NCBI RefSeq assembly: GCF_002218195.1 | Contig: NZ_CP022336.1 | Location: 2,475,001-2,539,000, forward strand | DNA length: 64,000 nt | Reading direction: 5' to 3' | From: Sphingorhabdus sp. SMR4y | Lineage (GTDB): Bacteria; Pseudomonadota; Alphaproteobacteria; Sphingomonadales; Sphingomonadaceae | Position numbers and translations under genes: made by a program | Shown: positions 1 to 64,000 of the stretch, in pieces | Layout of the letters: the number at the start of each line of letters is the position of its first letter | Numbering within the stretch: position 1 is the first letter of the stretch | Notes under the pieces: model-generated | Database searches by the model: none | Told to the model about the DNA's origin: nothing | The model's input: the letters and a program-made list of their open reading frames with translations, nothing else

Positions 1-60
1 TTGTGCTACATAATCCTGTTCCGTGCCTGACATATGGGGGCGTGATAGATAGATGCGCAT
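1..60 (-). CDS. DegT/DnrJ/EryC1 aminotransferase (PglE-like), 5' end only
   Basis: Only the first 20 codons are inside the window; the gene runs off the left edge. The minus-strand ATG at 60 opens MRIYLSRPHMSGTEQDYVAQ, a typical start for PLP-dependent sugar aminotransferases of the PglE/WecE group (nucleotide-4-keto-sugar to 4-amino-sugar). It starts 2 bases after the stop of the PglD-like acetyltransferase gene, so it is the last visible member of the same right-to-left operon. In bacillosamine-type pathways PglE supplies the 4-amino sugar that PglD acetylates. The assignment rests on these residues and on context. Confidence 0.7.
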   Translation of the reverse strand, partial: MRIYLSRPHMSGTEQDYVAQ

Positions 61-62
61 GA

Positions 63-689
63 TCAGTCCTTGATTAATGGCCGGGCCGGATTGCCGACAA
101 CGGTTTCTCCGGCCGCCACATCGCGAGTGACTACCGCGCCCATGCCGACGGTGGCACCGGCGCCAATGGAGATACCTTGCCGCACTATCGCGCCGGAACC
201 GATATAGGCATGTTCGCCGATTGTGACATTACCATTGGCCTTTGCACCCGGCGCGAAAGTCACATAATCGGCGACCACGCAGTCATGTTCGACATAGGAA
301 TAGAGATTGGCGTGGAAACACCGCCCGATCGAGATATTCGATGTCAGCGTCACAAACGGCGAGAGACAGGCGCCCGGACCGATCGCCACTTCGTCCATCT
401 GCACGACCGATGCCGCCCGTGCTTCGACCAGTGGAATATCTGCTGCGGCACATTTATCAGCCAGACGCTGACGGGTTTGCGAATCCGCGATGGCAATCGA
501 CACCGCCTTGTCGCGATTTTTGCGCTCCAGAAAAGCGGTCCAGTCGACTATATCCTGTCCGTTCACCCGGCCGGGTGCCTGGCCGTCATCGATGAACAGC
601 AGCTCGGCTCCGGGATATTGTTCGCGCAACAGCGGCAGGATTCCGCGGCCGCACCCGGATGCGCCATAGACGCCAATCAGCCGCGTCAT
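63..689 (-). CDS. PglD/NeuD-type sugar N-acetyltransferase
   Basis: 208 aa, the normal length for the PglD family, which transfers acetyl from acetyl-CoA to the 4-amino group of UDP-amino sugars (UDP-N,N'-diacetylbacillosamine pathway). The N-terminus has a Rossmann-like nucleotide-binding start (GVYGASGCGRG). From about residue 100 the protein is a left-handed beta-helix of hexapeptide repeats (IGPGAC, ISIGRC, VTIGEH, ISIGAG), ending in VVGNPARPL, typical of the family. The histidine in YVEHDCV is the likely catalytic base. The start overlaps the PglC-like gene stop by 4 bp (ATGA), so translation is probably coupled. Relatives include sialic-acid O-acetyltransferase (NeuD); the PglC and PglE neighbours favour the PglD role. 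Confidence 0.82.
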   Translation of the reverse strand: MTRLIGVYGASGCGRGILPLLREQYPGAELLFIDDGQAPGRVNGQDIVDWTAFLERKNRDKAVSIAIADSQTRQRLADKCAAADIPLVEARAASVVQMDEVAIGPGACLSPFVTLTSNISIGRCFHANLYSYVEHDCVVADYVTFAPGAKANGNVTIGEHAYIGSGAIVRQGISIGAGATVGMGAVVTRDVAAGETVVGNPARPLIKD

Positions 690-1282
690 GATCGCGGGCC
701 CGTAAATTTTGGCATGGTCGCTTCCCCTGCTGCCGAGATACCTTCGCGTTTCAGCACCTTGCGGACTGTCAGCCAGATGATCTTCAGATCGAGCCAGAGG
801 CTGCGGTTGTCAACATACCAGACATCGAGCGCGAATTTTTCGTCCCATGAAATTGCGTTGCGGCCATTGATTTGCGCCCAGCCGGTGACGCCGGGACGGA
901 CATTATGCCGGCGCGCCTGTTCGGCCGAATAGAGCGGCAGATATTCCATCAGCAACGGACGGGGACCGACAAGGCTCATATCGCCTTTCAGCACATTCCA
1001 CAGTTCCGGCAGTTCGTCGAGCGAGCTGGATCTGAGGCTACGGCCGAGCGGGGTCAGCCGTTCCGTATCGGGCAAGGCCTGGCCGTCCGGACCGGTTGCG
1101 TCGCGCATGGTCCGGAATTTCATCATTTCGAACGGCTTGCCATCCTTGCCGGGCCTGATCTGGCGGAATAGCACAGGCGACCCCATCCCCCGCCGGATCA
1201 GGATCACCAGGATCAGCAATAGCGGCGCCAGAAGGGTCAGACCGATGGCGGCGGCCACTATGTCGAACAGGCGCTTTATCAT
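686..1282 (-). CDS. PglC-like undecaprenyl-phosphate sugar-1-phosphate transferase
   Basis: 198 aa, the size of the small monotopic phosphoglycosyl transferases (PglC type). These move a sugar-1-phosphate from UDP-sugar to undecaprenyl phosphate at the inner membrane and so begin repeat-unit assembly. Visible features are one N-terminal hydrophobic re-entrant segment (residues about 9-30), FRQIRPGKDGKPF, the catalytic Asp-Glu in SLDELPELWNV, GDMSLVGPRPL and RPGVTGWAQINGRN. It lacks the extra transmembrane domains of WbaP/WcaJ proteins. Its ATG overlaps a small upstream ORF, and its 3' end overlaps the PglD-like gene by 4 bp. The sugar cannot be read from sequence; a bacillosamine-type sugar is inferred from the neighbours. 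Confidence 0.88.
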   Translation of the reverse strand: MIKRLFDIVAAAIGLTLLAPLLLILVILIRRGMGSPVLFRQIRPGKDGKPFEMMKFRTMRDATGPDGQALPDTERLTPLGRSLRSSSLDELPELWNVLKGDMSLVGPRPLLMEYLPLYSAEQARRHNVRPGVTGWAQINGRNAISWDEKFALDVWYVDNRSLWLDLKIIWLTVRKVLKREGISAAGEATMPKFTGPRS

Positions 1283-1392
1283 GAGCGCACGGTGTCCCGA
1301 TCCGTGCCGGGGATCATGTGGGTGCCTATCACAGGCTGGATTGGAATGGGACGCGGACCGGCTTGCGGCGTGTCGGCATCTGAAATTTTCAC
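1279..1392 (-). CDS. possible 37-aa small protein between PglA- and PglC-like genes
   Basis: A minus-strand GTG at 1392 opens 37 codons, preceded by an AGGGG Shine-Dalgarno about 9 bases upstream. The stop TGA (1281-1279) overlaps the ATG of the PglC-like gene, giving the same overlapping stop/start seen between real genes of this operon. The product is Pro-rich and polar (it contains PRPIPIQPVIG) with no membrane segment, and I do not recognise it. It could be a translational-coupling leader for the PglC-like gene, a true small protein, or chance. Confidence 0.33.
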   Translation of the reverse strand: MKISDADTPQAGPRPIPIQPVIGTHMIPGTDRDTVRS

Positions 1393-1429
1393 GCCATATT
1401 CCCCTGTGCGATCCCGTCCATATCTCCGC

Positions 1430-2572
1430 CTATGCCCCCTGTGTCTCGCCCTCGATCACCGCGATCATGTCCCGGTTCACCCGGTGCACATCAAACCGCT
1501 GTTTCGCCAGACGATGGGACGCCTCTGACATCTTTAGCAATTCTTCGCAAGACGCGCTGGCCAGCTTGTCCATGGCCTGTGCCAGGGCTGCGGCATCGCG
1601 CGGTGGGACGAGGATGCCGTTATTCTCTCCGTCCAGGGTTTCGCGGCAACCCGGCATGTCGGTGGTGATGATAAGCCGGCCGAGGGCTAGAGCTTCAAGC
1701 AGCGAGCGGGGAACCCCTTCGCGATAATAGCTGGGCAGAACCACCACATGGGCTGCCTGCATCAGCGGCCGTACATCGGCGACCTGACCATGCCAGGTCA
1801 GCACTTGCTCCGCCTGCCAGCGGTCGATCTCGTCGGCGGTCACGCTGTCCGGATTGCTGTCGAGCCCGCCGATCAGGTCGAACTGCACTTGCGGATGACA
1901 TTCGCGGGTGCGGCGCGCCGCCTCGGCAAATTCGCGCACGCCTTTTGAGGCAATCATCCGTGCAACCAGCACGAAGCGCAGCGGCCCGTCGGGCAGCGGT
2001 GCGCGAGCGAAGCGATCAAGGTCGATACCCGATCCATCGACAACCCGGGTCTGCGCAGCCGCCGACAGAATCGTCCGGTCACGGAACAGCGCCAGATCGT
2101 CGCGATTCTGGAACACCACGGTCTCCGCCCGTTTGAGGGCGGCGCGATAGAGACCCGAGACCAGCGCCGTCAGCAACCGTTGCTTCGCACCCTTGCCCTC
2201 GTTGAACGACAGGCCCAGCCCGGTGATCAGCGCCACCCGTCGCGGCACGCGGGCCAGCCAGGCCGCCAGCGTCCCCCAGATCACCGGCTTGACCGTATAG
2301 CCCATCATCGCGTCCGGATGCAGACGCCGCATCAGCCGAGCCAGAGCGACCAGCAGGCGCAGATCGGCCAGCGGTGTCAGGCCGGTGCGATCCATCGGCA
2401 CATCATGCGGAATAATGCCCATCTTGCGCAACTGCTCCGCCTCGACGCTGCCGGCGCCAAGACCTGGCGCCGCCGCATGAACCTCGTGCCCGCGCGCCTG
2501 CAGCGCCTGCAGCAACGGCCCCCGAAAATTCAGCAGCGATCCGGCAAATCCGGCAATGATTATAAAGCGCAT
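1430..2572 (-). CDS. GT4-family glycosyltransferase (PglA/WbuB-like)
   Basis: 380 aa with a GT-B layout: an N-terminal acceptor domain starting MRFIIIAGFAGSLLNFRGPL and a C-terminal nucleotide-sugar domain. The latter carries FVLVARMIASKGVREF and, near residue 285, YREGVPRSLLEALALG, the E-x7-E-like signature of family 4. VKPVIWGTLAAWLARV and ITGLGLSF near residues 95-125 match PglA/WbuB-type enzymes that add a second sugar to a lipid-linked primer. It lies between capG-like and PglC-like genes, so it probably adds L-FucNAc or a related HexNAc to the first sugar. The retaining mechanism follows from the family. Confidence 0.82.
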   Translation of the reverse strand: MRFIIIAGFAGSLLNFRGPLLQALQARGHEVHAAAPGLGAGSVEAEQLRKMGIIPHDVPMDRTGLTPLADLRLLVALARLMRRLHPDAMMGYTVKPVIWGTLAAWLARVPRRVALITGLGLSFNEGKGAKQRLLTALVSGLYRAALKRAETVVFQNRDDLALFRDRTILSAAAQTRVVDGSGIDLDRFARAPLPDGPLRFVLVARMIASKGVREFAEAARRTRECHPQVQFDLIGGLDSNPDSVTADEIDRWQAEQVLTWHGQVADVRPLMQAAHVVVLPSYYREGVPRSLLEALALGRLIITTDMPGCRETLDGENNGILVPPRDAAALAQAMDKLASASCEELLKMSEASHRLAKQRFDVHRVNRDMIAVIEGETQGA

Positions 2573-2645
2573 GGGATTATGCGCACCGTCCGGTGCTCCA
2601 GAGTCGAAGACGCGGAGTCGACTTCGGGACGATATTGCATCGATG

Positions 2646-3779
2646 TCAGCCTTTCCGCCAAACCACCCGATTCACGAAATCGGTGTAGCTGTGGATGATC
2701 CGGACGATTTTCTCCGATACATTGTCCGGTGCATAATCGTCCACCAGATGCAGCGCCCGTTCCGCGCCGCGGGGCTGGGACTGGAGTATCTCCAGGCCCT
2801 GCAGCACGCGTTCGGGGTTCATCCCGACCATCATCACCGCCGCTTCTTCCATCCCTTCCGGCCGCTCGTGCGTTTCGCGGATATTGAGCGCCGGGAAATT
2901 GAGGATCGAGCTTTCCTCGGTAATCGTGCCGCTGTCCGAAAGCACAGCGCGGGCGTTCATCTGTAACGCGTTATAATCGGAAAAGCCGAAGGGTTTCATC
3001 TGATGCACGCGCGGGTCTAGCTTTGCGCCGGTCGCCTCGATCTTGTTGCGGGTGCGCGGATGGGTAGAGAGGATCACCGGCAGCCCGAAACGCTCGGGCA
3101 GCATGTTGAGAATTTCTACCAATCCCTCGAACTGGCGCGGGTCCTCGATATTTTCCTCGCGATGCGCGCTGACCACGAAATAGCCGTGCTTTTCCAGTCC
3201 GAGCTGCTCCTGGACATTCGTGGCGGCGATGCGGTCCTCATAGGCGGACAATACTTCGCGCATCGGGCTGCCGGTGACAATCACGCGCTGCGGGTCCAGC
3301 CCCTCGCGCAGCAGATATTCGCGCGCGATCTGGCTGTAGGTCAGGTTGATGTCGGCGGTATGGTCGACGATGCGGCGGTTGATCTCCTCCGGCACGCGCA
3401 TGTCGAAACAGCGGTTGCCGGCTTCCATGTGGAAAGTGGGAATTTTCAGCCGCTTGGCGCTGATCACCGCGAGGCAGCTATTGGTGTCGCCCAGCACCAG
3501 CACCGCATCGGGCTGCTGTTCGGCGAGCACCTTTGCCGATTTTGCGATGATATTGCCGATCGTTTCGGCGGCTGTGTCTCCGGCCGCTTCCAGAAATATA
3601 TCAGGCTGGCGCAGGCCCAAATCCTCGTAAAATATGCCGTTCAGCTCATAGTCGTAATTCTGTCCGGTGTGGATGATCAGATGGTCGCAATGCCGGTCGA
3701 GCGCGGCCATGACGCGGGATAACCGGATCAGCTCCGGCCGGGTGCCGACGATGGTGGCGATTTTGAGTTTCTTTGTCAT
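2646..3779 (-). CDS. capG: UDP-GlcNAc 2-epimerase family, CapG/WbjD-like (UDP-L-FucNAc step)
   Basis: 377 aa, the usual length for non-hydrolysing UDP-GlcNAc 2-epimerases. The start IATIVGTRPELIRLS, HTGQNYDYEL, VLGDTNSCLA, the HREENIEDP motif and the SDSGTITEESSILN nucleotide site are all intact. Presence of CapE- and CapF-like genes just upstream places it as the C2 epimerase that completes UDP-N-acetyl-L-fucosamine (CapG/WbjD/FnlC), rather than WecB (UDP-ManNAc). The methyltransferase gene ends 5 bases before its ATG. Confidence 0.87.
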   Translation of the reverse strand: MTKKLKIATIVGTRPELIRLSRVMAALDRHCDHLIIHTGQNYDYELNGIFYEDLGLRQPDIFLEAAGDTAAETIGNIIAKSAKVLAEQQPDAVLVLGDTNSCLAVISAKRLKIPTFHMEAGNRCFDMRVPEEINRRIVDHTADINLTYSQIAREYLLREGLDPQRVIVTGSPMREVLSAYEDRIAATNVQEQLGLEKHGYFVVSAHREENIEDPRQFEGLVEILNMLPERFGLPVILSTHPRTRNKIEATGAKLDPRVHQMKPFGFSDYNALQMNARAVLSDSGTITEESSILNFPALNIRETHERPEGMEEAAVMMVGMNPERVLQGLEILQSQPRGAERALHLVDDYAPDNVSEKIVRIIHSYTDFVNRVVWRKG

Positions 3780-3784
3780 AGCGC

Positions 3785-4465
3785 TCAGTCTTCCTGCGTG
3801 CGTAAAATCACTGCTGATATTTTATATTTTCGGGCAAGGTAGCTTAAACGCGAAGCGCGCGATTTGGCTCTGTCTATTCCGCCTCGGAGCATGATCAGTC
3901 GTGCGATGTCGCCCAGTAATGATTTTATCGACTGAATCGGTGTTCTCGTGCGTCGCAAATCGGACCATCGTCCGCCATCCACCAGAATCTCGCTATCCAC
4001 TATCCGCGTGTCAGGGAAAAGAGCATGTATTTCTTCCGGTGTCGGCCGGTACATCGTGTCAATCGGGTCAAGATGATATGGATAATCGTAGGGCACTGTA
4101 ACAATGATATATCCACCGGGTCTCACAAAGCTTTTGCAGGCGGCAGCGAATGCGGCGGGATCGACGAGATGTTCGAGCAGATTGCAAAGCAAGAGCGACT
4201 TCGCTTGCACATCTTGAAGTTTCGCGCCGACAACCGGATCGAATATATCGCCGACAATCTCCACGCCCTCAGCATCACGAAGATCTGTTGTAATGATACG
4301 TACACCCCGTTCCCGCAGGGGAGCATGGACAAACTTCTCGATATGGGGTTTTGCTACTGTACGGAATTCGAGGCTGGAGGAACCGATCTCCAGCAAAGGC
4401 GACAGTTCCGACACATCCATGTCATTGAGATGTTTTTGTAACCATTTTGCTTCGATCAGTCTCAT
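3785..4465 (-). CDS. class I SAM-dependent methyltransferase
   Basis: 226 aa with a Rossmann methyltransferase pattern: motif I LLEIGSSS (degenerate, serines in place of the glycines), an acidic residue after the second strand (ITTDLRDAEG) and the post-motif LLCNLLEHLVDPAAF, then FVRPGGYIIVTVPYDYP. It sits inside the cap-like gene set, so it probably methylates a sugar of the polysaccharide repeat unit; the acceptor is unknown. Base composition from 3785 to about 4465 looks more AT-rich than the cap genes on either side, which suggests an accessory insertion into a conserved capE-capF-capG order. Confidence 0.68.
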   Translation of the reverse strand: MRLIEAKWLQKHLNDMDVSELSPLLEIGSSSLEFRTVAKPHIEKFVHAPLRERGVRIITTDLRDAEGVEIVGDIFDPVVGAKLQDVQAKSLLLCNLLEHLVDPAAFAAACKSFVRPGGYIIVTVPYDYPYHLDPIDTMYRPTPEEIHALFPDTRIVDSEILVDGGRWSDLRRTRTPIQSIKSLLGDIARLIMLRGGIDRAKSRASRLSYLARKYKISAVILRTQED

Positions 4466-4491
4466 ATGTTTTATCCTGAAAATTGCCGCAT

Positions 4492-5598
4492 TTAAGTCAG
4501 TAATTTCGCAATCGTATCCGGACGGTCCCGGTCGAACAGCTCGTTGGCCCAGAGCATGCAGATCAGCTCGTCCTCGCCGATATTGGTGATGTCGTGGCTC
4601 CAGCCCGGCACCGTCTCGACCACCATGGATTCCTCGCCATGCGTATCGAGCGCGTGGGTTTCGCCGCTGTCCATATTGTAGAAGCGGAACCGGGCCCGGC
4701 CCTTGAGGACCAGAAATTTCTCGGTCTTGGCGTGGTGGTAATGGCCGCCACGCGTCACCCCCGGCCCGGCGGTGAAAAAGCTGAACTGGCCGGAATGCTT
4801 GGTGCGCAGCATTTCGGCGAAGACGCCGCGCTCGTCGCCGTGGCGAGTGACCGGATAGGCGAAATCGGCGACCGGAAGATAGCTGATATAGGTGGCGTAA
4901 AGCGCGCGGCCGAGCCCGGTACCGGTATCGCCGACGGTGTGCGTCTCGCGGATTGCCCGGTAGTCGCGCAGCCGGTCGGCCAGATCCTGCAGGGTGATGC
5001 TATATTCCGGCGTGATGGCGGTGATCTGGGCGCCGCTGCCCGGCGCAGCCAGCCAGGCCAGCCAGCCGGTGATCACATCATCGACATGGACCAGTCGCAC
5101 TTCGGCATCCGGAGCGCTGATCGTGATCGGCAGATCGCGGGCGATATTGTGGCAGAAGGTGGCAACGACCGAATTGTAATTCGGGCGGCACCATTTGCCG
5201 AATATATTGACCAGCCGACAGATATTGACCGGCGCGCCGCTGTCGCTGGCCAGCGCCTGCAAATGGGCTTCGGCGTTCGCCTTGGTCCGGCCATAAGGCG
5301 TGTCGCGATCCACCTGGATGGTGGACGCCGCAATCACCGGAATGGCACTCGACCGGTCGCGCAGCAATTCGCACAGCCGCGCGGTATAGCGGTCGTTGAT
5401 TTCCTCGAATTCCGCTTCCGTTTCCGGCCGGTTGGCGCCAGCCAGATGCACCACGGCTTCCGCCCGGTTCACCATGTCGGCCAGATCGCTATCGCTGGTG
5501 GCGCGGGTTGCACCGAGCACAGCATGGCCGGCTTCGCGCAGGCGCAGCGCCAGATTGCGACCGATGAAACCATTTGCTCCGGTAATCAGGACATCCAT
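4492..5598 (-). CDS. capF: CapF/WbjC-like bifunctional epimerase-reductase (SDR plus cupin)
   Basis: 368 aa from the chosen start. CapF acts second in UDP-L-FucNAc synthesis: the C-terminal cupin epimerises C3 and the N-terminal SDR domain reduces C4 with NADPH. The SDR domain has GANGFIGRN at residues 8-16 and a YxxxK site in PYGRTKANAE. The cupin domain near residues 250-340 has GGHYHHAKTEKF, the metal-binding histidines. I chose the ATG at 5598, one base after the capE stop, because GAGG lies 7 bases upstream; the upstream in-frame ATG at 5625 has no comparable site and lies inside capE. Confidence 0.88.
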   Translation of the reverse strand: MDVLITGANGFIGRNLALRLREAGHAVLGATRATSDSDLADMVNRAEAVVHLAGANRPETEAEFEEINDRYTARLCELLRDRSSAIPVIAASTIQVDRDTPYGRTKANAEAHLQALASDSGAPVNICRLVNIFGKWCRPNYNSVVATFCHNIARDLPITISAPDAEVRLVHVDDVITGWLAWLAAPGSGAQITAITPEYSITLQDLADRLRDYRAIRETHTVGDTGTGLGRALYATYISYLPVADFAYPVTRHGDERGVFAEMLRTKHSGQFSFFTAGPGVTRGGHYHHAKTEKFLVLKGRARFRFYNMDSGETHALDTHGEESMVVETVPGWSHDITNIGEDELICMLWANELFDRDRPDTIAKLLT

Positions 5599-5599
5599 G

Positions 5600-6634
5600 T
5601 CAAACCTCGGAATCTGCCGGTTCACCGGCCAGTGTGGAACGGATGAAAGGAAGCTGCAGCAGCAGGTCTTTCATGCCCTCGACATCAAGCTGTTGCGTGT
5701 TTTCCGACGTATAGTCAAAGGATTCGCTGATCCGGCTTTCCCCCGATTCGACATAGACGCCGTAATTCAGGTCGCGCATGTCGGCCGGCACCCGGTAATA
5801 TTCGCCGAGATCCACCGATTGCGCCAGTTCTTCGCGCGAAAGCAGGGTCTCGTGCTTCTTCTCGCCATGGCGCGTGCCGAGAATGTTTATCGGATGGTCG
5901 GGCTTTTCAAACAACTCGAGCAGCGCCTTGGCGAGGATGTGGATGGTCGCGGCCGGCGCCTTTTGCACCAGAACATCACCGGTCACGCCCTGCTCATAGC
6001 CGAACAGCACCAGATCGACGGCATGGTCCAGCGTCATCATGAAGCGGGTCATGTCAGGGTCGGTGATCGTCAGCGGCTCGCCCGCCTGGATCTGGCGCAC
6101 GAACAGCGGGATGACCGAGCCGCGCGAGGCCATGACATTGCCATAGCGGGTGCAGCAGATGGTCATCCGTTCCGGATCAATCGCGCGGGCCTTGCCGGTC
6201 GCGACCTTTTCCATCATTGCCTTGGAGGTGCCCATCGCATTGATCGGGTAGACCGCCTTGTCGGTGGACAGGCAGATCATCCGCCTGACGCCGGCGCGGT
6301 GCGCCGCATCGATCGCGTTGGCGGTGCCAAGGACATTGGTGTTCACGGCCTCGAGCGGAAAGAATTCGCAGGACGGAACCTGCTTCAGCGCGGCGGCGTG
6401 AAACACGAAATCGACGCCGTGCATGGCATCGGACAGGCTGTCACGGCTGCGCACGTCGCCGAGGAAGAATTTGAGCTTGTCGTTGCGATACAGCTTGCGC
6501 ATATCGTCCTGCTTCTTCTCGTCGCGGCTGAAGATGCGGATTTCGCGGACATTGCTGTCCAGAAAGCGCCGCACCACGGCATTGCCAAAACTGCCGGTGC
6601 CGCCGGTGATCATCAGGCAAACATCATCTAACAT
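5600..6634 (-). CDS. capE: CapE/WbjB-like UDP-GlcNAc 4,6-dehydratase (5-inverting)
   Basis: 344 aa from the ATG at 6634, which has GGAG about 10 bases upstream; the in-frame ATG at 6643 overlaps that site and the one at 6700 lies well inside the previous gene. The enzyme starts UDP-L-FucNAc synthesis by NADP-dependent dehydration with C5 inversion. Seen: GGTGSFGNAV at the N-terminus, FHAAALKQVPSCEFFP, CLSTDKAV and NAMGTSKAMMEK. The last has Met where most SDRs have the catalytic Tyr of YxxxK, as in known CapE/inverting dehydratases. It overlaps the upstream glycosyltransferase gene by 11 bp. Confidence 0.88.
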   Translation of the reverse strand: MLDDVCLMITGGTGSFGNAVVRRFLDSNVREIRIFSRDEKKQDDMRKLYRNDKLKFFLGDVRSRDSLSDAMHGVDFVFHAAALKQVPSCEFFPLEAVNTNVLGTANAIDAAHRAGVRRMICLSTDKAVYPINAMGTSKAMMEKVATGKARAIDPERMTICCTRYGNVMASRGSVIPLFVRQIQAGEPLTITDPDMTRFMMTLDHAVDLVLFGYEQGVTGDVLVQKAPAATIHILAKALLELFEKPDHPINILGTRHGEKKHETLLSREELAQSVDLGEYYRVPADMRDLNYGVYVESGESRISESFDYTSENTQQLDVEGMKDLLLQLPFIRSTLAGEPADSEV

Positions 6635-7862
6635 GAATATCATTCTCCATAAGGGTCCGGTCGGGGGCAGGGGCATTGCACTGCGCCAGCAGCCGGACAA
6701 GGGCTTCGCTGTGAACTCTATAATCGAAATTGGCTTCGGCTGTCGCGCGAGCGGCGCGGCGCATCGCCGACAGATGTGCCGGGTCGAGCGTCAGGGCCCG
6801 CTCGAGAATTTTCGCCAGATCGCCGGGGGCAGGGGAAGGGCAGACCAGACCGTTGACGCCATCGTCCAGATGGTCTGCCAGATCCGAGGTCAGGTTGGTG
6901 ATCACCGGTGTCCCGAGGCTCAGGCTCTCGCCGAATTTGGTCGGGAAACCGGCGCTCGAAACCCGGTTGATCCGGCGCAGAAAAATGGTGAAATCGGCGG
7001 CACGCGTGATCGCGACGGACTGCTCATGGGTGACGCGGCCGTGCAGGGTCAGTCCCGGCGGCACCGCTTCGTGATCGCGCAGGCTGGGCAGGGCCAGCAC
7101 TTCCTCCGCAGTAGGTCCGGCGATATCGAGGCGGATACGCGCCCCTTCCGGGTCGAGCCGCATCAGGGCGGTGACGACCGTGTCGAGCAGATCGTTCGAG
7201 GCCGACCCGCAATAGGACAGCCGCAACCGGCCATCAGCAGATGGGCTCTCCAGCACCGGTTCCAGCGCCGGGACATCCAGGGTCGGCGGCAGTTGCGCCA
7301 CGGCAAGACCGCGCCGCCGGTAATAGTCGGCGAGATAGGATGAGATCGCGATCACGCCGTCCAGCCGGGGGATCAATGCGCGCATCGCCAGTTCGATATT
7401 CCACAAATAGGGCGATTTCAGAAAGCCGGCCGTGCTGCTGGCAGTATACCATTCCACGGCGTCGAAGATCAGCGGTATATTGCGCCGCCTGGCCATGCCG
7501 GTCAGTTGTAGCAAATAGGGCGAATATCCGCTGTACAATATGATCGCGGCGGGTGGCGTTGGCGCGCGCGCGATCCAGTCCCGCGTGCGGCTGCCGGTAA
7601 AGATATATCGTGCCCGCTTGAGCGCGCGGGGCAGATGTTCGGCGTCGCGCTCCCCGGTCGAGGCCAGACTGATCCCCGGTGCGAAGGGCCGCGCATCGCT
7701 GCCCGAATGATCGATCTGGGCCGAGATGATCGTCACCCGATAGCCCGCCGCGACCAGCGACTGGGCATTGCCAAGCACGCGCCGCGCGCCGGCCCCGCCC
7801 TCGGGAAAGTCGAAGGGGACGACATAGGCGATCCAGGGGGAGGTTTTAGATGTTCTGATCAC
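6624..7862 (-). CDS. GT4-family glycosyltransferase
   Basis: 412 aa, GT-B type. The N-terminus has a glycine-rich acceptor loop (PFDFPEGGAGARRVLGNAQ) typical of GT4 enzymes. The C-terminal half carries LRLSYCGSASNDLL, LHGRVTHEQSVA and FPTKFGESLSLGTPVI, which supplies the family glutamates. Its substrate cannot be inferred. The start overlaps the acyltransferase stop by 4 bp (7859-7862) and its end overlaps capE. Confidence 0.82.
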   Translation of the reverse strand: MIRTSKTSPWIAYVVPFDFPEGGAGARRVLGNAQSLVAAGYRVTIISAQIDHSGSDARPFAPGISLASTGERDAEHLPRALKRARYIFTGSRTRDWIARAPTPPAAIILYSGYSPYLLQLTGMARRRNIPLIFDAVEWYTASSTAGFLKSPYLWNIELAMRALIPRLDGVIAISSYLADYYRRRGLAVAQLPPTLDVPALEPVLESPSADGRLRLSYCGSASNDLLDTVVTALMRLDPEGARIRLDIAGPTAEEVLALPSLRDHEAVPPGLTLHGRVTHEQSVAITRAADFTIFLRRINRVSSAGFPTKFGESLSLGTPVITNLTSDLADHLDDGVNGLVCPSPAPGDLAKILERALTLDPAHLSAMRRAARATAEANFDYRVHSEALVRLLAQCNAPAPDRTLMENDIHVR

Positions 7863-9745
7863 GATGGATCCAGCCCCGAAAATTGAGGTGCCGAGAAGAG
7901 ACGGTGTCCGAGGTATAGCGCTCCGGCTGGTGTGAGGTGCCGACCGTCGTAAGTGATTAATCTACCGGATTCATTGAATGCCGGACAGCGGTTTCCATCG
8001 CAGAGTATAGTCAATGGATCCACAAACACGTCTTGCCCGAGTGCGCCAGATAGATTGGCATTGACTACCATAGCACCCGCTCGCGGTTTCACTCGGAGGC
8101 GTACCGCGTCGCTCAGGCTGTCTTGTAGAAGGATTTTTCGGTCACGTTCGAAATCCTTTGAACCAATCACGCGCAGCACCGCGTCACTGCGCGAACCCAG
8201 CGTTTCGATAGCGGCAAGGGAAGAATCCATTCGACTGCTGTTCCAAAAGAACGCCATCAAAATGATGTCAGCCTGTTCGATTCGTAAATCCGTGCGGAGC
8301 TGCCCCCACGCATTCCGGCAACGAGAGAGATAACGTTCCGATATATTGGCTTCAGCTTCTTTCCCGCCTAAACTAGCGCCGCAACGTGCAGGTATATGCA
8401 GGGCAGCGATCTGATCATCCTCAAATACGCGGTTCGCGCGGATCATGTTGAACAAATCTTGAGAAAAGGAATCGCCGATGATCAGCACCCGTCGTCCTGG
8501 TGCCTTGGTTTCGAAAGACCGCGCCAATGCCTCCTCATATTCGGGACTGTCTGTATAATCCGTGGAATCAGCCGCAGAGATGGCGACAACATCGCGTTGC
8601 CACGTTGGATAACTATCGGCAAAACCGGCTCGAGCGAGAATAACTGTAGCGGCAAGAATGCATATTGCGGCCGTCGATATTACCCATGTCAGCAAAAGCT
8701 TTGAGGGCATGCGCTGACGATTCCGGAACGGCCTTTCGATCCATCGCCAACTAATTGCAGCTAGAATGAAAGTCACAACCGACAGGATGAGTAAAACCGA
8801 TAGTGGCGCATCTCCACCAAAGTGTAAGCGGGCAAATACGAACAATGGCTGATGCCATAAATATGCGCTGTAGCTGACAAGACCAATCGAAACGACAAAA
8901 GGTAAGGACAGCACCTTACCTGAACCGCTTGTCGGTCGTGAAAATCCAATTACTAGAGCCGTGCCGACCACTGGAATCAGCGCATATCGGCCCGGAAAGG
9001 GGGTGATTTCCGAGAATAATGGAACAGAAACTGCGATCATCGCGAGGCCTATCCAGCCAGCGATTGCCGCAGGGCCCGGAAACCGGACAACTGCTGTATC
9101 AAGCCGACTGAAATGCACAGACACCAATGCTCCCATACCCAACTCCCAGGCTCGGGTCGGCAAAACGAAAAACGCTACATCGGGTTGGCGTGTGGACATC
9201 CAGTCAGCGAGTATAAAGCTGACCAGAACGATAGCCCATAGGAGCCCGAAAACCCATCGGCGACCCAACCGCGCTGCCAACATCAACAGAGCAGGCACAA
9301 CGAAATAGAACTGCTCTTCTACCGCGAGGCTCCAGAAATGAAGTAGCGGTTTCAGTTCGGATGCGGTTTGGAAATAGCCGCTGGACAACAGAAAGTGGAT
9401 GTTCGCAGCAAATAGCTGTGTGGCTATCAGGCTTTTTGCATAATCGATCAGTTGATCCGGGTACATGGTCAGCAGAGCGACAGGAATTGTCAGCACCGAA
9501 ACCAGCAACAATGGGGGGAGTATCCGGCGAATTCGCCTCTCATAGAAATTGCGATAGGAAAATTTTCCGGTTTCAATTTCGCTCAGAATGATCCGGGTAA
9601 TCAGAAAGCCGCTGATGACAAAAAATACATCGACACCTATAAAGCCGCCGGAGAAGCCTGGCATTCCGGCGTGGTAAAATAGAACCACCAGAACGGCGAT
9701 TGCACGTAAACCATCAATCTCTGGTCGGTAATTACGCGCGTTCAT
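7859..9745 (-). CDS. OafA/YrhL-type acyltransferase 3 with C-terminal SGNH domain
   Basis: 628 aa. Residues about 1-370 form the multi-span acyltransferase-3 domain: YRPEIDGLRAIAVLVVLFYHA, RRIRRILPPLLL and HFWSLAVEEQFYF are diagnostic. The remaining residues form a periplasmic SGNH hydrolase-like domain with GDSFSQDLF (nucleophile Ser) and DGRHLTPAG (catalytic Asp-x-x-His). Such fusions carry acetyl groups across the inner membrane and put them on surface polysaccharides (OafA, OatA). The ATG at 9745 overlaps the stop of a glycosyltransferase remnant as ATGA, showing that the former upstream neighbour was translationally coupled to it. Confidence 0.9.
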   Translation of the reverse strand: MNARNYRPEIDGLRAIAVLVVLFYHAGMPGFSGGFIGVDVFFVISGFLITRIILSEIETGKFSYRNFYERRIRRILPPLLLVSVLTIPVALLTMYPDQLIDYAKSLIATQLFAANIHFLLSSGYFQTASELKPLLHFWSLAVEEQFYFVVPALLMLAARLGRRWVFGLLWAIVLVSFILADWMSTRQPDVAFFVLPTRAWELGMGALVSVHFSRLDTAVVRFPGPAAIAGWIGLAMIAVSVPLFSEITPFPGRYALIPVVGTALVIGFSRPTSGSGKVLSLPFVVSIGLVSYSAYLWHQPLFVFARLHFGGDAPLSVLLILSVVTFILAAISWRWIERPFRNRQRMPSKLLLTWVISTAAICILAATVILARAGFADSYPTWQRDVVAISAADSTDYTDSPEYEEALARSFETKAPGRRVLIIGDSFSQDLFNMIRANRVFEDDQIAALHIPARCGASLGGKEAEANISERYLSRCRNAWGQLRTDLRIEQADIILMAFFWNSSRMDSSLAAIETLGSRSDAVLRVIGSKDFERDRKILLQDSLSDAVRLRVKPRAGAMVVNANLSGALGQDVFVDPLTILCDGNRCPAFNESGRLITYDGRHLTPAGALYLGHRLFSAPQFSGLDPS

Positions 9746-9861
9746 ATTGAGGACCTACTCAGCTCTTTGGCCCTCTTGAACAACGCCGACAGCGTATCTA
9801 GCTTGCTTGCGTCGTCAAGCAATGCAGCGGGCAGGTGGTTGTTCGTGAGTGCATGCCGCAT
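9742..9861 (-). pseudogene. C-terminal remnant of a GT4 glycosyltransferase gene
   Basis: The 123-base gap between the sulfotransferase stop and the acyltransferase start encodes, in one open minus-strand frame, 39 residues including HLPAALLDDASKLDT, ending in TGA that overlaps the acyltransferase ATG. The nearby glycosyltransferase ending at 10768 has the matching C-terminus RLPAALLDDAHKLDM, and the alignment extends about ten residues upstream. The frame stays open a little into the sulfotransferase tail but homology stops near 9862. I read this as the 3' stub of a second, diverged glycosyltransferase whose body was lost when the sulfotransferase gene arrived. Confidence 0.72.
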
Positions 9862-9868
9862 TAGGTGA

Positions 9869-10771
9869 TTACCAATAGAGAACATCTGGGAACTCCCGTT
9901 GCAGGTTCTCTCGATCAGCCTTGTAATATTCCTGAAGCAACACTTTTGATTCTGGCGTCAATATATCCTTGTGCGGAACCGGATTTGTGAACGGCCATTT
10001 CCCGAACAGGAAGGAGAAGCCCCGACCGATATTGCGCAACAGTTGCGAGGGACGATATTCCTTGCGCGAACGGCCGAGTGAGTAATTATAGGTCAGGGCG
10101 TTCGGCAGCTTGCGGAAAAAGGCGCGTCGATAATCATAGCTGCCGACGTTTTTCTCACGTTTTTCCTGAATTTGATCCGGATCAAACGGCACTTGCAGGA
10201 AGGTACACAGCCTCTGCATAACCGTGCCAAAATCTTGCTGTATCGCCTTCTGGCTGGTGATGAAAATACTGTCAGGGCCGTAGACTTCCCGGACATGTGT
10301 CAGGCTGGAGTGATAGATTCCGTTTCTCAGCAGCGCCATTCCCGATATGTGTTTTGACAAATAATTGCCGTGAAACATCGCATGGATCGCGCGGTTTATT
10401 TCCATGACCGGGAGCTTGGCGCTGTTCATCAAATGGAAGTAATGGGACACAAACCGACTGACCGGTTCCCGGCAGACCATGATCATTTTGCAATCCGGGG
10501 AATGGTCCTTGAGCCGGTCGATGGCCACTATATCGGTAAATATGGTCGGTCGCTTTATTCCCTTAAGCTGCCCGTCGGCCGCGCCGGAAAAATCAAGCTG
10601 GCGCGCAACACGACCCTGTTCGAAATCGGGCGATTCAAAACATGCCAGTTCGCCAAGCGGCAGATATAGCGACGGGTGATTATGCAAATAATGCTGGACG
10701 GCCGTTGAAGCCGATTTCTGCGCGCCGATTATGGCGAAATCTATCCGGGTACCGGAGCCGTGGGCAGTCAT
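9869..10771 (-). CDS. sulfotransferase (PAPS-dependent), polysaccharide modification
   Basis: 300 aa. The 5'-phosphosulfate-binding loop is FAIIGAQKSASTAVQHYL (residues 12-29) and the 3'-phosphate-binding segment is MIMVCREPVSRFVSHYFH (about 98-115). Both are hallmarks of the Golgi-type/heparan sulfotransferase family, which moves sulfate from PAPS to a sugar hydroxyl or amine. No signal peptide is visible, so it acts in the cytoplasm, presumably on the lipid-linked unit. Its ATG overlaps the upstream glycosyltransferase stop by 4 bp. A glycosyltransferase stub just downstream suggests this gene is a later arrival in the cluster. Confidence 0.82.
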   Translation of the reverse strand: MTAHGSGTRIDFAIIGAQKSASTAVQHYLHNHPSLYLPLGELACFESPDFEQGRVARQLDFSGAADGQLKGIKRPTIFTDIVAIDRLKDHSPDCKMIMVCREPVSRFVSHYFHLMNSAKLPVMEINRAIHAMFHGNYLSKHISGMALLRNGIYHSSLTHVREVYGPDSIFITSQKAIQQDFGTVMQRLCTFLQVPFDPDQIQEKREKNVGSYDYRRAFFRKLPNALTYNYSLGRSRKEYRPSQLLRNIGRGFSFLFGKWPFTNPVPHKDILTPESKVLLQEYYKADRENLQREFPDVLYW

Positions 10772-11883
10772 TTGCTGACCTTTCCAAAAAACAGCATTTC
10801 AATCATGTCCAGTTTATGCGCATCATCCAGCAAGGCAGCGGGCAAGCGGTCATTGGCTAATGTTTCGCGGAGCGTATCATCCGTCATAAGCTTGTGCATC
10901 GCATCAAAAATGGAATCGGCATCCTGCTCGGCGATCAGGCCGGTTTCGCCGTGTACCAGCTGCTCGTCGACTCCGGATACGCGGGTGGCGACGACCGGTT
11001 TTCCCATTATCTTGGCTTCGTTGACGACGCCACACAGGCCTTCGTAATTCGACAGCATCGCCACCAGGTCGCTATGCGCATAAGCGGGGAAGGGGTTCTC
11101 GATGCGGCCAAGCAGGTGCACATGCCGGCTCAAATCCCGTGCGGCTATCTCGGCTTCGATGTGGTCGCGGTCGGGGCCATCACCCAGCACGAACCAGTCG
11201 AAATCCACACCCGCATCCACCAGACGGCGCGCCACCTGTGTCATCCGGGTCAGCCCCTTGGCTTTTTCATGCAGGCGGCAGACAGAAGCAATGCGCAGAG
11301 CGCCGTTTCGTCGGGGCGGAAAGGGATCCCTTCCGGCCTGCGCCCGCGCCCGCATTTCGCCGGGGTTCAGGATATTATAGATGACATGCGCCTTGTCTGC
11401 GGCTTCGGGCACGGCGGCAACCAGCGACCGGCGCGCCACATCCGAGACACAGACAAAGCCGGTGAATGTATTGAGATTGCGACCTATGCGCTTCTCTATG
11501 TCGTTGCGCTTGCCCATCTGCGACAGATCGTTGCGGATGAAATGGAGTTTTGCGGGCGCCCTTGTCACATGGCGGACCACCCAGGTCGGGGCGCCGGTCA
11601 TGCCGACTGCGGCCCCGTCATAGCGCCGGAAGGCAAGACGCAAGGCGCTGAGTACCCCCCAGACCCCGCGGAGCACCCGGACCAGAGGATTGGAGGACCG
11701 TTTCCCCGGACGCAGATGGATGACTTCAATCGCCGGATCGAGGCGCTTTTCCAGCGTCCCGCCACCCTCTGTCAGGACCAGCGTGATGCGCGCGCCGCGT
11801 TGCTGCAGGGCATGCAACAGCCGCAAAGTCGACATTTCACCGCCGCCGATGTTGAACTGGGAAAGGTGGAACAGCAGATTCAT
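10768..11883 (-). CDS. GT4-family glycosyltransferase
   Basis: 371 aa GT-B enzyme. Seen are the donor domain core RIASVCRLHEKAKGLTRM, WFVLGDGPDRDHIEAEI, VHLLGRIENPFPAYAHSD, and LSNYEGLCGVVNEAKIMG, where family 4 has its E-x7-E. The N-terminal acceptor loop is QFNIGGGEMSTLRLLHAL. Its C-terminal 25 residues are paralogous to the remnant at 9742-9861. It overlaps both the preceding GT2-like gene (11880-11883) and the following sulfotransferase (10768-10771) by 4 bp. Confidence 0.85.
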   Translation of the reverse strand: MNLLFHLSQFNIGGGEMSTLRLLHALQQRGARITLVLTEGGGTLEKRLDPAIEVIHLRPGKRSSNPLVRVLRGVWGVLSALRLAFRRYDGAAVGMTGAPTWVVRHVTRAPAKLHFIRNDLSQMGKRNDIEKRIGRNLNTFTGFVCVSDVARRSLVAAVPEAADKAHVIYNILNPGEMRARAQAGRDPFPPRRNGALRIASVCRLHEKAKGLTRMTQVARRLVDAGVDFDWFVLGDGPDRDHIEAEIAARDLSRHVHLLGRIENPFPAYAHSDLVAMLSNYEGLCGVVNEAKIMGKPVVATRVSGVDEQLVHGETGLIAEQDADSIFDAMHKLMTDDTLRETLANDRLPAALLDDAHKLDMIEMLFFGKVSK

Positions 11884-12827
11884 CTATCAGCCCGATCCGA
11901 TATCCGGCGCACGCTGGCCGGCATGCGCCGGTTACGCAGGAAGCGGCGTAGACGGCCGGGCAGCGATCCCGAATAGATTTTGTGAAAGGCCGCCAGTACG
12001 CGCGGATCTTCGGGAGGCAGGGCCGGATCCAGCGCCGATCCGGACGGCGCCAGCGCCGTGTGCATCCGGTCGTGGGCTCCGGTATGCGTGCCGCTGCCAT
12101 CGAAACCGATATTCTGCACCAGATTGCGGACCGGATAGAGGGCCACGCGGTCGTTGATGACGTGCCACAGGTTGAACATGATCGACCAGGAATCAATTCG
12201 CCCGTCCAATTGCCTGCCCAGCCGGTCGAGCTTGTCCGATCCGGTCGCCATGAACCGCTTGCGCAACGCCCTGTCCTGCCACAGGCGCGGGGCATCGCTG
12301 CCGGACCAGTCGACGGTTTCCCAGCGGTCGCGCCAGGTGGCCCAGCTGTGGCTGCAGCTGCGCGGGACGGCGTAGACATCATGCGGGTAATCCGCCGGCG
12401 GCTGGGGTATCGGACAATAGCCCGTGACCGACCCGACTTCGGCGGTCTGCTCATGCCGTTCCAGCGCGCTGTTCATGAACCGGAGAAAATCGGGGGCCAC
12501 CAGCAGGTCATCCTCGAGCACGATGGCGGTCCCGTGCTGATCAATAACCCGGGTGACGCCTTCGACAATGGATCGCGCCAGTCCCTTGTTTGTTTCTGAT
12601 GCGATGATCGTGACTTGCGCGAAATCCTGTTGCCAGCGCGGATCGTCCAATATGCTACGGACCGCCGCGACCTTGCCTTCGGCTGCGGCATTTTTCGGTC
12701 CGTCCGAGAAGATCCAGAGACTGGTGTCGCTTGCGCCGCTGGCCGCTGCAAGGGCGGCAAGCGTCTGCTGCAGGTGATCGGGCCGCGCATAGGCGAACAA
12801 GGCGACCGGAGCGAGCGCCCGGCTCAT
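11880..12827 (-). CDS. GT-A fold glycosyltransferase (GT2-like, polysaccharide assembly)
   Basis: 315 aa. N-terminal VALFAYARPDHLQQTLAAL, then IFSDGPKN and TAIVLEDDLLVAPDFLRF. The acidic EDD is the metal/nucleotide site of GT-A enzymes and is typical of sugar transferases of the GNT-I-like/family 2 kind. The region CSHSWATWRDRWETVDW is conserved in related bacterial enzymes. No membrane segment is visible. It is tightly packed between two GT4 genes with 4-bp overlaps at each end, so it belongs to repeat-unit assembly. Donor and acceptor are unknown. Confidence 0.78.
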   Translation of the reverse strand: MSRALAPVALFAYARPDHLQQTLAALAAASGASDTSLWIFSDGPKNAAAEGKVAAVRSILDDPRWQQDFAQVTIIASETNKGLARSIVEGVTRVIDQHGTAIVLEDDLLVAPDFLRFMNSALERHEQTAEVGSVTGYCPIPQPPADYPHDVYAVPRSCSHSWATWRDRWETVDWSGSDAPRLWQDRALRKRFMATGSDKLDRLGRQLDGRIDSWSIMFNLWHVINDRVALYPVRNLVQNIGFDGSGTHTGAHDRMHTALAPSGSALDPALPPEDPRVLAAFHKIYSGSLPGRLRRFLRNRRMPASVRRISDRADR

Positions 12828-14098
12828 CCCGCCTGCCCCGCTACCACCGTCTGATAGACGGCCACCAGTGTCTGGATGATAAGTTCGGGATTGTGTGTAG
12901 TGCTGGCACGCAGATGCGCGGCTTGCGAGAGATTTTCCGCCAGACTGTCATCCTCGAAAATACGCTGCAATTGCCAGGCGAGCATGGCCGGATCACCCGC
13001 GCGATAGAAAAGCGCCTCTTTCCCGTCCTGTGCCATGGATGGCACGCCCCCGACATAAGAGGGCACTGCCGGGACGCCCATCAGCATCGCTTCGGCCAGC
13101 GTGTTCGGGCTGTTCTCGATCAGCGAAGAGAGAACCACCACGTGCGAGCGGCGCATCCGCTCGGCCATGTTCTCGGCGTCAAGCTGTCCCGTGAAAATAA
13201 CATGATCGCGCAAGCCGAGATCCGAGATAAGATCCATCAGATAGACCGAATAGCCAACCAGCCTCTGTGCCGACAGCCGGGACAGCGACCACGGATTGCG
13301 GCCCGCGATATAGAGCTTGGCATCGGGGAATTTGTGACGGATTTGTGCCAGCGCCCGGACGGCAAAATGCACACCTTTCAGTGCCGAGGCTCCATTGCCG
13401 ACAAAGATCGAAAAGGGCTCGCACTCGTCGCGGGACCAGCGTTTCTCATAAAAGGGATCGCGCAGGATGCGCGGGCAATGATGATATTGGGCTTTCGGAT
13501 TCAGCCAGTTCGCCTGGGCCCGGTCCCAGATCGTGCGGCCCAGAATATGATCCGCCATGGCGATGGTCTCGCGCTCGCCGCGCAGACGGGGCAGAAATTT
13601 CAGCAGATTGTTGGCCAGCAGCGCCAGCCCGACGATCACATGCTGCGGATGCCGGATATTGAGAAAATCGCCCGCGGAGAGATGGCCGAACTGATAGGGT
13701 TTATATCCGTTGATCACACCTTGCAGCGAAATCAGTCGCCGGCCGGACCAGCTCGACAGGAAGCGCCGCGTGTAGGCCATTTCGGTGCCTTCGACATGCA
13801 GGATATCGGGGGCAAAGTCGGAGAGAACCCGGTCACAGTCGGCTTGTCTGATATCGTAGCTGTCCCCCTTGGACTGGGGAATCGCGAAATAGTCGATGCC
13901 ATCCTGATGGACATGCTGGAGATTTTTCACCGGCGCGCGCATCGCCACCCCGAGGCGCAGGCCTTCGACCTGTGCCAGACGACTGGTGGTCACAGAGAGC
14001 CAGCCGCCGAACGGGGTTTCGGGCACGCCCAGTCGGGAGGCTACCGCCGGCAGGACGATATTGGACGTCCAGAGTACGGATATCGGCTTTCCGGTCAT
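12824..14098 (-). CDS. GT4-family glycosyltransferase
   Basis: 424 aa GT-B enzyme with ILHVEGTEMAYTRRFL in the acceptor domain. In the donor domain it has FSIFVGNGASALKGVHFA, AKLYIAGRNPWSL, VIFTGQLDAENMAERM and SLIENSPNTLAEAMLMG (family-4 glutamates). Substrate is not deducible. It overlaps the O-antigen polymerase-like gene and the GT2-like gene by 4 bp each, consistent with one transcript. Confidence 0.83.
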   Translation of the reverse strand: MTGKPISVLWTSNIVLPAVASRLGVPETPFGGWLSVTTSRLAQVEGLRLGVAMRAPVKNLQHVHQDGIDYFAIPQSKGDSYDIRQADCDRVLSDFAPDILHVEGTEMAYTRRFLSSWSGRRLISLQGVINGYKPYQFGHLSAGDFLNIRHPQHVIVGLALLANNLLKFLPRLRGERETIAMADHILGRTIWDRAQANWLNPKAQYHHCPRILRDPFYEKRWSRDECEPFSIFVGNGASALKGVHFAVRALAQIRHKFPDAKLYIAGRNPWSLSRLSAQRLVGYSVYLMDLISDLGLRDHVIFTGQLDAENMAERMRRSHVVVLSSLIENSPNTLAEAMLMGVPAVPSYVGGVPSMAQDGKEALFYRAGDPAMLAWQLQRIFEDDSLAENLSQAAHLRASTTHNPELIIQTLVAVYQTVVAGQAG

Positions 14099-15378
14099 GC
14101 CGGAGACACTCGTCTGGCCGTCGATGTGGCTGGGCGAGGAGGTTTAGGATTGCTGCCGAATTCCCGAGTGATCGCGCAGGCGACCGGGAACATGATGAAA
14201 AGCACGACGCCCACCGCCATGGTCACGCTGTTCAACAAGGGAAACAGGATCATCACGGCCAATACGCCACCGGTCATGCTCAGCATGCCGGGGTGTTGCC
14301 GGAGCATCCTGACCGGAAGGTAGAGCATCAGGCCCATATAAAGCATGCCAAAGAACAGGCCGCGCTGCGCAAAATAGTCCAGATAAGCTGAATGGTTGCC
14401 GACACCGCGGTCTCCCAGAACCCCGAAGATCGGGTTCTGCAGAAAGGAATTGATACTGCGAAGATAGCGTTCGGTCCGGTCGGCCACCGTTCCGGTCGAT
14501 CCTCCGGCTTCCAGAGAAAGCTGGAGATCGCGCAGCTTGTGGACGAACGATGTCCCGTCGGCGAGGGGGATCAGCAGTTCGGTGATATCCTGCAGGAATA
14601 TCTGTCCCAAAATAACCAGAAACAGGGCCACCAGCGGAGCCATCAGCAGGATCCAAGGACGGGTTCGCAAATACATGAGGGACACGGCCAGCGTAGCGAC
14701 CAGCAAGATCACAGCGATCGTGAAGCCGGCGCGCAGGACCAAAATAGCGATGAGCGCAAGCATGACTGGTGGCATCAGACGAAACGCACGCGGGAATGCC
14801 CGAAGGAACCGTGGTGCAGATGATGTATCGAACAGGCGCCATCGAAAGGTCATCAGCACCAGCACGGGAATGAGAATGAGCGAAGAATAGATGAGCGGAT
14901 ATCCTCCGACGCCCTGCTGCATCAGTTCCAAGGACTCATCCGATGAACGGACCACGGTCCTCGCTGCATGGGCTCCGAATGTATCAAAGCCCCGGATGGT
15001 GCTGAACCACCAGATCGGCAGCGTTAGCATCATCGTCCAGAACACCGGCGCCAGACTTTTCGGGTCATGCCGGCGGCTTTCGTAAATGATCAGCAGCGTG
15101 AACAGGATATACATTTGAATGTGGGACACCAGGGTCCATTCGCGAAGCATATACCAAAGCGTCAGGTCATAGGCAATGAACAGGCCTGCACCCAGAACCG
15201 GCCACGTCGGCCGGAGGAAAATTCCGTTTGTGCGCACGATTTCCAATAGACCCCATGTGACGAGCGCGAGCAGTGCCACCGCCCTCGCGAGCGGATCGGC
15301 AGTCAGCGGCGGGCTCATGATCCACAGACACAGGATTGCCAGCGCAAAATTCTGCAGGCTGATAATATTTAGTTTCAT
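14095..15378 (-). CDS. Wzy/O-antigen ligase-like integral membrane protein
   Basis: 427 aa with about ten hydrophobic segments, starting at the N-terminus (LALAILCLW region). A large soluble stretch lies near residues 255-325, with the last spans after it. The motif around residue 300-330, ADRTERYLRSINSFLQNPIFG followed by GVGNHSAYLDYFAQRG, is typical of Wzy_C/O-antigen ligase proteins (an N-H-S-x-Y/D element in the catalytic periplasmic loop). It would polymerise lipid-linked repeat units, or ligate the polymer, at the periplasmic face. Only one such gene is in the window, so polymerase and ligase roles cannot be separated. Confidence 0.78.
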   Translation of the reverse strand: MKLNIISLQNFALAILCLWIMSPPLTADPLARAVALLALVTWGLLEIVRTNGIFLRPTWPVLGAGLFIAYDLTLWYMLREWTLVSHIQMYILFTLLIIYESRRHDPKSLAPVFWTMMLTLPIWWFSTIRGFDTFGAHAARTVVRSSDESLELMQQGVGGYPLIYSSLILIPVLVLMTFRWRLFDTSSAPRFLRAFPRAFRLMPPVMLALIAILVLRAGFTIAVILLVATLAVSLMYLRTRPWILLMAPLVALFLVILGQIFLQDITELLIPLADGTSFVHKLRDLQLSLEAGGSTGTVADRTERYLRSINSFLQNPIFGVLGDRGVGNHSAYLDYFAQRGLFFGMLYMGLMLYLPVRMLRQHPGMLSMTGGVLAVMILFPLLNSVTMAVGVVLFIMFPVACAITREFGSNPKPPRPATSTARRVSPA

Positions 15379-15417
15379 GGCAGATCAACACTCATGTAGA
15401 TGGGGTCGGCTCTCTCA

Positions 15418-17286
15418 TCAATCGGACTTCTGGGCTACAAGATCGCGAAATTCAGGACTGTCGCGAAGATTCTCTTCCCAGTTGCCCGAGGCCACGATCC
15501 GGCCCTGTTTCATGACGATGATCCGGTCACAGGATTTCACCGTTGTCAATCTGTGAGCAATGACCAGCAGCGTCTTTTCGCCGGGAAGTGCGTCGATTGC
15601 CGCAACCAGTTCGCCTTCGGTTACCGAATCCAGCGCGCTTGTGGCTTCGTCGAACACGATCAGATCGGCATCGCGATAGAGCGCTCGGGCGATGCCGATA
15701 CGTTGTCGCTGGCCGCCGGAAAGACGCACGCCATTTTCTCCGATTGACGTGTCATATCCTTGCGGCATTTCGGCGGTGATGAACTCGTGCAACTGCGCTA
15801 TCCTGGCCGCTTCCTCGATTTTGCTCTGGTCGGCATGGCCGGATTTTGCGCCGAGGGCGATATTTTCGGCCACTGTCGCGTCGGACAGAAAAATATGCTG
15901 CGGCACATATCCTATCGCTTTTTGCCATATCCGGATGTCCTCGTCGGCAAGCCGCACGCCATCGACCAGAACATCTCCGTCGCGCGGGCGCAACAGACCA
16001 AGTACCAGATCGGCCAGAGTGCTCTTGCCCGCGCCGGTTGTCCCGACAATGCCGATACGCTGGCCTTTCAGAATTTTCAGATTGATCCCGTTCAGTGCCA
16101 GGCCTTCGGCAGTGGGATAGGCAAAATGGACGTTGCGAAGCTCCAGCGACTCGTCGAGCCTTATCGAACGGGACGACGGTTTGATCTTCATGGCGGGATC
16201 GACAGGCATGATCATGTCGGTATGCACGCTGGTTACAGCCGCCGCGCCGAATTTCATCACGCTGATCGAGCGGTAGATTTTTTGTACCTCCGGAAGCAAT
16301 CTTTGCGCGCCCAGCGCCATGATACCGAGTTCTGGCAAGACCCCGGTCAGCAATCCGCCATTGATCAGGGTTTCCTCATCAAAATATACTAGCGGCAAGA
16401 GGATGATCGAAACAAAGATAACCGCTTCCACCATGTAGCGCGGCGCCGAGTTGATCACATTGGCGCGGGACTGTGTCAGCGCCGCTTCACTCGAAAAGCG
16501 GCTGTAATTGGACAGGTAAAATTTTTCTGTCCCCGCGATCTTGATATCCTTGATACCACTTAGAGCTTCCCGAGAAATTCGATAGCGTTCGCTATTGGCT
16601 TTCACGCGGCTGACCCCCATCTGGCCCAATATGGTGCGGCTCAACAGATAGACGATTGCATAGGAAACGACGATTACGCCAAGAGCGACAAGCGTGATCA
16701 TTGGCGCCAGTGTCATCAGCACGATAATTACCGACAAGGTACCGAGAACGCCGGCCGCCAGTTCAGCACCAGGCCGGAAATATTGTTGCACCACCTCCCG
16801 GGTCTCGTTCAATATACCTTTCGCCATATCGCCCGTATTGCGACCCAGAAAAAAGGTCATCGGCTGCGACATGAAAACTTCGAGCAAGCGCACGCTGATC
16901 GTATGGATACGCATCTGGGTAAAGCGTTCGATCATGTATACGCGGAGAACCTGTAGTGCGGCATTGATCAGGAGCAGGGCAATCGTTGCTCCGCCCAGCA
17001 ACAGGATGAAGGTGAATTCGGGGGGTGATCCAACCAGTTGATAGCCCCATTGCAGCCAGGCATTTGTCTGGATCACGTCGGGGCGGGTCAAAACCAGCAG
17101 AAACGGATAGACCGATGCAACGCTCAGCGCGAGGGTTACGGAAGAGACGAGGAAAATAGCCAAGACAATGAATGCGTTGCGCCGCTCCCGCGGTGTGAGC
17201 AGAGCAAAGGCGAGGCGAAAGGGTCTTTCGCGGGAAGGCATGTTGACGGAAGGAGATAACACTGTTTTTTCGCCCGACTGCTTCAT
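15418..17286 (-). CDS. PglK/MsbA-type ABC flippase, fused permease and ATPase
   Basis: 622 aa half-transporter. Residues about 30-330 are the six-span exporter domain. The ATPase has Walker A GTTGAGKST, the Q-loop VPQHIFLSD, signature LSGGQRQRIGIARAL, Walker B DLIVFDEATSALDS and H-loop IAHRLTT. Family members PglK and MsbA flip lipid-linked saccharides or lipid A across the inner membrane. No Wzx gene is visible in this cluster, and PglA/C/D/E-like genes are present, so this is the probable flippase for the repeat unit. It overlaps the following glycosyltransferase gene by 4 bp. Confidence 0.87.
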   Translation of the reverse strand: MKQSGEKTVLSPSVNMPSRERPFRLAFALLTPRERRNAFIVLAIFLVSSVTLALSVASVYPFLLVLTRPDVIQTNAWLQWGYQLVGSPPEFTFILLLGGATIALLLINAALQVLRVYMIERFTQMRIHTISVRLLEVFMSQPMTFFLGRNTGDMAKGILNETREVVQQYFRPGAELAAGVLGTLSVIIVLMTLAPMITLVALGVIVVSYAIVYLLSRTILGQMGVSRVKANSERYRISREALSGIKDIKIAGTEKFYLSNYSRFSSEAALTQSRANVINSAPRYMVEAVIFVSIILLPLVYFDEETLINGGLLTGVLPELGIMALGAQRLLPEVQKIYRSISVMKFGAAAVTSVHTDMIMPVDPAMKIKPSSRSIRLDESLELRNVHFAYPTAEGLALNGINLKILKGQRIGIVGTTGAGKSTLADLVLGLLRPRDGDVLVDGVRLADEDIRIWQKAIGYVPQHIFLSDATVAENIALGAKSGHADQSKIEEAARIAQLHEFITAEMPQGYDTSIGENGVRLSGGQRQRIGIARALYRDADLIVFDEATSALDSVTEGELVAAIDALPGEKTLLVIAHRLTTVKSCDRIIVMKQGRIVASGNWEENLRDSPEFRDLVAQKSD

Positions 17287-18281
17287 TTGCTTTCTCCAGC
17301 ACGTTTCTGCAACCGCAGGCCCAGTTGCTCAATTCCACGACCCATGCTGTAAAGGATCGCGCCGCCAGTGCCATGGTGCTGTTCTCGCCGCCGCCACAGG
17401 GCGCGCCACCGGGACAAGGGTGTCAAGCGGGTCGTGCCGTCGAGTGCAATAGCCTCTGGACCCGAAAAAGGCAGATAGCGAATGGTCAGATCATCGGCTG
17501 TCGCATAGTCCAGCAGAATCCGTTCGACTCTGTCGGGCGTAAATTCATCCATGGTGCATGGCGCCTTCTCTTCAATCCCCTGTGCCTCGAACCGCTCGGT
17601 AAACGGGCGGTGTTCAATATCGATCCGCACCTCAGTTGTCGCCTTCAATCCCTCTGCCAGACCGGCAATCGCCACGGCGAAATCATGGTCCGTAGCAGCG
17701 CGGCGGCGCATCTTGGGCAGTATATCACCGAGCAAGTGCACATGTTTCTGGGCATGGGTATAGCATTTGCGAAAAATATCGCGGTTGCTTTGCCCAAAAT
17801 CGTGCAGTCCGACGACATAAGGCACTTGTGCCCACGGGTAACCCCGCGCCTTCATACCCTCCATGGCTGTCGTCTCCGGCCGTAGCGACAGGCCTTCCTC
17901 GGGAATCAGTTCGATCATCTGCGGCAACAAGGACGTGCGAAACAGATGATTTCCGGCTTCGCGAAGCGTTACGAAAAGCTTGTCCAGCACCACGCCCTGC
18001 AGCTCGAAGACTTCCGGTGGCTGCTGCAGGGCTTGCTGCAGCATCGCCTTGATCGATCCCGGGCGCATGACGACATCCGCATCGATACAGAACGTCCACT
18101 CGCGGCCCGCCGCAATGCCCGCCTCGAAACTCACGCGCATCGCCTTTGAAAAGGGCGCTTCGCGCACCGTCACGATCTGGGCATCGTCCACCCCCTGCGC
18201 CCGAATCGATGCGCGGCACGCCTCTTCGGTGCGCTCGCCGACGGTCCGGATGATCATGGTCACGGCGTCCAGAACGTTCAT
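17283..18281 (-). CDS. GT-A-like glycosyltransferase of unknown specificity
   Basis: 332 aa. The N-terminus (VTMIIRTVGERTEEACRASI) and the DADVVM element at about residue 69 (a DxD-like metal site) fit a family-2 type GT-A fold; EWTFCIDADVVMRPGS is the strongest local signature. The rest, including PYVVGLHDFGQSNRDIFRKC, I do not recognise. No membrane span or signal peptide is visible. Position between the ABC flippase and a sulfotransferase-like gene places it in the polysaccharide pathway. Confidence 0.62.
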   Translation of the reverse strand: MNVLDAVTMIIRTVGERTEEACRASIRAQGVDDAQIVTVREAPFSKAMRVSFEAGIAAGREWTFCIDADVVMRPGSIKAMLQQALQQPPEVFELQGVVLDKLFVTLREAGNHLFRTSLLPQMIELIPEEGLSLRPETTAMEGMKARGYPWAQVPYVVGLHDFGQSNRDIFRKCYTHAQKHVHLLGDILPKMRRRAATDHDFAVAIAGLAEGLKATTEVRIDIEHRPFTERFEAQGIEEKAPCTMDEFTPDRVERILLDYATADDLTIRYLPFSGPEAIALDGTTRLTPLSRWRALWRRREQHHGTGGAILYSMGRGIEQLGLRLQKRAGESK

Positions 18282-18330
18282 GGTCGATGCGTGCTCCGTA
18301 TAATGTTAAGATGGCAGAAATCGGCTCGGT

Positions 18331-19434
18331 TCATCGGGCCCCTCTCCGAACCAGTTTGCGCAATCTTTCCTTTATGCTGCTTAGCGGCAAGCTTCCCTGG
18401 CGCACGGCGGTCTGCTCAGCTGCATGGGCCAGAAGACGCAGCGCTGCTGTCTGGTCATTGGCGAGAAAGCGGGACAGGGAATCGGTCTCGGCGAGCCCCA
18501 AATCCCGGGCTCCGGTCTCTGCAAGCCCCTTGTCAATTTCTGCCCGGTCGTAGAGCGCGGGTTCGTCAAACTGAAAATCGAATTTTTCGCGGAGGGCGAT
18601 GGCTTCGTCAAACCAGGCGTCCAGAATCAGCCAGCGAACCGCCGGATTGACGGTCACCCGGCGCAGCGAGAGCGATTCACCAAGCGCCGCTTCCGCCTCT
18701 GCCAGACGCGCCCGCCAGAAGCGTGACCGTTCGACATAGTCGGAAGCGCTGTCGCCGGGCACGTTCATCATGGCCGCTTGCAGGGCTATGCAACCCTCTC
18801 CGGTGAGACTTACATTAGCGTTCCGCCCAGGCAGGGACAGCTTTGCAGCCAGTCCTGCTTGTACGGTCTCGAGAAAATCAGTCCGTATATCGCCGACCTT
18901 GGCAAGGTCCCGTAATTGCACGGAGCCGATGTCCTGCCAGCGCATCAGTCGGGAATGCCAGGGCAGACTGCCTGGCAGCCGGACGTCCGAGGTTCGCCCA
19001 AGCCTCTGGGAAGCCTTGGATTCATGATTGGGAACCGGTGACCGCAGATAGGCGACTGACGACGTCTCCGCGCCCGGAGCAATGCGCGCCAGCCACGCCC
19101 GCATTGTGGTAAAGTCGTCGATCGACATGAAGTTTTCGGCTGACAGGATCAGCGTTTCGGGATGGTGCTTCGACATCTGATCGGCAACGGATTGCCACGC
19201 GGCCGCGGTCTTGCGCACGACTGCTGCTGGATCATTTCCGTTGCGGCGAAGGTCGATGTCGCGCATTTTGTCCGGGTTGTGCAGCCCGGCCGCGAGGTCT
19301 GTGTGATGGGTGGCGCGCTTGATGGCAGGATATAATATACCCCGTTTCAATAGCGCGCTGCGATTGGCATCTAGAGCCACTTGCAGACTGCTGGATCCGG
19401 CTTTGGGCGTACCAATGTGAAGGATCAGACGCAT
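18331..19434 (-). CDS. sulfotransferase-like P-loop protein
   Basis: 367 aa from the ATG at 19434, which has a strong GGAGG 6 bases upstream; the in-frame upstream start at 19479 has none. The N-terminus LILHIGTPKAGSSSLQVAL is a PAPS-type 5'-phosphosulfate loop (GTPKAGSSS). SVAYLRSPVPNHESKASQR near residue 135 may be the 3'-phosphate site, with Arg and Ser present though spacing is loose. The remainder is helical and unlike well-known sulfotransferases. In this cluster it would be the second sulfating enzyme. A kinase-like nucleotide role cannot be excluded. Confidence 0.62.
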   Translation of the reverse strand: MRLILHIGTPKAGSSSLQVALDANRSALLKRGILYPAIKRATHHTDLAAGLHNPDKMRDIDLRRNGNDPAAVVRKTAAAWQSVADQMSKHHPETLILSAENFMSIDDFTTMRAWLARIAPGAETSSVAYLRSPVPNHESKASQRLGRTSDVRLPGSLPWHSRLMRWQDIGSVQLRDLAKVGDIRTDFLETVQAGLAAKLSLPGRNANVSLTGEGCIALQAAMMNVPGDSASDYVERSRFWRARLAEAEAALGESLSLRRVTVNPAVRWLILDAWFDEAIALREKFDFQFDEPALYDRAEIDKGLAETGARDLGLAETDSLSRFLANDQTAALRLLAHAAEQTAVRQGSLPLSSIKERLRKLVRRGAR

Positions 19435-19548
19435 TGCATCCTCCGCAAACCGCCCGTTCGGCGGTCCAGTCCGTTGCACGGGCCCAGGTCTGCTAGCCGA
19501 AATATTGTACCTACATGTCTGGCATGTCGGCGAAGCGGAAAATCATCT

Positions 19549-20640
19549 TCAGTGCGCACCGGATTGCTCCGTCTTGCGTTCGGCTATTCCCGCCAGCAGT
19601 TTGGTCAGCTGAACATAATGTTGCCCAGCATCACGTACCACATCTGCTACGGTCAGAGTCTGCCCGAAGGATATGGTTCTCTTCAACGCGCCGGGTAACA
19701 GGAAACAACGGATGAACTGAAATAATTCGGTGCTGTTCCAGAACAGCCGCTCGCGCCCGATCCGCTTGTACAGAAGCCGTGTCTTTTCCTGCCCAGCATA
19801 AGCGATTGTAGTGCCACCATAGCTCATCATCATCACGCCAAAATGTAGGCGCGTACTGACCAGCAGGTCGAGAGTGGCGGCTTCCTCGCAAGCTTTCTCG
19901 ATATCGGTCAGAGTCTTGCGAGAACAGTTTTTCGGCATCCGGTCCGGTGCAAAGGCATTAAACTCGCCGTTCGGTCCAGGATGAATATCAATGAATATAA
20001 AATCAAGATCCGGACGTAGCCGGACAATCATGCCCAATATCTTTCGTAACAACCTGTACCGTCGGGACTGGGTCATATAGAGATTGAAACCAATCCGACG
20101 TCGACCCGAGGTTTTCTTTTTCGCGACAGGCACCTGATCTGCGGTGGTCCACACCATATCGTTGAAAAATGCTCCGTCGATCCCCGCCTGCTCGAGCAAC
20201 TGGATATCTTCGCTGTTTCTCAATGTAACATGGGTTAAGCCGCGCACGAGATTCTGTCTCTCTGCAGGGGTGATCTGATCGAGCGACTTTCCTGCACCTC
20301 CGAGCGAGATGCCAATCTGCGGAATATTCTTGGCTTTGGCCGCCTCTGTCACTGCACCCATGTCGCGGGTAAAATCCGCCTGTGCCGGGCTCAAATTGTT
20401 TCTAGGGATCAGTAATCCGCCGCCTCCGAATATGATGACGTCAGATTGCGCAACGAGTTCGGTGACGCTGGAGCAAAGTTCCACGTCCCAACCTGACATG
20501 AATTCTGGTGATTTGGTGAAAACTATGGGTTCATAGCCGAGGCTTTTGACATGCCGTGACAACAGAAAAGCCATCAGGTTGTCGCCCAGATTCCCGTAGC
20601 TATAATAGCCGAACAAACCGACTTTCAGATTCTTATCCAT
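19549..20640 (-). CDS. polysaccharide pyruvyl transferase family protein
   Basis: 363 aa, with the family start VGLFGYYSYGNLGDNLMAFL and central DVIIFGGGGLLIPRN. The C-terminal nucleotide-binding half contains DLLVSTRLHFGVMMMSYGG and TTIAYAGQEKTRLLYKRIG, the pattern of CsaB/WcaK/PssM proteins. These transfer pyruvate from phosphoenolpyruvate to a hexose as a ketal and give the polymer negative charge. There is no signal peptide. It follows the epimerase gene by 132 bp, in which a small ORF may lie. Confidence 0.82.
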   Translation of the reverse strand: MDKNLKVGLFGYYSYGNLGDNLMAFLLSRHVKSLGYEPIVFTKSPEFMSGWDVELCSSVTELVAQSDVIIFGGGGLLIPRNNLSPAQADFTRDMGAVTEAAKAKNIPQIGISLGGAGKSLDQITPAERQNLVRGLTHVTLRNSEDIQLLEQAGIDGAFFNDMVWTTADQVPVAKKKTSGRRRIGFNLYMTQSRRYRLLRKILGMIVRLRPDLDFIFIDIHPGPNGEFNAFAPDRMPKNCSRKTLTDIEKACEEAATLDLLVSTRLHFGVMMMSYGGTTIAYAGQEKTRLLYKRIGRERLFWNSTELFQFIRCFLLPGALKRTISFGQTLTVADVVRDAGQHYVQLTKLLAGIAERKTEQSGAH

Positions 20641-20770
20641 GGAGATCCATCCTCATCAGCAATTCGCAGTGTTGTGGCACCATCATGATTGCTGACGGCA
20701 GACCTACCCATGAATCAACCGGTCCGGCTGAGCTGCCGTTGCGCTCAAGAGTGATGGATCCAAGGCGCAT
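20633..20770 (-). CDS. possible 45-aa small protein between epimerase and pyruvyl transferase
   Basis: An ATG at 20770, two bases after the epimerase stop, opens 45 codons and ends in TAA at 20635-20633, just inside the pyruvyl transferase gene. A GGAG lies about 8 bases before the ATG, within the end of the epimerase gene. The product has no membrane span or recognisable domain; it has a Met-rich middle (SAIMMVPQHC). Tight spacing and the ribosome site favour translation, but an ORF this short may be chance. Confidence 0.3.
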   Translation of the reverse strand: MRLGSITLERNGSSAGPVDSWVGLPSAIMMVPQHCELLMRMDLHG

Positions 20771-20772
20771 GC

Positions 20773-21777
20773 TCAGACTCCGTAAAAGTCGCGGTACCAG
20801 TTGACGAATTCGGCCACGCCCTCCCGAAAACCGGTATCTGGCCGGTAACCTGTCAACCGCTGCAGCACGCCGGCGTCCGCCCAGGTGGCCGGCACATCGC
20901 CGGTCTGCATCGGCATGTAATTGCGCACCGCCTTCTTGCCCACTTCATCCTCGATCGCTTCCACGAAATCGAGCAGCCGGATCTTGTCGGAATTGCCGAT
21001 ATTGACCACCCGGAACGGAGCGGCGGGGGACAGGCTGTCATTCTCGACTGCGGTTTCCGGTCCGCCCGGGACCGCGTCGATCAACAGGCGGATCCCGCGC
21101 ACCAGGTCGGTGACATAGGTAAAGTCGCGCCACATCTCGCCATCATTGTAGATGTCGATCGGCGTGCCTTCCAATATGCCCTTGGTGAATTTGAACAGGG
21201 CCATGTCGGGACGGCCCCAGGGGCCATAGACGGTGAAGAAGCGGAACATCGTCGTCGGCATATCGTAGATATGGGCGTAGGAATGGCCCATTGCCTCGTT
21301 CGCCTTCTTGGTCGCGGCATAGATGGTCAGCGGCGTGTCGGCTTTCTGCGTTTCGGCGAAGGGCATTTCGGTATTGGCACCATAAGCCGAACTGGTCGAG
21401 GCCATCAGCAGATGCTGCACCTGCACCGCGCGGGCGGCTTCCATGACGTTGAACGTGCCGACGATATTGGCGTCGATATAGGCGCGGGGATTTTCCAGAC
21501 TGTAGCGGACTCCTGCCTGCGCCGCGAGATGGACGATGATATCGGGTGCGGCGGCGGTGACGGCAGCCTGCACGGCATCATTGTCTTCCAGCATGGCCTG
21601 GGTGAAGGTGAATTTCGGATGCTGGTTGAGCAGCTCGATCCGCCGTTCCTTAAGGCGCACATCATAATAGTCGGTCATGCCGTCATAGCCGGCGACCGTC
21701 CAGCCCTCCTGCAGCAGCAGTTCGGCCAGATGAAAGCCGATGAACCCGGCGGTTCCCGTGATGAAGGCAGTTTTCAT
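20773..21777 (-). CDS. UDP-glucuronate 4-epimerase (NAD-dependent SDR)
   Basis: 334 aa extended SDR. N-terminal FITGTAGFIGFHLAELLL binds NAD; ASTSSAYGANTEMPF and TIYAATKKANEAMGHSY give the Ser and YxxxK catalytic residues. HLAAQAGVRYSLENP and FRFFTVYGPWGRPDMALFKF are characteristic of UDP-glucuronate (rather than UDP-glucose) 4-epimerases of the CapI/GAE group. It overlaps ugd by 4 bp (21774-21777), so UDP-Glc to UDP-GlcA to UDP-GalA is encoded as a pair. Confidence 0.88.
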   Translation of the reverse strand: MKTAFITGTAGFIGFHLAELLLQEGWTVAGYDGMTDYYDVRLKERRIELLNQHPKFTFTQAMLEDNDAVQAAVTAAAPDIIVHLAAQAGVRYSLENPRAYIDANIVGTFNVMEAARAVQVQHLLMASTSSAYGANTEMPFAETQKADTPLTIYAATKKANEAMGHSYAHIYDMPTTMFRFFTVYGPWGRPDMALFKFTKGILEGTPIDIYNDGEMWRDFTYVTDLVRGIRLLIDAVPGGPETAVENDSLSPAAPFRVVNIGNSDKIRLLDFVEAIEDEVGKKAVRNYMPMQTGDVPATWADAGVLQRLTGYRPDTGFREGVAEFVNWYRDFYGV

Positions 21778-23078
21778 CGCCCAACTCCAACATATTCGGT
21801 GAAGCCGGCTGCCAGGACCGAATCGCGATCATAGACGTTGCGCAAGTCGGCCATGACCGGGGAATTCATACCCCCGGCGAGGCGCGCAAGGTCCAGCGCG
21901 CGAAATTCGTTCCACTCGGTCAGGATGACCACGATGTCCGCATCGCTGGCTGTCTCATAGGCGTCGTCCACCCAGGTGACGCCGGGCAACAGCGCCTCGC
22001 CCTCGCGCAGTCCCTGGGGGTCGCATACCCGCACATTGGCGCCGCCGCCCACGAGGGCCGGAACGATGGTCAGCGATGGCGCATCGCGCATGTCGTCGGT
22101 TTCCGGCTTGAACGTGACGCCCATGACGGCCACCGTCTTGCCATTGACCGAACCGCCGCACAGGTCGAGTAGCTTGTCGATCATCCGCCGCTTGATCGCC
22201 TCGTTCACCTCGATCACCGTCTCGGTGATGCGCTGGGGAACGCCATGTTCCTGACCGATGCGGGCCAGCGCGCTGGTGTCCTTGGGAAAGCAGGAGCCGC
22301 CATAGCCCGGCCCGGCGTGCAGGAATTTGTTGCCGATCCGGCCATCCAGCCCGATGCCCTTGGAAACCGACTTGACGTCGGCTCCGACACGCTCGCACAG
22401 GGCCGCGATTTCGTTGATGAAGCTGATCTTGGTGGCGAGAAAGGCATTGGCCGCATATTTGATCATTTCTGCCGATTCCAGATCGGTATAGACGATTGGG
22501 AATTCGCGCAGGAACAGCGGACGGTAGATGTCCCCCATGACCGTCTTTGCGCGGTCGCTTTCGACGCCCACGACGACGCGGTCGGGTTTCATGAAATCGT
22601 CGATTGCCGCGCCTTCGCGAAGGAATTCGGGATTGGAAGCCACGTCAAACTCTGCTTCCGGATTGGTTTCACGGATGACCGCCTCGACCTTGCGGTTGGT
22701 GCCGACGGGTACTGTCGATTTGGTTACCACCACGGCATATCCGGTCAGCGCCCGGGCAATATCCTCTGCCGCGGCCATGACATAGGTCAGGTCGGCATGA
22801 CCATCCCCGCGCCGGGTCGGTGTGCCGACCGCAATGAAGACCGCATCAGCGCCGTCGACCGCTGCGGCCAGATCGGTGGTAAAACTCAGCCGGCCGGCGG
22901 CGACATTGCGTTCCATGACAGCATCCAGCCCGGGTTCGTAAATCGGAACTTCGCCGCGTTCCAGCAGGGCGATTTTTTCGGGCATCTTGTCGACGCAGAC
23001 CACATCATGGCCGAAGTCGGAAAAGCACACGCCCGAGACAAGTCCCACATAACCCGTGCCGATCATTGCAATTTTCAT
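21774..23078 (-). CDS. ugd: UDP-glucose 6-dehydrogenase
   Basis: 434 aa. It oxidises UDP-glucose to UDP-glucuronate with two NAD. Seen: N-terminal Rossmann MIGTGYVGLVSGVCFSDFG, FIAVGTPTRRGDG, SNPEFLREGAAIDDF, and the catalytic cysteine in GPGYGGSCFPKDTSAL. The central helix GLDGRIGNKFLHA and C-terminal domain GVTFKPETDDMRDAPSL are also present. It is first in the run of polysaccharide genes after the MarR-like regulator. The 184 bases upstream (23079-23262) must contain its promoter, but I cannot place -10/-35 with confidence. Confidence 0.95.
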   Translation of the reverse strand: MKIAMIGTGYVGLVSGVCFSDFGHDVVCVDKMPEKIALLERGEVPIYEPGLDAVMERNVAAGRLSFTTDLAAAVDGADAVFIAVGTPTRRGDGHADLTYVMAAAEDIARALTGYAVVVTKSTVPVGTNRKVEAVIRETNPEAEFDVASNPEFLREGAAIDDFMKPDRVVVGVESDRAKTVMGDIYRPLFLREFPIVYTDLESAEMIKYAANAFLATKISFINEIAALCERVGADVKSVSKGIGLDGRIGNKFLHAGPGYGGSCFPKDTSALARIGQEHGVPQRITETVIEVNEAIKRRMIDKLLDLCGGSVNGKTVAVMGVTFKPETDDMRDAPSLTIVPALVGGGANVRVCDPQGLREGEALLPGVTWVDDAYETASDADIVVILTEWNEFRALDLARLAGGMNSPVMADLRNVYDRDSVLAAGFTEYVGVGR

Positions 23079-23262
23079 TGTTCGGTTATTCCCTTTGCTA
23101 GATAGTCAAAATATGGTTTGCGGCGCGCCGGCTGTCCTGCCGGTGCACTGATATTCCTGATGCCACATGCCGGAGACAACAGGCGATGGAGTGGCGTGCA
23201 AGATCGCGGCCATTCTATTTTGCCCCGATCAACGTTACTTGTGACAATTTCATGATGTCCGG

Positions 23263-23640
23263 TCATTTGCTTTTCACACCATCGCGGAGTCCGGGCAGCT
23301 GGGCCTCGGGCAGTTCGGCGGCCAGACTCTCGATTTCGGCCTTGAGCGCCTCGTGCTCTTCCATTTTGCGCAGCAGGAACCGGCGCGTCATCGTCGCCTT
23401 TTCGGCGATACCTTTGAGCGTCAGCTTGTAGGCATAGCGGCGCTTGTCTTCTGCAGCGGTGAAATTTCCCAGTTTTACCAGGCCTTTCTCGATCAGCGCG
23501 TTCAGCACATAATGCATGGCCCCGACGCTGACACCAACGGCCTTCGCCATCTCCCGCTGCGACATTTCAGGATTCTCGTCGAGCAGGCGAAGCACGCGAA
23601 ACCGCGTATCCTCCTGAAGCTTGCTGCGTTTGCTCGTCAT
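23263..23640 (-). CDS. MarR-family EPS-associated transcriptional regulator
   Basis: 125 aa winged-helix protein. The start LQEDTRFRVLRLLDENPEMSQREMA leads into the recognition helix VGAMHYVLNALIEKGLVKLG, then a wing with KRRYAYKLTLKGIAEKA and a C-terminal coiled coil (FLLRKMEEHEALKAEIESL). This matches the small MarR-like regulators found beside exopolysaccharide clusters. It lies upstream of ugd on the same strand and probably controls this cluster; its operator was not identified. The gap to ugd contains an inverted repeat CCGGC-N6-GCCGG near 23128-23143 as a possible site. Confidence 0.8.
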   Translation of the reverse strand: MTSKRSKLQEDTRFRVLRLLDENPEMSQREMAKAVGVSVGAMHYVLNALIEKGLVKLGNFTAAEDKRRYAYKLTLKGIAEKATMTRRFLLRKMEEHEALKAEIESLAAELPEAQLPGLRDGVKSK

Positions 23641-24181
23641 AGGTTCAGACTGGTTTTTCTCGGGCTAACCCAACGGGCGCCTCGCGTGGCTAAAAGTCGG
23701 CGGATAGAACAGACTCTATATCGTTCATTATTGAGCGGTAGCATGTTGCGGCGCTGGCGAACAAGTGCAAAAGTAAAAATCTCACTGGGTCTTGCCATGG
23801 CGTTCTGGCGGAAGCGGGGGCGCGTTCCTGGAGGAGTTGCGGCGCCCCATATCCGGAAAACTGTCAGAAAGTCAACGATCTAAGGAGTCAGATTTCGGCG
23901 TAACTCTGTACAACCCTCGCCTTGTCCCGGGCGGGCGCGTTTGCTTTCATCTGCGCTTGAAAAATATCGGGTATTCCGGACAGACATCGCGGTCGGGATA
24001 ATGCTTGCAATTGTATAACCTACAACACAACCAATAATGTTGTTCAGCATATTGCTTTCCATGCCCTGCAAATCTGTATTTCTATGAAATAGTGGCGATG
24101 GTGTGTAACAATAGGCTGGACTTTTAGTCCGTGACAGCGTTCACGAATCCCGATAACCTCTCGACATGAGCTATCGGGCAA
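23641..24181. other. 541-bp intergenic region between EPS regulator and TIR gene
   Basis: No gene can be called firmly. A plus-strand run of 46 codons (about 23742-23882, containing SLGLAMAFWRKRGRVPGG) and a minus-strand run of up to 63 codons (23880-24071, with a weak hydrophobic stretch IIGCVVGYTIASIIP) are both open but lack clear ribosome sites and recognisable similarity. The right half (24000-24180) is AT-rich and is the expected place for the TIR operon promoter. This region separates divergently read units. Confidence 0.5.
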
Positions 24182-25777
24182 ATGTCGTCTGAACATTCGA
24201 TCGCGGGGCAAATTTTGGGAGATGCAGGGAAATCTGATCCGCATGCGGTGCGTTTTCGCGCCTTTGTCAGCTACAGCCATGCCGATGCTGCGATCGCCCA
24301 AAAGCTCCACCGTAAAATTGAAACATATCGGCTGCCCCGTCATTTGAGAGATCGCCAGACGGCAGATCCGGACAATGGCCGCCTTGGCCGAATCTTCCGG
24401 GATCGCGAAGACCTGCCGGCAGCCGAGGATCTCTCGGAATCGGTGAAGCAGGCGCTGGCGGGCTCCGAAGCGCTGATCATCATCTGCTCTCCCGATGCCA
24501 GGGGGTCGCAATGGGTCGCCCGCGAAATTGAATTGTTCCGGACGCTGCATCCGGATCGCCCGGTGCTGGCGGCGCTGGTGCGCGGCGAGCCGGAAGAGGC
24601 TTTCCCGGCGCCCCTACTCGATGGTGCCGAGCCGCTGGCGGCGGACCTGCGCAAGGATGGTGACGGCTGGCGGCTCGGCTTTCTGAAAATCGTCGCGGGC
24701 ATCGCCGGTGTCCCGCTCGATGCGCTGGTCCAGCGCGATGCGAGCCGCCGCATCCGCCGCGTGATGACCGTCACGGGCGGTGCGCTGATCGCGCTGCTAG
24801 CGATGATCGGGATGACAATATTCGCAATCCAGTCGCGCGACGAGGCGCAGCATCAGCAGGCCGAAGCCGAAGGGCTGGTCGAATATATGCTGACCGATTT
24901 GCGCAGCGAGCTGAAAGGTGTTGGCCGGCTTGATGTGATGACCAAGGTCAACGAGCGGGCGATGGACTATTACGAGGATCAGGGTGATCTGTCGGATATG
25001 CCGGCAGAAAGTCTCGAGCGGCGTGCGCGAATCTTGCACGCGATGGGCGAGGATGACGAAAAGCGGAAAAATTTTGGCTGGGCGGCGGTGAAGTTCAATG
25101 AGGCGCACCGGGTAACGGAGGCGTTGTGGGAGCGGGAACCGGGGAATCCGGATCGGATTTTTGCTCATGCCCAAAGTGAAAACTGGCTCGGGCTGGCCGC
25201 ATACTGGAGGAAAGATTACGCTGAATCGAAAAACCGGTATCTGCGCAACAGGAAATTGGTTGATCAACTGATGACACGTAGAAAGATCAAGCCTGAATGG
25301 TTGAGGCATGCCGGTTACTCCTATGGCAACCTGTGCGCGGAGAATCTCGCATCCGGAACGGAACCGGAATTATCTCTGCATTATTGCGCCACCGCATACC
25401 GTCACATCGCCAAATTACTCGAATTGAATCCGCATGACAAACAGGCTTTATCGGACCTCGCCAATCGGCATGCCTGGCTATCGGACGCTTATTTTGCGAA
25501 CGATATGCAGGAGCGGGGTGCGCATCACAGAGAGATGCAGGTTCGTCTCGTCGAAAAGGCCTATCAGGATGATCCGAACAACACGGAGGTTCGCGATCAA
25601 TGGGTCAGAACCCAGATGGTATATGCAGAATTCCTGATTGACCATTCTCGTTTCGAGGAAGCCGACAAATTTGCACAATCTGCCTCTCATATGATTGAGC
25701 AGTTGATCAGGCACGATCCGCAAAACTCACGCTGGAAACTATCGCGCAGCCGAATTCAAAAACTGAAAGCAAATTAG
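24182..25777 (+). CDS. TIR domain-transmembrane-TPR protein
   Basis: 531 aa. Residues about 25-150 form a bacterial TIR domain: RFRAFVSYSHADAAIAQKL (first strand), a long insert with GRIFRDREDLPAAEDLSESV, EALIIICSPDARGSQWVAREI and PVLAALVRGEPEEAFP. W111 and E115 in WVAREI sit where NAD-hydrolysing TIRs have Trp-x3-Glu. One transmembrane helix follows (about 195-217, GGALIALLAMIGMTIFAI), then about 300 residues of TPR-like helical repeats. TIR would face the cytoplasm. It is the first gene of a three-gene unit; the next gene's Shine-Dalgarno overlaps its stop. From about 25140 the coding sequence becomes more AT-rich than the 5' half. NADase activity is inferred only. Confidence 0.82.
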   Translation: MSSEHSIAGQILGDAGKSDPHAVRFRAFVSYSHADAAIAQKLHRKIETYRLPRHLRDRQTADPDNGRLGRIFRDREDLPAAEDLSESVKQALAGSEALIIICSPDARGSQWVAREIELFRTLHPDRPVLAALVRGEPEEAFPAPLLDGAEPLAADLRKDGDGWRLGFLKIVAGIAGVPLDALVQRDASRRIRRVMTVTGGALIALLAMIGMTIFAIQSRDEAQHQQAEAEGLVEYMLTDLRSELKGVGRLDVMTKVNERAMDYYEDQGDLSDMPAESLERRARILHAMGEDDEKRKNFGWAAVKFNEAHRVTEALWEREPGNPDRIFAHAQSENWLGLAAYWRKDYAESKNRYLRNRKLVDQLMTRRKIKPEWLRHAGYSYGNLCAENLASGTEPELSLHYCATAYRHIAKLLELNPHDKQALSDLANRHAWLSDAYFANDMQERGAHHREMQVRLVEKAYQDDPNNTEVRDQWVRTQMVYAEFLIDHSRFEEADKFAQSASHMIEQLIRHDPQNSRWKLSRSRIQKLKAN

Positions 25778-25787
25778 GAGCAAAGTC

Positions 25788-26420
25788 ATGGGGTCTGTTC
25801 AAAATAATAACGCGATGCTTGACCAACAGCAATTCGAGGTAGCCCATTTCATTTTTTTACAAGTTGCAAAACTGGGCAATGCAGAAGACGCGGTGATCGG
25901 TTACAAGAAAATTGCTGAATCGAACAGGCGCAGGGACGCGCAGCAACTGAATGATCTTGTTCAGGAAATCATGACAAAGCCGGCAAACAGTTGGCGAATT
26001 CCCCGGAAAAACCCTGTATCTAAGCCAGGTCGTAAACTGCGTCCTTTATCCATCGAATCTACGAAGAAAAAGACGTTTTTTCTATTCCACTGGGATGTCC
26101 AAAATGACGCGTTTTCGACTTCCGCACCTCCCTTCGAGTCCACCCATGCCGGCATTTACTCTGACTGTCGTCTCTACCGGCTTGCTGGAGGAGGTGTTGA
26201 AATTATCACGCCAAGTGCTGGCGCTGGCGCATATCCGGCATGCAACTGGGCAAGTTTCTTGTACGATGGGGAGCAAGCTTCGAACCAAGGGGTCGCTGGT
26301 CACTTTGTTCACCCTTTCCTGTTCAACACTCAAAGGGGTGAGGAAAATAACCCGGGAGCGGAAGGAATTGTGACAGGGTCGGGAGACACTGGACATCCTG
26401 GCGGTGCCGGAAGTGGATAA
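25788..26420 (+). CDS. uncharacterised 210-aa protein between TIR and SLOG-like genes
   Basis: The ATG at 25788 has AGGAG overlapping the TIR stop codon, so the two are read together. Residues 1-70 look helical and polar (FIFLQVAKLGNAEDAVIGYKK). The middle is aromatic (TFFLFHWDVQNDAF, GIYSDCRLYRLAGGG, NWASFLYDG) and the last 30 residues are Gly/Asn-rich without charge clusters. I recognise no domain, signal peptide or membrane span. Composition is more AT-rich than the flanking genes. A frameshifted C-terminus cannot be ruled out, but the frame stays open to a stop only 16 bases before the chosen start of the next gene. Confidence 0.6.
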   Translation: MGSVQNNNAMLDQQQFEVAHFIFLQVAKLGNAEDAVIGYKKIAESNRRRDAQQLNDLVQEIMTKPANSWRIPRKNPVSKPGRKLRPLSIESTKKKTFFLFHWDVQNDAFSTSAPPFESTHAGIYSDCRLYRLAGGGVEIITPSAGAGAYPACNWASFLYDGEQASNQGVAGHFVHPFLFNTQRGEENNPGAEGIVTGSGDTGHPGGAGSG

Positions 26421-26436
26421 GGCCAAAAGTGAAAGA

Positions 26437-27918
26437 ATGACCACCCTCCACCAAATCCTCGCCATCGCCCGTGCCGGTAACCCGGCGCGGGCATGGGCCT
26501 TGTTTCAGTCCGCTGGCTGGGATGCGCATCCGGATGATCGAAAGGCGCTCACCCTGAAGGGCCGCTTGCTCAAGGATCAGGCGAAGGCTGCGAGCGGTGC
26601 AGATCGTGCGCGGCTTTATGGCGAAGCGGCGGAGGCATATGCGGGGGCGGCTGCGCTGGAGCGCGACAGCTATCCGCTGATCAATGCCGCAGCGCTTGCA
26701 CTGCTGGCAGGCCGGCCGGATCGGGCGCATTCGCTGGCGCGGGAAACGCTGGCGTTGCTAGACAGCGATCCGGAGCAGGGTGAAAATGCCTATTGGCGGG
26801 CCGCGACGCGGGCGGAGGCTCTGCTGCTGCTGGACGATGACACTGGTGCGCGTGCGGCGCTGGCCGAGGGAATATCGAAACTTCCCCGGGCCTGGGAGGA
26901 TCATGCCGCGACCCTTGGCCAGTTTGCACAGATCCTCGCCGAACAGGGCAAGGACGCTGCGTGGCTCGACCGGCATCGTCCACCGCCCAGCCTCTACTTC
27001 AGCGGCATTATCGGCCTGGACGAGACGAACCCGGCCATTGCACAGAATATTGACGCGATCATTGCGCGGGAAAAGCCGGGTTTCGGCTTTGGCGCGCTCG
27101 CAGCGGGGGCGGATATCCTGATCGCCGAGGCGCTGCATAGGGCAGGCACGGAACTGCATATCATATTGCCTTATCCGGTGGACCGCTTCCGGCAAGTGTC
27201 GGTCGCTCCTTATGGCGACCATTGGCTTTCCCGCTTTGATACCCTGGTCGCGGCGGCGGCCCGGCTCGATGCGCTGACGGAATCGCCGGAAGAGGACGAG
27301 CGCGGGATTGCGGTTGCGGTCGAACTGGCGGACCTGGTCGCCATGGGGCAATGCATCCGCAATGCCGCGGTGCTGACAAGCCGACCGAAGGCGCTCACCA
27401 TCACCGGCCGGGGCGATGAACCAAGGCGCCAGCATCTGGTATGGACCGAAACCGGCCACGAGCAATTTTCCCTATCCGTTGCCCGCAAGGCGGACCATGA
27501 TCCGATCACTGCGCCCTCGGACCGGGAGACCAGAGAGCTGGCCGCTATTCTCTGGGTGGACGGGCTCGACCAGGACTCACAGCTCCCTGAAGCCGTCGGC
27601 GCGTTTCAGACTGCTGGCGATGCCTGTTACAGGATTGCTGCCAATATCGCGGAAACGTTGTCGCTCAGCCGCTCTCTGTTGCAGCATCACGCCGATGCCA
27701 GAATCAGCCTGCTGATCGATATCATGGATCCGCAAAGGCCTGCGTCCTCTTTGCTGGAACAGGCCGGTGACATGGCGCGCGCGTCGGGCGGCGGCGCGAT
27801 ATTGACCGACTATAAGTCGGCAATGGTGCTGACGCTCGAACCGGGCGGCCACGCGATCGAGGAGATCGGTGAATTGCAGAGCGTGCGCGGACCGCTGTCA
27901 TTATGGTCCGTCGCCTGA
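26437..27918 (+). CDS. TPR-SLOG-like-degenerate class III cyclase domain protein
   Basis: 493 aa from the ATG at 26437. An in-frame GTG at 26404 would overlap the previous gene by 17 bp and has no better ribosome site. Residues 1-180 are TPR-like helices. Residues about 186-320 read as a Rossmann/SLOG-type nucleotide-sensing domain: LYFSGIIGLDE, then FGFGALAAGADILIAEALHRAG and HIILPYPVDRFRQVSV. Residues 368-493 resemble a class III nucleotide cyclase homology domain. ILWVDGLD and GDACYRI keep the two metal-Asp positions (D375, D395), MARASGGGAILTDY matches the late helix-strand, and IGELQSVRGPLSLWSV the end. The transition-state Asn appears lost. The SLOG and cyclase assignments are by pattern. 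Confidence 0.72.
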   Translation: MTTLHQILAIARAGNPARAWALFQSAGWDAHPDDRKALTLKGRLLKDQAKAASGADRARLYGEAAEAYAGAAALERDSYPLINAAALALLAGRPDRAHSLARETLALLDSDPEQGENAYWRAATRAEALLLLDDDTGARAALAEGISKLPRAWEDHAATLGQFAQILAEQGKDAAWLDRHRPPPSLYFSGIIGLDETNPAIAQNIDAIIAREKPGFGFGALAAGADILIAEALHRAGTELHIILPYPVDRFRQVSVAPYGDHWLSRFDTLVAAAARLDALTESPEEDERGIAVAVELADLVAMGQCIRNAAVLTSRPKALTITGRGDEPRRQHLVWTETGHEQFSLSVARKADHDPITAPSDRETRELAAILWVDGLDQDSQLPEAVGAFQTAGDACYRIAANIAETLSLSRSLLQHHADARISLLIDIMDPQRPASSLLEQAGDMARASGGGAILTDYKSAMVLTLEPGGHAIEEIGELQSVRGPLSLWSVA

Positions 27919-27929
27919 GCGCTTGCCGT

Positions 27930-28583
27930 TCAGATCACCAGTTCCTCGAGCAGACCGCGCGACAGGATTTCCAGCCTTTTGTCATCGCGCCGGATGATTC
28001 CGCGCCGTTCCAGCGCATTGATTGCCCGCGAACCGGTCTCGCGCGTTGTCTGGGCGGATAAGGCGAGCGCCGCGATCACGGGCGGTGGCGCTATTTCGCC
28101 TTTCTCCCCCGCTTCGTGCAGCAACTCGGCATAGACCCGGCCATTGGCGGTCAGGGTGATGCGGGCCGCCATCCGGTCGAGTACCGCATTATATTGGCGG
28201 CCCAGAATCTTGGCCAGGCCGCTGCCGATCCGGGCTTCTTCCTGCAACAGGACGGTCATTTTTGCGGTGGGGATTTCAAGCACCGAGAGGCCTGTCTGGG
28301 CCACGACATCGGAAATCACGATCCGCTCGTGCGGAAAGGCACCGAACAATTCTCCGGGACCATGGGCGGCGAGCAATTTGGTCTGGCCGTCCACACCGAT
28401 GATCTGCAACTGCGCCCGGCCTTCGAGCACGATCCAAAGCTTGGCTCCGGGATCGCCCTGATGAGCGAGAATAGCCTTGTGGCGATAGTGCACCAGCCGG
28501 GTGGCCGAATCCACTCTCGCGGCTTCTTCCGGTGAGCAGGAGAAAAACGCGGCGAGGGCGGCGATACGGTCGCTGCTGGTCAT
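27930..28583 (-). CDS. Crp/Fnr-family transcriptional regulator
   Basis: 217 aa from the ATG at 28583, which lies behind a GGAGGAGG run; the in-frame ATG at 28595 abuts the previous stop with no ribosome site. Residues about 20-120 form the cyclic-nucleotide-binding-like beta roll (HYRHKAILAHQGDPGAKLW, GPGELFGAFP). The C-terminal helix-turn-helix is LSAQTTRETGSRAINALERRG. The roll lacks an obvious cAMP phosphate-binding Arg-Ser and there is no FNR cysteine cluster, so the ligand is unknown. It is last in a minus-strand operon with the TIGR03084-type and AtuA-type genes and may control it. It converges with the TIR/SLOG unit. Confidence 0.85.
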   Translation of the reverse strand: MTSSDRIAALAAFFSCSPEEAARVDSATRLVHYRHKAILAHQGDPGAKLWIVLEGRAQLQIIGVDGQTKLLAAHGPGELFGAFPHERIVISDVVAQTGLSVLEIPTAKMTVLLQEEARIGSGLAKILGRQYNAVLDRMAARITLTANGRVYAELLHEAGEKGEIAPPPVIAALALSAQTTRETGSRAINALERRGIIRRDDKRLEILSRGLLEELVI

Positions 28584-28595
28584 TACCTCCTCCAT

Positions 28596-29411
28596 TCAGC
28601 CGGTGGCGATACGCCGGGTTCCCTTTGCCGGCGGTGTCTCCGGGCCGCCGGCGAAACATTGGGCGACTTCCATCCACTGCCGGGCAGTATCGCCAATAGT
28701 TTCGAGCGCGGTGTCATCGATGTTGCGGGTCTGGGTGACGACCTGCGAAAATTCCACCGCGCTGCCGCGAACGACATTATCGTCTTGCGGGTCATTCCAT
28801 TCCCAGACGGCGCCCGATGGCGCGGTCAGCTGAATGAACGGCTTGGGAGCCGGCGGCTCCTGACGGCGATTGCGGAAGGTCCAGCCGTAGGTGGTGACGC
28901 CGAGATGCGCGATATTGCGAATGCGGTCGCCATCCTGACGCTCTTGTCCCAATATATCGAATATCTCCTGTCCGTGCGACCAGGTCTCCATCTGGCGGGC
29001 GATGATCTTCGAGCGCGTGGTCATGTCCGGCCCGGCCCAGGCGACGCGGGTCTCGGGGTCGGCTTCGCCGTAAGCGGTGGCGAGTTCGGGATAATAATCG
29101 CAATAGGCGTCGAACAGGGCCTTGCCGCGAATCCCGCCGGCATGCTGGTCCAGCCATTCATATTGCACATCGATATGACCCTTGCCGGTCTTGAACGCGC
29201 CCATCATGTCGCGGAGAAATTGCTTGAAGGCGTCCGGGTCCTGCAGGGTCATCAGGGCCGCGGCGTTCCAGACATGAAGGTGACCGATGACATCTTCTAT
29301 CGTCCAGCCCTTGAACTGGGTAACGGTGGCAAAGACATCATCACCGGCATCGGCAAGCACGGCCGCGAGCGTGTCGCTTTCCTGTTTGAAATCCCGGGCT
29401 TCCTGCATCAT
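28596..29411 (-). CDS. TIGR03084-type metal-binding protein (maleylpyruvate isomerase-like fold)
   Basis: 271 aa from the ATG at 29411, with AAAGGA about 9 bases upstream; a TTG at 29429 is a poorer start. The N-terminal half is a DinB/mycothiol-dependent isomerase-like four-helix bundle: GWTIEDVIGHLHVWNAAAL and later ARQMETWSHGQEIFD carry the histidines expected to bind a divalent metal. Family members have no agreed reaction; they sit with AtuA-like and acyl-CoA genes. The gene follows the AtuA-family gene closely, so the two are probably co-transcribed and act on the same acyl or terpenoid substrate. Confidence 0.75.
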   Translation of the reverse strand: MMQEARDFKQESDTLAAVLADAGDDVFATVTQFKGWTIEDVIGHLHVWNAAALMTLQDPDAFKQFLRDMMGAFKTGKGHIDVQYEWLDQHAGGIRGKALFDAYCDYYPELATAYGEADPETRVAWAGPDMTTRSKIIARQMETWSHGQEIFDILGQERQDGDRIRNIAHLGVTTYGWTFRNRRQEPPAPKPFIQLTAPSGAVWEWNDPQDDNVVRGSAVEFSQVVTQTRNIDDTALETIGDTARQWMEVAQCFAGGPETPPAKGTRRIATG

Positions 29412-29425
29412 CGATAATGTCCTTT

Positions 29426-31234
29426 TCAATTCAGTTTTTCGGCGAGTTCCGCCGGTATGACAACCGGATGGGCGAGCAATATCTGGCCATAGCCTTTGCC
29501 CTGCGCATCATTGCGGATGCTCGCGACACCGCCGCCGCCCAGCACGGCGTCGATCAGAAAATTGATCGCGTGGGAGCCGGGCAGATAATATCTGTCGATT
29601 TGGGCCGCATCGGCGCCACCTTCTATAAAATGGCCGAAGCGCTTCGCCACGGACTCCGGGGTGAGAGCCGCCCAGATATAGGGCAGATAGGCCGGATCGC
29701 GTGCGATCACGCCGATATTGGCCTTGTCGCCCTTGTCACCGGAACGGGCCCAGGCCAGCCGGACAAGCGGAACGGTGACGGTTCTTTCCGGTTCGCGCGG
29801 CGTTTGCGGCGGTTCCGGGCGGGTGATGGCAGCCGGATCGAAGGCCTGACCTTCGGCGTCCTGAAATGCGGTTGTCTCGCCGTCGACATCGATCGTGACG
29901 GCCACAGCGTCTTTCGGCGTGAGATAGGAAAACAGCCTTACGACGGGCGATGGCTTTGCCCGCGCGCCGGAAAAGCTGCCCAGGCCTGGCGGTGTCGCCA
30001 GACCCAGCCCGGTCAGCTCGCGGAGCAGGATGCCGATGGCCGCAGCTTCTTGATGCTTGGCGGCGATTTTCGCGACCACTTCGCGCGGCTCGTGATCGGA
30101 GGCATAGTCGCCGAACTGGCTTTCCGCGCCGATGATCTCGACGCTGGTTTCGCTATATTCGCCGAGATTGTGGCCGCGCAGAATCGCGTTGGCGCGGACC
30201 AAGACATTGTCGCAGAATTTCTGCGCCTTGCGGGCGGCGTCAAAGCCGTAGAAACTGACATAGGTCCCGCCGCGAAAGCCTTCGCCATAGGTCAGGCAGG
30301 TCTTGTAATGGTCGGGTGCAGGATAGCCTATTGCCTGGGACACGCGGACCCTGTCCGGGCCGGTCTGGACGATCTCGACCTGTGAAAAATCGCAGACGAC
30401 ATCGGGCAGCATATAGGCCTGTGGATCGCCGATTTCGTAGAGCATTTGCTCGGACACCGTGCCGATGGTGACGCAGCCGCCGGTGCCTTCGGGCTTGCTG
30501 ATGGTGAAGCTTCCGTCGGCCGCGACCGATCCGATCGGATAGCCGATATTCGATATGTCACCGGCCTCTTCCCAGTCGGTATAATTGCCGCCGGTCGCCT
30601 GCGGTCCGCATTCCAGCAGATGGCCTGCCAGACTGCCGCTGGCCAGCAGATCATGGTCGCTCGCGGACCAGCCGAATTCGTAGATACAGGCGCCCAGTGT
30701 TACCGCGCTGTCGACGCAGCGGCCGGTGATTACGATATCCGCGCCTTCGGCCAGCGCCCTGGCGATCGGAAAAGCGCCGAGATAGGCGTTGATGCTGGCG
30801 ATCTTGTCCTTGTCGGGAAAGGCAGCGCCGGTGAACATCTCCTTCGGTGCAGCCGCAGCGATGGCATCCCGCTCGCCCAGCAGATTGTCGCCGGTGATCA
30901 CCGCAACCTTGAGGTCGAGACCCTGTTCCCTGATCAGCGCCCGCGCCGCTTCGCCGCAGGATGCAGGATTGACCCCGCCCGCGTTGGCAATGACCTTCAC
31001 GCCCTTTGCGGCAATCGCTTTCGCGTGCGGTTTCAGGACGGCGCTGATGAAATCGCCGGCGAAGCCCGCCGCCGGATCCTTGGCATGCGCGCGCGCCATG
31101 ATCGACATGGTGATCTCGGCGAGATAGTCATAGACGAGATAGTCCACGCCTGCGCCAAGCAGCTGCGGAGTGGCCATGGCGCTTTCGCCCCAATAGCCAC
31201 TCGCGCCACCGATCCGGATGGTCCTGTCCGGCAT
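29426..31234 (-). CDS. AtuA-family (DUF1446) acyclic terpene utilisation-like protein
   Basis: 602 aa, full length for the two-part family: the DUF1446 domain (IRIGGASGYWGESAMATPQLL, VKVIANAGGVNPASCGEAA, IVITGRCVDSAVTLGACIYEFGW) and a C-terminal AtuA-like domain (PLVRLAWARSGDKGDKANIGVI, GSHAINFLIDAVLGGGG). AtuA lies in acyclic terpene (citronellol/geraniol) catabolism clusters in Pseudomonas, but its reaction is not settled. The rest of an atu operon is not in the window, so terpene use is only a guess. It starts 4 bp after the VOC gene stop. Confidence 0.85.
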   Translation of the reverse strand: MPDRTIRIGGASGYWGESAMATPQLLGAGVDYLVYDYLAEITMSIMARAHAKDPAAGFAGDFISAVLKPHAKAIAAKGVKVIANAGGVNPASCGEAARALIREQGLDLKVAVITGDNLLGERDAIAAAAPKEMFTGAAFPDKDKIASINAYLGAFPIARALAEGADIVITGRCVDSAVTLGACIYEFGWSASDHDLLASGSLAGHLLECGPQATGGNYTDWEEAGDISNIGYPIGSVAADGSFTISKPEGTGGCVTIGTVSEQMLYEIGDPQAYMLPDVVCDFSQVEIVQTGPDRVRVSQAIGYPAPDHYKTCLTYGEGFRGGTYVSFYGFDAARKAQKFCDNVLVRANAILRGHNLGEYSETSVEIIGAESQFGDYASDHEPREVVAKIAAKHQEAAAIGILLRELTGLGLATPPGLGSFSGARAKPSPVVRLFSYLTPKDAVAVTIDVDGETTAFQDAEGQAFDPAAITRPEPPQTPREPERTVTVPLVRLAWARSGDKGDKANIGVIARDPAYLPYIWAALTPESVAKRFGHFIEGGADAAQIDRYYLPGSHAINFLIDAVLGGGGVASIRNDAQGKGYGQILLAHPVVIPAELAEKLN

Positions 31235-31238
31235 AGGC

Positions 31239-31619
31239 TCAACCCATCTGGTGCAGGGCGCAGAGCTTGTTGCCGTCCGGATCGCGCAGATAGGCGAGAT
31301 AGAGGTTCATGCCGGGATTTTCGCGGACACCCGGAGGGTCTTCAATGGCGGTGCCACCGGCTTCCAGACCGGCCTTGTGCCAAGCGTCGGCCTGCTCGGG
31401 GCTTTCCATTGCAAATCCGACGGTCATGCCATTGCCAGATGTGGCTTCCTTGCCATCGATGGGCGACGTAACCATGAAAATGCTGCCGTTGTGGATGTAC
31501 ATCAGTCGGCCTTTCGGATCGACCATCGCTTCCGGACCGCCAACGCTTTTGAACAACGCATCATAGAATTTTTTTGACCGGTCGATATCGTTCGATCCGA
31601 CCATCATGTGACTGTACAT
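31239..31619 (-). CDS. VOC (glyoxalase/bleomycin-resistance) family protein
   Basis: 126 aa, a single VOC module of paired beta-alpha-beta-beta-beta motifs: YSHMMVGSNDIDRSKKFYDAL at the start and NLYLAYLRDPDGNKLCALHQ at the end, with the usual metal-ligand positions (His4, Glu/Asp near the C-terminus). VOC proteins include lyases, epimerases and dioxygenases acting on small molecules; the reaction here is not evident. It heads the minus-strand AtuA-like operon and is divergent from the SDR at 31745. The 125 bp between them should carry both promoters. Confidence 0.85.
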   Translation of the reverse strand: MYSHMMVGSNDIDRSKKFYDALFKSVGGPEAMVDPKGRLMYIHNGSIFMVTSPIDGKEATSGNGMTVGFAMESPEQADAWHKAGLEAGGTAIEDPPGVRENPGMNLYLAYLRDPDGNKLCALHQMG

Positions 31620-31744
31620 TTTTCTCTCCTCAGTTCCGGGCGATCTTTTCGGGAGCGGATCGGCCCGCGTGCAATCTTGCCTTGTTCTAACCGGTTGGCA
31701 TCTTTAAGCGAGTGATTAATTTATTCAAGCAGGACAAGATCAAT

Positions 31745-32518
31745 ATGCAATTGCAAGACAAGATTATCGTCATCACTGGTGGTGCCAGCGGTATCGGAGC
31801 GGCCATGGCCCGCAGATTTTCTGCGGAAGGCGCAAAAAAGGTGATCTGTGCAGACCGCGATCTTGCCGGCGCGCAGGCCGTTGCCGACGAGATCGGCGGT
31901 GTGGCGATCAAAACCGATGTGTCCCTGGCCGAAGATATCCGTCATCTGATCGAAACGGTGGAAGCCGATATCGGGCCGATTGACCTGTTCGTTTCCAATG
32001 CCGGTATCATCACCAGCGGCGGGGTCGAAGTGGAGGACGCGGACTGGCAGAATATCTGGGAGATCAATGTCCTGTCCCATATCCAGGCGGCACGGATATT
32101 GGTGCCGAAAATGCTGGCCCGTGGTGGCGGCTATCTGCTCAACACCGCGTCGGCGGCCGGTCTTCTGGCGCAAATAGGGTCGGCGCCTTATTCGGTGACC
32201 AAACATGCTGCGGTCAGTTTTGCCGAATGGCTGGCGATCACCCATGGCGCAGAGGGGCTGAAAGTGTCGGTGCTTTGCCCGCAAGGCGTCGATACGCCAA
32301 TGATTGCCGGTGTCGACACCTCCACCGTGGCCAAGGACGGCATCGTAACGCCGGAACATGTCGCGGACATGTGCGTCGAAGCGATTGGCGACGAACGATT
32401 CCTGATTTTGCCGCATCCCGTCGTCGGCGACTATATCAAGCAGAAAGGGGCTGATCCCGAGCGATGGATTTCCGGCATGCAGCGCTGGCAGGCGATGCTG
32501 ACCGAACAGGCGTCCTGA
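31745..32518 (+). CDS. SDR-family oxidoreductase
   Basis: 257 aa from the ATG at 31745 with AGGA about 11 bases upstream; the GTG at 31712 would add a non-homologous leader. A classical SDR: the cofactor loop is VITGGASGIGAAMAR, NAG motif VSNAGIITSG, catalytic serine in LLNTASAAGLL and YxxxK in APYSVTKHAAVSFAEW. An Asp after the second strand (ADRDLAGAQ) suggests NAD(H). The substrate is unknown; likely a catabolic alcohol or 3-hydroxyacyl compound. Confidence 0.87.
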   Translation: MQLQDKIIVITGGASGIGAAMARRFSAEGAKKVICADRDLAGAQAVADEIGGVAIKTDVSLAEDIRHLIETVEADIGPIDLFVSNAGIITSGGVEVEDADWQNIWEINVLSHIQAARILVPKMLARGGGYLLNTASAAGLLAQIGSAPYSVTKHAAVSFAEWLAITHGAEGLKVSVLCPQGVDTPMIAGVDTSTVAKDGIVTPEHVADMCVEAIGDERFLILPHPVVGDYIKQKGADPERWISGMQRWQAMLTEQAS

Positions 32519-32612
32519 ACCAATCCTATTAATTATGGCCTGACAAAATGGAGCATTGGGACTCTTCCTGTTCGCCTCTAGCGTCGCTGCAAATGCAATA
32601 GGAGAGAAAATC

Positions 32613-33545
32613 ATGGCATTGGTATCAGTCGTGGGCGCAACCGGTCGGCAAGGCCTTGCACAAATACGGCAACTGGCAGCGGCGGGTCACAAGGTTCGCG
32701 CCCTGTCGCGCAGTGAAAATCCCGATCTGGGAGGCACCAACGCGGCGGATGAATGCCGCCAGATTGACCTCACCGACGAATCGACCTGGGTCCCGGCCTT
32801 TGAAGGTTCGGACGCGGTTTTCTACACCCACCCGCTGCAGGCGCGCGAAGATCGCGCAACGATGGTCGGCAAGGTCGCAGCTGCGGCCAAGGAAGCCGGC
32901 ACCGAGCGTTTCGTCTGGAACACCTCGAGCTGGATTCCCGAGCGTCCCGGCGACCCTTTCACCTATGGCAACAACACGATCGCAGTGAACGAGATTTTCC
33001 GCTCCGGCATGCCGGCCACCGTATTTGGTTCGGTGCTTTTCATGGACAATCTGCTGACCAACTGGGCGCGCCCGTTCATCGTTGACGAAAAACGCTATGT
33101 CTATCCGCACAACGCCGATCTTCAGGCCAACTGGATCAGCCTTGACGATGTCGGCAAATGCATGGTCGCCGCAATGGATCGTCCCGACTTTGAAGGGTCG
33201 TGGCTCAACATCGGTGGACCACAGCGCCTGAAACCACCAGAAGTAGCGGAAACCCTGTCGCGGGTATTCGGGCATGAAATCAAATATGACCCCTGCACGC
33301 CGAAAGAATTTGGTGACTATCTGGTCAAGGCTTTTGGCGATGACGTGCCGCCGGAAAATCGCGAGACCATGGCGGCCGGGATCACCGCATTCTACGAATA
33401 TAATAACAATAATGTCACTCGGCCTTTTGAAGTCGACACCGATTTCATGCAGCAGCGTCTGCCGGAAGTCGAATTCGAGACGCTGGAAGAATGGGCAGCG
33501 CGGCAGGACTGGTCGGAAGACGCACACCGTCCGCCTGCGGGATAA
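32613..33545 (+). CDS. NmrA-family NAD(P)-binding protein
   Basis: 310 aa from the ATG at 32613, which follows GGAGAG with about 7 bases spacing; the start at 32556 is not needed. It is an atypical SDR: the cofactor motif VVGATGRQGLAQIRQL, DAVFYTHPLQ, and WNTSSWIPERPG in place of the Ser-Tyr-Lys site. Such NmrA/HSCARG/azoreductase-like proteins sense or reduce NAD(P)H-linked substrates. It is read in the same direction as the SDR 95 bp upstream and may share its transcript. Confidence 0.8.
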   Translation: MALVSVVGATGRQGLAQIRQLAAAGHKVRALSRSENPDLGGTNAADECRQIDLTDESTWVPAFEGSDAVFYTHPLQAREDRATMVGKVAAAAKEAGTERFVWNTSSWIPERPGDPFTYGNNTIAVNEIFRSGMPATVFGSVLFMDNLLTNWARPFIVDEKRYVYPHNADLQANWISLDDVGKCMVAAMDRPDFEGSWLNIGGPQRLKPPEVAETLSRVFGHEIKYDPCTPKEFGDYLVKAFGDDVPPENRETMAAGITAFYEYNNNNVTRPFEVDTDFMQQRLPEVEFETLEEWAARQDWSEDAHRPPAG

Positions 33546-33581
33546 TTTGTATCCCCGATATTGCTGATTTGAATGACTATA

Positions 33582-33616
33582 CCGGCCTTTGCCCCGAACA
33601 TCGGGGTGAAGGCCGG
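33582..33616. terminator. strong hairpin between convergent genes
   Basis: CCGGCCTT and GCCCCGA pair with TCGGGGT and AAGGCCGG around an ACA loop, with one unpaired base on each arm. It lies between the 3' ends of the NmrA-like gene (plus) and the HupE-like gene (minus). There is no U-tract, so it may act as a bidirectional transcript-end stabiliser rather than a classical intrinsic terminator. Confidence 0.5.
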
Positions 33617-33648
33617 ACTCTATGCGGCTCCGTTACCGGGCGCGATGT

Positions 33649-34638
33649 TCAGGCGATCATGCGCTCTATGAACCAGTAGGTGGAAATGATCCCGATGCCA
33701 TAGGCCATAGCGGTCTTTGCCGGATGCAGCCATTGGATCCGAAATTTGCCAAGGCCGATCAATACCGCCAGAGCCACGGCAACAATTGCCAGCTGGCCGA
33801 TCTCGACGCCGAGATTGAAGGTCAGCAGGGCCAGCGGGACATCGCCTTCCGGCAGGCCGATTTCCGCGAGCGCTCCGGCGAAGCCGAAGCCGTGGAGTAG
33901 GCCGAACAGAAAGGCGACGATCCACGGGAAACGTTCGGATAGCCGCCGCTCGCCGGGCCCGGCCTTGATCACCTCGACCGCGAGAAAGATGATGGAAAGG
34001 GCAATGACCGCCTCTACCGGCTGCGAGGGTAGCGACAGCCAGCCGAGTGTTGTCCCGACCAGGGTGATGCTATGCGCGACAGTGAAGGCGGTGACGGTCT
34101 TGGCGACCAGCCAGCCGCCCTTGAGCAGCAGCACGAGCGCCAGCACGAAGAACAGGTGGTCGAAGCCGAGCACGATATGCTCGATCCCGATAATCGTATA
34201 GGTCGCCGCGACATTGGAAATGATAGAAGGCTTGGGCAGGGCGGCGGCCGGCTGGTCCGGTGTCAGGCGCAGGGTCTGCATGGCGCCGTCGATCGGCGCA
34301 ACACGAACCAGAGCGTCGGTGGTCGAAAGCTCGAGCCCTTTCAGGCCGACGGTCTGGCCCTGGAGCGATCCGTCACAGCGCAAATCGAGGCGGGTCAGAA
34401 TATTGCTGCCGGCAAATTCGCGCTGCCGCTTGCCTTCGATATTGCAATTGGCGGGGATGATGACCTGGCCGCTCTGGCCCAGGCGGGAATTGGTCGATGC
34501 CTTCCACAGCAGCGACCATTGGCCCGGTGACTGTTCGGTCATCTCGACATAGGCCGGGCGCAGCTCGTCTGCGCGCGCACTGTTCGGGACGAAAGCAAGT
34601 GCACAGCAGGCCCACAGGACAGCCAGCCAGCGTATCAT
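33649..34638 (-). CDS. HupE/UreJ-family membrane protein
   Basis: 329 aa with a cleavable signal peptide (about 1-24, ending NSARA). A beta-rich periplasmic domain reaches to about residue 130, then six hydrophobic segments. The membrane part holds the HupE/UreJ signature: GIEHIVLGFDHLFFVLALVL and FLFGLLHGFGFAGALAEIGLP, with conserved His/Asp likely to bind a transition metal. HupE and UreJ are nickel uptake proteins, but this long, two-domain form is a separate subgroup of unknown cargo. Its start overlaps the parvulin gene by 4 bp. Confidence 0.8.
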   Translation of the reverse strand: MIRWLAVLWACCALAFVPNSARADELRPAYVEMTEQSPGQWSLLWKASTNSRLGQSGQVIIPANCNIEGKRQREFAGSNILTRLDLRCDGSLQGQTVGLKGLELSTTDALVRVAPIDGAMQTLRLTPDQPAAALPKPSIISNVAATYTIIGIEHIVLGFDHLFFVLALVLLLKGGWLVAKTVTAFTVAHSITLVGTTLGWLSLPSQPVEAVIALSIIFLAVEVIKAGPGERRLSERFPWIVAFLFGLLHGFGFAGALAEIGLPEGDVPLALLTFNLGVEIGQLAIVAVALAVLIGLGKFRIQWLHPAKTAMAYGIGIISTYWFIERMIA

Positions 34639-35450
34639 GGGCGACCGGCTACCGTGATCTCATATTCCGCCCGCAAGCGGGCCAGACTTTTGTCTCTCTG
34701 TTCGGCTTGACGCGCGGCGGACCAGTCATTGATGACCCGTTGCCGGACGTCATCAAGCGCCCCTTTCTGACCGGAGGTTTTCGCTGAAATCCTGACGGCA
34801 TGGCTGCCGAAACCGGAGACGACCGGTCCGCTCCAGACGCCGGGTTCCAGCTTTTCGAGCTGTTCCACAAAGCGGTCGCCAAATTGGCGGGCGATGTCGG
34901 CCGTTTCAGCTTGGACGAATGTCCTGGGCGTGGAAAGGGGCTGCGCGTAGCTGTCGGGGTCCGCACCGGCTTGCAGCTGTTCGATCCGATCACGGGCCTC
35001 GCTTGCGCTGATCTGCCCGAGATATATCTGTTCAAAATCGTAGAGCGGGGGCAGGACATATTTGTCGGGATTGTCATCCATCCACTGTTGCAGCACCGCA
35101 TCGTCCGCTTCGGTCTCCGCCGTCTCTTCGCTCTCGATGAAACGCATCTTGGTGAACAGCCTCCGCCGGATGACGGGATCATTCCGGTCCAGCCCCAGCC
35201 GCAGCGCCTCGCGATAGTAGATTTCTTCGGCAATTTCCTGATCGATCAGGCTGTCCAGTTCGGCCTGCGTCGGTGCGCGGCGAAAATTCTGGACCCAGTC
35301 GGCCTTGAGCCGTTCGATATCGGTCTCATCAATGCTGACCGCATAATCTGCCGGATCACGGTTGCTGCCGGTGGCCCAGAAAAAGGCAAAGACCAGCAAT
35401 GCTCCGCCCAGAAAATGGATCAGCGGTTCTTTCAACAATTTTCGTCCCAT
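34635..35450 (-). CDS. membrane-anchored parvulin-type peptidyl-prolyl isomerase
   Basis: 271 aa. One N-terminal membrane anchor (LIHFLGGALLVFAFFWATG), then a helical SurA/PpiC-like N-domain (TQAELDSLIDQEIAEEIYYREALRLG type). A parvulin-like domain covers roughly residues 140-230 (FEQIYLGQIS, GVWSGPVVSGFGSHAVRI). It would fold a partner protein in the periplasm. It is 90 bp after the DUF3604 gene and overlaps the HupE-like gene, so the three are probably one operon and the isomerase may serve the DUF3604 lipoprotein. Confidence 0.78.
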   Translation of the reverse strand: MGRKLLKEPLIHFLGGALLVFAFFWATGSNRDPADYAVSIDETDIERLKADWVQNFRRAPTQAELDSLIDQEIAEEIYYREALRLGLDRNDPVIRRRLFTKMRFIESEETAETEADDAVLQQWMDDNPDKYVLPPLYDFEQIYLGQISASEARDRIEQLQAGADPDSYAQPLSTPRTFVQAETADIARQFGDRFVEQLEKLEPGVWSGPVVSGFGSHAVRISAKTSGQKGALDDVRQRVINDWSAARQAEQRDKSLARLRAEYEITVAGRP

Positions 35451-35540
35451 TATCGAATGGCCTGTTGGTTCAGTCCGAGCTTTTAAAAGCGCCGCGGGGC
35501 CGGTCAGGTGACAGGCCTCGACGCGCTTGTGCGAAGACGG

Positions 35541-37430
35541 CTATGCTTTCGGCGTATACCAGATAGGCGAGCTATAGGCGCGCTCCTGCTGGATCTTGAT
35601 CACGTCATCGGGCAGGGTCAGGCTGAATTTCAGTGCATCATAGACCGGCCATGTCGGGGTCGGGATTTCCAATACCCGGACATAGTAAAATGCGTTCTGG
35701 CTCGCGTCAAAATCGGGATCCTGCCAGAAGGTTGCCAGTTCCGGCGCGCCCGTGGCATTGTCCCAGGTACCCTTTGTCAGATCGACGGTATTGGGTACCG
35801 CAGGGAGCTTGCCATCGGCACCAAGCTTTCGTGTCTCGGCATCGCTCCAGCTGACATTATAGACTTTCTCCTGGCTCTGTCCGCTTGCATCCACCCAACC
35901 CTTGATCACCTGGATACGATCGAGGCTGGCGCTCTCCGGATCCATCAGCGCGCTGATCAGGAATTTGGGTGGTTGGCCACCACCGCCCTGCAGATCGCCG
36001 CCCATTGGAACACCTTTGGCATAGCCGGCCTTGACGAGATTTGCCGTATCGTCCGCGGAGAAATCAAAGCCGCCAAAGAAACGGACCTGCATCCGCGGGC
36101 CTGTGGTCGCATAGACTTCGCGGCGCATCATTGCGTCGAAAATGGCTTCGCGGGTGTTGCTGGTTGCCCAGACGGCTGCATAGCCGCTCGACAGATAATG
36201 CCAGCCGAAGCGGCCTTCGCGGGTGCCGAGATTCTGTGGCTCGTGGGCGCGACGCTGGTTATTCGCCTCGTTGGCGCTGTGCTTGCCGAAGAAATTATTC
36301 TCGTCGGCGGTTGCCAGCGACGTGTGGCTGTCGGTCGATCCGATCATCCCGAACTTGAACGGATTGGCGCCGATGGACAGCGTCAGTTCCAGTCCGCGTT
36401 TCAGCGCTTCGCGTACATAGCTGCCACCATAGCTTTCCGGCGGCATGTCTCTGGTACAGCTCAGATTGCATTTGTCCCACCCGGTGACGCCGAAACTGGC
36501 GAACTCGTCATTGGGAGACAGAAACGGATGGGATTCGCTGTCGCCCTTGATCTGGGTGACCTCGACAATCGGTTCGCGCAGCGCCCGGGTCTTGACATAG
36601 GCTGCATCGATCGGGCTGCCGTCAAACTTGTTCATCGCGAACATGCGGCCGTTCGAGACATTGCTGTTATGCGGAATGGCAAGCACCTTGCCGCCGGTTT
36701 TTTCCTCGTAGGCGGCCATATAGGCCCAGAGCTTTTCCGGATTTTGCGATCCCAGAGCACCAAAAGGAATGGTGTCGCCCATGTCTTCCGGGCTGTCGCG
36801 AAACATCACCACGCGGTGGAGATTGTCGCCATTTGGCATCGATGTATATTCAAAGCCCATGAAGGCGGTGAATTTCCCCGGTTCATTATACTGGTCGACG
36901 GTCTCGCCATGCTTTTCCCACAGATCGGCGGTGCGTTCCCGGGTTTCTTCCGGGTCGGTAAGGGATTTCGGCAATGTATTCTTGGCAGCGCCATCGATCA
37001 GCTCTGCTGTGACCTGCAAGGAGCCCTCGTCACTCTCGTTCATCATGTCATGCCAGCGCAGCAGGAATTTATTGGCAAGCAATGCGAAGCGCGGGGCTTC
37101 CATGATCGCCTTGGTTGCGCCCATCGCGTCGCTGTGATCGGCGATCACCAGAAAATCGAGTGGCCGGGACAATTTGGCCTTGGCCCCCTTGGTCGCTGTC
37201 ACTTCCTCGCCGCGGGCAAAGCGCAGGGCATTCTCGGTGTCGAGCCGGTTGCCGAAACCGAAAGCATCAATGCTGTTGTCTGTGTGGAGATGGGTGTCGC
37301 CCCAGAACACCTGTTCGGGATATTCCGTGTTCGTAATCTCTGCGCCGCCACTGTCGTCATCGTTTATTTTCGAACAGGCCGATAAGGCCAGAGCAGCTGA
37401 GCATGCTGCCAGCATCAGTGATTTGCGCAT
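35541..37430 (-). CDS. DUF3604 lipoprotein (PHP-like metal-dependent hydrolase)
   Basis: 629 aa from the ATG at 37430. The signal peptide ends in a lipobox (LALSAC|S), so it is a predicted lipoprotein. The mature protein begins the DUF3604 domain with QVFWGDTHLHTDNSIDAFGF and LDFLVIADHSDAMGATKA, PHP-like histidines and aspartates for metals; further His residues occur in GMIGSTDSHTSLATADENN. Members are annotated only as DUF3604. Neighbouring parvulin and HupE-like genes read in the same direction. A 14-bp palindrome at 37498-37511 lies upstream as a possible operator. Confidence 0.82.
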   Translation of the reverse strand: MRKSLMLAACSAALALSACSKINDDDSGGAEITNTEYPEQVFWGDTHLHTDNSIDAFGFGNRLDTENALRFARGEEVTATKGAKAKLSRPLDFLVIADHSDAMGATKAIMEAPRFALLANKFLLRWHDMMNESDEGSLQVTAELIDGAAKNTLPKSLTDPEETRERTADLWEKHGETVDQYNEPGKFTAFMGFEYTSMPNGDNLHRVVMFRDSPEDMGDTIPFGALGSQNPEKLWAYMAAYEEKTGGKVLAIPHNSNVSNGRMFAMNKFDGSPIDAAYVKTRALREPIVEVTQIKGDSESHPFLSPNDEFASFGVTGWDKCNLSCTRDMPPESYGGSYVREALKRGLELTLSIGANPFKFGMIGSTDSHTSLATADENNFFGKHSANEANNQRRAHEPQNLGTREGRFGWHYLSSGYAAVWATSNTREAIFDAMMRREVYATTGPRMQVRFFGGFDFSADDTANLVKAGYAKGVPMGGDLQGGGGQPPKFLISALMDPESASLDRIQVIKGWVDASGQSQEKVYNVSWSDAETRKLGADGKLPAVPNTVDLTKGTWDNATGAPELATFWQDPDFDASQNAFYYVRVLEIPTPTWPVYDALKFSLTLPDDVIKIQQERAYSSPIWYTPKA

Positions 37431-37497
37431 AATTGAGTCTCCCATCCCAAGCGCAGGAGGCTATCGCTCTCGATGGCCCTGTGCAATAGGCAGCTGT

Positions 37498-37511
37498 TCA
37501 GGCTAGCCTGA
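37498..37511. promoter_or_regulatory. 14-bp perfect palindrome upstream of the DUF3604 operon
   Basis: TCAGGCTAGCCTGA is a perfect inverted repeat, 67 bases upstream of the DUF3604 start codon and just before the 3' end of the convergently oriented-upstream flavoprotein gene. Its placement fits an operator for a dimeric repressor, but no cognate regulator lies next to it. Confidence 0.35.
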
Positions 37512-37518
37512 CGTAGCG

Positions 37519-39126
37519 TCAGCCGAGCCATCGCCTCAAAAAGCCGCGGTCCCGCAAGATGGTTTTGGCGGCATTATGACCCGGTGCGCCGGTCACGCCA
37601 CCGCCGGGATGGGTGCCCGATCCGCACATATACAAACCTTCGAGGGGACCCTTGTAACCGGCCGCACCGAGCACGGGGCGCGCCGCCCAAAGCTGGTCGA
37701 GTGACATGCGGCCATGAAATATATCGCCACCGACCAGGCCGAATTTGCGTTCCAGGTCGAGCGGAGACAGCGCCATCTGACCGAGGATCAGCTTGCGAAA
37801 GCCCGGCGCATGGCTTTCGACGACATCCAATATGGCTGCCACTGCCGCATCGCGTTCCTTGTCCCAGCTGCGGCCCTCTGGCAGTTCGGGTGCAAATTGC
37901 TGGCAAAACAGGCTCGCGACATGCTGGCCAGCGGGAGCCAGACTGTCGTCGACCAGACTGGGGATCAGCATTTCGACAACCGGTTTGCGGGACCAGCCAT
38001 TGCGCCGGGCGTCCTGATAGGCGCGGTCCATATAATCGAGCGAGGGTGCCATGATGATCCCGGATTTCAAATGGTCGCCGGTCCCGGGCCGGTCGCGGAA
38101 ATCGGGCAGGCCCTCCAGCGCCAGATTCATCCTGAAACTGCCGGAACCGCATTTATAGCAGTCCATCATCTGCCGGAAACCGGGTGGCAATTCGGTAGCA
38201 TCGATCAGCCGGTCATAGAGCAGTTTCGGACCAATATTGGCGATGATATTGCGCGCGTGTATCGTTTCGCCGTCCACGGTCGTCAGCCCGACCGCTGCCC
38301 CGTTCTCGACCAGCAGCCTGGCGACCGGGGATGCGAGGCTTATTTCGACGCCGGCCTCCTCGCAGGCTGCCGCCATCAGTTGCGTGATCCGCCCCATGCC
38401 GCCGATCACATGGCCCCATTGCCCCTTCTTGCCATTGACCTCGCCAAAGACATGATGGAGCAGGACATAGGCGCTGCCGGGCGTGTCGGGACTGGCGTAA
38501 TTGCCAACGATGGCATCGAATCCGAAGGCCGCCTTGAGCGGTGTGCTTTCGAACCATTGGTCCAGGAGTTCACGCGCGCTCAGCGTGAACAGCTTGAGGA
38601 TATTGTGCTGTTCGATCATCGAAAGGCGGGAGAACCGCCGGGCGTTTCTTATGGCGGCCAGCATGGCATGGGCCTTGCCCCCGGCATTGGGCGGGATTTC
38701 GAGCGCCAGATCACGCAATATGGCTGCGGCCGATTCCAGCATCGCATAATATTCCGGCAGTCGCGCTGCATCGGCCGCGGAGAAGCGCGCGGTCTCGTCC
38801 TGGGTGGCTTCGAGCGAACCGCCCAAAAGCAGATATTCTCCCCCGCCAAGCGGCAGAAAATTGCTCTTCGGGCGCTCGATCACCCGATAGCCCCGTTCAA
38901 CCAGCCCCATGTCGGCGATGATTTTCGGCTGCAGGAGCGAGACCGTGTAGCTCGCCGTGCTGTTGCGGAAGCCGGGATGAAATTCCTCGGTCACAGCGGC
39001 ACCGCCGACCACCTTCCGCGCTTCCAGTATCCGGACCTTCATGCCCGCCCGGGCAAGATAATAAGCGCAGACCAGACCGTTATGGCCGCCGCCGATGATC
39101 AGTGCGTCCGGTGCATGTGCATTCAT
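37519..39126 (-). CDS. PYROXD2/CrtI-like FAD-dependent oxidoreductase
   Basis: 535 aa from the ATG at 39126; the 30 codons before it do not resemble the family. N-terminal dinucleotide fold ALIIGGGHNGLVCAYYLARAG followed by EARKVVGGAAVTEEFHPGF. The C-terminal FAD motif contains GLYMCGSGTHPGGGVTGAPG. The absence of a carotenoid-cluster context and the overall match to the pyridine-nucleotide-disulphide-oxidoreductase-domain-2 group argue against phytoene desaturase. The substrate is unknown. It reads divergently from the DUF885 peptidase. Confidence 0.82.
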   Translation of the reverse strand: MNAHAPDALIIGGGHNGLVCAYYLARAGMKVRILEARKVVGGAAVTEEFHPGFRNSTASYTVSLLQPKIIADMGLVERGYRVIERPKSNFLPLGGGEYLLLGGSLEATQDETARFSAADAARLPEYYAMLESAAAILRDLALEIPPNAGGKAHAMLAAIRNARRFSRLSMIEQHNILKLFTLSARELLDQWFESTPLKAAFGFDAIVGNYASPDTPGSAYVLLHHVFGEVNGKKGQWGHVIGGMGRITQLMAAACEEAGVEISLASPVARLLVENGAAVGLTTVDGETIHARNIIANIGPKLLYDRLIDATELPPGFRQMMDCYKCGSGSFRMNLALEGLPDFRDRPGTGDHLKSGIIMAPSLDYMDRAYQDARRNGWSRKPVVEMLIPSLVDDSLAPAGQHVASLFCQQFAPELPEGRSWDKERDAAVAAILDVVESHAPGFRKLILGQMALSPLDLERKFGLVGGDIFHGRMSLDQLWAARPVLGAAGYKGPLEGLYMCGSGTHPGGGVTGAPGHNAAKTILRDRGFLRRWLG

Positions 39127-39282
39127 GATGTCACGAGACCTACCGCCGGATCCGGCGGGCAGCAACCGACAATCGCCGGCATCGTCTGTCACCCGGCGAG
39201 CGATACGCGACGGCATGATTTGTGGAAATGCAGACAGGGTGATAGGATTGGCAAAATTTATATTCGATAAGGATCATTCTGG

Positions 39283-41100
39283 ATGAGATATTTGTTGCTG
39301 ACCGCCGCTTCTGCCCTGGCCCTCACCGCTGTCACCGTCGCACCTGCAGCCCATGCGCAGACCAGCGAAACGGCCAGCGAGAAGCAGGAGGATATCAACA
39401 CCCGCCTGTCCGCTTTTTTCGAGCAATATGACGAGCAGGAACTGGCCCATTCGCCCACCTCCAAAGCCTATCGCGGCATCCGCGATGCGGATTACGGCAA
39501 ATGGGATGACCCGAGCGACGCTGCAGCAGTCGAACAATATGAACGCGAACAGGCTGCGCTGGCGACCATGAAAGCTGCCTTTGACAAAGACCGGTTAAGC
39601 GAGGCCGGTCAGTTGAGTTACCGCCTGTTCGAAGCGCGGGCGGAGCGCTCGCGCAAGGCTTTTCCGTTCCGCCGGAACAGCTATATGTTCGACCAGATGA
39701 ATGGCGCGCAAAGCCAGATTCCGGCGTTCATGATCAATATACACCGGGTCGACAGCAAGGCCGATGCAGGCGCTTATGTCAGCCGTCTCTTTGGCGCCGG
39801 ACCATTGATGGAATCACTGGTCGCCCAATCTGCCGAGCGGGCCGATGACGGGATCATGGTGCCGGACTGGGTCTTTCCCTATGTGATCAGCGATGCCCGG
39901 AATGTCATTACCGGCGCGCCCTTTACCGAAGGTGATGATTCACCGATCTTTGCCGATCTGAAGAAGAAGGTGAATGCTCTCGATATTGCGGACAGTGAGA
40001 AGGCAGACCTGATTGCCCGCGGCGAAGAGGCGCTGGTCGACAGCCTGAAGCCAGCCTATGAAAAACTGATCGCCGAAATGGAGCGCCAGCAGGCGATGGC
40101 TGGCGACGGTGACGGCGTCTGGCGATTCGAGGACGGTGCCGAATATTATGCCGAGCGGCTGCAAAATTATACGACCACAGAGCTGACCGCCGACGAGATC
40201 CACCAGATCGGACTCGACAATGTAGCGCGCATTCACGGGCTGATGCGCAAGATCATGGCGGATGTGGGCTTCGAGGGCAGCTTGCAGGACTTTTTCGTCC
40301 ATCTGCGCACCGGCGAGCAATATTTTCACACCAGTCGCGAAGATTATCTCGCGGAAGCCAATAGCAAGCTTGCAGCAATGGAAAAGAAGCTGCCGGAATT
40401 TTTCGACACGCTGCCCAATGCTCCCTTCGTGATCAAGCCGGTGGAAGCGTTCCGCGAGAAATCAGCGGGCAAGGCTTTTTACCAGCGGCCCGCGCCCGAC
40501 GGTTCCCGGCCGGGAACCTATTATGTGAATCTTTATGATCTCAACAGCATGTCTAAAACCGAACTGGAAGCACTGGCCTATCATGAAGCCTTGCCGGGCC
40601 ATCATCTGCAACTGGCGATCCAGACCGAATTGGGCGATCTGCCCGCCTTCCGCAAATTTGGCGGCGTGACCGCCTATTCGGAGGGCTGGGGCCTGTATAG
40701 CGAGGAACTGGGCAAGGACATGGGCTTTTATACCGATCCCTATTCCGATTTTGGCCGACTCGGCATGGAATTGTGGCGGGCGTGCCGGCTTGTGGTGGAT
40801 ACCGGTATCCATGACAAACGCTGGAGCCGGGAAGAAGCGATTAAATATCTGACCGACAACACACCCAATCCGGATGGTGATATTCGCAAGGCGATTGAAC
40901 GCTATATTGTCTATCCCGGCCAGGCGACCGCCTATATGATCGGCAAGCTGAAGATACTTGAGCTGCGAACGCGGGCGCAGGAGGCTCTGGGCGACAGGTT
41001 CACGATGGGCGCGTTCCATGACGTAATCCTGAAAAGCGGGCCGGTACCACTCGACATCATGGAAGAACGGGTTGACGCCTGGATTGCATCGAGCAGCTGA
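39283..41100 (+). CDS. DUF885-family secreted zinc peptidase-like protein
   Basis: 605 aa with a signal peptide (about 1-25, cut after AAHA). The DUF885 domain fills the rest; its hallmark is the metal site YHEALPGHHLQLAIQ at about residue 431, with SEGWGLYSEELG downstream giving the third ligand. Family members are predicted metallopeptidases, probably periplasmic dipeptidase or carboxypeptidase-like enzymes. It stands alone, with a divergent flavoprotein upstream and a terminator at 41265-41298 downstream. Confidence 0.85.
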   Translation: MRYLLLTAASALALTAVTVAPAAHAQTSETASEKQEDINTRLSAFFEQYDEQELAHSPTSKAYRGIRDADYGKWDDPSDAAAVEQYEREQAALATMKAAFDKDRLSEAGQLSYRLFEARAERSRKAFPFRRNSYMFDQMNGAQSQIPAFMINIHRVDSKADAGAYVSRLFGAGPLMESLVAQSAERADDGIMVPDWVFPYVISDARNVITGAPFTEGDDSPIFADLKKKVNALDIADSEKADLIARGEEALVDSLKPAYEKLIAEMERQQAMAGDGDGVWRFEDGAEYYAERLQNYTTTELTADEIHQIGLDNVARIHGLMRKIMADVGFEGSLQDFFVHLRTGEQYFHTSREDYLAEANSKLAAMEKKLPEFFDTLPNAPFVIKPVEAFREKSAGKAFYQRPAPDGSRPGTYYVNLYDLNSMSKTELEALAYHEALPGHHLQLAIQTELGDLPAFRKFGGVTAYSEGWGLYSEELGKDMGFYTDPYSDFGRLGMELWRACRLVVDTGIHDKRWSREEAIKYLTDNTPNPDGDIRKAIERYIVYPGQATAYMIGKLKILELRTRAQEALGDRFTMGAFHDVILKSGPVPLDIMEERVDAWIASSS

Positions 41101-41139
41101 TCAGCGAGGGCAAAAAGCAGCTTTTGTCCTTAAATGTCA

Positions 41140-41298
41140 AAACTATGTGGGGAATCTGTCGTATTTATCCAATAACAGCCCATCATTTCGGGTGCATAGC
41201 GGCGGTGCGACCCGAAGGGCTCCTGCCATTCTAATGTGAAGGCATCGGAGTTCTTTTCCTTATTGGCCTGACCATTATTTTGGTCAGGCCTTTTTTTT
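41140..41298 (+). ncRNA. possible small RNA or structured 3' UTR
   Basis: Between the DUF885 stop and the AraC-like gene (275 bp) there is no ORF with support. Two clear structures are present: an imperfect stem TTCGGGTGCA (41187-41196) with TGCGACCCGAA (41206-41216), and a textbook terminator at 41265-41298. The 165-base distance from the peptidase stop to the terminator exceeds a usual 3' UTR, so an independent or processed sRNA is possible. The 5' end is a guess. Confidence 0.35.
41265..41298 (+). terminator. intrinsic terminator
   Basis: Perfect 9-bp stem GGCCTGACC / GGTCAGGCC with an 8-base AT-rich loop, followed by eight T. It ends transcription from the DUF885 gene or from the putative small RNA before the AraC-like gene. 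Confidence 0.93.
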
Positions 41299-41375
41299 AA
41301 CTATATTTCTTTGCTATATAAGCGCATTCCATAGGGAATCTGAACCTGGGGAGGGACAGATCGAGGGGTCGTAGA

Positions 41376-42218
41376 TTGGTAAGCTTGAAATATTTTGCGC
41401 CGGCGGAAGATGTCCGGGACCTGGTTTCGGTCTATTATCTTTTCGAGGATGACCAGCCGCGCTTTGCCGATAACGAGAGAGCCGCCATCGCGCAATTGCG
41501 CTTTCTGCTGGAGGGGAGCGCGGTCATAAGCTTTGCCGATGGCAGCAGCTATTCCCATGAAGGCGCGGTGTTGCAGGGGCCTTCGACAGGCGCCATGCAT
41601 GTTGAAGTCACCGGACCGTTCCGGATGTTCGGGGTCGGCGTCTTGCCGGCGGGCTGGGCCATTTCCACGCGGAAATCGGCGGCAGAATATACTGACAAAG
41701 CGGTCAACGCCGCCGAGGTTTTCTCGCAGGAAATCAACAAGAATCTTGAATATCTGCGCGGTTGCGAGAGTCCCGAGCAGATGGTGGCCTGGGCCGACAA
41801 GGTCTATCGCTCGCTGAAACCGCGGCTCAAGCCGGAAACCGCCGCCTTTACCAAGATGGTTGACGAGTGGCTGTCGTCCGAGCCTTCGCCACCGGTCAGC
41901 GGCCTGATGGAACGGTCGACGCAAAGCTCGCGGCAGGTGCTGCGGACGGTGAACAAGCTGTACGGGATGCCGCCCAAATATCTGGCGCGCAAATATCGGG
42001 CGCTGCGGGCGGCCCGGGCCTACGCCGAGCATAATGAGGAAGAGCTGCTGGAACTGATCGATGCTTTTTATGACCAGTCGCACATGATCCGGGAAGTGAA
42101 ATTCTTCGCCGGCGTCACGCCGACGCAATTGCGCGTCGGGGAAGGGGAAATCGCGCGACTGATCGACCAGCGGGCCAATCTGAAAGGCAAGATCGCGCCG
42201 CTGACGACCGAGACCTGA
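41376..42218 (+). CDS. AraC-family-like transcriptional regulator
   Basis: 280 aa from a TTG at 41376, with GAGGGG about 8 bases upstream; a second TTG at 41385 is possible. The N-terminal half is a cupin-like DUF6597-type domain (FAPAEDVRDLVSVYYLFED). The C-terminal 100 residues carry an AraC-like helix-turn-helix: STQSSRQVLRTVNKLYGMPPKYLARKYRALRAA, then IDAFYDQSHMIREVKFFAGVTPTQLR. The ligand and targets are unknown. It sits alone between two regulated units. Confidence 0.75.
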   Translation: MVSLKYFAPAEDVRDLVSVYYLFEDDQPRFADNERAAIAQLRFLLEGSAVISFADGSSYSHEGAVLQGPSTGAMHVEVTGPFRMFGVGVLPAGWAISTRKSAAEYTDKAVNAAEVFSQEINKNLEYLRGCESPEQMVAWADKVYRSLKPRLKPETAAFTKMVDEWLSSEPSPPVSGLMERSTQSSRQVLRTVNKLYGMPPKYLARKYRALRAARAYAEHNEEELLELIDAFYDQSHMIREVKFFAGVTPTQLRVGEGEIARLIDQRANLKGKIAPLTTET

Positions 42219-42277
42219 ATGGAAGATTTGGAAGCATGTTTTCCCCATTGGCCTGACCAGGGAAGGCCCCGCTGGAC

Positions 42278-42306
42278 TTGCAATGTTGGATAAATGAGAC
42301 TAAATT
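42278..42306 (+). promoter_or_regulatory. promoter of the SUF operon
   Basis: TTGCAA at 42278-42283 and TAAATT at 42301-42306 are 17 bases apart and lie 40 bases before the regulator's ATG. The -10 element is inside a palindrome, consistent with autorepression. Assigned by eye. Confidence 0.55.
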
Positions 42307-42311
42307 AGTCT
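42297..42311. promoter_or_regulatory. Rrf2/IscR-type operator over the SUF promoter
   Basis: AGACTAAATTAGTCT is a palindrome with a single central base and covers the predicted -10. It resembles the GACTAAA-type half sites bound by alphaproteobacterial IscR/Rrf2 repressors of suf operons. The adjacent gene encodes an Rrf2 protein, so autoregulation by Fe-S status is likely. Confidence 0.65.
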
Positions 42312-42345
42312 TGTTTAAACCTTCACCCTTGGCGAATCGAGAAAA

Positions 42346-42801
42346 ATGCGTCTTTCCAATCTCGCAGACTATGCTGTTGTCCTGATGTCCGCCGCGGCGC
42401 GCCATTGCGGAGCGGCGCTGCTTGCGGAAGGCAAGCTGAACGCAACGAAGCTGTCGCAGGAGACTGGTGTTCCGTTGCCGACGGCCAAGAAACTGGTCAG
42501 CAAACTGACCACCGCCGGGCTGTTCGAATCGACGCGCGGCATCGGTGGCGGCATCCGGCTGGCGCGTCCCCCGGCGTCGATCAGCCTCGCCGATATTGTC
42601 GAAGCTGTTGAAGGTCCGCTTGCGATTACCAGTTGTACCATTGACGGCAATCACGATTGTATGCTGGAGGACGGTTGCACGGTGAAGCCCCATTGGGGCG
42701 TAGTGAACCGGACGATCCGCAAGGCGCTGGACGATGTCAGCCTGGCGAGCCTGTCGGATTTGCCAGTCGCCCCCAAAATTCGAATAATGGAAAAAGCATG
42801 A
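42346..42801 (+). CDS. Rrf2-family SUF system regulator
   Basis: 151 aa. Winged helix at the N-terminus ([38 protein letters not shown]; wing [17 protein letters not shown]). Three cysteines follow at the Fe-S-ligand positions ([17 protein letters not shown]-x8-C-x5-C), as in IscR/SUF-type Rrf2 proteins. It probably senses the cluster state and represses its own operon through the palindrome at 42297-42311. Its TGA overlaps the sufB start region (ATGATGA), so regulator and structural genes are one transcript. Confidence 0.9.
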
Positions 42802-44309
42802 TGAGCGAAGACGTCAAAACATCTGATTATGATGCCGAGCGCGCGGAAATGAACGCCGAGGCGCAGGAAGCGGTCGACAAGGCGAGCGCTTACGAGTTCG
42901 GCTGGTCGTCGGACATCGAACAGGATTTCGCGCCCAAGGGCCTAAACGAAGACACGGTGCGGTTCATTTCCGACAAGAAGGGCGAGCCCGAGTGGATGCT
43001 CGAGTGGCGGCTGAAAGCTTTCCGCCAGTGGGAAAAGATGGAATCGCCGGACTGGGCGAAGCTCGAGATCCCGATGATCGATTATCAGGACGCTTATTAT
43101 TACGCCGAGCCCAAGCCTAAGGAAAAGCTGGGTTCGCTCGACGAAGTCGATCCGGAAATCCTGCGTATCTATGAGAAGCTCGGCATACCGATCGAGGAGC
43201 AAAAGGTGCTCGCGGGCGTCGAGGGCGCGCGCAAGGTCGCGGTCGACGCGGTGTTCGACAGCGTCTCGGTGGCGACCACGTTCCGGCAGGAACTGGAAGA
43301 GGCGGGCGTGATCTTCCGGTCGATCAGCGAGGCGATCAAGGAATATCCCGATCTGGTCAAAAAATATCTCGGCAAGGTTGTGCCGATGCACGACAATTAT
43401 TTCGCTACGCTCAACTGCGCGGTGTTTAGTGATGGCACCTTTGTTTATATTCCCAAGGGCGTGCGCTGCCCGATGGAGCTCAGCACCTATTTCCGGATCA
43501 ATGCCGAAAATACCGGCCAGTTCGAGCGGACATTGATCGTCGCCGAAGAAGGCAGCTATGTATCCTATCTCGAAGGCTGCACTGCGCCGATGCGTGATGA
43601 GAATCAGCTGCACGCCGCCGTGGTCGAACTGGTCGCAATGGACGATGCGGAAATCAAATATTCGACCGTGCAAAACTGGTATCCCGGCGACGAGAACGGC
43701 AAGGGCGGCATCTATAATTTCGTCACCAAGCGCGGGCTCTGCCAGGGCAAGAATAGCAAGATCAGCTGGACCCAGGTCGAGACCGGCAGCGCGGTGACGT
43801 GGAAATATCCGAGCTGCGTCCTGAACGGCGAAGGCAGCGTTGGCGAATTCTACTCGGTGGCGCTGACCAACAATTACCAGCAGGCCGATACCGGCACCAA
43901 GATGATCCATAACGGCAAGAACACCCGTTCGACGATCATCTCCAAGGGGATCAGCGCCGGTCACAGCGACAATACCTATCGCGGTCTGGTGCGGGTCGGG
44001 CCGAACGCGGAGAACGTCCGCAATTTCACGCAGTGCGACAGCCTGTTGCTCGGCGATCAGTCAGGCGCGCATACTGTACCTTATATCGAGGTCAAGAACC
44101 CGACCGCGACGATCGAGCATGAAGCGACGACCAGCAAGATCAGCGACGACCAGATGTTCTATGCCCAGCAACGCGGGCTGGATGAAGAAGCGGCGGTGAG
44201 TTTGATCGTAAACGGCTTTGCCAAGGAAGTGCTCAAGGAACTGCCGATGGAATTTGCGGTCGAAGCGCAGAAGTTGCTGGCGATTTCGCTGGAAGGGAGC
44301 GTGGGGTGA
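42801..44309 (+). CDS. sufB: SufB, Fe-S cluster scaffold subunit
   Basis: 502 aa. SufB forms the SufBC2D complex in which clusters are built from SufS-derived sulfur. Diagnostic stretches are [81 protein letters not shown] (conserved cysteine) and [19 protein letters not shown]. Adjacent ATGs at 42798 and 42801 both overlap the regulator stop; I give the second. It is followed 165 bp later by sufC, with a palindromic repeat in the gap. Confidence 0.96.
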
Positions 44310-44330
44310 TTGGCCTGCCTGCACTCCTTT

Positions 44331-44420
44331 GTAATCCTGAACTTGTTTCAGGATCCACGTCTCCGATTGCACAGTCGGTGATTGGGGCGCCATGGATGCT
44401 GAAACGAGTTCAGCATGACG
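44331..44420. repeat. palindromic repeat, TCCTGAACTTGTTTCAGGA class
   Basis: Two imperfect hairpins, one around TCCTGAACTTGTTTCAGGA and one around GCTGAAACGAGTTCAGC, face each other across about 35 bases in the sufB-sufC gap. A related copy lies at 50590-50668. Both have the outer sequence GTCAT/ATGAC and are likely members of a dispersed non-coding family. Confidence 0.8.
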
Positions 44421-44474
44421 ATTTCCACGGGTGTCACCCACCGTCTCAAGAATTTTGAACTGAAAAGAAACCAA

Positions 44475-45311
44475 ATGCTGAAAATTGAAAATCTCCACGC
44501 CACCGTCGGCGACACAGAAATCCTCAAGGGGCTCTCCCTCGAAATCAACGCGGGTGAAATCCATGCGATCATGGGGCCCAATGGTGCGGGCAAGTCTACG
44601 CTGGCTTATGCGCTGGGCGGACGGCCCGGTTATGAAGTGACCGAGGGCAGCGTGAGCTTTACGCCTTCCGTTCGTCCTGAGCCTGTCGAAGGACAGGGTG
44701 AGCAGGAGAGCGGTGCTTCGACAAGCTCAGCACGAACGGGGGAAGGCGAAGCGGTGGATCTCCTTGAACTGGATCCGCACGAACGGGCTGCGGCGGGTAT
44801 TTTCCTTGGTTTCCAATATCCGGTCGAAATTCCCGGTGTGAGCAATCTGCAGTTCTTGCGCGAGAGCCTGAATGCGCAGCGGGCGGTGCGCGGTGAAGAG
44901 GCGCTGACCGGCGCGGAATTCATCAAGCTCGCCAAGGAAAAGGCGGCGCTGTTGAAGATGGACATGGATATGCTCAAGCGCGCCGTGAACGTCGGCTTTT
45001 CCGGCGGCGAGAAAAAGCGTAACGAGATGGTGCAGATGGGCATTCTCGATCCCAAGCTGGCGATCCTCGACGAGACCGACAGCGGCCTCGACATCGACGC
45101 GCTGCGCACTGTCGGTTCGGGTATCAACGCGATCATGCGCAAGCCCGACAAGGCGGTGCTGCTGATCACGCACTACCAACGGCTGCTTGATGAAGTGAAA
45201 CCGGATTTTGTCCACGTGTTGGCGGCTGGCCGGATTGTGAAAACCGGCGGACCGGAACTGGCGCTGCAGCTGGAAGAAGAAGGCTATGAAGCGATAGCGG
45301 AGGCGGCATGA
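44475..45311 (+). CDS. sufC: SufC, Fe-S assembly ATPase, with an in-frame repeat insertion
   Basis: 278 aa from the ATG at 44475, about 25 residues longer than typical SufC. Walker A GPNGAGKST, Q-loop FQYPVEIPGVSNLQFL, signature FSGGEKKRNEM, Walker B AILDETDSGLDID and H-loop THYQR are intact, so it should be active. The extra length is residues about 65-89 (from VRPEPVEGQ to SSARTG), encoded by a 72-bp palindromic repeat. It lies in a surface loop after the Walker A region where E. coli SufC has only a short turn. It powers SufBCD assembly. Confidence 0.95.
   Translation: MLKIENLHATVGDTEILKGLSLEINAGEIHAIMGPNGAGKSTLAYALGGRPGYEVTEGSVSFTPSVRPEPVEGQGEQESGASTSSARTGEGEAVDLLELDPHERAAAGIFLGFQYPVEIPGVSNLQFLRESLNAQRAVRGEEALTGAEFIKLAKEKAALLKMDMDMLKRAVNVGFSGGEKKRNEMVQMGILDPKLAILDETDSGLDIDALRTVGSGINAIMRKPDKAVLLITHYQRLLDEVKPDFVHVLAAGRIVKTGGPELALQLEEEGYEAIAEAA
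44668..44739. repeat. palindromic repeat inserted in frame in sufC
   Basis: 72 bp with 27-base inverted ends, CCGTTCGTCCTGAGCCTGTC... against its complement, 24 of 27 bases matching. It adds 24 codons without shifting frame. Same family as the elements at 46237-46307, 48130-48200 and 51646-51711. Confidence 0.9.
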
Positions 45312-45330
45312 TGGTGTGCGCTAACTCTTT

Positions 45331-45454
45331 CCTCCCTGTCGCGCAGCGATGGGGAGGTGGCAGTAGCGAAGCTGCTGACGGAGGGGCCGTGCGCGCGTTG
45401 CCCCTCCACCATGCTTCGCATGGTCCCCCTCCCCATGCCTTCGGCACAGGGAGG
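45331..45454. repeat. CCTCCC/GGGAGG palindromic repeat between sufC and sufD
   Basis: A third repeat type, about 124 bp. CCTCCCTGTCGCGCAGCGAT and GGGGAGGTGG open it, GACGGAGGGG and CCCCTCCACC form the centre, and ATGCCTTCGGCACAGGGAGG closes it. Several nested hairpins are possible. Its last bases double as the ribosome site of sufD. Confidence 0.82.
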
Positions 45455-45456
45455 AG
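45449..45456 (+). promoter_or_regulatory. sufD Shine-Dalgarno supplied by a repeat element
   Basis: GGGAGGAG ends 6 bases before the sufD ATG at 45463. It is the terminal arm of the repeat at 45331-45454, so sufD translation depends on sequence that could also pair with the repeat's 5' arm (CCTCCC near 45331). Confidence 0.7.
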
Positions 45457-45462
45457 AATAAT

Positions 45463-46215
45463 ATGAACGCACCGCTCCCTACGCGCCGCGATGAAGCTTG
45501 GCGCTATGCTGACCTCAAGGCGTTGGAACCTGTCTGGGCGAAGCTCGATGGACCAGAGAAAATCAACGTGCCGGCGGGTGAAACCGTTTCGCGTCAGATC
45601 GCCGAACTGCCGGTGATCGACGGCGTTGGCGTGATCGATCTCGATGTCACCATCGGCGACAAGGCGACATTCAATCTCCATGTCCTCGCGCATGAGGCCG
45701 ACTATGGCCGGATTCACGTCAGGGTGACCCTTGGCAATGGCTCGCATTTTGAACTGGGTGGCGCGATCCTTGGCTGCGGCAAGCAGACGCTGGAAATCGT
45801 TACCGAGACGGTCCACGCCGAACCCAATGCGACCTCCAACCAGGTGGTGCGTTCGGTCTTGGCGGACACGGCGACCGGAAGCTTCCTCGGCAGTATCAAT
45901 GTTGCGCGCCATGCGCAGAAAACCGATGCGGCCCAGTCGGTCAAATCGATGCTGCTCGATCGCGGCGCGACCGCGAATGCGAAGCCCGAGCTGGAAATTT
46001 TCGCTGACGACGTGAAATGCGCCCATGGCGCGACCGTTGGCGAGCTCGACAAGCAGGCGCTCTTCTATCTGGCATCGCGCGGCTTACCGCCGGCGCAGGC
46101 GAAGAAGCTAATGCTGCAGGCGTTTATTGCTGATGCCTTCGTGTCGCTGGATGATGATGCGGCGCGGGACGTTATCGAGGGTAAGGCGCTTGAGGTGTTG
46201 GAGGCTTTGTCGTGA
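45463..46215 (+). CDS. sufD: SufD, Fe-S scaffold subunit
   Basis: 250 aa, a short SufD. The N-terminus has RRDEAWRYADLKALEP. The beta-helix core ends with FADDVKCAHGATVGELDKQALFYLASRGL, the family signature with conserved Cys-x-His, and VEGKALE-like C-terminus (DVIEGKALEVLE). It pairs with SufB in the SufBC2D complex. Its stop overlaps the sufS GTG start (GTGA). Confidence 0.94.
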   Translation: MNAPLPTRRDEAWRYADLKALEPVWAKLDGPEKINVPAGETVSRQIAELPVIDGVGVIDLDVTIGDKATFNLHVLAHEADYGRIHVRVTLGNGSHFELGGAILGCGKQTLEIVTETVHAEPNATSNQVVRSVLADTATGSFLGSINVARHAQKTDAAQSVKSMLLDRGATANAKPELEIFADDVKCAHGATVGELDKQALFYLASRGLPPAQAKKLMLQAFIADAFVSLDDDAARDVIEGKALEVLEALS

Positions 46216-47501
46216 GCGATGCTGGTAACCCGGTTCCCGTTCGTGCTGAGCCTGTCGAAGCACCCGCGCGTTCGAAAGCTGTCCTTCGACGAGCTCAGGA
46301 CGAACGGAGCCTTGTGTCCCACCGCGCCGACTTCCCCGGTATCGGACCGGACTGGCACTATCTCGACTCTGCCGCTACCGCGCAAAAACCACAGGCCGTG
46401 CTCGACGCCATAGCCCGCGCTTACGGCCCCGATTACGCCACCGTCCACCGCGGCGTATACGAACGCTCGGCCAATATGACCCTTGCCTATGAAGCCGCGC
46501 GCAAACGGGTTGCCGGCTTCCTTAATGCCGCCTCCGAAAATGAAATCGTCTTCACCAGCGGCGCGACCGACAGTATCAATCTGGTGGCCGAAAGCTGGGG
46601 TAATACGTTCGTTGGTGAGGGCGACCGGATCATGCTGTCGCAGCTGGAGCATCACAGCAATATCGTGCCGTGGCAGATGCTGGCCGAGCGGGTTGGGGCG
46701 CAGATCGATGTCGCGCCGCTGACCGATGATGGCCAGATCGATCTCGACTGGATCGAGGAAAATCTGACCGAACAGCACAAGCTGGTCGCGCTGGCGCATG
46801 TGTCCAATGTTCTGGGTTCCCTGCTCGACGCGAAACGGGCGGCGGCGATCGCGCACAAGGTCGGCGCGAAGATGCTGCTCGACGGCTGTCAGGCCGCGCC
46901 ACGGCTGCCGGTTGATGTGCAGGAACTGGGTTGCGATTTCTATGTTTTCTCGGGGCACAAGATTTACGGCCCGACGGGTATCGGCGCGCTCTGGGCTCCC
47001 TATGAAGTGCTCGAGGCGATGCCGCCATGGAAGGGCGGCGGGTCGATGATCGACCGTGTGTCCTTCGACGGCACGACTTTTGCGCCGCCGCCGGGCCGTT
47101 TTGAAGCCGGAACACCCCATATCGCCGGTGTGGTCGGGCTGGATGCGGCGATCCAATATGTCGAGGGCATCGGGCTGGACGTGATCTCGGAGCATGAAAA
47201 TGCGACGCTGGCCAAGGCGCGCGAGGCGCTTTCGGGCATCAACTCGGTGCGGGTCTTCGGGCCGGACAAGAGCATGGGCATATTGAGTTTCGCGGTCGGC
47301 GACGTGCATCCGCATGATGTCGCCACTATATTGGATGAAGGCGGCGTTGCGATCCGTGCCGGCCATCATTGCGCGCAGCCCTTGATGGGCTATCTCGGGG
47401 TGGCGGCGACGGCGCGCGCGAGTTTCGGGATTTACAGTGATGACGATGATGTTGCCGCTCTGGTGGACGGCATCAATCGGGTCAGAAAGATTTTCGGGTA
47501 A
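46212..47501 (+). CDS. sufS: SufS, cysteine desulfurase, with N-terminal repeat-derived insertion
   Basis: 429 aa, from a GTG overlapping the sufD stop. It removes sulfur from L-cysteine for cluster assembly. PLP-lysine: SGHKIYGPTGIG; active-site cysteine: RAGHHCAQPLMG; early motif YLDSAATAQKPQAV. Residues about 9-32 (VPVRAEPVEAPARS to DERS) come from a 71-bp palindromic repeat, so this SufS has an extra N-terminal tail before the usual ADFPGI start. A real start downstream of the repeat is possible, but no Met/Val with a good ribosome site is evident. Confidence 0.94.
   Translation: MSDAGNPVPVRAEPVEAPARSKAVLRRAQDERSLVSHRADFPGIGPDWHYLDSAATAQKPQAVLDAIARAYGPDYATVHRGVYERSANMTLAYEAARKRVAGFLNAASENEIVFTSGATDSINLVAESWGNTFVGEGDRIMLSQLEHHSNIVPWQMLAERVGAQIDVAPLTDDGQIDLDWIEENLTEQHKLVALAHVSNVLGSLLDAKRAAAIAHKVGAKMLLDGCQAAPRLPVDVQELGCDFYVFSGHKIYGPTGIGALWAPYEVLEAMPPWKGGGSMIDRVSFDGTTFAPPPGRFEAGTPHIAGVVGLDAAIQYVEGIGLDVISEHENATLAKAREALSGINSVRVFGPDKSMGILSFAVGDVHPHDVATILDEGGVAIRAGHHCAQPLMGYLGVAATARASFGIYSDDDDVAALVDGINRVRKIFG
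46237..46307. repeat. palindromic repeat in frame at the 5' end of sufS
   Basis: 71 bp with inverted 27-base ends (CCGTTCGTGCTGAGCCTGTC and GTCCTTCGACGAGCTCAGGA...). It is the same family as in sufC, and the reading frame continues through it. Confidence 0.9.
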
Positions 47502-47510
47502 GGTGACGAT

Positions 47511-48110
47511 ATGAACGAAGAACGCAAGATATTGGTCGAGGAAGTCGAATCGGTCGAGAAGCCGAAACTGGCGAAGGTCGAGGATGCTGTCGAGGACACT
47601 CCGTTCGTCTCCAGCGAAGTCGAGAGACCGGATGATGGCGAGCAAAGTGTCTCGACTACGCTCGACACGAACGGCGAAGCGAAACCCGTCATGGCGCCTT
47701 CGCCCTATGAAGCGGAAAGCGATGCGGCGAAGCTCAATCGCAAGAAGGACTATCTCGAGGGCTTTCTGGCGCAGAAACCGACCGAGGCTCCCGCCGGTGA
47801 AGCCGGTGGCGATATTTACGAAGCGGTGGTCGACACGCTGAAATCGATCTACGATCCGGAAATTCCGGTGAATATCTATGATCTCGGCCTGATCTACGGC
47901 GTCGAAATCACGCCGGACAATCACGCGATTGTCACCATGACGCTGACCACGCCGCATTGCCCGGTCGCCGAATCCATGCCCGGCGAGATCGAATTGCAAG
48001 TCGGCAGCGTGCCCGGCGTCGGCCACGCCGAGGTCAATCTCGTCTGGGACCCGCCATGGGACCCACAGAAGATGAGCGACGAAGCGAAGCTTGAACTGGG
48101 GATGTTGTGA
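47511..48110 (+). CDS. sufT: DUF59/MIP18-family SUF protein with in-frame repeat
   Basis: 199 aa; the conserved DUF59 domain is the C-terminal 100 residues: DIYEAVVDTLKSIYDPEIPV, NIYDLGLIYGVEI, TLTTPHCPVAESMPGEIE and VNLVWDPPWDP. These proteins take part in Fe-S maturation (SufT-like). The N-terminal 95 residues are a low-complexity linker, of which about 31-55 (PFVSSEVER to DTNG) is encoded by a 74-bp palindromic repeat of a second family. It lies 9 bases after sufS. Confidence 0.88.
   Translation: MNEERKILVEEVESVEKPKLAKVEDAVEDTPFVSSEVERPDDGEQSVSTTLDTNGEAKPVMAPSPYEAESDAAKLNRKKDYLEGFLAQKPTEAPAGEAGGDIYEAVVDTLKSIYDPEIPVNIYDLGLIYGVEITPDNHAIVTMTLTTPHCPVAESMPGEIELQVGSVPGVGHAEVNLVWDPPWDPQKMSDEAKLELGML
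47601..47674. repeat. palindromic repeat, GTCTCGA class, in frame in the DUF59 gene
   Basis: 74 bp; the ends CCGTTCGTCTCCAGCGAAGT and GTGTCTCGACTACGCTCGAC are 28-base inverted copies with four mismatches. It shares only the outer CCGTTCGT with the sufC/sufS family. Confidence 0.85.
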
Positions 48111-48129
48111 GCGAAGAAAAGAATTTAAT

Positions 48130-48200
48130 CCGTTAGTCCTGAGCTTGTCGAAGGACGCCTATCGTCGAGAAGCGTGGTTCGACAGGCTCACCACTAACGG
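48130..48200. repeat. palindromic repeat, intergenic copy before sufA
   Basis: 71 bp, CCGTTAGTCCTGAGCTTGTC ... GTGGTTCGACAGGCTCACCA..., same family as the sufC element. It fills most of the gap between the DUF59 gene and sufA. Confidence 0.88.
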
Positions 48201-48215
48201 TTTTGGAGCAAGACT

Positions 48216-48578
48216 ATGACCGAGACAAAAACCAAGACCCGCGAAATACCCGCCGCGATCATCCTGACCCCGGCGGCCGAGCAGCGCATCGCCGACCTGA
48301 TGGCGAAGGCCCCGGACGACGCGATCGGCGTGAAACTTTCCACCCCGCGCCGTGGCTGTTCGGGCCTCGCCTATTCGGTCGACTATGTCAGCGAGGAAGT
48401 CGCGTTTGACGAGAAGATCGTCACCCCCGGCGGTGTGTTCTACGTCGACGGCGGATCGGTGCTCTATCTGATCGGCAGCACGATGGACTGGGTCGAAGAT
48501 GATTTTACCGCGGGCTTTGTGTTCGAGAACCCGAATGCCAAGGGCGCCTGCGGGTGTGGGGAGAGTTTTACGGTTTGA
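48216..48578 (+). CDS. sufA: SufA, A-type Fe-S carrier
   Basis: 120 aa, normal length for SufA/IscA/ErpA carriers. Three cluster-ligand cysteines are present: RRGCSGLAYSV and GACGCGESF near the C-terminus. It accepts clusters from SufBCD and passes them to apoproteins. GGAG lies 9 bases before the ATG. It is the last gene of the operon, before a shared terminator. Confidence 0.93.
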   Translation: MTETKTKTREIPAAIILTPAAEQRIADLMAKAPDDAIGVKLSTPRRGCSGLAYSVDYVSEEVAFDEKIVTPGGVFYVDGGSVLYLIGSTMDWVEDDFTAGFVFENPNAKGACGCGESFTV

Positions 48579-48584
48579 CAAAAA

Positions 48585-48619
48585 GGGCGCGAGAATCTCT
48601 TCCCGCGCCCTCCTTTTTT
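48585..48619. terminator. bidirectional intrinsic terminator
   Basis: GGGCGCG / CGCGCCC stem with a 12-base interior, T-run on the plus strand after it and A-run before it. It closes the suf operon and, in the opposite direction, the convergent slipin gene. Confidence 0.88.
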
Positions 48620-48641
48620 AAGCGACCATCCCGACCGTCAG

Positions 48642-49796
48642 CTAGTCACCAGACAGGCTGACGAGATCGTTCATCAAGCCGGTAGTGCCGTTGGTCACGG
48701 TCAGCTTGTCGACCTTGGTCGCAATGCTTTCCAGAGCCTCGAGCTCTTTCAGCCGGAGCATGACCGGGTTGTCGGCCATCACCTTCGCGGTGTTCAGAAG
48801 CGACCGCGTTGCGTTCGTTTCTTCCCGCCGCTTGATGACGTTGGCCTCTGCTGCTTTCTGTGCAGAAACCACCTGGTTCAGAAGCTCCCGCATCTCACCC
48901 GGCAGGATCACGTCCTTCAGGGTGATGTCGGTAACCTCCAGACCAATGGCCGCCATGTCGGACCGCACCTTGGTCGCGGCTTCGGCATCCACCATCACCT
49001 GCTTTTCCAGGATCTGGTCGAGCGTCATCGCGCCCAGCGTTTTCCGGAACGCATATTGCAGCGCCCGGTACAGCGTATCGGCAAAGTCCTTGACCTCGGT
49101 CACGGCTTTGACCGGATCAACGACCCGGTATTCCGCCGCCACGTTGATCCGCAAAGTCACGCGGTCCTTGGTCAAAAGCTCCTGACCGGTCACGTCAAGC
49201 GGTTGCCGCGTCAGATCAACGATCTTCACGGCGACCTTCTGACCCACCATCCAGTAGCCCGTGACACCCGGCGTCAATTCACCGGCCATCCGGCCATCGA
49301 CGGTGAGCAGGCCGATCTGGCCCTTGTCGACCTCCACGATCCGAACATTGGAGAGCAGGCTAGCCACGCCGGCTTTTAACAGCCGCTGCAGCAAGGCCGG
49401 TGCGATCACCGGATTCTGTTCCAGCTGCACGACCTCCGCTTTCCACGGGCCGGCATCGGTCCACACGGTGAGCTTGCTATCCGGTGAGAGGACAGAATGA
49501 ATCCGTCCGTCGCATTCGATGACAGCAATCTCGTCTGTTCCGGTCCGGTACTGGGTCAGATGCGCGGCCGCCTGATCGGGCAGCTTGTCAAAAAGCACCT
49601 TCTCGTAGGCCGAGCCAAATGCGCCGCCGGTCAAAGTCATGCGCTCGACGCGCAGCTGCTGCCGCCGGTTCGGCAGAACATGCTCGCCGGCTCCCAGGAT
49701 ACCGCGGACCTCGCCCTTGTAGAGCCAGATCGCCCGTTCATTTTCGTTGATGGTCACGCGGGTGCGCCCCATCAGGCTATCAATCAAATACAACAT
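48642..49796 (-). CDS. slipin-family (SPFH/band 7) protein
   Basis: 384 aa from the ATG at 49796, which has AAGG 8 bases upstream; the GTG at 49805 lies too close to that site. No clear N-terminal membrane helix, unlike many stomatins. A unique N-domain of about 160 residues precedes the SPFH core (LLTVDGRMAGELTPGVTGYWM, DVTGQELLTKDRVTLRINV, FRKTLGAMTLDQILEK). A coiled-coil follows (VVSAQKAAEANVIKRREETNATRSLL). Slipins of this sort are found beside RNA-repair (RtcB) genes in some bacteria, but no rtcB is in the window. Two tRNA-like sequences lie upstream on the same strand. Confidence 0.87.
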   Translation of the reverse strand: MLYLIDSLMGRTRVTINENERAIWLYKGEVRGILGAGEHVLPNRRQQLRVERMTLTGGAFGSAYEKVLFDKLPDQAAAHLTQYRTGTDEIAVIECDGRIHSVLSPDSKLTVWTDAGPWKAEVVQLEQNPVIAPALLQRLLKAGVASLLSNVRIVEVDKGQIGLLTVDGRMAGELTPGVTGYWMVGQKVAVKIVDLTRQPLDVTGQELLTKDRVTLRINVAAEYRVVDPVKAVTEVKDFADTLYRALQYAFRKTLGAMTLDQILEKQVMVDAEAATKVRSDMAAIGLEVTDITLKDVILPGEMRELLNQVVSAQKAAEANVIKRREETNATRSLLNTAKVMADNPVMLRLKELEALESIATKVDKLTVTNGTTGLMNDLVSLSGD

Positions 49797-50172
49797 TACA
49801 TTCACCTTCTAGTGTCAACTCACGCTGAACTCCTTTCGTTTTTACCCGGCACCGGAATTGGCGCTGAGCTTGTTCCCGCGATCAAAAAGATCCGGGGACC
49901 GGGGGCATGGTGCATGGTGGACCGGCCAAGAGCGGGCGTTGCGGGGCGCGCGGCAGATCAGACGGGATCGAAACCCCGGCCTTTGCAGCCACAGCCCGGT
50001 GCTGCCTTCATGACAGATCGAACCATTTACCATGGTGGCGAGCGCTTTGCCCTCGGCGTTTGGCAATCCGAAGAAAACCTCCCGCCGCAGTCGCCGCGCC
50101 GTTCACATGCCGGTCCCCGAACCCGGTATTATAGACAGCATTCGCAGTGCTGGAGTCTTTTTCAAAGACCAA
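49797..50172 (-). other. 376-bp untranslated leader between tRNA-like pair and slipin
   Basis: No ORF is supported. On the minus strand there is a third weak structured segment at 49952-50006: outer arms GGCAG/CTGCC enclosing a T-arm-like CGGG-loop-CCCG with GTTTCGAT. A hairpin CCGGGTTCGGGGACCGG is also present near 50107-50123. The region may be a structured leader or hold degraded tRNA-like units. Confidence 0.35.
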
Positions 50173-50245
50173 GAGTGGAGCAGGAGTCGAACCTGCGACA
50201 CCAAGATTAACAATCTTGTGCTCTATCCATCTGAGCTATCCAGTG
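50173..50245 (-). tRNA. tRNA-Asn(GTT)-like sequence with weak acceptor stem
   Basis: D-arm GCTCAGATGGATAGAGC, anticodon arm AAGATTGTTAATCTT with anticodon GTT, and a perfect T-arm GCAGGTTCGACTCCTGC are all good. The acceptor stem CACTGGA/TCCACTC has two mismatched pairs, there is no 3' CCA, and the 5' end overlaps the CCA of the neighbouring element. It may be a tRNA mimic or a decaying tRNA rather than a working tRNA. Confidence 0.55.
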
Positions 50246-50318
50246 GTGGGTCAGACAGGGATCGAACCTGTTACCTCCGGGCGCAAAGCTCGGCGCTCTT
50301 CCAATGAGCTACAGTCCC
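50244..50318 (-). tRNA. second tRNA-like sequence, unclear identity, encoded CCA
   Basis: Acceptor GGGACTG/CTGACCC (two mismatches), perfect D-stem GCTC/GAGC, perfect T-arm ACAGGTTCGATCCCTGT, discriminator A and encoded CCA. The anticodon stem CCGAG/CCCGG has one A-C mismatch and loop CTTTGCG. TTG (Gln) would be the anticodon, but position 37 is a pyrimidine, which is unusual. Probably tRNA-like rather than a normal elongator tRNA. Confidence 0.5.
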
Positions 50319-50546
50319 AGCCGAATCGAGACAAAGCAGCATCCGTACATGCGGGCATCAGAGATGCTGCATGCGGGCGGGCTTCATGAAACCCTGACCG
50401 TTGACGTCTGCCCCGTCCATTGATCGGGGAGGCGGGCCTGTGGTGGGTCGGCTGCGGTTTGGCAATGGCGAGGGCAGCTGTTTGCGATGAGGCGGGGCCT
50501 GGGAGAGGTGAATGGTTTCGAATGATACTATACTGGGTGGTTGTCG

Positions 50547-50579
50547 CAAAAGAAAATCCCCGACGCTTTCACGCCGGGG
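50547..50579 (-). terminator. intrinsic terminator downstream of etfA
   Basis: Minus strand CCCCGGCG-TGAAAG-CGTCGGGG followed by ATTTTCTTTT. It lies about 107 bases after the etfA stop, beyond a palindromic repeat, and should end the etfB-etfA transcript. Just past it on the same strand TTGCGA and TATCAT, 16 bases apart, could form a promoter for the tRNA-like/slipin unit. Confidence 0.82.
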
Positions 50580-50589
50580 ACTTGAAATT

Positions 50590-50668
50590 CGTCATCCTGA
50601 AATTGGATCAGGATCTCGTGAGACAGTGCACAATCTCGATGGATGCTGAAACAAGTTCAGCATGACGA
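50590..50668. repeat. palindromic repeat, TCCTGAA/TTCAGCATGAC class, after etfA
   Basis: Second copy of the family at 44331-44420: CGTCATCCTGAAATTGGATC at one end and GCTGAAACAAGTTCAGCATG at the other. It lies between the etfA stop and its terminator. Confidence 0.8.
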
Positions 50669-50685
50669 GGTCGGTAACTTCAGGT

Positions 50686-51615
50686 TCAAAGTTTCGAAGT
50701 CAACTCCGGCACCGCATCAAACAGATCGGCAACCAGTCCAATATCGGCAACCTGGAAAATCGGTGCGTCTTCGTCCTTGTTGATCGCGACGATCGTCTTG
50801 CTGTCCTTCATGCCGGCGAGATGCTGGATCGCGCCGGAGATGCCGATGGCGATATAGACTTCCGGAGCGACGATCTTGCCGGTCTGGCCGACCTGATAGT
50901 CGTTCGGGACATAGCCCGCATCGACGGCGGCGCGCGAGGCACCGATGCCGGCGCCGAGCTTGTCTGCCAGCGGGGTGATGACTTCCTCGAATTTTTCGCC
51001 GGAGCCCAGGGCGCGACCACCGGAGACGATCATCTTGGCGCTGGTCAGTTCGGGCCGTTCGGACTTGGCGATTTCCTCGCTGACGAAGCTGGACAGGCCG
51101 GCATCGCTGGCGCCGCTGACAGCCTCGATGGTGCCCGAGCCGCCTTCGGCTGCGGCCTTGTCGAACGCCGTGCCGCGCACGGTGATGATCTTCTTGGCAT
51201 CGGAAGATTTGACCGTGGCGATCGCGTTACCGGCGTAGATCGGCCGGGTGAAGGTATCTTCGCTTTCGACCGAGAGAATGTCGCTGATCTGCATCACGTC
51301 GAGCAAAGCGGCGACGCGCGGAGCGATATTCTTGCCGGTGGTGGTTGCCGGCGCGAGGAACGCGTCATGCGTTTCCATCAGGCTGGCGATCAGCGGCGCG
51401 GCATTTTCCGCGAGCTGGTTGGCGAGCGACGCATCGTCGGCGACATGGACGGTGGCGACGCCGGCGACCTTGGCGGCCTGTTCGGCAACGCTGCCGCAGT
51501 CCGAACCAAGCACCAGAGCGTGGACTTCGCCCAGTTGCGACGCGGCGGTGACAACGGCCAGCGTCGCGTCTTTCATGTTACTGTTGTCATGTTCGACTAA
51601 AACTAGAGTTTTCAT
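50686..51615 (-). CDS. etfA: electron transfer flavoprotein alpha subunit
   Basis: 309 aa from the ATG at 51615, preceded by GAAGGAG at 9 bases. ETF-alpha carries FAD and passes electrons from acyl-CoA dehydrogenases to ETF-ubiquinone oxidoreductase. The FAD signature [20 protein letters not shown] and [21 protein letters not shown] with [19 protein letters not shown] at the C-terminus are complete. It follows etfB after a 117-bp gap holding a palindromic repeat. Confidence 0.96.
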
Positions 51616-51645
51616 TTTTGTAACTCCTTCAAATTCTTTCAAAAA

Positions 51646-51711
51646 CCGTTCGTGCTGAGCCTGTCGAAGCACCTTGTCCCACCAATCCTTCGACAAGCTC
51701 AGGATGAACGG
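51646..51711. repeat. palindromic repeat between etfB and etfA
   Basis: 66 bp, CCGTTCGTGCTGAGCCTGTC ... ATCCTTCGACAAGCTCAGGA..., same family as the sufC and sufS elements. It occupies the middle of the etfB-etfA gap. Confidence 0.88.
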
Positions 51712-51732
51712 GGGTGCCTCAGGCGCAGGCTG

Positions 51733-52479
51733 CTAGATCGCTCCCACAGCTTTGAGTTTTGCGACCAGCGCATCGACGTCTTCGACCTTTTCACCGGCCT
51801 GGCGAACCGGGGGCTCGGCGACGGTGATGGTGGTCAGACGCGGGCTGATGTCGACGCCGTAATCGGCGGGCGTTTTCTCATCCATCGGCTTTTTCTTGGC
51901 CTTCATGATGTTCGGCAGCGACGCATAGCGTGGCTCGTTGAGGCGCAGATCGGTGGTGACCACGGCAGGCAGGTTCAGCTTGACCGTCTGCAGGCCGCCG
52001 TCGATTTCGCGTTTCACGGTGATGCTGTCGCCGTCGAGATCGACGGTGTTGGCAAACGTGCCCTGGCCCCAGCCGAGCAGGGCTGCCAGCATCTGGCCGG
52101 TCTGGTTCGAATCGTCGTCAATCGCCTGCTTGCCGGTGATGACCAGCTGCGGGGATTCTTCCTCGACGATCTTGGCGAGGATCTTGGCAACGCCCAGTGG
52201 CTCGACTTCTTCGTCGGTGACTACGAGAATCGCGCGGTCCGCTCCCATGGCGAGAGCGGTACGCAATGTTTCCTGTGCCTTTTGCGGGCCAACCGAAACC
52301 GCAACGATTTCTTCCGCCTTGCCGGCCTCTTTCAGGCGAATGGCTTCCTCGACGGAAATTTCGTCAAACGGGTTCATCGACATTTTGACATTGGCGAGAT
52401 CGACGCCGCTGCCATCGGACTTGACCCGCGGTTTTACATTATAATCTATGACCCGTTTTACGGGCACCAGGATTTTCAT
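51733..52479 (-). CDS. etfB: electron transfer flavoprotein beta subunit
   Basis: 248 aa, normal length. Starts [18 protein letters not shown]; includes [42 protein letters not shown] (AMP-binding region) and [29 protein letters not shown], the signature recognition loop that contacts dehydrogenases. First gene of the etfBA unit; a LiuR-like operator lies 40 bases upstream. Confidence 0.96.
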
Positions 52480-52518
52480 TGCTGTTTCCTTTTCCTAATT
52501 TCACTAACCAATTAACTT

Positions 52519-52534
52519 ACGTTCACGTAAACGT
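52519..52534. promoter_or_regulatory. 16-bp inverted repeat upstream of etfB, LiuR-like operator
   Basis: ACGTTCACGTAAACGT matches its own complement at 14 of 16 positions and sits 40 bases before the etfB ATG. It resembles the ACGTxxACGTAAACGT-type motifs reported for LiuR regulators of branched-chain amino acid and acyl-CoA catabolism, pathways that deliver electrons to ETF. The match is from memory of the motif. Confidence 0.5.
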
Positions 52535-52650
52535 CAAGTTTTGCGCTGCGGTGCAGCATTCTGTTCTGTACCGCCCTTCCGAGGGAGGGGAGTGTGGCGG
52601 CTTCTTGCGTCATCCGGAAGATGAATCTGCTACCACATTGGGTGGTCTTT

Positions 52651-52677
52651 GAGAGGCCGGCGCAATGCCAGCCTCTG
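52651..52677. terminator. hairpin downstream of sucC
   Basis: Minus strand reads AGAGGCTGGC-loop-GCCGGCCTCT, about 65 bases after the sucC stop. Another stem (CCCTTGCC/GGCAGGGG near 52711-52730) lies between. Neither has a T-run, so termination is uncertain. Confidence 0.4.
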
Positions 52678-52741
52678 AATTGGCGGGCGGGTGCGCGCCC
52701 CGCCCCGGTCCCCTGCCGCACGGCAAGGGTCTGCAATCGCC

Positions 52742-53941
<1,200 letters not shown>

Positions 53942-54087
53942 GGGAAGGATGAGCACCTTTCAAAATGGAGGTCTTGAATCTCAAGACATGCGATTAATGG
54001 CATGGCTAAAGCACAGTCAGCCGCCTATTTCCACCCTGTTTCGTGATAATTATCAGATGTTCTAGTCTGGCTCGCCGCCACAGGTTG

Positions 54088-54615
54088 TCAGTCGTGCTTT
54101 CCGAGCGTCAAACGCATCGCGCAGCGGCGATTTCCCGGCAGGCCTTTCTCGATTTCCGCCCGCAAAATGACCGCGAGTCGTTCGGGCAGCGTGGCTGCAT
54201 CCAGCGTACGATAGCCCAGCTTGTGATAAAACAGCTCGTTGAACGGCAGATCGCGGAACGTGGTCAGGGTCAGGGCCGGAAGACCCTTCCGGGTCGCATA
54301 TTCCCTGGCCTCTTCCATCAGGCGTCGCCCGACTCCCTGGCCCTGATGCCCGTCGGCGACCGACAATTCGATGATGTGCAGGGCATCCTCACATATCGTG
54401 CTTGTCAGAAAACCGATGCCACGCCCGTTTGTCGACGCCAGCCAGACGGCGCCATCATCAATATAAATCTGGTGTTGTCTGGCGGACATCGGCGCTTCGT
54501 CGGCGAGCCACTCCAGTCCCGGAACCGACAGAAAGGCCTGAGCTGCCGATCGCTCTATGTCCGCAAAGTCTGCGGCATCTTCCGCGGTTGCTGAACGAAT
54601 GGATATCCCGGCCAT
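54088..54615 (-). CDS. GNAT-family N-acetyltransferase
   Basis: 175 aa from the ATG at 54615 (MAGISIRSATAEDAADFADI); upstream codons overlap the lipoprotein gene. The acetyl-CoA loop is DGHQGQGVGRRLMEEAREYA and the strand-helix after it LTLTTFRDLPFNELFYHKLGY. The acceptor is unknown. It is the last gene of the minus-strand run M61-ppa-DUF1206-lipoprotein-GNAT, 13 bases after the lipoprotein stop. Confidence 0.85.
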   Translation of the reverse strand: MAGISIRSATAEDAADFADIERSAAQAFLSVPGLEWLADEAPMSARQHQIYIDDGAVWLASTNGRGIGFLTSTICEDALHIIELSVADGHQGQGVGRRLMEEAREYATRKGLPALTLTTFRDLPFNELFYHKLGYRTLDAATLPERLAVILRAEIEKGLPGNRRCAMRLTLGKHD

Positions 54616-54628
54616 TGTCGCGTAGCGT

Positions 54629-54946
54629 CTACTGGACCGCGCAGACCAGTCCGGAGGACGTGACGACGCCGAGGATTTCCGGATCCTGTAGCGACCGGGT
54701 CTCCCTGACAAATTCCTTGACCGTCACCGCGCCCGGGTCGCGATTTTTCAGCTTGCCCAGATCGCCGAGCTTTCTGAGCTGCCCGAGCGACAGACGATCC
54801 ACCATCCGGTCGGCCATGCAGGCCGAAACGGGCGCCGACAGGCCTGCGCTCATCAGCCCGTTGCGTACTCTGGTCTCGGGAGTGGCGCAGGCCGTTAGCA
54901 GCGCGCATCCAGCGACGGTCAAACCTGTTATTGTGCAGCTTTTCAA
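54629..54946 (-). CDS. small hypothetical lipoprotein
   Basis: 105 aa from a TTG at 54946 that overlaps the DUF1206 stop (TTGA) and has GGAG about 9 bases upstream. A signal peptide (MKSCTITGLTVAGCALLTAC) ends in a lipobox with Cys at residue 20. The mature part (PETRVRNGLMSAGLSAPVSACMADRM, then LGDLGKL repeats) is found in related alphaproteobacteria without a known function. A longer upstream frame exists but lies within the DUF1206 gene. Confidence 0.72.
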   Translation of the reverse strand: MKSCTITGLTVAGCALLTACATPETRVRNGLMSAGLSAPVSACMADRMVDRLSLGQLRKLGDLGKLKNRDPGAVTVKEFVRETRSLQDPEILGVVTSSGLVCAVQ

Positions 54947-55731
54947 GATTTCAGTCGCTCCAGCACATCCTCGTCCCTGATTCGGCGATAGCGCGCCATG
55001 ACCAGGCTGAACAGTCCAAACAGCAGCAGGCCGATGGCCACCGCAATATAGAGAGAATTGGTCGAACGCAGGCTTTCCAAGACCTGCCCTATTCCGCCTA
55101 CAGAACCGGCGTTGCCGCTCAGTGCAGCGGAGGCAATCTGCCACCCGAGAACAGCGAAGACGACAGCCCGCGCGGCATAGCCAGCGCGCCCGACATGCTT
55201 GGCGAGGGCCGGTGCATCGGCATCCAGCAATCGCATGAAATTTGCCGTATAGGCTTTTACCGCCTGATTAATTGCGGCGGCGAGAAACCCTATGCCTATG
55301 ATCGCAAGCAAAATTTCGCCCATCGGTAGCGACGCCAGCGTACTGGCGGCGTTACCGGCGGTGTCGCCTCCGCCGGTCGAACCTTCGGACAGGTCAGCCA
55401 CAGCCTTGATGGCAAAATAGCACAGGAAAACATGCGCCAGACCGCTGGCCGCATGGCCGACACGCACCGCTACGCCCTTGGCGTCGCTGCCCTGGCCTTG
55501 CAGATCCATCCACGCGCCGTAGAGCCGGTAAATACCATAGCCGAGCAGCCCCAGACCGACCAGCGTCAGCAGGATCGCTCCGCCCGACATGGTTTCAATC
55601 TCCTCCAGCGCATCGGTTGTGCCTTCGGATCCAGCCGTGGTCAGCGTCAGATAGCCGGTCAGCCCGTAAACGACTGCCCGGCCGAGATAGCCGGCGCGTG
55701 CGAAATTTTCGATACTGGTGACACGGGACAT
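54943..55731 (-). CDS. DUF1206 integral membrane protein
   Basis: 262 aa from the ATG at 55731 with AGGAG 7 bases upstream. Three repeated DUF1206 units, each with a pair of membrane segments: FARAGYLGRAVVYGLTGYL, VGHAASGLAHVFLCYFAIK and HVGRAGYAARAVVFAVLGW. The shared G[YR]xxRAVVF core makes the internal repeat obvious. Function is unknown. It lies between ppa and the small lipoprotein gene. Confidence 0.85.
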   Translation of the reverse strand: MSRVTSIENFARAGYLGRAVVYGLTGYLTLTTAGSEGTTDALEEIETMSGGAILLTLVGLGLLGYGIYRLYGAWMDLQGQGSDAKGVAVRVGHAASGLAHVFLCYFAIKAVADLSEGSTGGGDTAGNAASTLASLPMGEILLAIIGIGFLAAAINQAVKAYTANFMRLLDADAPALAKHVGRAGYAARAVVFAVLGWQIASAALSGNAGSVGGIGQVLESLRSTNSLYIAVAIGLLLFGLFSLVMARYRRIRDEDVLERLKS

Positions 55732-55773
55732 GCAAGGCTCCTGGTTATACTGCTCGGCAGCATAACGCACGGA

Positions 55774-56325
55774 TTAGCCTTTAGGTTGCTCCGACCGCTT
55801 TTTTTTCGCCAGTTCGATGGCCTCGAGCACGACTCGCCGTGCTTCGTCCGCATCGCCCCATTTGCCGACCCGGACCCATTTTTCCGGTTCGAGGTCTTTA
55901 TAATGGGTGAAGAAATGCTCGATCTGCTGCATGACGATTTCCGGCAGATGACTGCCTTCGTCGATTTTCCGATAATAAGGAAATGTCGCGTCGATCGGCA
56001 CGCAGAGCAGCTTTTCATCACCGCCGTGCTCGTCTTCCAGATTGAGCACCGCGATCGGGCGGCAGCGGACGACGCAACCGGGCATGAACGGCGAACGGGC
56101 GACAACCAGCGCGTCGAGCGGGTCGCCATCGGGGGACAATGTGTGCGGAATGAAGCCGTAATTGGCCGGATAGCGCATCGGGGTGTGGAGGATACGGTCG
56201 ACGAACAGAGCGCCGGATTCCTTGTCAAATTCATATTTTACCGGTTCGCCGCCAACGGGGACCTCGATGACAACGTTCAGGCTTTCGGGCGGGTTATCGC
56301 CGATCGGAATCTTGGTAATGTCCAT
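55774..56325 (-). CDS. ppa: inorganic pyrophosphatase (family I)
   Basis: 183 aa, typical of family I enzymes that hydrolyse PPi with Mg2+. The signature DGDPLDALVVARSPFMPG carries the metal aspartates; also VEIPVGGEPVKYEFDKESG-like N-terminus and FTHYKDLEPEKWVRVGKWGD at the C-terminus with the catalytic Lys/Tyr. It starts 14 bases after the M61 peptidase stop. Confidence 0.96.
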   Translation of the reverse strand: MDITKIPIGDNPPESLNVVIEVPVGGEPVKYEFDKESGALFVDRILHTPMRYPANYGFIPHTLSPDGDPLDALVVARSPFMPGCVVRCRPIAVLNLEDEHGGDEKLLCVPIDATFPYYRKIDEGSHLPEIVMQQIEHFFTHYKDLEPEKWVRVGKWGDADEARRVVLEAIELAKKKRSEQPKG

Positions 56326-56339
56326 GGAAAAGGGAATCC

Positions 56340-58280
56340 TTATCTGGTTTTCGGTTGCAACAGACGGTCTATGCCGCCTTCTTGGTCAACACCCTCTCCG
56401 GTGATTTTTTCCAGCGCCGGATAGCGCAGCCCGCCGGAATGGTCGACCATAAAATTGTGATAGGCTTCGCCATTTTTTGCAAAGATATCGATCATGCCTT
56501 CACCGCCGCGATTTTCCTCGATCGCCTGTTTGAGCGCATCGTCGCTATAGGCCTTGCCATTGACCGCCGAAATGGAAAGGCCGGACTTCAGGCCTGCCCT
56601 GAATGCGGGGCTGTCCCAGATCACAGACTTGATCGTTCCCTTGCTGCCCATGATCAGGCCGATACTGTGGCTGAGGTCGACCTGTTTGCGTCTCTTGTCA
56701 TTGGCGAGGATATAGGCGCTGGGCCGGTCGACATAGACGAGTCGGTAGCCGCCGAGAACCAGTCCGTCTTTCGGGGCTTCGGCGCTGGTCCGGTAGACCC
56801 GCTGCTCGATAAAGGCGTCCCAGTCATAGGGCTGGACCTTGTCGAGCGCGGCGATCACATCGTCCCGCTCGTAGGTGACCACGCCCCAGTCGCCGTTCCT
56901 GCCGCCGAAAAAAGCGCGGGCAAAATCTTCCAGCGTCTTTTTGCCGGCCGATTCGCGGCGGATGATCTGGTCGGCCTCGAGCCAGATCAGCAGGCCTTCA
57001 TTATAATAATCCTCGGCCCGTTGCCAGCTGGTCCAGGGCTTGGGTCGCCGGGCTGCGATAATCGGATCATGGGTGGTGTCGATCAGCGGGCGCCAGCTTC
57101 GACCGACCCGCTGGTCCATGCCCGCCGCGATCGCCGCAATGGCGTCCAGCGTGTCCTGTTTGGAATAGAGCCCGGATCGCGCGCCCAGCACATAGCCCCA
57201 GAATTGCGTCTGCCCCTCATAGACCCAGAGCAGATTGTCGCGCATCGGTTGCCGGAAGTCGGGAGTCCACATGCCGGCGGGACGGCGATATTTGCCGTTC
57301 CAGGCGTGGGTAATCTCGTGTGGCAGCAGATTGCGCCGGCCCGGCCCGCTGTCCCAATCGGTGAAATATTCGCGGTTCACACCATTTTCGGACGAACGAT
57401 GATGCTCCAGACCAATGCCGCCCATTTCGTCCGTGAGTGCCAGCAGGAAATCATAGCGGTCATAGGGATGGCTGCCGAACAGCGCTTCCGCCTCTTTGAC
57501 CAGCTTGATGTGCGGCGCGATCTGGTCTTTCTTCGGCTTCAGGAATTTCGCGTCATCCGCGACGATATTGAGATGGACCCGGCTGGTCAGCTGGTGGGTC
57601 TGGAAATAGCGTCCGGCAAAGACCGGGCTGTCAACCAGCGTGTCATAGTCGGTCTTTTCATAGCTGATCGTGCCGCCGCTCGCCGATTTCGGACGCAGGG
57701 CGCTCGCTGCCTGCCAGCCATCGGGGTAGATGGCGGTCGCCTCCACGGGAATCTGCCGGACATAATAGCCAGCCGGATAGAGCGAGACCTGGTGCCAGCG
57801 CAGGTTGAGCATCGACGGCGCCATGACGATACGGCCGTGGCTACCGGTGGTGGCGGAAACAAACTGGAATTTTGCGGTGATCGTGCCGACATTTTCCGGC
57901 ACGTCGAGATGGAAGGCGAAGACATCGACATCGTCGCGGACCCAGGCGAGCTTTTCGCCATTGGCGGTGATTTCCAATCCGGTCAGCTTCTCGATCTCGC
58001 CGCGCGGCGCGTGATTGCCGGGCAGCCATTCGGGATAGAGCAGGGTTAGGCGACCGGCCTTTGCCACCGGTATCGTCTGGATGACACGGAATATGCCCTG
58101 TTCATGATCGAGCGCATCGACGGTCAGGGTCATCGTACCGGGATAGGCGATGTCCTGCGGTGCGGGGATTATATCCTGCGGCGCGACATAGCTTGGCTTG
58201 CTGAGGCTGTCCGGCATTGCCGTCGCTGTTGATGAAATGCCGAGGGTCAGGACCAGACCGAAAATAGCAACCAGACGCAT
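56340..58280 (-). CDS. M61-family glycyl aminopeptidase-like protein with PDZ domain
   Basis: 646 aa from the ATG at 58280. Signal peptide about 1-21 (cut near STATA). N-terminal beta-sandwich, zinc site [16 protein letters not shown] (HExxH), the glutamate in [14 protein letters not shown] about 50 residues later, and a C-terminal PDZ domain ([21 protein letters not shown]). M61 enzymes cleave N-terminal glycine or act as periplasmic/secreted aminopeptidases. It heads the minus-strand run that includes ppa and diverges from hisS. Confidence 0.9.
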
Positions 58281-58399
58281 GCGCACAAAATCCCTTGATG
58301 ACTGGCGCGCGTAAATGGGGGATTTTGCAACTTTCGTCCAGAGCCCGCGTGCAAATAAGCCACTTCCGCTTTGCCGCTTCACTGGTTAAAGCGCTCTCC

Positions 58400-59647
58400 A
58401 TGGCAAAGATACAGACACCCCAGCCGGTGCGCGGCACACAGGATATATTCGGCGAAGAGCAGGAACGTTTCAGCCACGTCGTCGAAACATTCGAGCGCGT
58501 GCGGCGGCTCTACGGATTCAAAGGCGTCGAGATGCCGGTCTTCGAGCCGACTGCGGTGTTCGCCCGTTCGCTGGGCGAAACGACCGATGTTGTGTCGAAG
58601 GAAATGTACTCCTTCGAGGACCGCGGCGGCGACAGCCTGACCCTGCGGCCCGAATTTACGGCGGGTATCTGCCGGGCGTTTCTGTCCAACGGCTGGCAGC
58701 AGCATGTGCCGCTGAAACTCTCCGCGCACGGTCCGCTGTTCCGCTACGAGCGGCCGCAGAAAGGGCGCTATCGCCAGTTCCACCAGCTCGACGCGGAGAT
58801 TATCGGCGCGGGCGAAGCGGCGGCGGATGTCGAGCTGCTCTGTTTTGCTGACCAGCTTCTCAAAGAGCTGGGCATTGATGATGGGGTGACCCTGCAGCTG
58901 AATACTTTGGGCGATGCGGAGAGCCGGGAGGCCTGGCGTTCGGCGCTGGTCGAGCATTTCTCCGACCATCAGGCGGAATTGTCGGACGACAGCAAAACAC
59001 GGCTGGAGAAGAACCCGCTAAGAATATTGGACAGCAAGGCGCCCAATGACCGCGCGATTGTCGCGACCGCGCCGACGATTGATCCCTATCTGACCAGTGA
59101 AGCCGCAGAGTTTTTCGCGCAGGTGACGGAAGGTCTCGACAGCTGTGCTGTGGCCTGGAGCCGCGACAGCAGTCTGGTGCGCGGTTTTGACTATTATCGC
59201 CACACTGCATTTGAATTTGTTACGGACCGGCTTGGCGCGCAGGGCACCGTGCTGGGCGGCGGCCGGTTTGACGGTTTGATGGAAGCGCTCGGCGGGCAGG
59301 CCACGCCGGCGGTCGGCTGGGCGGCCGGTATCGAGCGGCTGGGCATGTTGCTGGATCAGCCTGCAACCGTAGGCCCCGACGCGGTTTTCATTCCCCTCGG
59401 CGATGGCTGCGAAGCGGCGGCGATGAAGCTGATGGCCGAATTGCGCCGCGCGGGCGTCAGCTGCGAAATGGCCTATAAGGGCAATATGAAAAAACGGATG
59501 CAAAAGGCCAATGCGGCGGGGGCTACCCATGCCGTGATCATCGGCGAGAATGAACTGGCCAATGGCGTCGCTGCGGTCAAAAATCTGGCCAGCGGTGATC
59601 AGCGCGAGATTGTTCTGGGTGGTCTCGTCGAGGCCTTGACGGCATGA
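58400..59647 (+). CDS. hisS: histidyl-tRNA synthetase
   Basis: 415 aa from the ATG at 58400; the upstream start at 58295 extends into the divergent promoter area. Class II motifs: motif 2 [17 protein letters not shown], motif 3 [15 protein letters not shown]. HisRS-specific [15 protein letters not shown] is present and the anticodon-binding domain ends the protein. Its stop overlaps the prfA ATG by 4 bases (ATGA). Confidence 0.97.
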
Positions 59648-60720
59648 CCACGATTACCCCCCAGCGTATCGCCCAGATCGAGGCGCGCTTTGCCGAGCTG
59701 CAGGCAATGATGGCGTCCGGCGATCTCGACAGCGACAAATTTGTCTCCGTTTCCAAGGAATATGCCGAGATCGAGCCGGTGGCCGAAGCGGCGGCCAAGG
59801 TCAAAAGCCTGCGCGACGAGCAGGAAGGTCTGGCCGAAATGCTGGCTGGCGATGACGCCGAGATGAAGGCCATGGCGGCCGATGAAGTGGACGGCGTCAA
59901 GAAGGCGCTCGAGAAGGCCGAGCATGTCCTCGCCTTGCAATTGCTGCCGAAGGACAGCGCCGATGACCGGCCTGCCATGATCGAAATCCGCGCCGGCACC
60001 GGCGGTGACGAGGCCGCGCTTTTTGCGGGTGACCTCTACCGCATGTATACGCGCTATGCCGAGGATCAGGGCTGGAAGGTCGAGATGATCTCTGCCAATG
60101 CCTCGGAGGTCGGTGGGTTCAAGGAAGTCGTCGCCAATATCCAGGGCAAGGGCGTGTTCGCCAAACTGAAGTTCGAATCCGGCGTGCACCGGGTGCAGCG
60201 TGTTCCGGAAACCGAGAGCGGCGGACGTATTCATACCTCGGCGGCAACGGTGGCCATCCTGCCGGAGCCGGAAGAAGTGGATGTGCAGATCCGCAACGAG
60301 GACCTGCGCATCGACACCTATCGGGCGAGCGGCGCCGGCGGTCAGCATGTCAACAAGACCGACAGCGCGATCCGTATCACCCACTTGCCGACCGGCCTTG
60401 TCGTGCAGTGCCAGGACGGCAAGTCGCAGCACAAGAACAAGGCGCAGGCGATGAAGGTGCTGGCCGCGCGGCTCTATGAACAGGAGCGCGACGCCGTGCA
60501 GAGCGAGGAAGCCGAAGCGCGCAAGTCGATGGTCGGTTCCGGCGATCGCAGCGAACGTATCCGCACCTATAATTATCCGCAGGGCCGGGTGACCGATCAC
60601 CGGATCAACCTGACGCTGCACAAGCTGCCCGAAATCGTCGAGGGCGGCGCGCTGGGCGAACTGGTCGACGCGCTGATCGCGGAGGATGAAGCCAGCCGGC
60701 TCGCAAATCTGGATGGGTGA
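59644..60720 (+). CDS. prfA: peptide chain release factor 1
   Basis: 358 aa. RF1 recognises UAA/UAG stop codons. GGQ motif in [18 protein letters not shown], and the class signature [20 protein letters not shown]. It is followed directly by prmC, whose product methylates the GGQ glutamine, so substrate and modifying enzyme are coupled. Confidence 0.97.
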
Positions 60721-61549
60721 CGCCGCCGGTGCGCTGCGCGAGGCGGCGAACAGGCTGTCCGAAACTTCCGACAGCCCGCGCCTCGACGCGGAATTGCTTA
60801 TGGCTCATGCCTTGCAAATGGAACGGTCGGACCTGTTGCTGAAATTGCCGGGCTTGGACGTGCCAGCGGAATTTGCCAGTCTGGTGGAGCGGCGCCGGCA
60901 GTCCGAACCGATCGCCCATATTGTCGGCAGCAAGGAATTCTGGGGTCTCGACTTTCGGGTTACGCCCGATGTCCTGATCCCGCGGCCCGACAGCGAATTG
61001 CTGATCGAGGAAGCGGTCAGCCTGTTTGCATCGGCGCACCCGCAACGGATAGCCGACCTGGGCACCGGGAGCGGCGCGCTCTTGCTCGCCGCGCTGCATG
61101 AATTCCCGGAAAGCCGGGGGCTGGCCATCGACGCCAGCGCGGCCGCTTTGCAGATAGCCCATGACAATGCGGATGCGCTCGGGCTGGCCGATCGTGCCCG
61201 CTTCCTGCTGCTCGACTGGACCGCGGCGAACTGGACCAGCCTGCTGGGCTCCGGCTTCGATCTTGTGCTCGCCAACCCGCCGTATGTCTCGACCGATGCT
61301 CGCCTGTCTGCGGACGTAGCCGGTTTTGAACCGCATCAGGCCTTGTTCGCCGGTGCTGACGGGCTGGATGATTACAGGATGATTATCCCGGCGCTGGAGA
61401 AACTGCTCTCGCCAACCGGCACAGCGTTGCTGGAAATCGGCTTTGATCAGGCCAAACCGGTTTCGGGACTGGCCGCAGATTGTGGCTATAATGTTGAATT
61501 AAAACAGGATTTAGGCGGAAACGACCGCTTGCTGGTGCTCCGCCGCTAA
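60713..61549 (+). CDS. prmC: release factor glutamine methyltransferase
   Basis: 278 aa from the ATG at 60713, which overlaps the prfA stop by 8 bases; an in-frame ATG at 60686 lies deeper inside prfA. PrmC methylates Gln of the GGQ motif of RF1/RF2. SAM motif [13 protein letters not shown], catalytic [13 protein letters not shown] (NPPY) and N-terminal helical domain ([11 protein letters not shown]). Forms an operon with hisS and prfA. Confidence 0.95.
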
Positions 61550-61592
61550 AAAGGGCTTGGTTTTGCGGGAACGACTCGCTAAGACTTGCTCA

Positions 61593-61632
61593 GGCCCAGA
61601 GGATTTCTGGCTTTTTCCCAAAATCTCTGGCC
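61593..61632 (+). terminator. imperfect hairpin after prmC
   Basis: GGCC-AGAG-ATTT pairs with AAAT-CTCT-GGCC across a T-rich loop with two bulges, 44 bases after the prmC stop. No downstream T-run. The remaining gap up to 61786 presumably contains the DUF4167 promoter. Confidence 0.35.
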
Positions 61633-61786
61633 TGCCCCCAACTCGATAATGTTGCTGGTATTCGGCGCGCATTTGTCTTGTATGGGCCGCTGTGGGCAGG
61701 TTGTTCGCAGCGCAATCGCCATCATGGCATGGCTATAACTTGAGGAAGTCCAAGTTTATAAACGGTATAAGGATACCTGAAATTTG

Positions 61787-62458
61787 ATGAACAATCGTCA
61801 ACCTGGCCGCCGTGGACGTGGCCGGAACACCAATAACAACAATCGCAATCAGGGAAATCGGGGCGGCGGAGCCGACCGTGAAAACCGGATCGACAATCGC
61901 GCCCGTGGCAATGCCGCGCAGATGCTCGATAAATATAAAAAGATGGCTCAGGATGCACAGGTCAACGGTGACCGCGTCCAAGCCGAATATTATCATCAAT
62001 TTGCCGACCATTATTTCCGGGTGAATGCCGATACTATCGCTCGCCGCGAAGAACAGCGGATGGCTCGTGAAGAATCGCGTGGCGACAATCGCTCGGATAA
62101 CCGAGGCGACAATCGCGACAATGGCCAGGATGATTCCGGTGATAATGAGGGCAATGCCCAGCGCAGCCGTTCGCAGCAAAGTCGCCCGAAGCGCGATGAG
62201 CGGAATGACGAGGGCGAAACCGCCGCAAATGACGCGCCCGAAGAGAAAAAGCCGGTCCGCAGCCGGCGTCCGCGCAAAGTCGAAACCGCGCCGGATCATA
62301 GCGAGGCGACAGAGAAAAGCGGCGAGAGCAACGGTCTGGATGCCAGCGCCCTGCCACCGGCAATTTCGCAGGCGACCGAGGTCGAGGTGGAAAAGAAACC
62401 GGCTCGCAAAAAGCGGGTGATGAAACCCAAGGCTGCCGAAAAAAGCGACGCCGCCTAG
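61787..62458 (+). CDS. DUF4167 protein
   Basis: 223 aa from the ATG at 61787 (a TTG at 61784 adds one residue). N-terminal Arg/Gly/Asn-rich tract (RRGRGRNTNNNNRNQGN), then the conserved DUF4167 core AAQMLDKYKKMAQDAQVNGD and AEYYHQFADHYFRVNAD. The rest is a disordered charged tail with Arg/Lys clusters. Alphaproteobacterial DUF4167 proteins usually follow prmC; composition suggests RNA or ribosome binding, but no function is established. Confidence 0.9.
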   Translation: MNNRQPGRRGRGRNTNNNNRNQGNRGGGADRENRIDNRARGNAAQMLDKYKKMAQDAQVNGDRVQAEYYHQFADHYFRVNADTIARREEQRMAREESRGDNRSDNRGDNRDNGQDDSGDNEGNAQRSRSQQSRPKRDERNDEGETAANDAPEEKKPVRSRRPRKVETAPDHSEATEKSGESNGLDASALPPAISQATEVEVEKKPARKKRVMKPKAAEKSDAA

Positions 62459-62524
62459 GCGACGCCTGGCCTGATTGAATTTGGACGGGCATTGCAGCGC
62501 AGGCTGATGCCCGTCTGCCCGCGG

Positions 62525-63259
62525 TTACAGCGCCTTTTGCAACCAGTCCGGCAGGTCGAGCGCCTGCAAATCATCGACGCGCCGATGTTCCACCGACAGG
62601 TCAAGATCCGGATAGGCAACGCGCTGGCGCTTTTCGTCGGCTTGCGCAAGCGGGACCACAACCAGCCGCCGGTTCACCTTCTGCCGGTAATTCATCCGCG
62701 CGGTATTTTCCTGTCCGACATAGCATCCCTTGGTGAAGCTGACACCGTTGAGCTCGGCGGCATTGCACTCCAGCCATAAAGTCTTGTCGCTGCCCAGTTC
62801 TGCCAAACCTTCGGGCACGCCGAATGAAAGCCGGTGCATTCGATAGGCCAGGTCGGCAGGTTCTGAATCTCCTGTACCGGCCAGCCAGCGATGGCCCAAT
62901 GCGGCCAATCGCGGATCAAGAGGCCGGTCTTCGGCACTGACGGCCCAATATACGGCAAGACTGTCGGCACGGGCGATCTCGATTTTTCGGCGCAGCCGAT
63001 AGAGTTTGAGCCGTTTGACCAAGGCGTCGGCCTGATCGTCCTCACAGTCGATAAGGATATCATCGCCGTCGGCCCACAGAAAGAAATCGAACAGGACCTT
63101 TCCCTGGGCCGTGAGCAGCGCCGCCCACTGCGGCGCGCCCGCCTGCACGCTGGCCATATCCTGCGTGACCAGCCCCTGTAGAAATGACCGGATATCTTCC
63201 GATCCATCGGTGGCTGAAAGGCGGATGATGGCGCGGTCATTAAGTCTGGTTTCGGTCAT
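62525..63259 (-). CDS. ygfZ: YgfZ/GcvT-domain folate-binding protein
   Basis: 244 aa from the ATG at 63259; the earlier start at 63304 lies within the divergent promoter. YgfZ proteins assist Fe-S enzyme maturation with tetrahydrofolate. The signature KGCYVGQE near residue 178 is intact, and [20 protein letters not shown] and [10 protein letters not shown] match the N-terminal half. It is short relative to E. coli YgfZ, as is usual in this class. Divergent from pyrC with 53 bp between starts. Confidence 0.9.
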
Positions 63260-63312
63260 GGCATTTAGGTAGGGTGTGCAGAGCCAAAAACCAAGCCTTT
63301 GCACGGAGCTAT

Positions 63313-64000
63313 ATGACCGACACGATTACCATACGCCGTCCAGACGACTGGCACGTTCACCTCCGCGATGGGGCAATGCTGCAGGCGGTTGCAGCATTTA
63401 CGGCGAAACAGTTCGGCCGGGCGATCGTGATGCCCAATCTCTCGCCGCCAGTGACCAGTGCTGCTGATGCAGCAGCCTATCGCGACAGGATCATGGCAGC
63501 CCTGCCGACCGGGTCCGATTTCACACCGCTGATGACCTGCTATCTGACCGATGACACGGATTCCGACGATATTGCCGCAGGCCATGCCGCCGGCATTTTC
63601 ACCGCCGCCAAGCTTTACCCCGCCAATGCCACGACCAACAGCGCGCATGGTGTAACCGATGTGGCGCATATCATGCCGGTACTCGAGCGGATGCAGCAGA
63701 TCGGCATGCCGCTGCTGGTCCATGGCGAAGTGACCGACGGGGACATCGACATATTCGATCGCGAAGCGGTGTTTATCGAGCGGATACTCGAAAAGCTAAT
63801 CGCAAAATTGCCTGATCTGAAACTTGTATTCGAACATATTACCACAGAGCAGGCCGTCCGGTTCGTCGATAGTGCCGGCCCCAATGTCGCCGCCACAATC
63901 ACGCCGCATCATTTGCTTATCAACCGCAACGCGATGCTGGTTGGCGGCATTCGCCCGCATGCTTATTGCCTGCCGGTGGCAAAGCGCGAGCTGCACCGGC
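63313..64000 (+). CDS. pyrC: dihydroorotase, 5' part, runs off the window
   Basis: 229 complete codons are visible before the right edge. Dihydroorotase closes carbamoyl aspartate to dihydroorotate in pyrimidine synthesis. Metal ligands [13 protein letters not shown] near residue 12, the carboxylated-lysine site [20 protein letters not shown] and [12 protein letters not shown] identify the class I, homodimeric PyrC. GGAG lies 6 bases before the ATG at 63313. Confidence 0.96.

Follow-up and report, generated by a model that had tools for sequence, protein, structure and literature searches.

Organization of the locus

Within the window (the whole stretch of 64,000 nucleotides that was analysed), three plus-strand open reading frames (ORFs) were confirmed at 24182..27918, separated by gaps of 10 and 16 bp, and in this respect the locus is the tight three-gene unit that the initial annotation had described. 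That annotation closed the unit at 27918, but it extends further: a Crp/Fnr gene at 27930-28595 also belongs to it, and we regard the four genes as almost certainly forming one module. Its features are as follows, with the basis of each call in brackets.

24130..24145, no strand assigned: Crp-type palindrome CGTGA-N6-TCACG, 36 bp 5' of the TIR start codon
24182..25777, plus strand: gene 1, TIR-TM-TPR protein, 531 aa (ORF list, Pfam, alignment)
24263..24664, plus strand: TIR domain, residues 28-161, with Glu115 in SQWVAREI (Pfam, alignment)
24760..24775, no strand assigned: second palindrome match, within the TIR gene (motif scan)
24773..24829, plus strand: hydrophobic segment, probable single transmembrane segment (TM), residues 198-216 (hydrophobicity)
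25180..26400, plus strand: very probable swapped cassette, comprising the C-terminal TPR part of gene 1 and gene 2 (DNA identity, GC, co-variation)
25788..26420, plus strand: gene 2, 210 aa, hypervariable, putative divergent member of the pNTSase1 superfamily with a GDTGHPGG tail (profile comparison)
26437..27918, plus strand: gene 3, 493 aa from ATG, TPR-S with Rossmann/SLOG-like region and putative pseudo-cyclase (ORF list, Pfam)
26452..26697, plus strand: TPR-S domain (PF20308), residues 6-87 of gene 3 (Pfam)
26950..27471, plus strand: conserved middle region of gene 3 (GALAAGADILIAEAL..ELHIILP) (SLOG-like by eye only)
27514..27915, plus strand: degenerate class III cyclase domain (alignment, profile search)
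27930..28595, minus strand: gene 4, Crp/Fnr-type regulator, 221 aa (Pfam, neighbourhood counts)

The gene set recurs in many Sphingomonadales and in some Caulobacter-type genomes. We surveyed 80 named loci, picked by gene-3 similarity and counted as assessable where at least 900 bp was available downstream for the Crp gene (n=77) or at least 2.6 kb upstream for the TIR gene (n=72). A TIR gene lies upstream of gene 3 in 67/72, so that the expected adjacency is borne out; the Crp gene is next downstream in 72/77, convergent in 70 and at a median distance of 4 bp where adjacent, and both neighbours are present in 60 of the 69 loci assessable for both. Where two loci shared an identical gene 3, as in fifteen pairs, one of the two was kept (152 to 137) for the cyclase/pocket, gene-3 tree, operator, Glu, co-variation, TM and pair-replacement counts; the neighbourhood counts, the count of ORFs at the gene-2 position and the promoter motif scan use the uncollapsed set.

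Among 24 Parasphingorhabdus genomes, the window genome included, ten carry a close Crp (>=56% identity, nearly full length), nine of them together with a window-type gene 3. The tenth, G010, retains a 53-aa remnant of gene 3 adjoining a Crp gene that carries an in-frame stop; in G003, which is without gene 3, the Crp gene is reduced to its first 68 codons and stops are present; and G001 has the TIR gene, with gene 3 and Crp not found on a contig that ends inside the module. The downstream flank is common to several genomes of the genus, and in the window a polysaccharide gene cluster adjoins the module. Relatives of gene 3 were found in no phage record or viral contig and in 1/72,556 plasmid records, which leaves a mobile-element origin unsupported; the module is chromosomal and in this differs from mobile defence genes. 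PADLOC, run on ten neighbouring proteins, reported no defence gene beyond generic domain matches. Our literature search, of partial coverage so that absence from print is unproven, returned no paper that we recognised as describing this module.

The TIR protein and its variable neighbour

Gene 1 scores 43.2 bits for TIR_2 and 38 bits for ThsB_TIR, where the Pfam cut-offs are 28 and 21.2, and has a probable single TM, in agreement with its description as a TIR-TM-TPR protein; the charges flanking the TM do not decide its topology. The Glu of SxWVxxE, which we take to be the motif holding the catalytic-type Glu of the TIR domain, is kept in all 101 aligned rows that cover the position (104 rows total). 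Searched alone against PDB sequences, gene 1 gave no match, and its match to the SAVED_TIR model of PADLOC (30.7 bits) was put down to TIR similarity.

Gene 2 of the window has no Pfam match, unlike relatives occupying the same position, which match pNTSase1; all 32 of the class-1 members given do so at E<=1. In profile comparison the class of the window gene 2 (c3) is linked to c4 at 96.7% (E 4.7e-10) and to the pNTSase1 class (c1) at E 1.1e-4 and a probability of 56%. Gene 2 thus appears to be a very divergent relative of pNTSase1, Pfam's 'predicted nucleotide synthetase', and the third component that had been called unknown is not wholly so. Counting duplicates and some uncertain picks, 109 loci have an ORF of 145-306 aa at the position, with a variable body, a short conserved C-terminal tail and, in 95/97, no TM. 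pNTSase1 itself was found in 16/296 genomes of the order, 15 of the 16 matches lying 40-138 bp from a TPR-S match (the exception being G261), and in 1/337 genomes of a class-wide search. The class-1 profile found nothing among PDB sequences below E 0.19.

A sensor-like protein with a decayed cyclase domain

Gene 3, which could also start at an upstream GTG at 26404 (504 aa), matches TPR-S (PF20308) with 32.4 bits (cut-off 27.6), and the same domain is matched in 57/57 of its relatives (A2 members) at E<=0.1. Its reading as a TPR 'sensor' protein in a conserved TIR module is supported. The middle of the protein holds a strongly conserved GALAAGADIL..ELH..LP motif. SIR2 and SLOG are absent from the 22 Pfam families matched at E<=0.1 in the 57 gene-3 proteins, and a Pfam scan of the window protein (E<=10) gave no SIR2-type family. 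When the middle region was compared with DprA, STALD (ThsA, 2 sequences only) and YAcAr alignments, the best result was E 0.029 with a probability of 1.7%, in a comparison without power because the three known SLOG sets also missed each other. Gene 3 alone matched no PDB sequence; its profile drew eight weak ones, six cyclases (best E 0.022) and two thermonucleases (E 0.053).

The C-terminal domain had been described as a degenerate cyclase that keeps both metal aspartates and has lost the transition-state Asn. Both aspartates are indeed present in the window protein, but not generally in its lineage: in columns that lie in a gappy region and are alignment-dependent, the first is Asp in 23/96 degenerate-type proteins, being Glu in L023 and L024, which are among the closest, while 17/96 keep the second. 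The transition-state Arg, found in 21/96, is Asp in the window. At the Asn position the window protein has Glu; since that position is Thr or Ser in 23/29 intact-cyclase proteins, the window is not alone in lacking the Asn. Because the metal and transition-state residues are mostly lost in the degenerate branch and Arg has become Asp in the window, the domain is best read as a pseudo-cyclase, one that looks dead rather than altered.

The Crp regulator and joint decay of the cyclic-nucleotide pocket

Gene 4 combines a cNMP-binding-type domain (PF00027, 50.7 bits) with a Crp helix-turn-helix (PF13545, 34.7 bits). The window Crp keeps the recognition helix RETGSR, and RETx[SG]R is present in 108/108 Crps. 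A pocket Glu and an Arg-Ser/Thr pair are kept in cNMP-binding members of the Crp/Fnr family, although not family-wide; the window protein has lost them, with GAVI replacing GER[ST].

This loss parallels that in gene 3. Where an intact gene-3 cyclase adjoins a Crp, the pocket residues of the Crp are intact in 12/12 loci, and among the degenerate-cyclase loci with a Crp, the branch of the window, they are intact in 0/96. The counts rest on aligned columns, which also ruled out the pocket of L167 that a regular expression had scored as intact. The gene-3 tree, built with a quick method, allows only one transition, so that 12 versus 96 does not amount to 108 independent cases. In seventeen more loci an intact cyclase has no Crp adjoining it, and 16 of these belong to other branches; in L069, of the same branch, the TIR gene is present. 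Since intact cyclase and intact pocket occur jointly, we think it probable that the cyclase was ancestrally linked to the Crp by a cyclic nucleotide.

The palindrome upstream of the TIR gene has aligned counterparts kept in L023 and L025 and degraded in L024 and L114. It is one of two matches in the 64 kb window, both within the module, and the second (24760..24775) may be a chance match. More broadly, GTGAN6TCAC lies upstream of the TIR gene in 14/89 loci and upstream of crp in 27/95, against 193/6291 background 300-bp windows (binomial p of 6e-7 and 7e-19, kinship of loci ignored); such operator-like sites thus mark a minority of loci, and the site is upstream of crp in 0/12 loci of the intact-cyclase branch. 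The Fnr-type motif TTGAY-N4-RTCAA showed no enrichment in the promoter motif scan. These sites support a predicted action of the Crp on the module's own promoters.

A probably swapped cassette

DNA identity between the window and L023, L114 and L025 is 72-95% from 24223 to 25182, drops to 34-48% from 25183 to 26382 and returns to 61-92% beyond 26382. The boundaries are accurate to about 120 bp, the left one lying nearer 24943 against L024. In species that share 69-92% identity in the TIR, gene 3 and Crp, the cassette shares 19-31%, and its GC content is about 50% against 64% on both sides; gene 3 exceeds the gene-2 interval in GC in 89/89 loci.

These 89 loci were kept, for the cassette statistics, of 104 with a gene-1 match. 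Those left out had no usable middle ORF (L031, L095, L142, L145, L147, L169, L183), a gene 1 of <=400 aa (L029, L068, L186) or a middle ORF apparently mis-picked, as judged by eye before the statistics (L083, L091, L103, L104, L155). With the frame allowed for, co-variation between the tail of gene 1 and gene 2 reaches a partial r of 0.755 (0/999 permutations >0.145). Among 68 close pairs, both parts were replaced in 22, a set drawn from only 10 species of two lineages, and both were kept in 44 of the remaining 46. Nearest relatives agree in 37/89 loci for tail and gene 2 versus 29/89 for gene 2 and gene 3, only somewhat higher. Taken together, these observations make cassette swapping very probable. 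The co-variation can be explained by DNA linkage without protein contact, and direct contact would be hard if the TPR part, given the single TM, were periplasmic and gene 2 cytosolic. That the cassette is fully different among close species suggests a recognition system with ever-changing specificity set in a constant frame.

How the module may work

The best explanation overall, and one towards which we lean, is a four-gene signalling module in which a variable sensor is coupled both to a TIR enzyme and to a transcription switch of the module's own. The frame would consist of the membrane-anchored N-terminal TIR domain of gene 1, gene 3 and the dedicated Crp, and the cassette of the gene 1 C-terminal TPR part and gene 2, a pair that may either recognise a fast-changing trigger or hold the TIR enzyme in a matched lock. 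Its release would activate the TIR domain, which, judging from the kept Glu, would cleave NAD+ and/or make an NAD-derived messenger, and the TPR-S and Rossmann-like domains of gene 3 could sense this activated state. In the ancestral form gene 3 would make a cyclic nucleotide, the Crp would read it and, as the palindromes suggest, would act on the module's own promoters. In the window branch this wire appears to be lost at both ends with all four genes still together, and for this reason gene 3 probably controls the Crp by direct contact or through another ligand.

The most likely use is defence, be it against phage or some other fast-varying partner, although a defence role seems to us evenly balanced. 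More tentatively, at less than even odds, the module could be a bacterial allelic recognition locus with a constant TIR frame, a recombination-swapped specificity cassette (the TPR tail and a matched pNTSase-like partner) and a Crp switch, in which the window branch has replaced its cNMP wire by direct or non-cNMP control and retained the circuit. If true, the joint decay of cyclase and receptor pocket in a kept circuit would clearly exemplify how evolution can replace a second-messenger step. To our knowledge, predicted TIR/TPR-S systems have had no known output so far; here the Crp is a candidate output gene, and since the sequence points to it, to a probable operator and to an ancestral wire between cyclase and Crp, the genes of the pathway are open to testing one at a time. 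With its sharp boundaries, the cassette likewise offers a route to the recognised target through cognate versus non-cognate versions.

Other readings of the same genes fare unequally. The module might be a non-immune envelope or stress circuit that regulates itself through the Crp, its variable part reading surface polysaccharide or neighbouring cells; we give this a real if minority chance, for the module is chromosomal with a shared downstream flank, was not found in phages and gave one match in plasmids, has a dedicated transcription factor with operator-like sites and adjoins polysaccharide genes, but it is conflict genes that more usually show a swapped cassette and, as here within the genus, a patchy distribution with decayed remnants. 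Somewhat less probable is a toxin-inhibitor lock, in which gene 2 would be the matched inhibitor of the TPR tail, a trigger would remove it, and Crp and gene 3 would set expression. The joint replacement of tail and gene 2 and the place of gene 2 directly downstream, with its short conserved tail on a variable body, suit a lock; a possible membrane barrier between the partners, the Pfam label of a predicted synthetase and a coupling that linkage alone explains do not.

We consider unlikely the Thoeris-like two-step immunity proposed in the initial annotation, in which the TIR domain makes a cyclic ADP-ribose variant that a SLOG-like sensor in gene 3, also the effector, detects. The catalytic-type Glu and ThsB_TIR match, the adjoining sensor-like protein and its conserved motif would fit, but gene 3 has no SIR2 family, no SLOG match (in a powerless profile test) and a decayed cyclase at its end, and a conserved transcription regulator is more in keeping with regulatory output than with direct killing. 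It is highly improbable that the set is conserved synteny only, with gene 2 as a filler ORF unrelated to the rest, for its missing Pfam match and low identity to counterparts are outweighed by the ORF's recurrence at that position, both profile links and the class-1 matches to pNTSase1.

Comparison with known systems

In a related group, LypABC of Caulobacter is, according to the accessible part of the source, an immune-like operon apart from known immunity genes, with CARD-NLR-like, peptidase and ATPase domains and under a transcriptional repressor, CdxB, that also acts on numerous other targets (PMC13236601). It resembles the module in being immune-like and transcriptionally controlled; that part of the source gives it no TIR or TPR-S (PMC13236601), and with no component seen in common it was set aside.

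With Thoeris (ThsA/ThsB) the module appears to share a TIR enzyme, its catalytic Glu kept, adjoining a putative sensor. It differs in having neither SIR2 nor a detectable SLOG, and in its TM-anchored TIR, pseudo-cyclase and transcription regulator; Thoeris membership fails on gene 3 and its relatives, which contain no SIR2-type or other known ThsA-type effector family.

Pycsar consists of the PycC cyclase and a cNMP-gated effector, and in the ancestral branch a class III cyclase similarly has a cNMP-binding protein as its partner. The receptor there is a DNA-binding-type Crp, unlike the membrane effector of Pycsar, and the window branch, unlike the active pyrimidine cyclase, has lost the nucleotide step along with the cyclase residues. 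The PADLOC PycC match on the Crp (22.8 bits, residues 18-117) covers the cNMP-binding part only.

The closest likeness in gene content is to the TPR-S / pNTSase / TIR systems that Burroughs and Aravind reportedly predicted in J Bacteriol in 2020, in which TPR-S is said to be a predicted sensor of NAD-derived signals. Pfam names PF20308 'Tetratricopeptide Repeats-Sensor' and PF20301 'Predicted novel nucleotide synthetase', and the module likewise brings TIR, putative pNTSase1-superfamily and TPR-S genes together, with a TPR-S protein above its Pfam cut-off next to a TIR gene. Relative to those systems, it would seem to add a dedicated Crp/Fnr gene with operator-like sites, a cyclase and a Crp pocket that have decayed together, and a swapped cassette.

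Organization and surroundings of the module

We find that the tight three-gene unit first described holds on reading of the open frames, its genes lying 10 and 16 bp apart, and that a Crp gene lies beyond it:

24182..25777, plus strand: gene 1, TIR-TM-TPR protein
25788..26420, plus strand: gene 2, middle ORF, 210 aa
26437..27918, plus strand: gene 3, TPR-S protein with Rossmann/SLOG-like and cyclase-like parts
27930..28595, minus strand: Crp gene

Gene 1 carries the only TIR_2 match (43 bits; ThsB_TIR, 38 bits) in the 3.48-Mb, single-contig genome, followed by a hydrophobic segment (residues 198-216) and TPR repeats; gene 3 matches TPR-S above the Pfam cut-off (32 bits), and gene 2 of the window matches no family in Pfam, NCBIfam or PADLOC. 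A surface-polysaccharide cluster (19549-23078, minus strand; polysaccharide pyruvyl transferase, NAD-dependent epimerase and UDP-glucose dehydrogenase genes) adjoins the module, and between them lies a small MarR-like winged-helix gene (23263-23640) whose PADLOC matches to Csa3 and CARF appear to be generic helix-turn-helix matches. PADLOC on ten neighbouring proteins returned nothing beyond helix-turn-helix and cNMP-domain matches. Elsewhere in the genome is a YAcAr-type SLOG protein (G000:C1:388953-389168).

Recurrence in related genomes

A search of 40 related genomes, the window's own included, gave gene-3 relatives in 21, with one match per genome and never both gene-3 kinds together. A scan of named genomes, from which the best 80 of 275 loci were retained, extended them to Sphingomonas, Sphingobium, Novosphingobium, Qipengyuania, Caulobacter, Brevundimonas and others. 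The survey of neighbourhoods bore out the recurrence of the unit: the order TIR, variable middle ORF, gene 3 is repeated, and a Crp/Fnr gene adjoins gene 3. Among these best 80 loci, Crp comes next after gene 3 in 72 of the 77 with enough sequence (70 convergent; exceptions L136, L155, L163, L188 and L193), TIR lies upstream in 67/72 assessable, and both flank gene 3 in 60/69, the middle ORF also being picked up by our ORF rule in 55 of the same 69; since loci were selected by gene-3 similarity, these counts describe the window's gene-3 branch, not all TPR-S proteins.

Distant TPR-S/cyclase proteins of the same order (L034-L041, L060-L067) have other partners or none. In eight same-genus genomes (L034-L041) a relative with an intact cyclase replaces the window type, either following a TIR protein that has hydrophobic segments at its C-terminus (L034-L037) or with no recognised TIR gene beside it (L038-L041); at L060-L062 and L067 the TPR-S/cyclase gene is followed on the same strand by a TIR-like gene. 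No gene-3 relative was found in the phage records or viral contigs searched, and the plasmid collection gave one record only, L239 (Novosphingobium sp. RL4, NZ_CP141945.1), a 1.8-Mb replicon typed non-mobilizable.

A dedicated Crp and operator-like sites

Judged by its distribution, the Crp is dedicated to the module. Close copies among 24 genus genomes are confined to the nine with window-type gene 3 and to G010, where a Crp with an in-frame stop sits beside a 53-aa gene-3 remnant; in G003, Crp is reduced at the same flank to its first 68 codons, with stops. In G001 the TIR gene comes within 65 bp of a contig end, with no more of the module visible there. The motif RETx[SG]R, which in E. coli CRP corresponds to the helix that contacts DNA, is kept in 108/108 Crps. 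A pattern search of the 64 kb gave two sites:

24130-24145: CGTGA-N6-TCACG palindrome, operator-like
24760: the only other GTGA-N6-TCAC match, inside the TIR gene

With relatives not down-weighted, sites of this type precede the TIR gene in 14/89 loci (intact-cyclase branch 5/10; other 9/79) and crp in 27/95 (0/12; 27/83), against a background of 3.1% of 300-bp windows; a perfect site is absent from most loci.

Cyclase domain and Crp pocket

The C-terminal domain of gene 3 at 12 loci with Crp is a cyclase bearing motifs of FAD..GF, WGDG and ARIEP type, and PF00211 scored 36-43 bits (cut-off 21.9) in the three intact-cyclase proteins tested, two of these 12 and one paralogue. The Crp pocket columns hold Glu and Arg-Ser/Thr in all 12, and in 0/96 loci with a degenerate cyclase domain and Crp. 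A quick-method tree built from 137 rows of the TPR-S/Rossmann part places this shift at one change, so cyclase and pocket changed on the same branch, which is not evidence of repeated joint change. Intact cyclases with no Crp beside them occur at 17 more loci, 16 in other branches and L069 within this one.

The statement of the initial annotation that both metal aspartates are kept holds for the window, where both aligned Asp are present, though not for its lineage, which does not keep them; in the alignment the window's Arg position is Asp and its Asn position Glu. The altered cyclase of that annotation is best read as a pseudo-cyclase.

A variable, probably swapped cassette

The C-terminal TPR part of gene 1 (the tail) and gene 2 together form a cassette within a conserved frame of TIR-TM, gene 3 and Crp. 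DNA identity between the window and L023 is 82-92% over 24223-25062, 73% to 25182, 37-47% to 26382 and 71-90% beyond; L114, L025 and L027 show the same pattern, and against L024 the drop begins near 24943. Identity to L024, L025 and L027 declines to 56-64% across the pseudo-cyclase part. GC runs from 64% to 50% in the cassette and back to 64%.

Protein identity to the window
L023, frame: TIR 92%, TM region 90%, gene 3 78-87%, Crp 90%
L023, cassette: last TPR part 31%, gene 2 25%
Six closest species, frame: TIR 78-92%, gene 3 69-83%, Crp 85-90%
Six closest species, cassette: gene-1 tail 19-31%, gene 2 20-26%

Over 89 loci, the tail varies together with gene 2 (r 0.83; 0.755 once the frame is removed) and TIR-TM tracks gene 3 (r 0.86). 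Among 68 close pairs, gene 2 and tail are both replaced in 22, all in ten species of Parasphingorhabdus and Sphingorhabdus type; gene 2 is kept in 46, and the tail as well in 44 of these, the others being L032/L033 and L074/L086. At 14/89 loci (e.g., window-L030, L114-L110) the nearest relative is the same for tail and gene 2 but another for gene 3, some of these matches being weak (window gene 2 versus L030, 0.09 of self score). The pattern is consistent with exchange of the cassette as a unit or with long-kept alleles. Physical linkage by itself could produce the coupling of tail and gene 2, and fast divergence is a less likely source of the difference where the gene bodies are unalignable.

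Window gene 2 groups with L024 and L029, L030 being a weaker match, and profile comparison connects its class with class c4 (E 4.7e-10) and, at E 1.1e-4 and a probability of 56%, with the pNTSase1 class, all 32 given members of which match pNTSase1 at E<=1; gene 2 of one relative barely reaches the Pfam cut-off (25.2 versus 25). Across 296 genomes of the order, 15/16 pNTSase1 matches lie 40-138 bp from a TPR-S match. Most gene-2 proteins close with a short motif of one of two kinds, by a rough pattern IDPD..N..GG/PPP in 77/97, HGGIHPP-like in 12/97 and neither in 8/97; that of the window is GDTGHPGG.

Working model and known systems

Sequence comparison establishes the unit, a Crp dedicated to it, sites resembling operators, the joint decay of cyclase and Crp pocket, and the cassette; upon these we would add that the TIR domain may be active, that TPR-S probably does the sensing, that in the window's branch gene 3 may control Crp without cNMP, and that the cassette would perform recognition in a module putatively serving defence.

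The module fails at least one tested feature of Thoeris, and likewise of Pycsar. A TPR-S/pNTSase/TIR group was reportedly predicted by Burroughs and Aravind in 2020, and we know of no test of this kind of system. That predicted group, as represented in Pfam, is the closest known, and the module is a variant with novel features within it.
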